Of a DNA stretch of 38,862 nt, positions 1 through 38,862 are shown one piece after another. The notes under the pieces were generated by a model. It saw only the letters and a program-made list of their open reading frames with translations. It had not been told where the DNA came from and ran no database searches. Source of the DNA: Actinomycetota bacterium (GTDB lineage: Bacteria > Actinomycetota > Actinomycetes > Streptosporangiales > Streptosporangiaceae); contig DAHWEX010000725.1 in the NCBI GenBank assembly GCA_027326205.1, positions 1-38,862 of the forward strand, written 5' to 3'. Position numbers and translations under genes: made by a program. Position 1 is the first letter of the stretch. Each line of letters opens with the position of its first letter.

Positions 1-1989
1 CCGCGGCCGCTCGCGGAAACCGGGCCGCCCGGCCGGGCGGCGGCCCGGGCGGTCCGGGCGGCCCCGCCGGCTGACCGGGCCGGCCGGGTGCGGCCGCGGG
101 ACGCCGTGCTGCTCGCCACCTCGGCGGCGGGGCTGGCCGAATGGCTTGCCCCCGTGCTGCCGAACCTGGTCGCGGGCCCGGTGCGGCATCCCGCGTGGGC
201 GGTACTCGGGGTCCGCCGGATGCCGCTCGCCGAGCTTGCCGACCTGCTGGCCTCGCTCGACCGGGAACCCGCGTGGTGGCGCGGGCTGTACGGGGCCCTC
301 GCCGGCGTGCCCGCCGAAGAACGGGCCGAGCTCGGCGCGCTGCCGGTGCCGCTCGCCGACGGGCGGCTGGTCCGCGGGCCGCGCGGGCTGCTGCTGCCGG
401 GACCTGGGCTTGAGCACACCGGCCGGCTCGCCGTCCTCGGGCTCCGCGTGGCCGACCCCGAGGCGGCGCATCCGCTGCTCGCCCGCCTTGGCGCGGTGGA
501 GGCGACGCCGCGCAGCGCGCTGGAGGACCCGGCCACCCGCGCCGCCGTCGCCGCCTCCTACGACCGGGCGGCCGAGGCGTACTTCGACGACGACAGCCCG
601 CAGCGGGTCGCCGATGCCGTGCTCGGGCTGGTCGCGGCGGTAGCCGCCGAGCCGGGCGAGTACCCGTGGCTGGCCGGCCTGGCGCTGCCCGCCGAGGACG
701 GCGACTGGTACCCGGCGGGCGAACTGCTGCTGCCGGGCGCGCCGCTGGCCGGGCTTCTCGCGCAAGACGCGCCATTCGGCGTCGTCAGCGCGGACTTCGC
801 CGCCCGGCACGGGAACCAGGCGCTGCAGGCCGCGGGGGTGCTGTCGTCCTTCGGCCTGCTGCGGGCGCAGGACGTCGAGCTTGACGAGTCCGCCGGCGAC
901 CTGGAGGTGGACGGAGCGGACCAGTGGGCGGCCGCCAGCCGGGCGGCCGCGCGACCGGGCCGGGCGGCCGGGGCCAGCGACGGCCCCGCCCTGAGCCTGC
1001 CGCCGGTGGCCATCGAGGTCGTCGCGGTGCGCGACCTGGACCTCGTCGACCCCGCCCGCTGGCCGCAGGCGCTGGACCTGCTGACCCGGGCGCCGCTGCG
1101 CGCCGCGCTCACCGAGCCCGCCCGCGTTCGCCTCCCCGGGGGCAGCCACGCGGACGTTCCGTCCTACACGGCCTGGTGGCTGCGCCGGCACGTGACGATC
1201 GACGGGCAGCGGCCGTCCGGCCTGCGCACCCCGGATGGCGACCCGCTCCTGGCCGGGCTCTACCAGGCGATCGGGGAAGGCGGGGACACTGGTCCGCTGC
1301 TCGCGCGGTTGCTCGGCGACCCGGTGATCGCCCGCGCGCTCGGCGTCCGTGCCTCGCTGAGCGCCCTGTTGGCCGAGCCAGGCGGCCCGGATGAACTGCT
1401 CGCCAGGCTCGCCGACCCGGGCCGTCCCGTCACCAGGCCGCAGCTGCGGGCACTGTGGTCGGCACTCGCCGCCGCCGAAGGCGTCACCCCGGACGCGCTC
1501 ACCCCGCCGGAGCGGGTCCGCGCGATCCAGGCAGGCAAGCTCACCGTCGCGGACGCCGCCGACACCCTGGTTCTCGACGCCCCCGACCTGTGGCCGCTGG
1601 TCACGGACCTGCCCCTGGTCATCGCGCCGTACCGGCACGCGGCCCGGCTGGCCGACCTGCTCGACCTGCCCCTGGTCTCCGAGGAGTCCCCCGGCATCGT
1701 CGAGTCATCCGGCGAACGCCGGCCGGTCCCCGGCGTCATCCGGGACGTCCTGCCCGGTGCGCCGGCGACCTACCGGGAACACGACAGCCTCACGGTCGAC
1801 GGCGCGGACCTCCCCTGGCGCTATGCCGGCGACGAGTTGCACACGGCCACCGTGGAGGGCCTGGCGCACGGCCTGGCCTGGGCGGCGGGGCAGTGGCACG
1901 CCCGTCACCTGCTGGCCGCCCTGCTGCTCAGCCCCGAGGAGACGCCGCGGCTCCTCGCCGAGTCCGACCTCGACGCGTCGCCGGAGTAA
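1..1989 (+). CDS. Sacsin/Hsp90-like ATPase-domain protein, C-terminal portion (5' end outside window)
   Basis: Frame stays open from base 1 upstream of the listed GTG at 88; stop TAA 1987-1989; sequence resembles the C-terminal part of large actinobacterial sacsin N-terminal ATPase-like proteins. Confidence 0.7.
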   Translation, partial: PRPLAETGPPGRAAARAVRAAPPADRAGRVRPRDAVLLATSAAGLAEWLAPVLPNLVAGPVRHPAWAVLGVRRMPLAELADLLASLDREPAWWRGLYGALAGVPAEERAELGALPVPLADGRLVRGPRGLLLPGPGLEHTGRLAVLGLRVADPEAAHPLLARLGAVEATPRSALEDPATRAAVAASYDRAAEAYFDDDSPQRVADAVLGLVAAVAAEPGEYPWLAGLALPAEDGDWYPAGELLLPGAPLAGLLAQDAPFGVVSADFAARHGNQALQAAGVLSSFGLLRAQDVELDESAGDLEVDGADQWAAASRAAARPGRAAGASDGPALSLPPVAIEVVAVRDLDLVDPARWPQALDLLTRAPLRAALTEPARVRLPGGSHADVPSYTAWWLRRHVTIDGQRPSGLRTPDGDPLLAGLYQAIGEGGDTGPLLARLLGDPVIARALGVRASLSALLAEPGGPDELLARLADPGRPVTRPQLRALWSALAAAEGVTPDALTPPERVRAIQAGKLTVADAADTLVLDAPDLWPLVTDLPLVIAPYRHAARLADLLDLPLVSEESPGIVESSGERRPVPGVIRDVLPGAPATYREHDSLTVDGADLPWRYAGDELHTATVEGLAHGLAWAAGQWHARHLLAALLLSPEETPRLLAESDLDASPE

Positions 1990-2196
1990 GGCACGGGCCG
2001 CCGGGGCTGAAGAAGCACACGTTCACCAGCCAGGCCGCCGTGTCCTCGTCCAGCGCGGACAGCCGGTACAGGCGATCGCCTGGTCAGGCGCGGCGAGCGG
2101 CACGGCCGACGTAACCTGGCGAAACACCGGTGTAACCGGGCGTCGTTAGACTTCGCTGGTGGATACGCGCCGCACCGCACCGAAGGGGCAACTGCC

Positions 2197-2280
2197 ATGA
2201 CCTCGTACCTGATCACGGCCGTCCTCTTCGTCGCCATGGTCACCACCCTGGTCTACCTCTGGAAGCGCGAGCACTCCTAA
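2197..2280 (+). CDS. 27-aa single-pass membrane microprotein (MTSYLITAVLFVAMVTTLVYLWKREHS)
   Basis: ATG..TAA read directly; purine-rich cgaaggggc upstream; hydrophobic helix followed by a WKRE basic end; below the ORF-track cutoff. Confidence 0.55.
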   Translation: MTSYLITAVLFVAMVTTLVYLWKREHS

Positions 2281-2310
2281 CCGCTAACCGCGCGACCGGA
2301 TGGCGCCCCG

Positions 2311-3759
2311 CTACGGCTGCCCGCTCTCGCCCGCTGCCGCGTGGGCGGCCAGCGCGGCGCTGATGAACTCCTGCGCCGCGCCGAGGTAGCCGGCCGGATC
2401 CAGGGCCCGCTCGACCTGGTCGGGGGTGATGCCGGCCCGGGTGAGCTTGTCCTCGGTCTCCGGGGTCGCCAGCAGGACGTCGCGCAGCGGAATGCCGGAG
2501 GACGCGGACCTCGCGGCGGCGACCGACACGAGTTCGTGCGCGGCCGAGGCGCCGAGCGAACCACGCAGCAGGGCGGTGACCCGCTCGGCTAGGGGCAGGC
2601 CGCCGGCCTCGGCCAGGTTGGCGGCCATCCGCGCCCTGTCGACGCTCAGGTGCCCGAGGAGGTCGCCGGCCCAGGCGGCGGACGAGGCCGCGACCTGGAG
2701 CAGGTGGCTGTAGGGCTGCCACTCCGCGTGCCAGGCGCCGGCCGCGCGCTGGTGTTCCTGCTCGGCGCTCGCGACCAGCGTCGCGAGGAGCCCGGGTGCC
2801 TGCTTGGCGCAGCCCAGGATCGCGACGGCGGCGACCGGGGTGCGCTTGCCGGGCGCGGCGGGCGAGCCGCCGCGCCGGGGCGCGCCGTTCGCGTTGCCGT
2901 CGGCCCCCTCGCAGACCTCGCCCACCTCGGTCTGCGCGAGCAGGGTCACGTCGCGGGCGACAGGCGACAGCGCCGCGGTGACCCGCGCCGCGACGGTCCC
3001 GACGTCGATGATCCGCAGCCGCTCGGTGTGCCACGGCACGGGCGTGTCGGCCAGGCCAAGCTCCTGCGCCAGCAGCGCCTTCACCCGCGCGCCGCTGTCC
3101 CCGAGGGACGCCAGGGTGCCGACGGCGCCGCCGAACTGCACGGCGAGCCGCGTGCCGCGCACGAACGCGAGCCACTCGATCGCGCTGTCGAGCCCGGCCA
3201 GCCAGCCCGCCGCGACCAGCCCGAACGTGGTCGGCACGGCCTGCTGCAGCAGGCTGCGCCCGATCATGAGGGTGCCGCGGTGCGCCTCGGCCAGGCGCGC
3301 GGCCGCCGCCGCGGCGGCTCTCAGGTCTGCTTCCGTGGCGCTGAGGGCGTCCCTGGCCAGCAGCATCGCCGCGGTGTCCATGATGTCCTGGCTGGTCGCG
3401 CCGTGGTGGACGGCCGATCTCCCGGCCGGGCTGGCGACCTTCCCGGCCAGCACCCGGGCCAGCCCGGGCACCGGGTTGCCGGTGAGCGTCGCGGCCCGGG
3501 CGAGTTGCGCGAGGTCCTCCGGCGTGAAGTTTTCCGTCCGGGCCGCCGCGGTCACCGCCGCGCCCGCGCCGGCGGGCGCCGCGCCGGCCCGTTCGAGTGC
3601 TCGGGCGAGCCCGGCCTCGGCCGCGAGCATCGCCCTGAGCCAGGCGGCGTCGTCCGCGACCGCGCCACCGCGGGCGAACACGCCGTCAAAGAGCCCGAAG
3701 TTCGCCGGGCCGCTTGTGAGATTCACCGCCGTGGCTGATCCGCCATTCTGGTCAGGCAT
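2311..3759 (-). CDS. Fumarate lyase / adenylosuccinate lyase superfamily protein, PcaB-like (3-carboxy-cis,cis-muconate cycloisomerase-like)
   Basis: 482 aa; HHGATSQDIMDTA motif and PcaB-like overall pattern; signature loop degenerate (GGSPAAPGKRTP). Confidence 0.75.
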   Translation of the reverse strand: MPDQNGGSATAVNLTSGPANFGLFDGVFARGGAVADDAAWLRAMLAAEAGLARALERAGAAPAGAGAAVTAAARTENFTPEDLAQLARAATLTGNPVPGLARVLAGKVASPAGRSAVHHGATSQDIMDTAAMLLARDALSATEADLRAAAAAAARLAEAHRGTLMIGRSLLQQAVPTTFGLVAAGWLAGLDSAIEWLAFVRGTRLAVQFGGAVGTLASLGDSGARVKALLAQELGLADTPVPWHTERLRIIDVGTVAARVTAALSPVARDVTLLAQTEVGEVCEGADGNANGAPRRGGSPAAPGKRTPVAAVAILGCAKQAPGLLATLVASAEQEHQRAAGAWHAEWQPYSHLLQVAASSAAWAGDLLGHLSVDRARMAANLAEAGGLPLAERVTALLRGSLGASAAHELVSVAAARSASSGIPLRDVLLATPETEDKLTRAGITPDQVERALDPAGYLGAAQEFISAALAAHAAAGESGQP

Positions 3760-3784
3760 GTCCGGATGTTATCGTCCGAACATG
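3757..3784. promoter_or_regulatory. Palindromic candidate operator between the divergent pcaB-like and gabT start codons
   Basis: CATGTCCGGATGTTATCGTCCGAACATG; half sites TGTCCGGA / TCCGAACA. Confidence 0.5.
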
Positions 3785-5134
3785 ACCGCACTTCCCGCAG
3801 GCGGCCCTGGCCTGCACCAACGCCGTAACCTAGTCACCGAGATCCCCGGCCCCGCCTCGCGCGCGCTGATGGATCGCCGGAACGCCGCCGTGGCACGCGG
3901 CGTCTCCACCACGCTGCCGGTCTTCGTCACCGCGGCCGGCGGCGGCGTCCTGCTGGACGCGGACGGCAACACGCTGATCGACTTCGGGTCGGGCATCGCG
4001 GTCGCCTCGGTGGGGAACGCGGCGCAGGCCGTCGTCGAGCGCGTCCAGGCCCAGGTCGCCCAGTTCACCCACACCTGCTTCATGGTCACCCCGTACCAGG
4101 GGTACGTGGAGGTCTGCGAGGAACTCGGCCGCAGGACGCCGGGCACGCACGAGAAGCGGTCCGCGCTGTTCAACTCCGGCGCCGAAGCCGTCGAGAACGC
4201 GATCAAGATCGCCCGGCACAACACCGGCCGCCAGGCGGTCGTCGCGTTCGACCACGCCTACCACGGCCGGACGAACCTGACGATGGCGCTGACCGCGAAG
4301 AACATGCCCTACAAGCAGGGCTTCGGCCCGTTCGCCGGCGAGGTCTACCGGGTGCCGATGGCCTACCCGCTGCGCTGGCCGGGCGGCCCGCAGGCGTGCC
4401 GGGCGCAGGCCCTCGACGTGGTCAGGTCGCTGATCCACACCCAGGTCGGCGAGCAGAACGTGGCCGCCGTCATCATCGAGCCGATCCAGGGCGAGGGCGG
4501 TTTCATCGTCCCGCCGGACGGGTTCCTCGCCGGCCTGGCGGAGTTCTGCCGCCAGCACGGGATCGTGTTCATCGCCGACGAGATCCAGTCCGGGTTCTGC
4601 CGGACCGGCGACTGGTTCGCCGTCGAGCACGAGGGCGTCGTCCCGGACCTGGTCACGACCGCCAAGGGCATCGCCGGCGGCCTCCCGCTGGCCGCCGTGA
4701 CCGGCCGGGCGGAGATCATGGACGCGGTCCACGCCGGCGGCCTCGGCGGCACCTACGGCGGCAACCCGGTCGCCTGCGCCGCCGCGCTCGGCGCGATCGA
4801 GACCATGGCGTCGCAGGACCTGCCGGCCCGGGCGCGCCGGATCGGCGAGATCATGCTCCCCCGCCTGCGCAAGCTCGCCGAGACCTACCCGGTCATCGCC
4901 GACGTGCGCGGCCGGGGCGCGATGATCGCGGTCGAACTGACCAGGCCGGGCACGCTGGACCCGGACCCGGCGTCCACCGCGGCGGTCGCGGCGTTCTGCC
5001 ACCAGGCCGGCCTCGTCGTGCTCACCTGCGGGACGTTCGGCAACGTGCTCCGCTTCCTGCCGCCCCTCGTCATCGGCGAGGAACTGCTGGAAGAGGGCCT
5101 GGACATCCTGGAGAACGCCTTCGCGTCGCTGTAA
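3782..5134 (+). CDS. gabT: 4-aminobutyrate aminotransferase (class III PLP aminotransferase)
   Basis: 450 aa from ATG 3782; NSGAEAVENAIKIAR, EPIQGEGGFIVPP, ADEIQSGFCRTG and TTAKGIAGGLPL motifs. Confidence 0.9.
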   Translation: MTALPAGGPGLHQRRNLVTEIPGPASRALMDRRNAAVARGVSTTLPVFVTAAGGGVLLDADGNTLIDFGSGIAVASVGNAAQAVVERVQAQVAQFTHTCFMVTPYQGYVEVCEELGRRTPGTHEKRSALFNSGAEAVENAIKIARHNTGRQAVVAFDHAYHGRTNLTMALTAKNMPYKQGFGPFAGEVYRVPMAYPLRWPGGPQACRAQALDVVRSLIHTQVGEQNVAAVIIEPIQGEGGFIVPPDGFLAGLAEFCRQHGIVFIADEIQSGFCRTGDWFAVEHEGVVPDLVTTAKGIAGGLPLAAVTGRAEIMDAVHAGGLGGTYGGNPVACAAALGAIETMASQDLPARARRIGEIMLPRLRKLAETYPVIADVRGRGAMIAVELTRPGTLDPDPASTAAVAAFCHQAGLVVLTCGTFGNVLRFLPPLVIGEELLEEGLDILENAFASL

Positions 5135-5172
5135 TTTCCGCCGCAAAGTCACAATCACAATCGTCATACCGA

Positions 5173-5198
5173 ACGGGCGGGTGCTCCGCGCCGCCCGT
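5173..5198 (+). terminator. Candidate hairpin downstream of gabT
   Basis: ACGGGCGG-gtgctccgcg-CCGCCCGT, 8-bp stem, 39 bp after the stop; no T-tract. Confidence 0.4.
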
Positions 5199-5274
5199 CC
5201 ACTGGTTACGAGCACCCGGTCCCAGCGAGATCCCGCCTCTTGCTGTTATCTCCGCGTCTTCGGTGAGCGTTGAG

Positions 5275-5322
5275 GAGAGTGGATCGTTACGAGCACCCGG
5301 GTGCGCGTAACGATCCACTCTC
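5275..5322. repeat. 48-bp near-perfect palindrome (REP-like element or bidirectional terminator)
   Basis: GAGAGTGGATCGTTACG-A-GCACCC|GGGTGC-G-CGTAACGATCCACTCTC; one mismatched pair. Confidence 0.75.
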
Positions 5323-5537
5323 TTGCGTCTCTTGCACTAACGCATCGCGAACAGGTCGGCCGGGATGGGATCGGGCTAGCGGCGGGGGACTTGGCGGACC
5401 GGGGCTCGGCGGCGGGCGCGGGTGGCGGCGGCCAGGATCTCCGTCTGGGTGGTCCCGCCCTGCGCCTCACCGGATTCCAGGGTCGGCCGCTGGCTGCCCG
5501 TGGTCTGCCCGGCGAACCGCCGCTCGCGCATCCCTGC

Positions 5538-6470
5538 TTACGCGTAGCGGAGGGTGATGTCGCCGCCGCCGCTGGTCGCGGTGATCACGTTGGCGGAGGA
5601 CGTGCTCGTCGAAAGGCCGTCGGAGTTGTTGCCGCCGGTGTGCGAGTTGACGTTGTACATCGTGTTACCGCGCGGGAGGACGAGGGTGATGTTGCCGCCG
5701 GAGGTGGTCACGTGGACGTTGCCGGGGACCGTGGCGAAGGCGATGTAGATGTCGCCGCCGCCGGTGGACGCGGACACCTTCCCGGTTGTGACGCCGGTGA
5801 CCTGGATGTTCCCGCCGTCGGTGGTGATCGTGACCGCGGGCGAGTCGACGGTGCTCGCCTGGATGTCGCCGCCGCCGGAGGAGGCGCTGAACGATGGCGC
5901 CGTGATGTCGCTCGCGGTGACGTTGCCGCCGTCCGTGCTCAGGCTCAGCGGCCCCTTGGCGATGTGGTCGGCGGACAGGTCGCCGCCGCCGGTGGAGAGC
6001 GTGACCGGGGCGCTGATGTCGCTGACCGAGGCGTTGCCGCCGTCGGTGCTCGCCGTGACCGGCAGCCCAGCCGGGATGAAGGCCGTCGCGTCGAGCCCGC
6101 AGTTGCCGGACGGCAGGGTGACGCAGTGGTAGGTCACCGTCGTGTCGCCGCCGGTCGTCTGCTCGGTGACCGAGGACTTGATGAAGCTGTAGTGGGCGGT
6201 GCCGCTGAGCGTCAGCCGGTCGCCCGTCGTCGGCTTGACGGTGAGCTGGCCGCCGGCGGAGTGCATGGTCAGGGACCTGGCGGCCGCCGGGGCGGCGTAG
6301 CGGACGGGGTAGCTGCCTTCGGCGAACGGCGCGAGCAGGCTGAAGCCGGCGTTCGCGACGAGGGCGACGCAGATCGGGACGCCGATGACGAGGGCGGTGA
6401 TGCGGCCCGGGGTCAGCGGGAGCCGTCCCCCTGTGCTCGGCGACGTGGTGGGCGGCGACGTCGTGACCAT
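5538..6470 (-). CDS. DUF4097 family beta-strand repeat protein with N-terminal membrane anchor
   Basis: 310 aa from ATG 6470; N-terminal TM (ITALVIGVPICVALVANAGF); alternating GGGD/DGGN repeats. Confidence 0.8.
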   Translation of the reverse strand: MVTTSPPTTSPSTGGRLPLTPGRITALVIGVPICVALVANAGFSLLAPFAEGSYPVRYAAPAAARSLTMHSAGGQLTVKPTTGDRLTLSGTAHYSFIKSSVTEQTTGGDTTVTYHCVTLPSGNCGLDATAFIPAGLPVTASTDGGNASVSDISAPVTLSTGGGDLSADHIAKGPLSLSTDGGNVTASDITAPSFSASSGGGDIQASTVDSPAVTITTDGGNIQVTGVTTGKVSASTGGGDIYIAFATVPGNVHVTTSGGNITLVLPRGNTMYNVNSHTGGNNSDGLSTSTSSANVITATSGGGDITLRYA

Positions 6471-6475
6471 GGTGA

Positions 6476-7117
6476 TCAGCTCGTTCCCAGGTAGCGCAGG
6501 ACCGCGAGGACGCGGCGGTGGTCGCGCTCGGCCGGGGCGAGGCCGAGCTTGGTGAAGATGTTGTTGATGTGCTTCTCGACCGCGCCGGCCCCCACGACGA
6601 GGGCGGCGGCGATCGCGGCGTTGGAGCGGCCCTCGGCCATGAGGGCGAGGACCTCGCGTTCCCGCGGGGTGAGGTCGCCGAGCGGGTGGCGGCTGCGGGC
6701 CAGGAGCTGGGCGACGACCTCCGGGTCGAAGGCGCTGCCGCCCGCCGCGACCCGGTTCAGCGCGTCGAGGAACTCGTCCACGTCGGCGACCCGGTCCTTC
6801 AGCAGGTAGCCGACGCCGTGCGGGCGGCCGGCGATGAGCTCGGTGGCATAGCGCTCCTCCACCCACTGGGACAGCACGAGGACGCCGACGTCCGGCCACT
6901 GGTCGCGGACGAGCAGGGCCGCGCGCAGGCCCTCGTCGGTGAACGTCGGCGGCATCCGCACGTCGACGACGCAGGCGTCCGGCCGCGCGTCGCGGACGGC
7001 GCGCAGGAACGCCTCGGCGTCGCCCGCGGCGGCGACGACCTCGTGGCCGGCCTCCTCGAGGAGCAGGGTGAGGCCCTTGCGGAGCAGGACGGAGTCTTCG
7101 GCGATCGCGACGCGCAT
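6476..7117 (-). CDS. NarL/FixJ-type (LuxR HTH) response regulator
   Basis: MRVAIAEDSVLLRKGL receiver; VVDVRMPP; LTPREREVLALMAEGRSNAAIA HTH; alternative upstream ATG at 7153. Confidence 0.88.
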   Translation of the reverse strand: MRVAIAEDSVLLRKGLTLLLEEAGHEVVAAAGDAEAFLRAVRDARPDACVVDVRMPPTFTDEGLRAALLVRDQWPDVGVLVLSQWVEERYATELIAGRPHGVGYLLKDRVADVDEFLDALNRVAAGGSAFDPEVVAQLLARSRHPLGDLTPREREVLALMAEGRSNAAIAAALVVGAGAVEKHINNIFTKLGLAPAERDHRRVLAVLRYLGTS

Positions 7118-7120
7118 GGC

Positions 7121-7133
7121 GGTAACCGTTACC
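7121..7133. promoter_or_regulatory. GGTAACcGTTACC palindrome near the response regulator start
   Basis: Perfect 6-bp arms around one central base; 3 bp upstream of ATG 7117. Confidence 0.35.
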
Positions 7134-7146
7134 ACGGGCTCCCCGC

Positions 7147-8400
7147 TCAGCATGGCAGGATCGCCGAGATGATCGTGGGGCCGCCGGGCGGTGACTCGAC
7201 GGACAGCTCGCCGTCGATCCCGGCGATCCGGTCGGCGAGGCCGCGCAGCCCGGCGCCGTCTGCGTCGGCCCCGCCGATGCCGTCGTCGCTGATCACGACG
7301 TTGAGCGTGCCGGCCGGACCGGGCGCGCCCTCGACGACCACCCGCACGCGGGTGGCCCGGGAGTGCTTGGCGACGTTGGTGAGCGCCTCGGCGACCGTGA
7401 AGTAGGCGACCGCCTCCACCGCGGGCCGCGGCCGCACCGGCACGTCGACGTGTGTCTCGACGTGTACCGGGCAGCGGGCGGCGAGGCCGGAAAGCGCCGC
7501 GTCGAGGCCGCGGTCGGTGAGCACCGGCGGGTGGACGCCGCGCACCAGCTCGCGCAGCTCGACGAGCGCGGCCTTGGCCTCCGCGTGGGCCTGGTCGACC
7601 AGCGCGGCCGCGGCGTCGACGTCGTCGGCGAACTTCGCCTTGGCCCGGCCGAGCTCCATCGCGACCGCGACGAGGCGCTGCTGTGCGCCGTCGTGCAGGT
7701 CGCGCTCGATCCGCCTGCGCTCGGCCTCGGCGGCGTCGACCACGCGCTCCCGGCTGACCTCGAGCTCGGTCACCCGCGCCGCGAGCTCGGCGTCGCGGGG
7801 CGGGGAGATGAGCCAGCGGGTGAACGTGGCGTCGCCGGCCGCCAGGCTCCGGGTGAGCGGCGGGGCGGCGAGCAGCGCGATCAGGCCGACCGCGCAGGAC
7901 AGCCACAGCGGCGTCGTCCCGGCGTACACCGTCCCGCTGACCGACAGGCCGCCGCCGGGGAGCTGGCTCGCGTACAGCGGGATGGTGAGGCCGGTCACGC
8001 CCACGGCCCAGAGCGCGACCGTGAACGTGAACGCGACCACGCTGAACGGCAGGCGCAGCACCGCGTGCAGCACCCGGCCGCGGGTAACGCGGCCGGTGAG
8101 CGTGGCCCGCCTGGGGATGACCAGCGCCCGGTAGCCGCGCTTGCCGTCCGCGGGCCGGCCGGGGATGTCTACCCCGAGCAGCCGGAACCTGGCCCGCTCG
8201 ACGGCGGCGAACCCGTCGGCCAGGCGGGCGGTCACGCCGAGGACCGGCAGGCCGGCCAGGGCGAGCGGCAGCAGCGCCACGCCGACCGCCACCCCGGTGA
8301 CGACGACCGTGAACGAGGCGATCGCCAGCACCAGCCCGGCGACGTGGTGGGTGAAGGCGAGCCAGGTGCGGGCCGACACCAGACCGCGGAGAAGGGACAT
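7147..8400 (-). CDS. Sensor histidine kinase (HisKA_3 / NarX-like) with N-terminal membrane sensor domain
   Basis: 417 aa; ERRRIERDLHDGAQQRLVAVAMELG; HATPase motifs; multiple TM segments. Confidence 0.88.
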   Translation of the reverse strand: MSLLRGLVSARTWLAFTHHVAGLVLAIASFTVVVTGVAVGVALLPLALAGLPVLGVTARLADGFAAVERARFRLLGVDIPGRPADGKRGYRALVIPRRATLTGRVTRGRVLHAVLRLPFSVVAFTFTVALWAVGVTGLTIPLYASQLPGGGLSVSGTVYAGTTPLWLSCAVGLIALLAAPPLTRSLAAGDATFTRWLISPPRDAELAARVTELEVSRERVVDAAEAERRRIERDLHDGAQQRLVAVAMELGRAKAKFADDVDAAAALVDQAHAEAKAALVELRELVRGVHPPVLTDRGLDAALSGLAARCPVHVETHVDVPVRPRPAVEAVAYFTVAEALTNVAKHSRATRVRVVVEGAPGPAGTLNVVISDDGIGGADADGAGLRGLADRIAGIDGELSVESPPGGPTIISAILPC

Positions 8401-8459
8401 ACCAGTGACGCTAGGCGATCACCCGGGTGCGTCGCCAGGCGGAGCGCCCACGGAAACGA

Positions 8460-8477
8460 GGTTGGGTTAACCCCACC
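8460..8477. promoter_or_regulatory. Palindrome in divergent kinase/MMPL intergenic region
   Basis: GGTtGGGTTAACCCcACC. Confidence 0.4.
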
Positions 8478-8582
8478 CGGAATGCACCGGGCCGCACCAT
8501 GTCGGCCCGGTGGCGGACGGACGCAGCATTGCCCCATGGCTACTTCCATGACAGCGCCGCAACGAGACCGGGTGGGGTCACC

Positions 8583-10904
8583 GTGAACACCGCCGATTAC
8601 CGTCCCCATCACAGTTCTCATCACAGCTCTAATCACAGCGCCAGTCACCCAGCGCGGAAAACCGGAGCGGACACGGGCCGCAGGGCTAAGGCCCCCGTTG
8701 TCGAACGGATCGCCGGCTGGTCCGTCAGGCACCGGGTCGCGGTCGTGATCGGCTGGCTGGTCCTGGTCGTCGCCGCGTTCATGGCCGGCCAGAAGCTGGG
8801 CGTCGCGAACACCAACGCCTACGACCCCGGCCAGGCCGGGCAGGCCGAGCGGGTGCTGAACGAGCCCGGCGTCCAGCAGCCCGCCAGCGAGTCCGTGCTC
8901 ATCAAGGCCCGCTCCGCCGCCGGGACCTTCGCCAGCGACCCGCAGCTGCGCCAGGCCGCCCAGCAGGTCGTCACCGCGCTGCGGGGGCTGCCCGGCGCGG
9001 CGGCGGACATCCGCTCCCCGTTGACGACCCCCGGTTTGACCAGCGGCAACGCCGCCCTTGTCACGTTCAACGTCGCGGGTAACCCGGGCAACGACGACCA
9101 GGCGGTCGTGCCCGCGCTGAACGCGGTCGCCGCCGTCCAGGCGAAGTACCCGGGGCTGACCGTCGCCGAGGCCGGGGGCGCCAGCGTGGACCGGGCCACC
9201 GGCGCGCAGGCCAGCCAGGACTTCCGCAAGGCCGAGGTCACGTCGGTGCCGGTGTCGCTCGGGCTGCTGCTGCTCGCGTTCGGTGCGCTGATCGCCGCGG
9301 GCATCCCGCTGCTGCTCGCGGGCACCTGCGTGATCTCCGCGATCTCCCTGCTGGCCGTCCTCAGCCGCCTCGTGCCGATCAGCTCCACGACCTCGTCCAT
9401 CGTGCTGCTCGTCGGGATGGCCGTCGGCATCGACTACTCGCTGTTCTACCTGCGCCGGGTCCGCGAGGAGCGCACCGCGGGCGCCACCACCGCCGAGGCG
9501 CTGCGCACGGCCGCCCGCACCTCCGGCCGGGCCATCGTGGCGGCCGGCCTCACCGTGATCGCGTGCATGGCGGGGCTGTTCGTCACCGGGTTCCAGGTCT
9601 TCTACGGGGTGGCGCTCGGGACCATCGCGGTGGTGGGGATCGCGGTGCTCGGGTCGCTGACCTTCCTGCCCGCGCTGCTCGCCCTGCTCGGCACGGCCAC
9701 CGACCGGGCCCGCGTCCCGTTCCTCGGGCGGCGGCAGGCGACCGCCCGGCCGTCGCGGCTCTGGCGGGCCGTCGTCACCGCCGTCACCCGCCGCCCGCTG
9801 GTGCTCGGCGGGCTCGCCGCCGCGGCGCTGCTGGCGCTCGCCGTGCCGCTGCTCAGCCTGCACCTGGAGGACCCCGGCATCGACTCGCTGCCGGCGAGCG
9901 TGCCCGTCGTCCGGACCCTCGACGCGATCCAGGCCGCCTTCCCCGGCGGCCCGGCGCCCGCCGAGGTCGTCGTCACCGGCAACGGCCTGTCCGGTCCCCA
10001 ATTCGGCCACGCCCTCACCGCGCTGAACGGCGCGGTCGCCGCGAGCCACGGGGCGCTGCGCGAGCCGGTGACCACCGCGGCGCTCGCCGGCGGCAGGGTC
10101 ATGGTCGTCAGCGTTCCGCTGGCGGGCAGCGCCTCGGACGCGACGTCGAACAGCGCCCTGATCACGCTGCGGGACCACGTGCTGCCCGCGACCATCGGGA
10201 AGGTGCCGGGGATCAGCTACGCGGTGGGCGGGCAGACGGCCTCCAGCCTCGACGTCAACCACCAGCTCGGCGTCACCGCGCCGCTGGTGTTCGCGCTGGT
10301 CGCGCTGCTCGCGTTCGTCCTGCTGCTGATCACCTTCCGCTCGCTGGCCATCCCGGCGCTGTCGATCCTGCTCAACCTGCTCTCGGTCGGGGCGGCCTTC
10401 GGGCTGATGACGCTGGTCTTCCAGCACGGCCTCGGGCACGGGCTGCTCGGCTTCACGCCCTACGGCGGCATCGTCCCGTGGCTGCCGCTGTTCATGTTCG
10501 TGCTGCTGTTCGGGCTGTCCATGGACTACCACGTGTTCATCCTCAGCAGGATCGCCGAGTTGCGCGGGCGCGGGGCGAGCCCGCGGGCCGCGGTCATCGA
10601 CGGGATCTCTTCCAGCGCGGGCGTGGTGACCAGCGCGGCGGCCATCATGGTGGCGGTGTTCTCCATCTTCGCCACCCTGGGCGAGATCGAGTTCCAGCTG
10701 TTCGGCGTCACGATGGCGGCGGCGGTGCTGATCGACGCGACGATCGTGCGCGGCGTGCTGCTCCCGGCGGGCCTGTCGCTGCTGGGCGACCGTGCCTGGC
10801 GGGCGCCCGGGCGGCGCGGGCGCGCCCGCGCCGCCGGCCCCGCTGGCGCGGCGCTGGAGCGCCAGGTAGCACCGGGGCCCGTTCGGCCGATGACTCAGCA
10901 CTAG
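8583..10904 (+). CDS. MMPL family transporter
   Basis: GTG start at 8583; about 773 aa; VGMAVGIDYSLFYLRRVREE and LLFGLSMDYHVFILSRIAE MMPL motifs. Confidence 0.88.
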   Translation: MNTADYRPHHSSHHSSNHSASHPARKTGADTGRRAKAPVVERIAGWSVRHRVAVVIGWLVLVVAAFMAGQKLGVANTNAYDPGQAGQAERVLNEPGVQQPASESVLIKARSAAGTFASDPQLRQAAQQVVTALRGLPGAAADIRSPLTTPGLTSGNAALVTFNVAGNPGNDDQAVVPALNAVAAVQAKYPGLTVAEAGGASVDRATGAQASQDFRKAEVTSVPVSLGLLLLAFGALIAAGIPLLLAGTCVISAISLLAVLSRLVPISSTTSSIVLLVGMAVGIDYSLFYLRRVREERTAGATTAEALRTAARTSGRAIVAAGLTVIACMAGLFVTGFQVFYGVALGTIAVVGIAVLGSLTFLPALLALLGTATDRARVPFLGRRQATARPSRLWRAVVTAVTRRPLVLGGLAAAALLALAVPLLSLHLEDPGIDSLPASVPVVRTLDAIQAAFPGGPAPAEVVVTGNGLSGPQFGHALTALNGAVAASHGALREPVTTAALAGGRVMVVSVPLAGSASDATSNSALITLRDHVLPATIGKVPGISYAVGGQTASSLDVNHQLGVTAPLVFALVALLAFVLLLITFRSLAIPALSILLNLLSVGAAFGLMTLVFQHGLGHGLLGFTPYGGIVPWLPLFMFVLLFGLSMDYHVFILSRIAELRGRGASPRAAVIDGISSSAGVVTSAAAIMVAVFSIFATLGEIEFQLFGVTMAAAVLIDATIVRGVLLPAGLSLLGDRAWRAPGRRGRARAAGPAGAALERQVAPGPVRPMTQH

Positions 10905-10950
10905 CGAGGACCGCGGCGCCCGGCCCCGGAATGTAGATAACAATGGTGGG

Positions 10951-13491
10951 ATGACCAGCGCGGCGAATTGGGACATCGCGAGCGCGGCACCCGAACTCGC
11001 GGTGTCCGGGCTCACGGTGAGGTTTGGCGCGCTCACCGCGCTCGAAGGGGTGGACCTGGCGCTGCGGGCCGGGGAGGTCGTGGCGCTCGCCGGGGAGAAC
11101 GGGGCCGGGAAGACCACCCTGATCAGGTCCATCGCGGGAGACGTGACCCCGGTTTCCGGGGTGATCAGGGTGGGCGGGCAGTCGGTGGCGCCGCTGCCGT
11201 CGGCCGCCGCGCGGCTCGGGGTGCGCGTGGTCTGGCAGGACCTGGCGCTGAGCGACAACCTGGACGTCGCCGCGAACGTGATGCTCGGCAACGAGCGGCG
11301 CAGCCACCTGTTCTCCGACGTGGCGCTGCACCGGGACGCGGCCCGGCTGCTCGACCGGCTCGAGATCCCGCTGCGGGACACGACGCGGCCGGTGCGGCTG
11401 CTGTCCGGCGGGCAGCGCCAGATGGTGGCGGTGGCCCGGGCGATGGCGCACAACCCGCGCCTGCTGCTGCTCGACGAGCCGACCGCGTCGCTCGCCGCGC
11501 GGGAGGCGGCGCTCGTCGAGCGGCTGATCACCCGGCTGCGCGCGCGGGGGACCACGATCTTGCTGTCCGGGCACGACACGGAGCTGATGTTCCGGCTCGC
11601 CGACCGGATCGTCGTGCTGCGGCACGGCCGGGTGGTCACCTCCGTGCTGCCGAGCGAGGTGCACCCGGACGACGTCGTGGCGCTGGTCTCCGGCCAGCCG
11701 GTCGACTCCTCGGCGCGGTTCCAGCTCAGCCGGCTGCACGGCCTGGCCGGGCGGCTGGTCGCCGCCGACCCGTCCTCGTCGCTGTCGCTGATCTTGTCCG
11801 CGCTCGGGGCGGCGCTGGGCAGCGAACGGCTGGCCATTCACCTGCTCGAGGACGGCGGCCTGGTCCGGGCCGCGTCGCTCGGCATGCCGGAGGCGCTGCT
11901 CGACGCCTGGGCGCGGCTGCCGGTCGGGGCGGCGGGCGGCCCCGCCGGGCTCGCCGCCGAGCGGCAGGCGCCGGTCATCGAGGAGAACCTGCGGGCCGGG
12001 GGCGGGTCCTGGGATGTCTTCGGCGACCTGGCCCGGCCGGCCAGGGTGGCCAGTTCCTGGTCGGTGCCGGTGCTCGGACCCGGCGGGCTGCTCGGCGTGA
12101 TCACGGTGTTCCGCGCGATGCCGGGCAGGCCGCGCCGCGATGACCTGGACCTCGCCTCCCTGTACGCCGGGTACGCGGCGAGCGCGATCGAGCGGGACCG
12201 GCTGCTTGAGGAACTGACCGCGCGCAACCGGCTGCTCGAGACGATCAGGGAGATGCTGCAGACCCTGGCCGGCCCGGTGCCGACGCCGGCCGGGCTGCGC
12301 ATCGCGCTGCAGGCGCTGCGCGGCGGGCTCGGCGCGGACGAGGTGGCGCTCGTCGCCGCGCTGCCCGACGGGACCATGCTGAGCCGCGGTTACTCCAGCC
12401 CCGGCGACCACGAGCCGGACCGCCAGCCGCCCGAGGCGACCCTCGCCGTGGCGGCCGCCGTCCTGGACCGGGCCGACCCGGACGGGGTGGCGGTCGCCGG
12501 CCCGGTGAGCCTGGGCACCCGGCGCGCCGGCGGCGACCTCAGCGGCCGGTACCTGTCGGTCTCCTTCGCCCTGCCCGACGGGCGGACCGTGCTGCTGGCC
12601 GGCTGGCAGGACGGCACCCGGTCCGATGACGCGACCGCCCTGCTCGAGGACGCGGCGAACTCGGTGCGGCTCGCGCTCGAGCGCGAGCGGGCGCTGATCG
12701 CCCGGCAGGAGGCGATGGCGCTGCGCCAGTCGCGCGAGCTGCAGCGCACTTTCCTGCGCCGGCTCAGCCACGAGCTGCGAACGCCGCTCACCGCGATCAC
12801 CGGGTACGCCACCAGCCTGCTGCAGCGCGACGTCACCTGGGACGCCGACTCGCAGCAGCGGTTCCTTTCCCGCATCGCGGCCGAGTCGTCGCGGCTGGGG
12901 CGGCTGGTCAACGACCTGCTTGACTTCTCCACGATCGAATCCGGCATCCTGCGGCTGAACAGCGACTGGTGCGACATCCCGCTGGTGCTCGAGGCGGCGG
13001 TCGCCGTCCTGCCCCCGGAGGCGGCGTCCGGCGTGCACGTGGCCGAGATGCCGGGGCTTCCGTCCATCTGGGCCGACCACGACCGCCTGGAGCAGGTGTT
13101 CGTCAACCTCCTCGGCAACGCGCTCGGGCACAACCCGCCGGGGACCCGGGTGGACGTGGCGGCCGCCCTGGACGAGCCGCGCGGGGCGGTGACCGTGCGG
13201 GTCGCCGACGACGGCGAGGGCCTGCCGTCCGAACTGGCCAGGGCCGTCACCGCGGCGGCGGGCCAGCGCGACCCGCGCTGGCACGACGTGCTCGCCGCCG
13301 GCACCATCAAGCCGCGGCGGCGCGGGTCCGGCGCGGGGCTTGGGCTGTCGATCGCCAGCGGGATCGTGGCCGCGCACGGCGGCCGCCTTGAGCTTGAGCC
13401 GGTCGACCGGGGCACGTGCTTCCTCGTTACGCTGCCTATAGAGAAACCCCTCGCTGACGAGAAGCCCGTGACTGGAGTGCAAGCGCGTTGA
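10951..13491 (+). CDS. Hybrid ABC-ATPase / GAF-like / histidine kinase fusion
   Basis: 846 aa; Walker A GENGAGKTT, LLSGGQRQ signature, LLLLDEPTA Walker B, H-loop LLSGHD; then GAF-like regions; H-box LRRLSHELRTPLTAI (His607), N-box NLLGNALGHN, G1 VADDGEGLP, G2 GAGLGLSIA; no TM segment seen. Confidence 0.92.
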   Translation: MTSAANWDIASAAPELAVSGLTVRFGALTALEGVDLALRAGEVVALAGENGAGKTTLIRSIAGDVTPVSGVIRVGGQSVAPLPSAAARLGVRVVWQDLALSDNLDVAANVMLGNERRSHLFSDVALHRDAARLLDRLEIPLRDTTRPVRLLSGGQRQMVAVARAMAHNPRLLLLDEPTASLAAREAALVERLITRLRARGTTILLSGHDTELMFRLADRIVVLRHGRVVTSVLPSEVHPDDVVALVSGQPVDSSARFQLSRLHGLAGRLVAADPSSSLSLILSALGAALGSERLAIHLLEDGGLVRAASLGMPEALLDAWARLPVGAAGGPAGLAAERQAPVIEENLRAGGGSWDVFGDLARPARVASSWSVPVLGPGGLLGVITVFRAMPGRPRRDDLDLASLYAGYAASAIERDRLLEELTARNRLLETIREMLQTLAGPVPTPAGLRIALQALRGGLGADEVALVAALPDGTMLSRGYSSPGDHEPDRQPPEATLAVAAAVLDRADPDGVAVAGPVSLGTRRAGGDLSGRYLSVSFALPDGRTVLLAGWQDGTRSDDATALLEDAANSVRLALERERALIARQEAMALRQSRELQRTFLRRLSHELRTPLTAITGYATSLLQRDVTWDADSQQRFLSRIAAESSRLGRLVNDLLDFSTIESGILRLNSDWCDIPLVLEAAVAVLPPEAASGVHVAEMPGLPSIWADHDRLEQVFVNLLGNALGHNPPGTRVDVAAALDEPRGAVTVRVADDGEGLPSELARAVTAAAGQRDPRWHDVLAAGTIKPRRRGSGAGLGLSIASGIVAAHGGRLELEPVDRGTCFLVTLPIEKPLADEKPVTGVQAR

Positions 13492-14195
13492 CCGAGCCGA
13501 CCATCCCGACCCGCGTGCTCATCGTCGAGGACGACCCGAATATCGTCGACCTGATGCGGTCGAACCTGGCGGTACGCGGCTTCGACACCCTGGTGTCCTT
13601 CGACGGGAGCAAGACGCTGACGCTGCTTGACACCGAGCAGCCGGACATGGTGCTGCTCGACCTGATGCTGCCCGAGGTCGACGGGTTCGAGCTGTGCCGA
13701 CAGATCCGCGAGCGGTCCAACGTGGCGATCATCGTCGTCTCGGCCCGCGGCGGCGAGCGGGACAAGGTCAACGCGCTGAACATGGGCGCGGACGACTACA
13801 TGACCAAGCCGTTCGGCATCGAGGAGCTGCTGGCGCGGATCCTCGCCACGCTGCGGCGGACCCGGCCCGCGGACGCGACCGCCGAGGCGGCGCCGTCGGT
13901 CATCACGATCGGTGACATCGAGCTCGACCTGCCGGCGCAGCAGGTCCGGCTCGCGGGCGAGATCGTGCACCTGACGCCGACCGAGTTCGCGCTGCTGCGG
14001 GAACTCGCGCTGAACCGCGGCAAGCTGCTGTCCCGCGCGCACCTGCTCCGCCGGGTCTGGGGGCGCGGGTACGAGACGGAAACCGAGTACGTCCGCGTGT
14101 ACATCAGGCGGCTGCGGGCCAAACTCGAGCGGCCGGGCGGGGCGCCGCTGATCATCACGCAGCCGCGCGCCGGGTACAGAATCGCCGGGGACTAG
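13488..14195 (+). CDS. OmpR/PhoB-family (KdpE-like) response regulator
   Basis: TTG start overlaps the kinase TGA (TTGA); RVLIVEDDPNIVDLM; LLDLMLPEVDGFELC; winged-helix LTPTEFALLREL, YIRRLRAKLE. Confidence 0.92.
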   Translation: MTEPTIPTRVLIVEDDPNIVDLMRSNLAVRGFDTLVSFDGSKTLTLLDTEQPDMVLLDLMLPEVDGFELCRQIRERSNVAIIVVSARGGERDKVNALNMGADDYMTKPFGIEELLARILATLRRTRPADATAEAAPSVITIGDIELDLPAQQVRLAGEIVHLTPTEFALLRELALNRGKLLSRAHLLRRVWGRGYETETEYVRVYIRRLRAKLERPGGAPLIITQPRAGYRIAGD

Positions 14196-14252
14196 CCGCC
14201 GCAACTACGCGGAGTAACCATGGGATATCGTAAGCCGACAATGCCCGTCAGA

Positions 14253-14363
14253 TTAACGCGAGGGAAACAGAAACGTCACGAATCAATACCGAAGATTACC
14301 GTGACGCGCCTGTGACGGTCCAAGCGTTAACGCTTTTTTAACGATACCGCGAAGGTGTTAACG
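14253..14363. promoter_or_regulatory. Cluster of four TTAACG direct repeats plus palindrome AAGCGTTAACGCTT (14322-14335)
   Basis: TTAACG at 14253, 14327, 14338 and 14358; the 14327/14338 pair is spaced 11 bp. Confidence 0.5.
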
Positions 14364-14403
14364 ACAACGTTTCTCCGCGTACATCTAGCATTTCGGCCAA
14401 TAG

Positions 14404-14468
14404 CCCGGTCAATTGTGACCGGGTTATACGGATCTGGTCTCGCACGTGCCTCATCTGGCATGCGCGAG
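14404..14468 (+). promoter_or_regulatory. Two tandem stem-loops in the candidate leader of the substrate-binding protein gene
   Basis: CCCGGTCA-attg-TGACCGGG (14404-14423); CTCGCACGTGCC-tcatct-GGCATGCGCGAG (14439-14468, 10/12 paired). Confidence 0.45.
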
Positions 14469-15736
14469 TGAATGAGCGAGGTACACCGTTGTATTCCGTT
14501 TCAGCCCGAGCTGGCCTGACCGCCGCAGCCGCCCTGGCCGCGGTGCTCGTCGCGGCCGGCTGCAGCAGTTCTAGCAGTTCCAGCAGCAGCTCCGCGCCGG
14601 CCACGGCGTCGTCGAGCCCGGCAGGGTCCACGCCGGCCAGCGCGAGCGGCGCGTCGATCTCCGCCGGCAGCCTCACGAACGACTTCTCCGCGATGACGCA
14701 GCTCAAGTCCGTCGCGAGCGCCGGCAAGGGCAACATCACGGTGATCCTCCCGGACACCGTCTCCTCCACCCGGTACGTCGAGTTCGACGCGCCGTACCTG
14801 AAGCAGGCGTTCACCGACGCCGGCCTCTCGTCCTCGGACTTCACCATCGAGAACGCGCTGGGCAGCGACGCGACCCAGTTCAGCATGGCCCAGTCGGCCA
14901 TCACCCAGGGCGCCAGCGTGCTGGTCGTCGACCCGCTCGACTCCGGCGTCGGCGCGCACATCGAGTCCTACGCCAAGCAGCACGGCGTGGCGGTCATCGA
15001 CTACGACCGGCTGACGCTGGGCGGCACGCGCTCCTACTACGTGTCGTTCAACAACGTCAAGGTCGGCCAGGTCATGGGGCAGGGCCTGGTGTCCTGCATC
15101 ACGGCCTGGGGGGTCAAGAGCCCCAGCGTCATCGTGATGAAGGGCGCGCCGACCGACAACAACGCGACGCTGTTCGCGCAGGGCTACGACGGCGTGCTCG
15201 CCCCGTACTTCTCCTCGGGCAAGTACAAGGACGTGTCCAACCCGGCCGGCACCTGGACGCCGTCGGTCGCGCTGTCGGAGTTCCAGCAGCAGTACACCGC
15301 CCACAAGGACATCAACGCCGCGCTGATCCCGAACGACGAGAACGGCGCGCCGATCATCCACTACCTGCAGGGCCAGGGCGTCAAGGCGAAGACCTTCCCG
15401 ACCACCGGGCAGGACGCCACGCTGACCGGCCTGCAGAACATCCTGACCGGTTACCAGTGCGGCACGGTCTACAAGCCGATCTACGAGGAGGCCCAGGCCG
15501 CCGCGGCGCTCGCGGTCTACGTGCGCGCCGGCCAGACGCCGCCCGCCAGCCTGGTGAACGGGTCGACGCAGGACACCACGGCCAAGGTCTCGGTCCCGTC
15601 TGTCCTGCTGAGCCCGGAGTGGGTCACCACGGCGAACATGAACTCGACGATCATCGCGGACAAGTTCGTCTCCGCCTCGCAGCTGTGCGCGGGCTCCTAC
15701 GCGAGCGCCTGCACCGCCGCCGGCATCACTGGGTGA
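14468..15736 (+). CDS. Sugar ABC transporter substrate-binding lipoprotein, XylF-like (start possibly TTG 14489)
   Basis: Signal peptide with lipobox LVAAGC; periplasmic-binding protein type 1 pattern (VLVVDPLDSGVGAHIESYAKQHGVAVIDYDRL). Confidence 0.85.
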   Translation: MNERGTPLYSVSARAGLTAAAALAAVLVAAGCSSSSSSSSSSAPATASSSPAGSTPASASGASISAGSLTNDFSAMTQLKSVASAGKGNITVILPDTVSSTRYVEFDAPYLKQAFTDAGLSSSDFTIENALGSDATQFSMAQSAITQGASVLVVDPLDSGVGAHIESYAKQHGVAVIDYDRLTLGGTRSYYVSFNNVKVGQVMGQGLVSCITAWGVKSPSVIVMKGAPTDNNATLFAQGYDGVLAPYFSSGKYKDVSNPAGTWTPSVALSEFQQQYTAHKDINAALIPNDENGAPIIHYLQGQGVKAKTFPTTGQDATLTGLQNILTGYQCGTVYKPIYEEAQAAAALAVYVRAGQTPPASLVNGSTQDTTAKVSVPSVLLSPEWVTTANMNSTIIADKFVSASQLCAGSYASACTAAGITG

Positions 15737-15752
15737 TAGACAAGCACACCGT

Positions 15753-15786
15753 CCGGGGGCGCGGGCTGGCCAGCCCGCGCCCCCGG
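15753..15786. promoter_or_regulatory. 34-bp perfect palindrome between substrate-binding protein and ATPase genes (intra-operon hairpin)
   Basis: CCGGGGGCGCGGGCTGG|CCAGCCCGCGCCCCCGG, 17-bp arms. Confidence 0.7.
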
Positions 15787-15805
15787 CGCAGTCCTCAGGC
15801 AGGAT

Positions 15806-16591
15806 GTGATCGTGAACGACGCTGAGCCGCTGCTGCGGCTGCGTGGCATCGGGAAGAGCTTCGGGCCCGTGCACGCACTGACTGACATCAACCTAGACAT
15901 TCCCGCCGGGCAGGTCACCGCCCTCGTTGGCGACAACGGCGCGGGAAAGTCGACGCTGATCAAGACGATCGCCGGGATCTGGGAACCGACCCGGGGCGAG
16001 ATCCTGTGGCAGGGCAGGCCCGTGCACTTCCGCTCGCCCAAGGAGGCGACCGCGACCGGGATCGCCACCGTGTACCAGGACCTGGCGCTGGCCGACAACC
16101 TGGACATCGTGCAGAAAATGATGCTCGGGCACGAGGCGCTGAAGACCGGGCTGCTTGACGAGATCACGATGGAGAAGGCGGCGAAGGAGACCCTCGCCGA
16201 CCTGCGGGTCACCACGGTCCGCAACATCCGCCAGCCGGTTGGCTCGCTGTCCGGCGGGCAGCGGCAGGCCATCGCCGTGGCCAAGGCCGTCATGCTCGAC
16301 GCCAAGCTCGTGATCATGGACGAGCCGACCGCGGCGCTCGGCGTCTCGCAGACCGCGCTCGTCCTCGACATCATCGAGCAGCTCTCCAGCCGCGGCATCG
16401 CCGTGCTGGTGATCTCGCACAACCTCACCGACGTGTTCCGCGTCGCCGACCGCATCGCCGTCCTGTACCTCGGCCGCATGGTGTCGAACGGGCCGGCGGC
16501 CAACTACGACACCAACTCTGCGGTCCACTGGATGACCACCGGCACCGGCCCCAGCGGCCGCGCCGCGGTCCCGCAGAGCGCGGAGGGCTGA
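15806..16591 (+). CDS. Single-domain sugar ABC transporter ATP-binding protein (XylG/FrcA-like; start may be GTG 15812)
   Basis: Walker A GDNGAGKST, VGSLSGGQRQAIAVAKA, LVIMDEPTAAL, VISHN. Confidence 0.88.
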   Translation: MIVNDAEPLLRLRGIGKSFGPVHALTDINLDIPAGQVTALVGDNGAGKSTLIKTIAGIWEPTRGEILWQGRPVHFRSPKEATATGIATVYQDLALADNLDIVQKMMLGHEALKTGLLDEITMEKAAKETLADLRVTTVRNIRQPVGSLSGGQRQAIAVAKAVMLDAKLVIMDEPTAALGVSQTALVLDIIEQLSSRGIAVLVISHNLTDVFRVADRIAVLYLGRMVSNGPAANYDTNSAVHWMTTGTGPSGRAAVPQSAEG

Positions 16592-16594
16592 GCC

Positions 16595-17878
16595 TTGACG
16601 TCCGTGAACCAAGAGCCGACGCCCACCGAGAGCGAGATCCTGGCGTCCCCGGACGTGTCGGCCGACCTGATGGCCAACTCGTTCGGCGACTACGTGCGGA
16701 TCATGGGCAGGCGCGTCCGCTCCGGCGAGAGCGGCGCGCTGCCGGTCATCGCCGGCCTGGTCGTCATCGTGATCATCTTCCAGGTCAAGAACTCGCTGTT
16801 CCTCTCGGCGGGCAACCTGGTCAACCTGATGGCGCAGTCGGCGTTCATCATCACGCTCGGCATGGCCGAGGTCTTCGTGCTGCTGCTCGGCGACATCGAC
16901 CTCGCCGCCGGCTACACGGCCGCCTGCGGCGCGGTCGTCGCGCTGTGGCTGCTCGCGCTCGGCGACCCCTGGTGGGTCGCGGTCATCGTCGCGCTGGCCG
17001 GCTCCGCCGCCTACGGCGCCCTGCAGGGCATCGTCACCGCGAAACTGGGGCTGCCGTCGTTCGTGGTGACCCTGGCCGGCCAGCTCGGCCTGTCCGGCTT
17101 GCTGCTGTACCTGATCAACGCGACCGGCAGCATCGGCGTCGGCGGCGTGATCAACCTGCACAACAGCATCATCAACGACATCGAGAACGGCGACCTCAGC
17201 CCGACGGCCACCTGGATCGTGATGATCGCCATCGCCGTCCTGTCCGGCCTCGGCATGTTCTACGGCGACTTCCGCCGCCGGTCGGCGGGCCTCGTCGCCC
17301 CGCCGCAGTCGGTCACGCTGCTGAAGATCGGCGGGGTCCTGATCGCCGCCATCGTGGTGGCGGTGATCGCCAACCAGAACCGCGGCCGGCTGATCGTGCT
17401 GGAGGGCATGCCGTGGAGCGTGCTCGTGGTGCTCGCCATCTTGTTCCTGTGGACGATGCTGCTCGGCCGCACGCGGTTCGGCCGGTACATCTACGCGATC
17501 GGCGGGAACGCCGAGGCCGCCCGGCGGGCGGGCATCAGCATCGTGCGAATCCGCACGCTCGCGTTCACCCTGTGCGGCCTGACGGCCGGCCTGACCGGCA
17601 TCATCTACGCGTCCTACCTGGGGTCGATCTCTACCGGAGTGGACGGCGGACAGAACGTGCTGAACGCCGTCGCGGCGGCGGTCATCGGCGGCACCAGCCT
17701 CTTCGGCGGCCGCGGCAAGATGCTGCACGCGGTCATCGGCGGCCTCGTGGTCGGCGTCATCTACAACGGCCTGGAACTGCTCGGCCTGTCGGCCGCGGCC
17801 CAGCTCATGTGGACGGCGCTGGTCCTGCTCGCGGCCGTCATCGTCGACCGCATCACCAGGCGGGGGTCGGCCGGCTAA
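16595..17878 (+). CDS. Sugar ABC transporter permease (XylH/RbsC family)
   Basis: TTG start after GGAGGG; many TM segments; GNAEAARRAGI and GGTSLFGGRG motifs. Confidence 0.88.
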   Translation: MTSVNQEPTPTESEILASPDVSADLMANSFGDYVRIMGRRVRSGESGALPVIAGLVVIVIIFQVKNSLFLSAGNLVNLMAQSAFIITLGMAEVFVLLLGDIDLAAGYTAACGAVVALWLLALGDPWWVAVIVALAGSAAYGALQGIVTAKLGLPSFVVTLAGQLGLSGLLLYLINATGSIGVGGVINLHNSIINDIENGDLSPTATWIVMIAIAVLSGLGMFYGDFRRRSAGLVAPPQSVTLLKIGGVLIAAIVVAVIANQNRGRLIVLEGMPWSVLVVLAILFLWTMLLGRTRFGRYIYAIGGNAEAARRAGISIVRIRTLAFTLCGLTAGLTGIIYASYLGSISTGVDGGQNVLNAVAAAVIGGTSLFGGRGKMLHAVIGGLVVGVIYNGLELLGLSAAAQLMWTALVLLAAVIVDRITRRGSAG

Positions 17879-17901
17879 CCCGCCTGCCCGATAATGACGG
17901 A

Positions 17902-18813
17902 GTGACAGACCAGGCACGACGGCGAGCCGGGCGAACCGCGAAGGCGGTTCCCCGGCTCGCCGTGCACCAGCGGGTCCGGCTCGGGGCGGCGGAGCTGGTG
18001 CCGGACGTGGACCGGCCGGGTTCCTGGCTGCTGTTCGTGGACGGCGTCCCGCAGAGCGGGGTGGACCTCGCCGACCCCGGCTACCTGGAGTTCGAGTACG
18101 TCCGCAGGATCGGTCACGTCGCCGACCTGGCGTTCCCGCCCGGGGAGCCGGTGCGCGCGCTGCACCTCGGCGGCGGGGCGCTGACCCTGCCCCGGTACCT
18201 CCAGCACACCAGGCCCGGCTCCCGGCAGCTTGTCGCCGAGATCGACGACGAGCTCACCAGCCTGGTCCGCGCGCGCCTGCCGCTGCCCGCCGGGCACCGG
18301 ATCCGGGTGCGCGCCGCCGACGCCCGCGCCGTCGCCGAGGCCGCGCGGGAGGCGAGCTACGACCTGGTGATCGCCGACGTGTTCGCCGGGGCCGTCACGC
18401 CGCCGCACCTGACCACGGCGGAGTTCGCCGCCGCGACGGCCGCCGCGCTGCGGCCCGGCGGGGTCTACGCGGTGAACGTGGCCGGCGGCGGCGCCGCCCA
18501 CGGGGAGGCACTCGCCGCGGCGCGGTCGGCGGTCGCCACCATCCGCTCCGTTTACAAGGAAACGGCCCTGGTCGCCGAGTCGGGCGTGCTGCGCGGGCGG
18601 CGGCGCGGGAACCTCGTGATCGTCGGAAGCGACCAGGCCCTGCCGGAGGCGGCGCTGGCGCGCGCGGCGGCCGGCGACCCGTTCCCGGCGCGGCTGGTGA
18701 CGGGCACGGACCTCGCGCGCTTCGCCTCAGGCGCACCAGTTACCACTGACGCCACCATCGCCGCTAACACCTCAGCGTCATCTGGAACCTCTCCGCAGTC
18801 AACGGAATGGTAA
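17902..18813 (+). CDS. Spermidine synthase-like SAM-dependent (aminopropyl/methyl)transferase fold protein
   Basis: GTG start at 17902; RALHLGGGALTLPRYL, VAEIDDELTSLVR, YDLVIADVF motifs. Confidence 0.75.
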   Translation: MTDQARRRAGRTAKAVPRLAVHQRVRLGAAELVPDVDRPGSWLLFVDGVPQSGVDLADPGYLEFEYVRRIGHVADLAFPPGEPVRALHLGGGALTLPRYLQHTRPGSRQLVAEIDDELTSLVRARLPLPAGHRIRVRAADARAVAEAAREASYDLVIADVFAGAVTPPHLTTAEFAAATAAALRPGGVYAVNVAGGGAAHGEALAAARSAVATIRSVYKETALVAESGVLRGRRRGNLVIVGSDQALPEAALARAAAGDPFPARLVTGTDLARFASGAPVTTDATIAANTSASSGTSPQSTEW

Positions 18814-18864
18814 CGCGCCCGATTCGCACATAATGCGGCGGTCCGTTCTTCTACCCTTGGCCCC

Positions 18865-20313
18865 ATGGACTTGCCTTCCTCAGGTTGGTACCCGGACCCG
18901 TACGGGACGCCTAGCTTGCTCCGGTGGTGGGATGGGTCGGGCTGGACCCAGCACACCCACCCGGACGTGACCGCGGGCGCTAACGGGAACGGCGGGGCGC
19001 CCGCGGCGACCGCTGTGCAGGGGGCCGCCGTGGAGGCCACGGCGGTGGCGGGCACCACGGTGCAGGCCGCCGTCCAGGCCACGGCCGTCCAGCGCCCGGT
19101 CGAGGCGGCCCCGCCGCAGGCGACGGTGCTGCAGGGCGCCCCGTTCCAGGCCGGCCCCGGGTTTCCGGGCACAGGGCAGCCCTCCGCCGAATGGCTCAGC
19201 AAGACCAAGCCGCCGACCGGGCCGCCCACCCAGCCGCAGCCCGCCCTGCCGACGGGCCCCGGGTACCAGCCGATGGCCTACCAGCCGACGACGGTGCAGC
19301 CGGGCTACCCGCAGCCGGGCATGGGCTGGGGCCCGGCCGGCGGCGACGGCGCGGGCACGCAGGTGCTGGCGCCCTGGCAGGCCCCCGGCGGGCCCGGCGG
19401 CGGGCCTGGCGGATTCGGCGGGCCCGGCGGACTCGGCGGGCCCGCAGGGCCGGTACCCGGGTACGGGTACGGGTACCAGGAGGCCCAGCGGCGCCGCAGG
19501 CGGCTGGCCATCGGCCTCGGCGCCGGGGCGGTCGTCGCGATCGCGGCGATCACCGTCATCGTCTCAAGCCTCGGCGGGTCCCCGTCGACCCCCACGGCGG
19601 ACCAGGCTGCCAGCAGCCCGACGGCCGCGTCGGCCACCGCGGCGGCGTCGGCGACCGCGCCGGTTTCCGCCTCCCCGTCCGTCACCGCGTCGGCCTCGCC
19701 GGCCGTCGGCGCGAACGGGCTGCTGGCCGACTCCCAGTCGGGCCTGTCCTACAGCCAGTTGCCCTCCCCCTGGCAGGCGACCGCGTCCTGCCCGCTCAAC
19801 AGCGGCGTGTTCCCCTGGACCGACGGCGAGGACGCCGTGGCCGGCCAGGTCAACGGCAACAACGGGGCCCAGACGTGGTACGGCGAGGCCTGCTCGGGAC
19901 CGCTCCCCCAGCAGTACGGCTACAGCGGCACGGCGGACCTGCAGAACGCCGCGGAGTCCCTGGCCTCGACCTTCGAGAACGCCTACTACAGCACGCTCAA
20001 CGGCAGCGTCTCCCCCGGGCAGGACACGCCGGTCCAGGTCAGCGGGCACGCGGGCTGGGAGGTCAGCTACACCGTGTCCTACCCGGACGCGTCCGCCGAG
20101 GGCGCGACGTGGAACGGGGAGATGGCCGTCGTCGTGGTGGTCGACAACGGGACCGGCCAGCCCGGCGTCTTCTTCACGTCGATCCCGGCCACGCTGAACG
20201 AGGACAACATCGCCACCCTCATCTCGTCCCTGCGGCTCACCGCGCCATCGGCCGCCACGGGCACCGCGAGCGCGACGCCCGCCGGCACCTCGCAGGGCGG
20301 CGCGACCCCGTAA
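18865..20313 (+). CDS. DUF2510 domain protein with Pro/Gly-rich linker, one TM segment and an extracytoplasmic domain
   Basis: GWYPDPYGTPSLLRWWDGSGWTQHTHP (DUF2510); TM after RRRRRLAIG; Ser/Ala/Thr-rich linker. Confidence 0.8.
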   Translation: MDLPSSGWYPDPYGTPSLLRWWDGSGWTQHTHPDVTAGANGNGGAPAATAVQGAAVEATAVAGTTVQAAVQATAVQRPVEAAPPQATVLQGAPFQAGPGFPGTGQPSAEWLSKTKPPTGPPTQPQPALPTGPGYQPMAYQPTTVQPGYPQPGMGWGPAGGDGAGTQVLAPWQAPGGPGGGPGGFGGPGGLGGPAGPVPGYGYGYQEAQRRRRRLAIGLGAGAVVAIAAITVIVSSLGGSPSTPTADQAASSPTAASATAAASATAPVSASPSVTASASPAVGANGLLADSQSGLSYSQLPSPWQATASCPLNSGVFPWTDGEDAVAGQVNGNNGAQTWYGEACSGPLPQQYGYSGTADLQNAAESLASTFENAYYSTLNGSVSPGQDTPVQVSGHAGWEVSYTVSYPDASAEGATWNGEMAVVVVVDNGTGQPGVFFTSIPATLNEDNIATLISSLRLTAPSAATGTASATPAGTSQGGATP

Positions 20314-20336
20314 CGCCAGGCGTTACGGGGTCGCGC
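20300..20336. terminator. 18-bp perfect inverted repeat between convergent genes (likely bidirectional terminator)
   Basis: GCGCGACCCCGTAACGCC-a-GGCGTTACGGGGTCGCGC; contains the TAA stop of the DUF2510 gene. Confidence 0.7.
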
Positions 20337-20347
20337 TCACCCGGCGA

Positions 20348-21877
20348 TCAGGAATTCACCGGGAAACCCAGGTTCACCCCGCCGTGCGAGGGATCCGGCC
20401 ACCGGGAGGTGACCACCTTGCCGCGGGTGTAGAAATGCACGCCCTCCGTGCCGTGCACGTGGGTATCGCCGAACAGGGACGCCTTCCAGCCGCCGAAGGA
20501 GTAGTACGCCATCGGCACCGGGATCGGCACGTTCACCCCGACCATGCCGATCTCGCACTCGGACGCGAACCGCCGCGCGGCGCCGCCGTCGTTGGTGAAG
20601 ACCGCCACCCCGTTCCCGTACGGGCTGGCGTTGACCAGGGCCACCGCGTCGGCGTAGGACCGCGCGCGGACCACCGACAGCACCGGGCCGAAGATCTCGT
20701 CGGTGTAGGCCGTGTTGTCCGGCGTCACGTGGTCGAGCAGGGACGGCCCGAGCCAGAACCCGCCGCCGTGCCCGTCGCCGCCCTCGACGGGGTGCGCGCG
20801 GCCGTCGACCGCCAGGGTCGCGCCCTGCTCGACCCCGGAGTCCAGGTAGGAGGCGACCTTGTCCCGGTGCGCGCCGGTGACCAGCGGGCCCATCTCGGAC
20901 CGCGGGTCGGCGCCGGGCCCCACGGTCAGCTTGCCGACCCGCTCGGCGATCTTCGCGACCAGTTCGTCGCCCACCGGGTCCACGGCGACCAGCGCGGAGA
21001 CCGCCATGCACCGCTCTCCCGCGCTGCCGAACCCGGCCGACACCGCCGCGTCGGCGGCCAGGTCCAGGTCGGCGTCCGGGAGGACGACCATGTGGTTCTT
21101 CGCGCCGCCGAGGGCCTGCACCCGCTTGCCGGCCCGGGTGCCGACCTCGTAGACGGAGCGGGCGACCGGCGTGGAGCCGACGAAGGACACCGCGGCGACG
21201 TCCGGGTGGGCGAGCAGCGCGCCGACCGCGACCTTGTCGCCGTGCACGACGTTGAACACCCCGTCGGGCAGCCCGGCCTCGGCCCAGAGCCTGGCCAGCA
21301 GGACGGACGCCGACGGGTCCTTCTCCGACGGCTTGAGCACGAACGCGTTGCCGGCGGCGATCGCCACCGGGAACATCCACATCGGGACCATCGCCGGGAA
21401 GTTGAACGGGGTGATCCCCGCGACGACGCCGAGCGGCTGCCGCAGGCTGTAGGAGTCGACGCCGGTCGAGACGTTCTCGCTGAAGCCGCCCTTGAGCAGG
21501 TGCGGGATGCCGCAGGCGAACTCCACGACCTCAAGGCCGCGGGCGACCTCGCCCGCGGCGTCGGCGGCGACCTTGCCGTGCTCGCTGGTGATCAGCGCGG
21601 CAAGCTCGCCGGAGCGGGACCGGACCAGCTCGCGGAAGGCGAAGAGCACCGTGGCGCGCCTGGCCAGGGAGACGCGGCCCCAGGTCTTCGCGGCCTCCTT
21701 CGCCGCCGCCACGGCGTCGTCCACCTCGTCCGGTGCGGCGAAGTCGACGACGCCGGTGACCTGGCCGGTCGCCGGGTCGTAGATGTCGCCCTGGCGAGCG
21801 GCTACGCCGCTCCACGGCTTGCCGCCGATCCAGTGCGTACAGTGTTTGCCGGCTCGCGCGCTCGCGTGCTTGGCCAT
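20348..21877 (-). CDS. mmsA: CoA-acylating methylmalonate-semialdehyde dehydrogenase
   Basis: 509 aa from ATG 21877; GITPFNFPAMVPMWMFPVAIAAGN, GSAGERCMA, EIFGPVL motifs. Confidence 0.9.
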   Translation of the reverse strand: MAKHASARAGKHCTHWIGGKPWSGVAARQGDIYDPATGQVTGVVDFAAPDEVDDAVAAAKEAAKTWGRVSLARRATVLFAFRELVRSRSGELAALITSEHGKVAADAAGEVARGLEVVEFACGIPHLLKGGFSENVSTGVDSYSLRQPLGVVAGITPFNFPAMVPMWMFPVAIAAGNAFVLKPSEKDPSASVLLARLWAEAGLPDGVFNVVHGDKVAVGALLAHPDVAAVSFVGSTPVARSVYEVGTRAGKRVQALGGAKNHMVVLPDADLDLAADAAVSAGFGSAGERCMAVSALVAVDPVGDELVAKIAERVGKLTVGPGADPRSEMGPLVTGAHRDKVASYLDSGVEQGATLAVDGRAHPVEGGDGHGGGFWLGPSLLDHVTPDNTAYTDEIFGPVLSVVRARSYADAVALVNASPYGNGVAVFTNDGGAARRFASECEIGMVGVNVPIPVPMAYYSFGGWKASLFGDTHVHGTEGVHFYTRGKVVTSRWPDPSHGGVNLGFPVNS

Positions 21878-21879
21878 CG

Positions 21880-23181
21880 CTATGCCGCCGCCCGCGCGTC
21901 CACGGCCCGCAGCGCGTCGAGGAGCAGCGCGAGGCCCTCGCGCGCCTCGGCCTCGCTGAGGGTGAGCGGCGGCGCCATCCGCAGCGTCGCGCCGTACAGG
22001 CCGCCCTTGCCGACGAGCAGGCCGCGCGCCTTGGTCTCCTCCATGGCCCGGGCCGCGAGGGCCGGCGACGGCTTGCCGGTGGCGGGGTCGGCGAGGTCGA
22101 CGGCGAACATGAGGCCCTTGCCGCGCACGTCGGCGACGATGGCCAGGTCGTTCGCCGCGCCCTTGAGGCCGCTGATGACGATGTCCCCGCACGCGGCCGC
22201 GTTCCGCCGCAGGTCGTGGGAGAGCACGTAGTCGAGGGTGGCGTTGGCGGCGGTGGTGGCGATCGGGTTGCCGCCGAAGGTGGAGATGCCGTTGCCGCGG
22301 ATGCCGTCGAGCAGGTCGCCCCGGCCGACCACGCCACCGATCGCGAACCCGTTGGCGAGCCCCTTGGCGAACGTCATGAAGTCCGGGGTGACGCCGTGCG
22401 CCTGGATGCCCCAGAAGGTCTCCCCGGTGCGGCCCCAGCCGGTCTGCACCTCATCGGAGATGAACAGGATGCCGTGGGAGTCGAGGACCTCCTTGTAGGC
22501 GCTGAAGAGGCCGTCCGGAGCCATCGTGAAGCCGCCGACGCCCTGGATCGGCTCGGCGATGAGCGCGCCGACGTCCGCCGGGTGGACCGCGGCGGTCAGC
22601 AGCGCGCGCAGGTCCTCGACGCAGGCGTCGATGTACGCCGCGTCCGAGAGATCCCGGTAGGCGGGCAACTGCCGGTCCGTCCCGTGCAGGTAATGGGTGC
22701 CGAACGGGTCGTTGCTGCTCGCCTTCCAGCTCGCGTTGCCAGTGACGGCGACGGTGCCGAAGGTGCGGCCGTGGTACGAGTTCCGCATCGCGAGCACCTG
22801 GTTGGCCTTGCGGGCGCTGAGCGCCGCGGCGAGCGCGGCCTCGTTGGCCTCGGAGCCGGAGTTGGTGAAGAACACCTTGGCGTCGGGAATGCCGGAGATC
22901 GCGGCGATCTTCTCGGCGAGCTCGACCTGGCTGCGGATCAGGTACAGCGTGGAGGTGTGGTAGACGCCGGACGCGATCTGCCGCTCTACCGCCTCGCGCA
23001 CCTCGGCCACGTCGTAGCCGAGCATGTTCGTGAGGATGCCGGCGAAGAAGTCGAGATAGCTGTTGCCCTGGCCGTCGGTGACGTGGCACCCCTTGCCGCT
23101 GACGATCTCGATCGGCTCGCTGTAGTTGGTGGCGACCCACTGAGGAATGACCGCGCGGTGGCGGGCGTAGAGATCAGACAT
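21880..23181 (-). CDS. Aspartate aminotransferase family (class III) aminotransferase, beta-alanine/GABA-type
   Basis: 433 aa; FFTNSGSEANEAALAAA, ISDEVQTGWGRTGE, TFAKGLANG motifs. Confidence 0.85.
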   Translation of the reverse strand: MSDLYARHRAVIPQWVATNYSEPIEIVSGKGCHVTDGQGNSYLDFFAGILTNMLGYDVAEVREAVERQIASGVYHTSTLYLIRSQVELAEKIAAISGIPDAKVFFTNSGSEANEAALAAALSARKANQVLAMRNSYHGRTFGTVAVTGNASWKASSNDPFGTHYLHGTDRQLPAYRDLSDAAYIDACVEDLRALLTAAVHPADVGALIAEPIQGVGGFTMAPDGLFSAYKEVLDSHGILFISDEVQTGWGRTGETFWGIQAHGVTPDFMTFAKGLANGFAIGGVVGRGDLLDGIRGNGISTFGGNPIATTAANATLDYVLSHDLRRNAAACGDIVISGLKGAANDLAIVADVRGKGLMFAVDLADPATGKPSPALAARAMEETKARGLLVGKGGLYGATLRMAPPLTLSEAEAREGLALLLDALRAVDARAAA

Positions 23182-23247
23182 GGTCTCAGTCTGCCCGCGC
23201 GGCCGCTGGCCGCCTAGTGACAGAGTGACACGGCTATCCGGGTTATT

Positions 23248-23264
23248 CCTTACATCATGTAAGG
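23248..23264. promoter_or_regulatory. Perfect palindromic operator candidate upstream of the PucR-family gene
   Basis: CCTTACAT-C-ATGTAAGG. Confidence 0.6.
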
Positions 23265-23274
23265 TCGCAGGCGG

Positions 23275-24651
23275 ATGCCGCTGACCCTGCGCGAGGTGCT
23301 TGACCTCGATGTGGTCCGCCGTGGCTCGCCGCACGTGGTGGCGGGCGCGGCGCGGCTCGACGTGCCCGTCCGCTGGGTGCACGCGATCGAGCTGACCGAC
23401 GCCGGGCGGCTGCTGCGCGGCGGCGAACTGGTGCTCTCCACCGGGATCGCGCTGCCCGACTCGCCGGCTGGCCTCGCCGCCTACATCGCCTCGCTGGCCG
23501 ACGTCGGCGTCGCCGGCCTGGCTGTCGAGCTCGGCCGCCGGTACGCCGGCGCGCTGCCGGAGGCGCTCGTGGCGGCCGCGCGGCGCCGCACGGTGCCGCT
23601 GGTCGAACTGCGCCGCGAGGTGGCGTTCATCGAGATCACCGAGGCGGTGCACGCGCGGATCATCGACGAGCTGCTGCTGTCGCGGGCCGCCGCCACGCTG
23701 GCGCTCGGCCGGGTGCTCACGTCCCGGGCCGAGTCGCTGGAGCGGCAGGCGCACCGGACGCTGATCAGCGCGCTGGTCGAGGGCGCCGGCCCGGCCGGGC
23801 CGTTCGGCGGCGGCGGCGAGGGCGCGGCCGCGGCGCGGGCCCGGGCGATGGGCGTGGAGCTGACCGGCCGGGACCTCATCGCGGTGGTGGTCAGGCTGCC
23901 CGACCAGGAACCGGATGCGGCCGACCCGCCCGGCGGCCTCGGGGCTGGCCTCGGGGCGCCAGGTGCCGGAGGCGGGCAGTCCGACGTGCTCGGCGTCGCC
24001 GACGTGCTCGCCGGGGCCTGCCGGGCCGCCGGCGTGCCCGCGCTCGTCGGCGCGCTCGACCACGTGCGGGCCGGCGCGCTGCTGTCGCTGCCGCCCGGCG
24101 CGGGCGACGAGAAGCCGCTGCGCGCCCTGGCCCGGCGGCTGGCGAGCTGGCACTCGGCCCGGGCCGGGACGCCGGCCGGCGCCGCCCTCTCCGCTGTCCC
24201 GCCCGGCCCGGTGATCGGGGCGAGCGGCCGCTCCGGATCACTGCGGGAGGTGGCGGAAGCGTTCCGTGAGGCCAGGGAGGTCGCCGACCTGGCGGCCCGG
24301 TATCCCGCGAAGGCCGCCGCCCGTCCCTTCTACCGGCTGCCTGACCTGCGGTTGCGCGGCCTGCTGCACCTGCTGCGGGACGACGCGCGGCTGCGCGCGT
24401 TCGCCGAGCGGGAACTCGGCCCGCTGCTGTCCTACGACGCCGAGCACGGGACTCACCTGGCGGACGACCTGGCGGCCTTCCTCGATTCCGGCGGCAACAA
24501 GGCGCTCGCCGCCGCGCGGGCGCACCTCGCCCGGCCGACGTTCTACCAGCGGCTCGCCCTGATCGAGCGCGTCCTGTCGGTGAGCCTGGCCGACCCGGAG
24601 TCCCGTGCCTCGCTGCACGTCGCCCTGCTGGCCCGCCAGGAAAGCCGCTAA
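23275..24651 (+). CDS. PucR family transcriptional regulator
   Basis: 458 aa; N-terminal PucR domain (LTLREVLDLDVVRRG...VRWVHAIEL), C-terminal HTH (FLDSGGNKALAAARAHLARPTFYQRLALIE). Confidence 0.85.
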   Translation: MPLTLREVLDLDVVRRGSPHVVAGAARLDVPVRWVHAIELTDAGRLLRGGELVLSTGIALPDSPAGLAAYIASLADVGVAGLAVELGRRYAGALPEALVAAARRRTVPLVELRREVAFIEITEAVHARIIDELLLSRAAATLALGRVLTSRAESLERQAHRTLISALVEGAGPAGPFGGGGEGAAAARARAMGVELTGRDLIAVVVRLPDQEPDAADPPGGLGAGLGAPGAGGGQSDVLGVADVLAGACRAAGVPALVGALDHVRAGALLSLPPGAGDEKPLRALARRLASWHSARAGTPAGAALSAVPPGPVIGASGRSGSLREVAEAFREAREVADLAARYPAKAAARPFYRLPDLRLRGLLHLLRDDARLRAFAERELGPLLSYDAEHGTHLADDLAAFLDSGGNKALAAARAHLARPTFYQRLALIERVLSVSLADPESRASLHVALLARQESR

Positions 24652-24715
24652 CGGCCGCCCGTACCCGGCGGGCGGTGACCGTGGAACCTCATGACACCCG
24701 AGGCGTGCCCCTCGC

Positions 24716-24943
24716 TCAGCCGGCCGTTTCGTCCGGGTCTTCGAGCTTGAAGCCGACCTTCAGCGTGACCTGGACGGTCGGGACGCCGTTCGCGTCCAGG
24801 CTGCCCCTGATCGAGGTCACCTCGAACCAGTCGAGGTGGCGCAGCGTCTTGCTGGCCCGTTCCAGCGCGGTCTTGACCGCGTGGTCGATGCCCTGGTCCG
24901 AGCTGCCGACGATCTCGGTGAGGCGGTACACGTTCGCGTCCAT
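24716..24943 (-). CDS. Dodecin family flavin-binding protein
   Basis: 75 aa MDANVYRLTEIVGSSDQGIDHAVKTALERASKTLRHLDWFEVTSIRG...; strong RBS (ggaggg). Confidence 0.9.
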   Translation of the reverse strand: MDANVYRLTEIVGSSDQGIDHAVKTALERASKTLRHLDWFEVTSIRGSLDANGVPTVQVTLKVGFKLEDPDETAG

Positions 24944-25224
24944 GCTGCCCTCCGCTGGGAGACGGTTCCCGTGCCTCAAGAGTCGCACGCCGCCGCCGGG
25001 GTCCCGCGGCCGGCACGCCGGCCCGCCAGGCACAGCCGGAGTACGTGAACTTGCGCACTGCGGTTGCACGCGGGCCACCGGTCATAACCCGCTGTCAGTC
25101 CCCACCCGCCCGGGGGCCACCAGCCTATGCGGGAGGACCGACAATCGATCATCGAAACAGCGCTGACCTGCCGTTTTCAGACGCAGACGCAGACGCCAGA
25201 ATACAGCCTAGCCGCAGACGCGCG

Positions 25225-25267
<43 letters not shown>

Positions 25268-25300
25268 TGAACTTACGGCACGGGCTACCGGTCCGCGACA

Positions 25301-27937
25301 CTAGTAACTAGTCAGCACGGACTTGACCTCGGGGGCGGCGGCCGCCGAGCCGTAGCCGCCCTGGAGGACCAGGCAGGCGATCGCGAGGTCCTGGCTGGAG
25401 TCGAAGGCGACGAACCAGGCGTTGGGCTGCTTCTGGTTCATGATCTGGGCGGTGCCCGTCTTGGCGTAGACGTTCGGCCCGAAGCCGAGGCCGTAGGCCG
25501 TGCCGACGGGGCTGGTGATGACGGCCCGCATCATCTGGTGGAGCTCGGTGTCGGTGGAGGCGGGCAGGGGCGTCGCCGTCACCTGCTTCGTGCCGGGCAC
25601 CAGGTACGGCTGCTTGAACGCGCCGGCTTCCACCGTCGCGGCGATCGAGGCCATCGCCAGCGGCGAGGCCTCCAACTGGCCCTGGCCGAACGCCTCCTGG
25701 GCGAGCTCGGAGCCGGAGGCGCTAGCCGGCGCGCTGAAGTAGGGCGCCGACACCCCGCCGATGCCGATGTCCCACGGCTGGTCGAGGCCGAAGTACTGCT
25801 TCGCCGTGCCCGCGAGCTGCCCGTACAGGTGCGTGTACTGGGTGGTGAACGCGTTGTTGCAGGACGCGGCGAAGTCGGTGATGAACGGGGTGCCGGCCGG
25901 CTCGGACTCACCCTGGTCGTTATGGAAGGTGGTGCCCTGCAAGGTGAACGTCTTCGGGCACACCACGGAACTCTGCGGCGTGAGGATGCCCTGGTTGAAC
26001 AGTGCCGCGGACGTGATGATCTTCATCGACGAGCCAGGCGCGACGGCCGAGGTCAGCGCGAAGTCGTTCAGGCCGTCGTTGTTGGCGATCGCGAGGATCT
26101 TGCCGGTGGACGGCTGGATGACGACCATCGAGCTCATGCTGTGCATCTTGACCGCGGCCATCGCGGCGGCCTCCGCCGCCGGGTTGATCGTGGTGTCGAC
26201 CGACTGCACGTTCTGCGGCGTGACGATGACCGCCTGGCTGTTCGGGACCGGGGTGCCCGCCGCGGTCTCGACCTGCACGTCGAGGCCCGGCTTGCCCTGG
26301 CCGGCCGGCGCCGACTTCATCAGCAGGTCGGAGATGTTGGTCAGCCCCGGGTCCCCGTACTGCTGCAGGTTCCCGTTGCTGGCGTCGCCGACCATCTGCA
26401 CGGTCGGCGCGACCTCGACCGCCGCCAGGTGCGTCGCGGCGGTGAGGTTCGGCCCCATCACGTCCGGCCGCCAGGAGACGAACCAGACGCCGGAGTTCCC
26501 CTGCTCGTACGCGACAAGCGACGAGTGGTAGCTCCAGTTGCCCTGCGCCCGGTCCGCGCCCGTGCCGGCCGACACCGCGGCGGTGACCGAGTAGGTGACC
26601 TGCTCCTGGGGTCCGGCCGGGGCCGTCGCGGACGCGGACGCGGGCACCGCCGACGTAACCTGGGCCTCGCCCTCGTAGCCGAAGCCGACCTTGCTCAGGC
26701 CCAGGTCCTTGGCGTAGGCGGCGAACCCGGCCCGCGCGCCGACCGGGTTGTCGGTGAGGTTAGCCGCCTTGGCGAGCTTGCCCTGCTCCCAGTCGGTCAG
26801 GAACGCGGAGGCGACCAGGCGCCCGTCCTGGGCCGGCGTGCTCCCGGTGGGAATCATGCCGGTGACCGGAACGCCCGGGCCGTGCTTCTGGTTGAGCACG
26901 TACGTCAGCGCGAGCGCCACCACCACGGCCAGGCCGCCCGCCGTCACCGGGATCAGGACCTTGCGGCTCCGCCACGGCCGCTTGCCGCCGGGCCTGCCCC
27001 GGGCCGGGCCTGGCCCGTCGCCGCCGGGTCCCGGCGGCTGCTCGAAGCCGGACGGCGGGTAGCCCGCCTGGCCGTACCCCTGCTGGCCGTAGCCGTCCTG
27101 CCCGTTGCCCTGCTGGCCGGGTGCCTGCTGCCCGTAACCCGCCTGCGGCTGGTAACCGGTCTGCTGCTGGTAACCGGTCTGCTGGTAGCCCGGCGGCTGC
27201 CCGTAGCCTGGCTGCTGCTGATAGCGGGCCGGCTGACCGTATCCCACCGCTGGCTGGTACACGGTCGGGGCGGCGTAACCAGCCTGCCCGTACCCCTGCT
27301 GCCCGTACCCAGGCTGCCCGGGTGCCTGCTGCCCCCAGCCCGGCTGACCGGGCGCCTGGGTTCCGTACCCGTCAGCCCCGTACCCGTCGGTCCGGTAGCC
27401 CGCCGGGCCGTACTGCCCGGCCGGCGGCTGTCCGTAGCCCTGCTGCCCGTGCGCCTGCTGCCCGTAGCCGGAAGGACCGTAGCCGGCAGACGGCTGCCCG
27501 TGCGCGCCCTGGCCGTTACCCGGCCCGGTTTGCCCAGGGCCCGTCTGCCCTTGTCCCGTCTGCTCTTGCCCGAACCAGGGCGGCTGACCATGGGAACCCT
27601 GCTGGTAGGCCGCCTGGCCGCCCTGTCCCGGCCCGTACGTCCCGGCACCGGACGGCGCCTGCTGGCCGTACGTGCCCGGTCCGCCGTACGTCCCGTAAGT
27701 CGGCTGCGCGCCGAAGGCCCCCTGGCGGCCGGAAGCGCCCGGCGGCTGCTGTCCCGGCGCGGGCTGGCCCTGGTCCGTACCTCCCTGGCCGATCGCCTGC
27801 TGGCTGTGCTTCCCCCGGGCATGCTTGCCCTGCCCGGCGGCCGGGGCCGGCGCGGCGGGCAGTGCCGGCGGTTCCTGTTGCTCGTCGCGGGCGCCCCGGG
27901 CGCCAGCTGAGCCGCTGTCTCTCGGGTCGCTCGTCAC
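25301..27937 (-). CDS. Penicillin-binding transpeptidase (class B-like) with G/Q/Y/P-rich N-terminus and NTF2-like domain
   Basis: 878 aa; [14 protein letters not shown] (SxxK), [10 protein letters not shown] (SxN), YAKTGTAQ (KTG); one TM; about 300-aa low-complexity N-terminal region. Confidence 0.88.
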
Positions 27938-28067
27938 GATTACGACCGTACCGACCCCTGTCAGTTCGCGGTGAATTTTGCGGCAAATCTTTAGGACCTT
28001 TTTGCTGGTCGGACGGGCTTCCGGCCGCTCGCGGCGCGGCTAGCCGCCGCCGGGTCTCTGTGCGGCT

Positions 28068-28625
28068 TCAGCGCGGTCGCCGGCCGGTCGCCCGGTAGCG
28101 TCCGACCAGGTGAGCGCGGCTAGCCGGGAGTTCCGCCGGGGTCGGCCAGCGACCGGTAACCGCCCGGATCTCGCCGTCTTCGCTGAAGTCGCAGAAGCAT
28201 ACGCCGGTCATCGCGCCATCGGCGTCGCCGGGTTCCACCCGGCTCGCCGCGCTCGAGCCCGCACCGCCGATCCGCTTCACCTCGACCCGCCAGTCCGACG
28301 GGCCGCCCTCGGCGTTGAACCGCAGGCAGGCTTCGCGCCCCGGGCCCGCTCCCTGGCTTGCGGCCCCCGGTCGAGCACGCCGCCCGCCGCCAGCATCCGG
28401 TCCAGGGTCGTCCGGCCGAGCTGGCTCGTCACCGGATCGCTGTCGGCGTAGTACCGGACCAGGCCCATGGCCCGCTGAAAGGCCCGGGCCCGCGCGGCCA
28501 GCAGGCGCCGCCCGCTCCCACTCCAGGTCGCCGCAGCCGAGGGCGGCACGGAGCACCTGCCGGGGTCTGGCCTCGAGCAGCTCCGGGCGCTGGCAGGCCA
28601 GCCGCCAGTGCCCGGAGCCGTGGCG
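28068..28625 (-). pseudogene. Frame-broken remnant of a coding gene (family not identified)
   Basis: Protein-like text switches frame twice between the 28068..28556 frame and the 28277..28549 frame; no convincing ATG. Confidence 0.45.
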
Positions 28626-28633
28626 TTAGCCGG

Positions 28634-30145
28634 TTACGGTTCGTCGGCCATGTCGCTGATCGGCTTGACCCCAGCCGTGCCATTCTTGAGCCGCCGCAGC
28701 AGGCCGCCGAAGTACCAGACTGCGGCCAGCGCCAGGGCGTAGCCGAGCATCTTGTCCGAGCCGTGGAAAGGCGCCGGGAACGAGAGTGCCACCATGACCA
28801 CCACGGTGTAGGCGAGCACGAACCCGATCACGGGCCACGCCCACCGGCCTAGCGAGAACGAGCCAGGGAGACTGTCGGTGGTGCGCCGCTTGACCGCGTA
28901 GGCCACGGTGATCAGGAAGTAGATGATGTAGGGGATGATCGCGGTCGCGCCGACGAGCGTGCCGAACGAGCTGCTCTGGAAGTACCCGTAGATCATTACG
29001 CCGACGTCGATGACCCCGAACACGAGCAGCGCCACAACGGGCGTCTGGCTGCGCGGGTAGATCTTCCGTAGCGGGCCGGAGAACGGCAGCATGTTGTCCC
29101 GCGACAGCGAGTAGACCAGCCTGCCCTGGGCGCCGGTGCCGACCACGAGGATCGAGAACATCGAGAACACGACGAACGCGACGAAGACCTTAACCAGCCA
29201 GGAAGGCAGCCAGTAGCTGGCGATCGCCAGCAGCGGCAGCGGCGCCGCCTCGACCGCCTTGAGGTCGGGGATGGCGAGCGTGAAGCCGATCAGCGCGACC
29301 ATGCCGAGCAGGGCGGAGCCGGCCACCGCCCACAGCACGCCGCGCGGCACGCTGCGGCGCGGGTCCACCGCGTCCTCGGACATGTCGGCCGCCAGCTCGA
29401 ACCCAACCAGGGTGAAGGCGCCGAGCAGCCCGGCCAGGGTGAAGGCGTACCAGGTCGGGTTGTGGTAGACGGACGTCGTGTTCACCAGGATGCCCGCCCC
29501 GTAGGGAGTGGGCTTGGAGCGGACCCCCCACAGCACCAGCAGGAGCACGCCGAATACGACGGTCCCGATGATCTCGGTGAACACGGCGACGTTGTTGACC
29601 CGCGCCGCCACCTGGACGCTGATGATGTTGATGACCAGCGGCAGCAGCATCAAGATGATCGCCACCGTCAGCACCAGGTGCGGGCTCGGCGTGTCGATAT
29701 TGAACTCGCTGAGCAGCAGCGGGGACGCGACCTGGAGCATGATCGCGCCGCCGCCGACCGCCATGTAGAGCAGGCCGGCGAAGCCGACGAACCAGCCGTA
29801 GGTCGGGTTCACCAACCGGGCGCTCCACTGGTAGGCGTAGCCGGCCAGCGGGATGCGGGTACCGAGTTCGGCGACTACCAGCGCGATCATGAGGTTGCCG
29901 ACCCCGACGATCGGCCAGGTCCAGATCGAGGCGGGCCCCCAGTACGCGAGGCCGAACCCGTAGTTCAGGAAGATCCCGGTGGTGATCGAGATGATCGAGA
30001 AGGCGATCGCGAACATCGAGAAGAACCGCAGCGACCGCCGCAGCTCCGGCTTGTAGCCGGCCCGCTCGACGATCGACCCGGGCGCGTCCTGAACTCTGGC
30101 GGACGGGGGCGGGACCGAGTTGGGTTCGGCTGCTCTGCTGGACAT
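28634..30145 (-). CDS. APC family amino acid permease
   Basis: 503 aa, about 12 TM; FSMFAIAFSIISITTGIF, GFELAADMSEDAVDPRRSVPRG motifs. Confidence 0.88.
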   Translation of the reverse strand: MSSRAAEPNSVPPPSARVQDAPGSIVERAGYKPELRRSLRFFSMFAIAFSIISITTGIFLNYGFGLAYWGPASIWTWPIVGVGNLMIALVVAELGTRIPLAGYAYQWSARLVNPTYGWFVGFAGLLYMAVGGGAIMLQVASPLLLSEFNIDTPSPHLVLTVAIILMLLPLVINIISVQVAARVNNVAVFTEIIGTVVFGVLLLVLWGVRSKPTPYGAGILVNTTSVYHNPTWYAFTLAGLLGAFTLVGFELAADMSEDAVDPRRSVPRGVLWAVAGSALLGMVALIGFTLAIPDLKAVEAAPLPLLAIASYWLPSWLVKVFVAFVVFSMFSILVVGTGAQGRLVYSLSRDNMLPFSGPLRKIYPRSQTPVVALLVFGVIDVGVMIYGYFQSSSFGTLVGATAIIPYIIYFLITVAYAVKRRTTDSLPGSFSLGRWAWPVIGFVLAYTVVVMVALSFPAPFHGSDKMLGYALALAAVWYFGGLLRRLKNGTAGVKPISDMADEP

Positions 30146-30172
30146 GTGACCTGCTTTCTTAGGGCGGCTTTA

Positions 30173-31435
30173 TCACGTGCTTTCTCGGTTGCCGAGCTGC
30201 TTGCGAACGGCGGCGAACGCCTTGTCGGTCGCCTCAAGCGCTCGTGCGATGTCGTCGCCGGTCATGGCGGCGGAAACGAACCAGTTGTGCCGCGGATGCA
30301 GGTAGAGGCCGCCGCGCAGGGCCGCGTCGGCGAACACGCCGGCCAGCCGGCGGTCGTCGTCCCCGGCGAAGGAGAGGTAGGGCATCACCGCCGGGCCGGT
30401 GTAGTTGACGGACAGGTCCCACGAGCGCGCCTGCGCTAGGATGCCGTCGCGCAGCGTGGTCCCCGCCTGCTCCATCGCCTGCACCGCCCGCTCCTCCTCC
30501 AGCGCAGCGATGGTGGCCACCGCAGCCGCCATCGGGACCGCGGAAAACCAGAACGAGCCGGTGACGAACACCTGCCGGGCCCCGTCGCGGAACGCGTCGT
30601 TGCCGAGTACAGCGGCGAGCGGGTGGCCGTTCGCGATCGCCTTGCTCCAGGCCGACAGATCGGGCTGCACGCCCACCGGCTCCCAGCTTGAGCCCAGGTG
30701 CAGCCGGAACCCGCAGCGTACGTCGTCAAGGATCAGCGCCGCCCCGGTGGCGTCGCACAGCGCCCGCAGGCCGCGGGCGAAGTCCGGGTCGACCAGTTCC
30801 TGGTCGTGGCCGGCGTCGTGCCTGAACGGGCTGACCAGGATGGCCGCCAGGTCATCGCCCGCCTCGGCGGCGGCCTGGCGGACGCTGGCGAGGTCGTTGT
30901 AGGTGTAGCGGCCGAGGTTGGCGCGGTCCTGCGGGGTGACCCCGGCCGGCCGGGGCGTGCACCAGGGCGCGGCGCCGTGGTAGGCGCCGGCCGCGGTCAG
31001 GATGATGCGCCGTCCGGTCTGCGCCCGGGCGATCGTGCAGCACATGGTGGTGGCGTCGGTGCCGTTCTTGGCGAACATCGCCCAGTCCGCGTGCCGGACT
31101 GTCCGCACCAGCAGTTCGGCGAGGTCCACCATGACCGGGCCGGGGCCGTTCTGGCAGTCGCCCAGTGCGGCCTGCGCCGCGGCGGCCTCCTCCACCCGAG
31201 GGTGCTGGTGGCCGAGCACGACCGGCCCGTAGCTGCACATCAGGTCGACGTACTCGTTGCCGTCGACGTCCCAGACCCGTGCGCCGCGCCCGCTCCGCAT
31301 GAACTGGGGGTAGGCGGCGGGCAGCGCCGCGGCCGACTGGTGCCCGTACATTCCGCCCGGGATCACGGCCTGCGCGCGCTCTCGCAGCCGCCGGTCGACG
31401 GTGTGCCCGGTCGTCCCGCTGGGCTGCTCAGTCAT
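30173..31435 (-). CDS. Class III aminotransferase, glutamate-1-semialdehyde aminomutase-like
   Basis: 420 aa from ATG 31435; VWDVDGNEYVDLMCSYGPVVLGH; AMFAKNGTDATTMC; ILDDVRCGFR; WSKAIANGHP. Confidence 0.85.
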   Translation of the reverse strand: MTEQPSGTTGHTVDRRLRERAQAVIPGGMYGHQSAAALPAAYPQFMRSGRGARVWDVDGNEYVDLMCSYGPVVLGHQHPRVEEAAAAQAALGDCQNGPGPVMVDLAELLVRTVRHADWAMFAKNGTDATTMCCTIARAQTGRRIILTAAGAYHGAAPWCTPRPAGVTPQDRANLGRYTYNDLASVRQAAAEAGDDLAAILVSPFRHDAGHDQELVDPDFARGLRALCDATGAALILDDVRCGFRLHLGSSWEPVGVQPDLSAWSKAIANGHPLAAVLGNDAFRDGARQVFVTGSFWFSAVPMAAAVATIAALEEERAVQAMEQAGTTLRDGILAQARSWDLSVNYTGPAVMPYLSFAGDDDRRLAGVFADAALRGGLYLHPRHNWFVSAAMTGDDIARALEATDKAFAAVRKQLGNREST

Positions 31436-32502
31436 AAATCCGCTCCTCTTCTCGCTCTTCTTCGCGGTCTTGTTCCGCTTTGGGTGACGGCGGCCGCGGC
31501 CGCGGCGATCCGCGCGGCCGCGGCCGGCTGCGCCCGGCCGAGGAAGTCCAGCGCCTGGCCCAGGCTCTCGATCCCGGCGTCGGATCCCAGGCCGGTGGCG
31601 ACGAGCGAGCCGCAGGCGGTGCCCAGCCACGCGGCGTCAACCGGGTCGGCCCCCACCAGCAGGCCGGCCAGCATTCCCGCGGTGAAGCCGTCACCGCAGC
31701 CCGTGGTGTCGACCACGTCGACCTTGATCGCGGGCAGCGCTACCGGGGCGCCGCCGCCCGGCCAGGCGACCAGGCAGCCGTCCGCGCCGCAGGTGACCGC
31801 GACGCCGCCGGCACCGAGAGCGAGCACGTCGCCGATGGCGGTGCCGGGGTCGCGGCGGCCGGTGAGCGCGAGCAACTGATCGCGGTTGGGCAGGAACCAG
31901 TCGGTCGCGGCCAGCAGCCCGGCGATCCGCGCTAGGTCCCGGGGCCGGCCGGGATGCAGCACGTCCACGGCGACGATAGCCCCGCCCGCCCGGGCCGCCG
32001 CGACCACCTGCGCCAAGCCCTCCTCGACGATGGCCCCCAGCGCGTCCGGCCCGCCGATGAGCAGCGCCCGGCCGCGGCCCACCCGGTCGAGGTCGATGTC
32101 CGCCAGCTCGAGCAGCGGCGTCGCGCCCGGGACGTGCAAAGCCGGGCGCTCGCCGTTTTCCCTGATCGGCAAGATGGTGGCCGACGTCTGGACCCCCTTC
32201 TTGCGGCTCAGTCCGCTGGTATCGACGCCGTGCCTGGCCATCGCGAGGGCGACCACGTCGCCGAGCAGGTCGTCGCCGATCGCGCCGATCGCGTGCACGT
32301 CGGCGCCCAGCTTGGCGAGGTCGACGCCGGTGCCGGCGGCCGTGCCCGCGGCGGTGGCCCTGATCTCGGTGAGCCGGGCGCTGCCCTGGCCGGGCGGGAT
32401 GGCCTCGACCGGCCTGCCGAGCACGTCGAGGATGTGCGGCCCGAGCACTGTCACCGGCCCGAGCGGCCCCGGTGCCACGGTGGCTCGCCGTTCGCCGCTC
32501 AT
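31432..32502 (-). CDS. PfkB family carbohydrate kinase
   Basis: 356 aa; GTGVDLAKLGADVHAIGAIGDDLLG; VDTTGCGDGFTAGML. Confidence 0.88.
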   Translation of the reverse strand: MSGERRATVAPGPLGPVTVLGPHILDVLGRPVEAIPPGQGSARLTEIRATAAGTAAGTGVDLAKLGADVHAIGAIGDDLLGDVVALAMARHGVDTSGLSRKKGVQTSATILPIRENGERPALHVPGATPLLELADIDLDRVGRGRALLIGGPDALGAIVEEGLAQVVAAARAGGAIVAVDVLHPGRPRDLARIAGLLAATDWFLPNRDQLLALTGRRDPGTAIGDVLALGAGGVAVTCGADGCLVAWPGGGAPVALPAIKVDVVDTTGCGDGFTAGMLAGLLVGADPVDAAWLGTACGSLVATGLGSDAGIESLGQALDFLGRAQPAAAARIAAAAAAVTQSGTRPRRRARRGADL

Positions 32503-33191
32503 GAGCGCGGCGGCCTTCCGGACCCGTAGCGGCGCCGCCTGCTTTCCGCCGCCACCTCCTCGAGCTGGGCTTCCGACAGCACCACGGGCTCCCCGTAGGC
32601 CAGCGCCAGCCGGTAGGCGCGGGCGAGCCATTCGAGGAGCACGGCCCGGTGGTAGGCCTGGGCCAGGTCGGCCCCGTAGACGACCGCCCCGTGGTTGCGC
32701 AGGATGACGGCCCGGCGGCCGTTAAGGGCGGTAACGGCGGCGGCGGCCAGCTGGTCCGACCCGAACCGCTGGTAGGGCGCGACCAGGAGCGGGCCGCCGA
32801 GCTCGGTGACCGCGTAATGGATGGCGGGCAGTTCCCGGCGTGACGCTGAGAGGGCGACAACCTCCGGTGAGTGCGTGTGGACGACCGCCGCCGCCCCGGT
32901 CGCCGCGTAGATCGCCAGGTGCATCGGCGTTTCCGAGGACGGCGTTTCCGGCTGGCCTCCGTCGCCGCCGTCCGCGTCGAGCCGACGGCCGTCCAGCGCG
33001 ACGAGGCAGATGGCGGCCGCCGTCATGTCCGGGTAGGGAACCCCGGACGGGGTGATCGCCACCGCGTCGCCTACGCGCACGCTGAGGTTGCCCGCGCTGC
33101 CGACGGACAGTCCGTCGGCAAGCAGGCGATCGCCGTATCTGACGAGCTCGGCCCGGGCCGTCGCCAGCTCGCCAGAGTCACTGCGGTACAT
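32499..33191 (-). CDS. Class II aldolase/adducin family protein
   Basis: 230 aa; SAGNLSVRVGD, VVHTHSPEV zinc site, ILRNHGAVVYG. Confidence 0.88.
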   Translation of the reverse strand: MYRSDSGELATARAELVRYGDRLLADGLSVGSAGNLSVRVGDAVAITPSGVPYPDMTAAAICLVALDGRRLDADGGDGGQPETPSSETPMHLAIYAATGAAAVVHTHSPEVVALSASRRELPAIHYAVTELGGPLLVAPYQRFGSDQLAAAAVTALNGRRAVILRNHGAVVYGADLAQAYHRAVLLEWLARAYRLALAYGEPVVLSEAQLEEVAAESRRRRYGSGRPPRS

Positions 33192-33198
33192 TAAGGGG

Positions 33199-33224
33199 AT
33201 ATTAGACGGACGTCCGATAAAAAT
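33199..33224. promoter_or_regulatory. Palindromic candidate TetR operator in divergent intergenic region
   Basis: Perfect core CGGACGTCCG (33207-33216) with partly symmetric AT flanks. Confidence 0.55.
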
Positions 33225-33237
33225 ACAGAGGGGAGTC

Positions 33238-33837
33238 ATGCCAAAGATCGTCAACTGGGATGACCGGCGGGACGAGATCCTCGCCGCCACCTGGCGGGTG
33301 ATCGCGCGCGACGGCATCGCCAAGGCCACCGTCAGGGCCATCGCCCGCGAGGCGCACTGCTCGCCCGGAATCCTGGCGCACTACTTCGACGACAAGGCCG
33401 ACATCCTGGGCTCGGCCCTGGTCCTTTCGCACCGCCGGGTCGCGGCCCGGATGGACGCCAGGACGGCAGGCCTGGCCGGACTCGACGCCCTGCGCGTCGT
33501 CATGCTCGAGGCGCTGCCGCTGGACGACGAGCGCGACCTGGAGGCCCAGATCGAGATCAGCTTCTGGGGGCGGGCGCTGGGCAATCCGGAGCTGCGCACG
33601 GTGCAGCACGCCGAGTTCGACCGGTTCGCGGGCCGGCTGCGCGCCTACCTCGCGGAAGCCAGAAAACTGGGCGAACTGCGCGACAGCGTGGACATCGACC
33701 TGGCGGCCCACCAACTGCTCGTCCTCATCGACGGACTCAGCGCCCAGCGGGTGCTCTACCCGGACCGGGTCACCGCCGCCCGCCAGCGGCGGATGCTCAG
33801 CGAGCTGCTCGACAGCTTCCGCCCGTGGCCGGCCTAG
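33238..33837 (+). CDS. TetR/AcrR family transcriptional regulator (BetI-like)
   Basis: 199 aa; ILAATWRVIARDGIAKATVRAIAREAHCSPGILAHYFDDKADIL HTH. Confidence 0.88.
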   Translation: MPKIVNWDDRRDEILAATWRVIARDGIAKATVRAIAREAHCSPGILAHYFDDKADILGSALVLSHRRVAARMDARTAGLAGLDALRVVMLEALPLDDERDLEAQIEISFWGRALGNPELRTVQHAEFDRFAGRLRAYLAEARKLGELRDSVDIDLAAHQLLVLIDGLSAQRVLYPDRVTAARQRRMLSELLDSFRPWPA

Positions 33838-33848
33838 TACGGCAGCCT

Positions 33849-34001
33849 TCAGCCGCCGTGACGTGCGGGAGTAGCGAGGGCCGCCGCCGCCACCGACTTC
33901 TCGGAGCGGGCCAGTCCGGTCACCTGGTGCCCGTCTTGCAGCAGTTCGGCGACGAGCGGCGAGCCGACGTGGCCGGACGCGCCGGTGATGAATGCGTGCA
34001 T
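33849..34001 (-). pseudogene. Truncated N-terminal fragment of an NAD(P)-binding SDR/epimerase-like gene
   Basis: MHAFITGASGHVGSPLVAELLQDGHQVTGLARSEKSVAAAALATPARHGG stop; Rossmann GASGHVG start but only 50 aa. Confidence 0.65.
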
Positions 34002-34121
34002 GAGATGACCTTCCAGTACGGATCGATGTCTGTAACTGTCATCAGACAGGACGGCCGGCGGACCGCTGGCGGGCCCGGGTGCGGCCGGTCGAATGTCGGC
34101 GGGGGCGGTTAGGGTCTGGGC

Positions 34122-34973
34122 ATGCGATTCGGATACGTGGTGCCGTACGCGAACGCGCGGGAGTTCGCCGAGTTGGCCGCGCTCGGCGAGCAGCGCGGCT
34201 GGGACGCCGTGTTCACCTGGGAAGCGGTCTGGGGCGAGCACGCCTGGGTGACCCTCGGCGCCGCCGCCATGCTGACCGAGCGGATCAGGCTGGGCACGCT
34301 GCTCACCCCGGCCTCCCGGTGGCGGCCGTGGGACCTCGCGTCCGCCGTCGGCACGGTGGACCGGCTCAGCGGCGGCCGGGCGGTGCTGACCGTCGGCCTC
34401 GGCGCGGTTCACGAGGGGTGGACCGCATTCGAGCCCGACGAGGGCCGCCGCGTCCGCGCGGAGAAGCTGGACGAGTGCCTGGCCGTCTACGACGGGCTGA
34501 TGCGCGGCCAGCCGTTCAGCTACGACGGCCGGTACTACACGGCACGGCCCACCGGTCATCTCGTTCCCGGGCCGCCGGCGCAGCGGCCGCGGCCGCCGGT
34601 CTGGGTCGTCGGCGCGCGCGTCGCCAGCCGGGCGGCGCAGCCGTCACTCGAACGGGCGGCGCGGTGGGACGGCCTGCTGCCCGCTGTCCTCGACAACGGC
34701 GCGCACCGCGGCCTGGCCGGCCCGGAGGAACTCGCGTCCGTCGTGGCCGAGGTGCATGCGCTGCGGGCCGCAGCGGGCCTGGACGGTTCTTCGTACGACG
34801 TCGTCATCGAGGGCGACAGCACGCGGGAGTTCGTGCGGCTTGACCCGCCCGACCCGGCGGCCTGGGCCGCGGCCGGGGCCACGTGGTGGATCGAGAGCTG
34901 GTGGACCATCAAGCCGGGGGACGAGGGCCTGGCCGAGCTCAGGCACCGGATCGAGGCCGGGCCGCCGTCATAG
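34122..34973 (+). CDS. LLM class flavin-dependent oxidoreductase
   Basis: 283 aa; MRFGYVVPYANAREFAELAALGEQRGWDAVFTWE; LSGGRAVLTVGLG. Confidence 0.88.
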   Translation: MRFGYVVPYANAREFAELAALGEQRGWDAVFTWEAVWGEHAWVTLGAAAMLTERIRLGTLLTPASRWRPWDLASAVGTVDRLSGGRAVLTVGLGAVHEGWTAFEPDEGRRVRAEKLDECLAVYDGLMRGQPFSYDGRYYTARPTGHLVPGPPAQRPRPPVWVVGARVASRAAQPSLERAARWDGLLPAVLDNGAHRGLAGPEELASVVAEVHALRAAAGLDGSSYDVVIEGDSTREFVRLDPPDPAAWAAAGATWWIESWWTIKPGDEGLAELRHRIEAGPPS

Positions 34974-34979
34974 CAGGGC

Positions 34980-36437
34980 TCAGCCCTTGCCCGGGTTGAA
35001 GATGCCCAGGGGGTCGAGGGCGCGGCGGACGGCGTCCTGCATGGCGAGCGCGCCCGGGTCCAGTTCGCGGCGCATGCCGTCGCGCTTGAGCAGGCCGATG
35101 CCGTGCTCGCCGGTCACCGTGCCGCCGAGGGCGATCGCCGCGTCGAGGAACTCCTCGAACGCCGCCTGGGCCGCCAGCCGGGCGCCCTCGTCGCCGGGCG
35201 GCGTGACGAGCAGCGGGTGCAGGTTGCCGTCCCCGGCGTGGGCGATGGTCGCGATCGTGACGCCGTGCCGGGCGGCGATCGCCTCGATCCTGGCGAGCAT
35301 GGCCGGGACGGCGGAGCGGGGAACGCACACGTCCTCGGTGAGCACCGGGCCGAGTCGCTCCAGGGCCGGGTAGGCGAGCCGACGCGCGTCGAACAGCGCC
35401 TCGGCCTCGCTGTCGTCGGTGGACTGCGCTGCCCACCACGCGCCGGCGTCGCTCATCGCCGCGGCGAGCGCGTCCGCTTCCGCCCTGCCCGTCTCGCCCG
35501 GGGTGTCCACCCGGGCCAGGAGCAGCGCGGCCGCGTCGGCTTCCAGGCCCAGGTGCTTCCACTCCTCGACCGCCGTCAGGCAGGTGCGGTCGAGCAGTTC
35601 GAGCACCGACGGGGACAGCCCCCGGCGGGTGATCAGCGACACCGCCTCGCCGGCCGCCACCAGGTCGCCGAACGCGCCGACAACGGTGCGCGGCGTTCCC
35701 GCCAGCGCCGGGCGCAGCCGCAGGGTGACCTCGGTGACGACGCCCAGCGTCCCCTCGGCGCCGACCACCAGGCCGGTCAGGTCGAGCCCGGCCACGCCCT
35801 TGGTGGTGCGCCGCCCGAGCCGGATGACGTCGCCGTACGCGGTGCCCGGCGGCCCGTCGCCGCCGGCCGCCGGGACCGCGCCGGCGACCAGGCGCAGCCC
35901 GAGCACGTAGTCGCGGGTGACGCCGTATTTCAGGCAGCACAGCCCGCCCGCGTTGGTGGCGACGTTGCCGCCGATCGTCGACCAGGGCGCGCTCGCCGGG
36001 TCCGGCGGGTACCACAGGCCGCGCTCGGCGACGGCGGCCTTCAGGTCGTTGTTCACCACGCCGGGCTGCACCACGCAGGTCATGTTGTCCGGGTCGATCT
36101 CGAGCACCCGGTTCATCCGGGACAGGTCCAGCACGACGCAGCCGTCGGTCGCGTTCGCCCCGCCGGACAGCCCGGTCCCCGCCCCGCGCGGCACGACCGG
36201 CGCGCCGAACTCCGCGCAGGCCCGCACCACGTGCTGCACCTCGCCCTCCGTGCGCGCCCGCACCCCCGCCACCGCCCGGCCGACTGGCGCCCACTCGGCG
36301 TCGTCGTGGGAAAGGGCGGCGAGCACGTCGGCGTCGACGACGACCCGCCCGCCCGGCAGCCCGCGTTCCAGCGCGCGGACCAGGCCTGCGGCGTCGGGTG
36401 CCGGGGCGGCGGAGGCGCCGGGCGGTGCGAAGTCCAT
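34980..36437 (-). CDS. FAD-binding oxidoreductase, glycolate oxidase GlcD-like
   Basis: 485 aa; VVPRGAGTGLSGGA, WSTIGGNVATNAGG, HAGDGNLHP, GEHGIGLLKR. Confidence 0.88.
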   Translation of the reverse strand: MDFAPPGASAAPAPDAAGLVRALERGLPGGRVVVDADVLAALSHDDAEWAPVGRAVAGVRARTEGEVQHVVRACAEFGAPVVPRGAGTGLSGGANATDGCVVLDLSRMNRVLEIDPDNMTCVVQPGVVNNDLKAAVAERGLWYPPDPASAPWSTIGGNVATNAGGLCCLKYGVTRDYVLGLRLVAGAVPAAGGDGPPGTAYGDVIRLGRRTTKGVAGLDLTGLVVGAEGTLGVVTEVTLRLRPALAGTPRTVVGAFGDLVAAGEAVSLITRRGLSPSVLELLDRTCLTAVEEWKHLGLEADAAALLLARVDTPGETGRAEADALAAAMSDAGAWWAAQSTDDSEAEALFDARRLAYPALERLGPVLTEDVCVPRSAVPAMLARIEAIAARHGVTIATIAHAGDGNLHPLLVTPPGDEGARLAAQAAFEEFLDAAIALGGTVTGEHGIGLLKRDGMRRELDPGALAMQDAVRRALDPLGIFNPGKG

Positions 36438-36489
36438 GAACCAGACATTAGACGGCGCGGCCGGCCCCCGCCGACGGCAGCCCGGGCGG

Positions 36490-37689
36490 TCAGCCGGCCG
36501 AACTGGTCTCGGCCGGCTCCCGCGCGGCCGGCCGCTTCCGTGGGGCGGCGAGCGCGGTGCGGACGAGCAGGCCCGCGGCCAGCGCCCAGCAGGCGGCGCC
36601 CACCCCCAGGAAGGTCAGCCCGGACGCCGCGACCGCGAACGTGATCACCGCGGCTTCGCGGCCCTCGGGCGCCGACAGGGCGCCGGACAGCGAGGAGGCG
36701 AGCGTGCCGACAAGCGCGAGGCCGGCCACCGCGCCGATCACGTCAACCGGCGCCGCGCTGACCAGCGTCGTGAACGCCGCGGACAGCAGCCCGAGCACCA
36801 GGTAGGCCCAGCCGGCGGTCGACGACGCGATCCACCGCCTGGCCGGGTCGGGGTCCGCGGCCGGGGAGGCGGCCAGGGACGCGGTGATCGCGGCGAGGTT
36901 GAGGGCGTGGCCCCCGGCGCTCGCGATGACCGCGGTGGCCAGCCCGGTCGAGGTCATCGTCTCCCGCCAGGGCACCTGGTAGCCGTAGCTGGCCATCACG
37001 GCGGCGCCGGGGATGTTCTGCCCGGCCATCGTGACGATGTAGAGCGGTACCGCGATGCTGAGCAGGCCCGCCCCGGTGAAGGCGGGCAGCGCGAAGTCCA
37101 GGTGCGGGAGCAGTGCGCCGTGCGCCCCGCCCCGGCGGGCCACGTCGACGGAGACGACCACCAGGGTGACGGCGAACGCGGCAGGGACGGCCCACTTGGG
37201 CGCGAGGCGCAGCAGCACGAGCCAGGCCAGCAGGACCGGGCCGACCTCCCACGGGTGCGCCGCGAACCCGCGCACCGGGGCCAGGCACAGGTCGAAGACG
37301 ATCCCCGCGAGCATCCCCTGGGCGATGGGCACCGGGATCGACGCGATGACCCGGCCGAGCCGCGGCCACAGCCCGGTGACCGTGATGAGCGCCGCGACGA
37401 CCAGGAACGCCCCGACGGCCGCCCGCCAGCCGCCGCTGACGACCCCGGTGCCGGCCAGCAGCGCGGCCCCGGGCGTCGACCAGGCGACGGTGAGCGGGAT
37501 GCGGTGGCGGCGGGAGAGCCAGATCATCACCGCTCCCTGGACGACGCACAGCGCCAGCAGCCCGGAGGCGGCCTGCGCGGGCGACGCGCCGACTCCGCGC
37601 AGGCCGGCCAGCACGACGGCGCAGGAACTGGTGAAGCCGACGAGCGCACTCAAGACGCCGGCGGTGACCGGCCGGCCCAGTTGTTCCAT
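36490..37689 (-). CDS. BenE family benzoate/H+ symporter-like transporter
   Basis: 399 aa, many TM; IPVPIAQGMLAGIVFDLCLAP, MAGQNIPGAAVMASYGY. Confidence 0.85.
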   Translation of the reverse strand: MEQLGRPVTAGVLSALVGFTSSCAVVLAGLRGVGASPAQAASGLLALCVVQGAVMIWLSRRHRIPLTVAWSTPGAALLAGTGVVSGGWRAAVGAFLVVAALITVTGLWPRLGRVIASIPVPIAQGMLAGIVFDLCLAPVRGFAAHPWEVGPVLLAWLVLLRLAPKWAVPAAFAVTLVVVSVDVARRGGAHGALLPHLDFALPAFTGAGLLSIAVPLYIVTMAGQNIPGAAVMASYGYQVPWRETMTSTGLATAVIASAGGHALNLAAITASLAASPAADPDPARRWIASSTAGWAYLVLGLLSAAFTTLVSAAPVDVIGAVAGLALVGTLASSLSGALSAPEGREAAVITFAVAASGLTFLGVGAACWALAAGLLVRTALAAPRKRPAAREPAETSSAG

Positions 37690-37727
37690 ATACAGAACCT
37701 TAGCCGCCTCCGTTCTGTGAACAGAAC
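37683..37727. promoter_or_regulatory. Paired candidate operators between benE-like and XRE-cupin genes
   Basis: GTTCTGT-GA-ACAGAAC (37712-37727) and degenerate GTTCCATATACAGAAC (37683-37698). Confidence 0.6.
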
Positions 37728-37749
37728 CCCGGTGCTAGCCTCTGGCCCC

Positions 37750-38283
37750 ATGGAAGACCTGCCCCGGCTCGTCGGCGCGCGGCTGCGCACGGCCCGGCAC
37801 GAGCGCGGCCTGTCGCTCGGCGCGCTCGCGGCCGCCGCCGGCGTCGGCAAGGGCTCGCTGTCCGAGATCGAGAACGGCGCCAGGAACCCGACCCTGGGCA
37901 CGCTGTACGCGCTGGCGGGCGTGCTCGGCGTCCCGCTGGCGACCCTGCTCGACGAGCGAGCCGACGCCAGGGTCGCCGCACCCGGGGTCGAGGCGCGGCT
38001 GCTCGACGTGAGCCGTGAGGACGGGCACACCGTGGAGGTCTACCGCCTGCGCATCGAGCCGGGGACGGTGCACCAGTCCGTGCCGCACGGTCCCGGGGTG
38101 ACCGAGCACCTGCTGGTCACGGCGGGCCGGGTGAGGGCCGGCCGTCCCGGCGAGGAAACCGAGGCGGGCCCCGGCGAGAGCGTCGCCTGGGTGAGCGACG
38201 TCCCGCACAGCTACGCCGCGCTCGGCCCGTCCCCCGTCGAATCGGTGCTGGTCATCCGCTCACCCGCGGGGCGCCCGGGCTGA
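37750..38283 (+). CDS. XRE family transcriptional regulator with C-terminal cupin domain
   Basis: 177 aa; VGARLRTARHERGLSLGALAAAAGVGKGSLSEIENGARNPTLGTL HTH; cupin-like C-terminus. Confidence 0.88.
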   Translation: MEDLPRLVGARLRTARHERGLSLGALAAAAGVGKGSLSEIENGARNPTLGTLYALAGVLGVPLATLLDERADARVAAPGVEARLLDVSREDGHTVEVYRLRIEPGTVHQSVPHGPGVTEHLLVTAGRVRAGRPGEETEAGPGESVAWVSDVPHSYAALGPSPVESVLVIRSPAGRPG

Positions 38284-38311
38284 GCCGGGCCGCTCCTGGC
38301 GGGCGTGCGGG

Positions 38312-38862
38312 TCAGGCCGGGGAGGGCTGCCGGCCCGCCAGCACGTCCCGCAGTTCCGCCAGGCACTCCTGCAGGACGAGCGGGAACTCCGACTGGCCGG
38401 GCTCGCTGGCCCAGCGCGCGAAGGCGACCTTGTAGACGGCGAGCCCCGTCTCGGCGGCCAGGCTCGCGGCGGGCCCGGCGACGCCGCGGGCGCGCAGCGC
38501 GCCCGCCATCGCCTCGGCGAACTCGGCGAGCTTGACCAGTTCGCGCTCCCGCAGTTCCGGGGTCGCGGACACGACGGCGGCCCGTACCCGGGCGAGGTCA
38601 CCGCCCTCCTGGATCACGGTCCCCACCGACCGCAGGACCAGGCCGACCGTGTCCATCGCGCCCGCGGTCCGCGGCGCGTCCGCGACGGCGCGCATCATCA
38701 GGTCCCGCACCGCGTCGGTGCCGTAGAACAGGACCTCGCGCTTGTCGGCGAAGTGCCGGAAGAACGTCCGCTCGGTCAGCCCCGCGGCCCGGGCGATCTC
38801 CGCCGCCGTGGTCTGCTCGAACCCCTGCTCCGCGTAGAGGGTCAGCGCCGCCCGGGCCAGCC
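38312..38862 (-). CDS. TetR/AcrR family regulator (5' end outside window)
   Basis: Frame stays open to the window edge upstream of the listed start; HTH ARAALTLYAEQGFEQTTAAEIARAAGLTERTFFRHFADKREVLFYG. Confidence 0.85.
   Translation of the reverse strand, partial: LARAALTLYAEQGFEQTTAAEIARAAGLTERTFFRHFADKREVLFYGTDAVRDLMMRAVADAPRTAGAMDTVGLVLRSVGTVIQEGGDLARVRAAVVSATPELRERELVKLAEFAEAMAGALRARGVAGPAASLAAETGLAVYKVAFARWASEPGQSEFPLVLQECLAELRDVLAGRQPSPA

Follow-up and report, generated by a model that had tools for sequence, protein, structure and literature searches.

A soluble histidine kinase bearing an ABC ATPase domain of sugar-importer type, encoded beside a xylose-type importer in Actinomycetota: a candidate transporter-coupled sensor

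We analysed a stretch of 38,862 nucleotides from an actinomycetotal genome (hereafter the window), in which 10951-13491 on the forward strand encodes an 846-aa protein in one stop-free frame. An earlier note, made from the sequence alone, had described this frame as uninterrupted and as carrying an apparently complete ABC ATPase, GAF-like regions, and HisKA (His607) and HATPase_c domains with N, G1 and G2 boxes; translation and domain analysis bore out each of these points. A Pfam scan placed four domains above the gathering score: ABC_tran at residues 31-179 (E 2.9e-30; 106 bits against a gathering score of 25), GAF_2 at 273-414 (E 2.5e-11), HisKA at 598-665 (E 3.9e-19) and HATPase_c at 709-831 (E 2.2e-18). 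All four were matched in 17 of the 17 members of alignment A3. The whole ABC ATPase (NBD) domain, delimited with Pfam and NCBIfam, spans residues 12-249 (10984-11697) and contains Walker A GENGAGKTT with Lys54 (11092-11118), Q-loop WQD, the signature LSGGQ, Walker B LLLLDEP and the H-loop His208. It is followed by the first GAF domain (11767-12192), the HisKA/DHp domain (12742-12945) with the phospho-acceptor His607 (12769-12771), and HATPase_c with its N, G1 and G2 boxes (13075-13443). By its HisKA and HATPase_c domains and these motifs the protein is a HisKA-type histidine kinase. A second GAF-like domain, at residues ~445-560 (12283-12630) between long signalling helices, was visible in the secondary structure of the AlphaFold model and had no Pfam match. 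The model (mean pLDDT 73.8; pTM 0.37, at which relative domain placement is unreliable) contained an ABC fold, two GAF-like domains linked by long helices, a helical DHp pair and a catalytic domain; its closest PDB matches were bacteriophytochromes for the GAF and kinase half and importer ATPases for the ABC half.

The fusion is apparently soluble, as the earlier note had proposed: no transmembrane segment was found, the top 19-residue hydropathy being 1.54 compared with 2.65 in the adjoining permease. The ABC half scored best in NCBIfam with Carb2/CUT2 sugar importer ATPases (YtfR, AraG, XylG). No full-length curated sugar-ATPase equivalog was matched, the top score (YtfR, 166 bits against a cut-off of 850) covering the profile's first half only.

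The note had overlooked a likely partner, since permease and binding-protein genes adjoin the kinase gene. The gene order in the window, all on the forward strand, is kinase, OmpR-type regulator and then a xylose-type importer consisting of binding protein, single-domain ATPase and permease. The cognate response regulator (13488-14195; Pfam Response_reg and Trans_reg_C) is of the OmpR/PhoB type, starts at a TTG that overlaps the kinase stop codon by 4 bp, and has its top NCBIfam scores with MtrA and PhoB, both below the cut-off. After a gap of 272 bp come, by domain and profile matches, a XylF-like sugar-binding lipoprotein (Peripla_BP_4; 14468-15736), a separate single-domain sugar importer ATPase (15806-16591) and a sugar importer permease (BPD_transp_2; 16595-17878). 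The solved structure nearest to the lipoprotein is the D-xylose-binding protein 3m9w, and the substrate is probably xylose-like. The ABC domain of the kinase has diverged from the importer's own ATPase, the two being ~40% identical. On the other side, a gene for an MMPL-family membrane protein (8577-10904) ends 47 bp upstream of the kinase gene; an MMPL-family gene was also present upstream at L022 and L024 and absent at more distant loci, and it probably lies outside the kinase-importer system. Further upstream on the reverse strand are a separate HisKA_3-type sensor kinase of the 'Sensor' family (7147-8400) and, adjoining it, a LuxR-type regulator frame within 6476-7906.

To examine the spread of the fusion, we searched for homologues with its GAF region as the query. 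Among near genomes 10 of 60 had a match, as did 17 of 395 at the level of the class and 3 of 397 at that of the phylum; these counts include the window's own genome, and a few of the near-genome matches were fragments or distant. The matches on 18 named contigs came mostly from Streptosporangiaceae and other actinobacterial metagenome-assembled genomes, together with the isolate Trebonia kvetii. A tblastn search of plasmids with the whole protein gave no record at 80% query coverage, with general ABC or kinase matches alone. The Walker A Lys, Q-loop Gln, Walker B Asp-Glu and H-loop His were kept in the homologues compared, as were the H-box His and the N, G1 and G2 boxes in the full-length ones, all of which carry HELRTP around the phospho-acceptor. 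The H-loop reads SGH in the window's kinase and ACH or VSH in relatives, its His being invariant. Between the window and Trebonia kvetii, dN/dS was ~0.27 for the ABC domain, 0.30 for the separate transporter ATPase and 0.25 for the permease. Because of this low dN/dS and a strong codon-position GC bias (GC3 0.96), 10951-13491 is one real gene, selected over its whole length. The assembly of the window's genome is fragmented (830 contigs), which could suggest that the frame joins two proteins, by decay or in a chimeric contig. The same architecture, however, stands on a 1.1-Mb contig of Trebonia kvetii and in many other genomes, and purifying selection extends along the whole length. We therefore rejected an artefact or a decayed fusion, which is barely credible on this evidence, in agreement with the earlier argument from intact catalytic motifs. 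In a tree of ABC domains, one or two changes suffice to separate the kinase-borne domains from the operon ATPases; therefore a single old fusion is possible. The ABC-kinase family is old and conserved in Actinomycetota, and not a chance fusion.

Two main operon types were distinguished. In type 1, the order kinase, regulator, binding protein, ATPase, permease was present in all clusters seen complete and was kept across many genera (the window, L022-L025, L027-L029, L039-L043, L045, L046, L048, L049, L071, L072 and L087; some of these handles stand for one and the same contig, and L026, L044, L047 and L050 run off contig ends). In type 2, the order is kinase, regulator, binding protein, permease; no ATPase gene separates the binding protein from the permease or lies next to either, and the kinase's ABC domain is the sole ATPase left in the operon (L073-L084 of family f21, L086 of f73, and L032 with L031, two contig ends of one genome whose joining is assumed). 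At type-2 loci, including those of f21, the binding-protein gene in most cases overlaps the regulator gene or lies almost directly against it, and the kinases of these ATPase-less operons have the signature LSRGQ or LSRGE instead of LSGGQ. Other arrangements were also observed. Genome G024 holds a type-1 kinase (L026) in addition to the divergent ATPase-less locus over two contig ends (L031, 1-1421; L032, 11563-12607), the kinase of which groups with L086 and the permease with type 1, a pattern suggestive of an exchange of parts. L085 presents a third arrangement, with ~1.7 kb after the regulator (11437-13146), an operator at 11803 and then a complete importer. The window's genome has a second binding protein-ATPase-permease set (G000:C386, locus L002), with an ATPase sister to the type-1 operon ATPases and no kinase seen on the stretch read.

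In f21, the best-sampled family, the type-2 permease was present in 12 of 12 genomes with the kinase and in 0 of 10 without it (n = 22; naive Fisher test 1.5e-6, which ignores kinship). This association bears on the idea that the ABC domain acts by itself as an ATP/ADP (energy) sensor, gating the kinase by dimerisation with ATP and making no contact with a permease. Such a sensor would be in keeping with a soluble protein whose nucleotide-binding motifs are intact, whereas the co-occurrence with the permease, the linkage of importer genes in every cluster seen complete and the retention of an importer-type Q-loop segment all speak for contact with an importer, and we regard a pure energy sensor as quite improbable.

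We identified a predicted operator of the regulator in the window at 14326-14374 (forward strand; repeat match and alignment), with the sequence GTTAAC-N5-TTTAAC followed by GTTAAC and CGTTTC and with half-sites spaced 11, 20 and 11 bp. OmpR/PhoB regulators usually bind direct repeats of 11 bp. The pattern GTTNAY-N5-DTTNAY had a single match in the window, compared with 0.04 expected. The type-1 consensus (GTTAAC-N5-TTTAAC, then GTTAAC and CGTTT(A/C), spaced 11, ~20 and 11 bp) aligned in 16 of 16 loci, where it sits in the gap between regulator and binding protein, ahead of a TANNNT -10 box; in the window the probable -10 box of the importer promoter is TAGCAT (14386-14391), by its conserved position in alignment A5. 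When up to 3 mismatches were allowed, an 18-base version occurred in the genome only at the window site and at one weak match to the operator core (3 mismatches; G000:C254:1437-1454), which may be a second target of the regulator. At L027:8266-8313, L029:8004-8051 and L041:10492-10539 the operator also matches on the opposite strand, as a near-palindromic box.

The initial operator pattern missed the type-2 operons; alignment and a looser pattern placed the box upstream of the neighbouring importer. Most f21 loci adjoin a ROK repressor and a complete importer, and a repeat GTTTAC-N5-GTTTAT, part of a block of almost invariant sequence, stands upstream of the binding protein of that importer in 10 of the 10 loci that have one in range. 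All 9 kinase-bearing g79 genomes had the long form of this repeat, compared with 0 of 10 family genomes without the kinase; it was absent from the three kinase-bearing g106 genomes, and at L077, in one of these three, a variant box stands at the same place. Near the type-2 loci L075, L086, L031 and L032 no operator was found, and L078 had only a doubtful match. From the positions in type 1 and f21, the target, where visible, is therefore a complete sugar importer.

The permeases differ with the presence of an operon ATPase. The presumed NBD-facing (coupling) loop of the window's permease, its role assigned from the family, is GRYIYAIGGNAEAARRAGI (17480-17536, forward strand). In ATPase-paired permeases this loop reads YA(I/V)GG(N/S)xEAARR (25/25), whereas in ATPase-less operons the second Gly is replaced by Ser: GSN or GSD was present in 13 of the 13 readable permeases, the 14th (L078) being unreadable, compared with 0 of 25 ATPase-paired ones. 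The permease tree strongly supports two separate positions for the ATPase-less members (L031 within the type-1 clade, and L086 with f21), and the loop change therefore appears to have occurred twice; the change from GGN may reflect lineage history plus one further event. The AlphaFold model of the permease (pLDDT 63) was too weak for a useful fold search. The Q-loop segment of the kinase ABC domain was 69-76% identical to that of the ATPase of the same operon or its neighbour, compared with ~43% elsewhere. Because same-subfamily ATPases from kinase-less operons reached 50-59% in a control, this similarity is partly a subfamily trait; we down-weighted it as proof of a shared permease and use it as supporting evidence.

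It is also conceivable that the GAF domains sense a cytoplasmic ligand, the ABC domain serving as a tether or stabiliser and the type-2 permeases using an ATPase shared with a neighbouring or other importer. GAF domains usually bind small molecules and could supply the signal, another sugar ATPase lies near most f21 loci, and sugar ATPases are shared between importers in other bacteria; the type-2 permeases might thus borrow the ATPase of the neighbouring importer. Against this, the ABC catalytic residues would have been kept without need, L075, L078, L086 and L031 have no other ATPase gene beside the permease, and the permease loop alters with loss of the operon's own ATPase. We consider ligand sensing by the GAF domains unlikely, albeit the least unlikely of the alternatives discussed.

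Because of the gene order, the operator, the loss of the ATPase with binding protein and permease kept, and the loop change, we tie the ABC half to the importer. Our preferred reading, to which we give a probability of roughly two in three, is that the kinase docks on the permease, either as its ATPase or in place of it, reads the state of the importer and drives importer expression. The earlier proposal that a transporter-type ATPase domain is the sensory input of the kinase is supported to this extent as a sequence-based prediction, and fits the family-wide linkage to importers, the operator before the importer and the operons in which the kinase's ABC domain is the sole ATPase. We infer a complex in which a soluble histidine kinase, with a sugar-importer ATPase (NBD) as its input module and dimerised via DHp, would bring a pair of ABC domains beneath the permease dimer, in the usual position of the importer's ATPase. 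A sugar-loaded binding protein engaging the permease would alter the conformation of the NBD or its ATP turnover, which presumes that the domain hydrolyses ATP, and the GAF domains and long helices would relay the change to the kinase core, so that the signal would run from importer to kinase. The kinase would then phosphorylate the co-encoded OmpR-type regulator, which would bind the 11-bp direct repeats and turn on the importer genes. In type 1, uptake could still be driven by the separate ATPase, with the kinase as its competitor or partner. In type 2, binding protein, permease and kinase, the last being the sole ATPase encoded with the permease, would form a dedicated receptor, which at most f21 loci would control the complete importer next door. 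More tentatively, and with the odds somewhat against it, the kinase of ATPase-less operons may be the importer's only motor subunit, such that transport cycles, and not ligand binding to a sensor domain, constitute the signal.

If the proposed coupling is correct, control of a kinase by a transporter's ATP cycle could be tested with one protein, and the family would represent a modular route for turning ABC importers into gene switches for chosen nutrients. Transporters often serve as bacterial sensors, and what connects them to a kinase is in most cases another protein or a contact in the membrane that is difficult to isolate. The open-access literature, as far as it was covered, gave no description of an ABC-ATPase/histidine-kinase fusion. 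Transporters go unmentioned in a 2015 survey of kinase domain organisations, and the architecture is presumably already listed, without remark, in public genome annotations.

Several known systems resemble parts of this arrangement. Carb2/CUT2 ATPases (RbsA, XylG, YtfR and single-domain forms) share the sequence class, Q-loop segment and operon partners of the ABC half but end after one or two ABC domains, whereas the fusion continues as GAF-GAF-HisKA-HATPase_c. KdpD likewise joins a cytoplasmic N-terminal nucleotide-related module to a histidine kinase; it has transmembrane helices and KdpD/Usp domains and no ABC_tran, whereas the fusion has neither KdpD/Usp domains (Pfam) nor transmembrane helices. 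In Pst-PhoU-PhoR, the state of an ABC importer is read by a histidine kinase with an OmpR/PhoB-type regulator, but PstB and PhoR are separate, PhoU bridges them and PhoR is membrane-bound. Bce modules (BceAB-BceS) also couple an ABC transporter complex and a histidine kinase, which signal jointly, nucleotide binding priming the complex (PMC10314905). However, BceS is a membrane kinase that touches the permease via transmembrane helices, with the NBD (BceA) as a separate protein, whereas the fusion kinase lacks a transmembrane segment, bears the NBD itself and is partnered with a sugar importer and its binding protein. The SLC5/STAC histidine kinases CbrA, CrbS and RpuS similarly have a transport module covalently fused to a kinase controlling nutrient uptake genes, and an imperfect direct repeat before the transporter operon is documented for RpuR (PMC9100948); there a whole membrane symporter is fused, here an ABC ATPase, and the fusion has no Pfam match to the SLC5 symporter or the STAC domain. 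In XylFII-LytS a xylose-type binding protein feeds a two-component system (PMC9769921) by touching the periplasmic domain of a membrane kinase, a part that the fusion kinase lacks. DctA-DcuS is another transporter-linked kinase system, cited in PMC11109136. Transporter-linked kinases are established, and the Bce, DctA-DcuS, SLC5/STAC and XylFII-LytS kinases all lack an ABC ATPase domain, whereas here the ATPase of an importer is seemingly fused straight to a soluble kinase.
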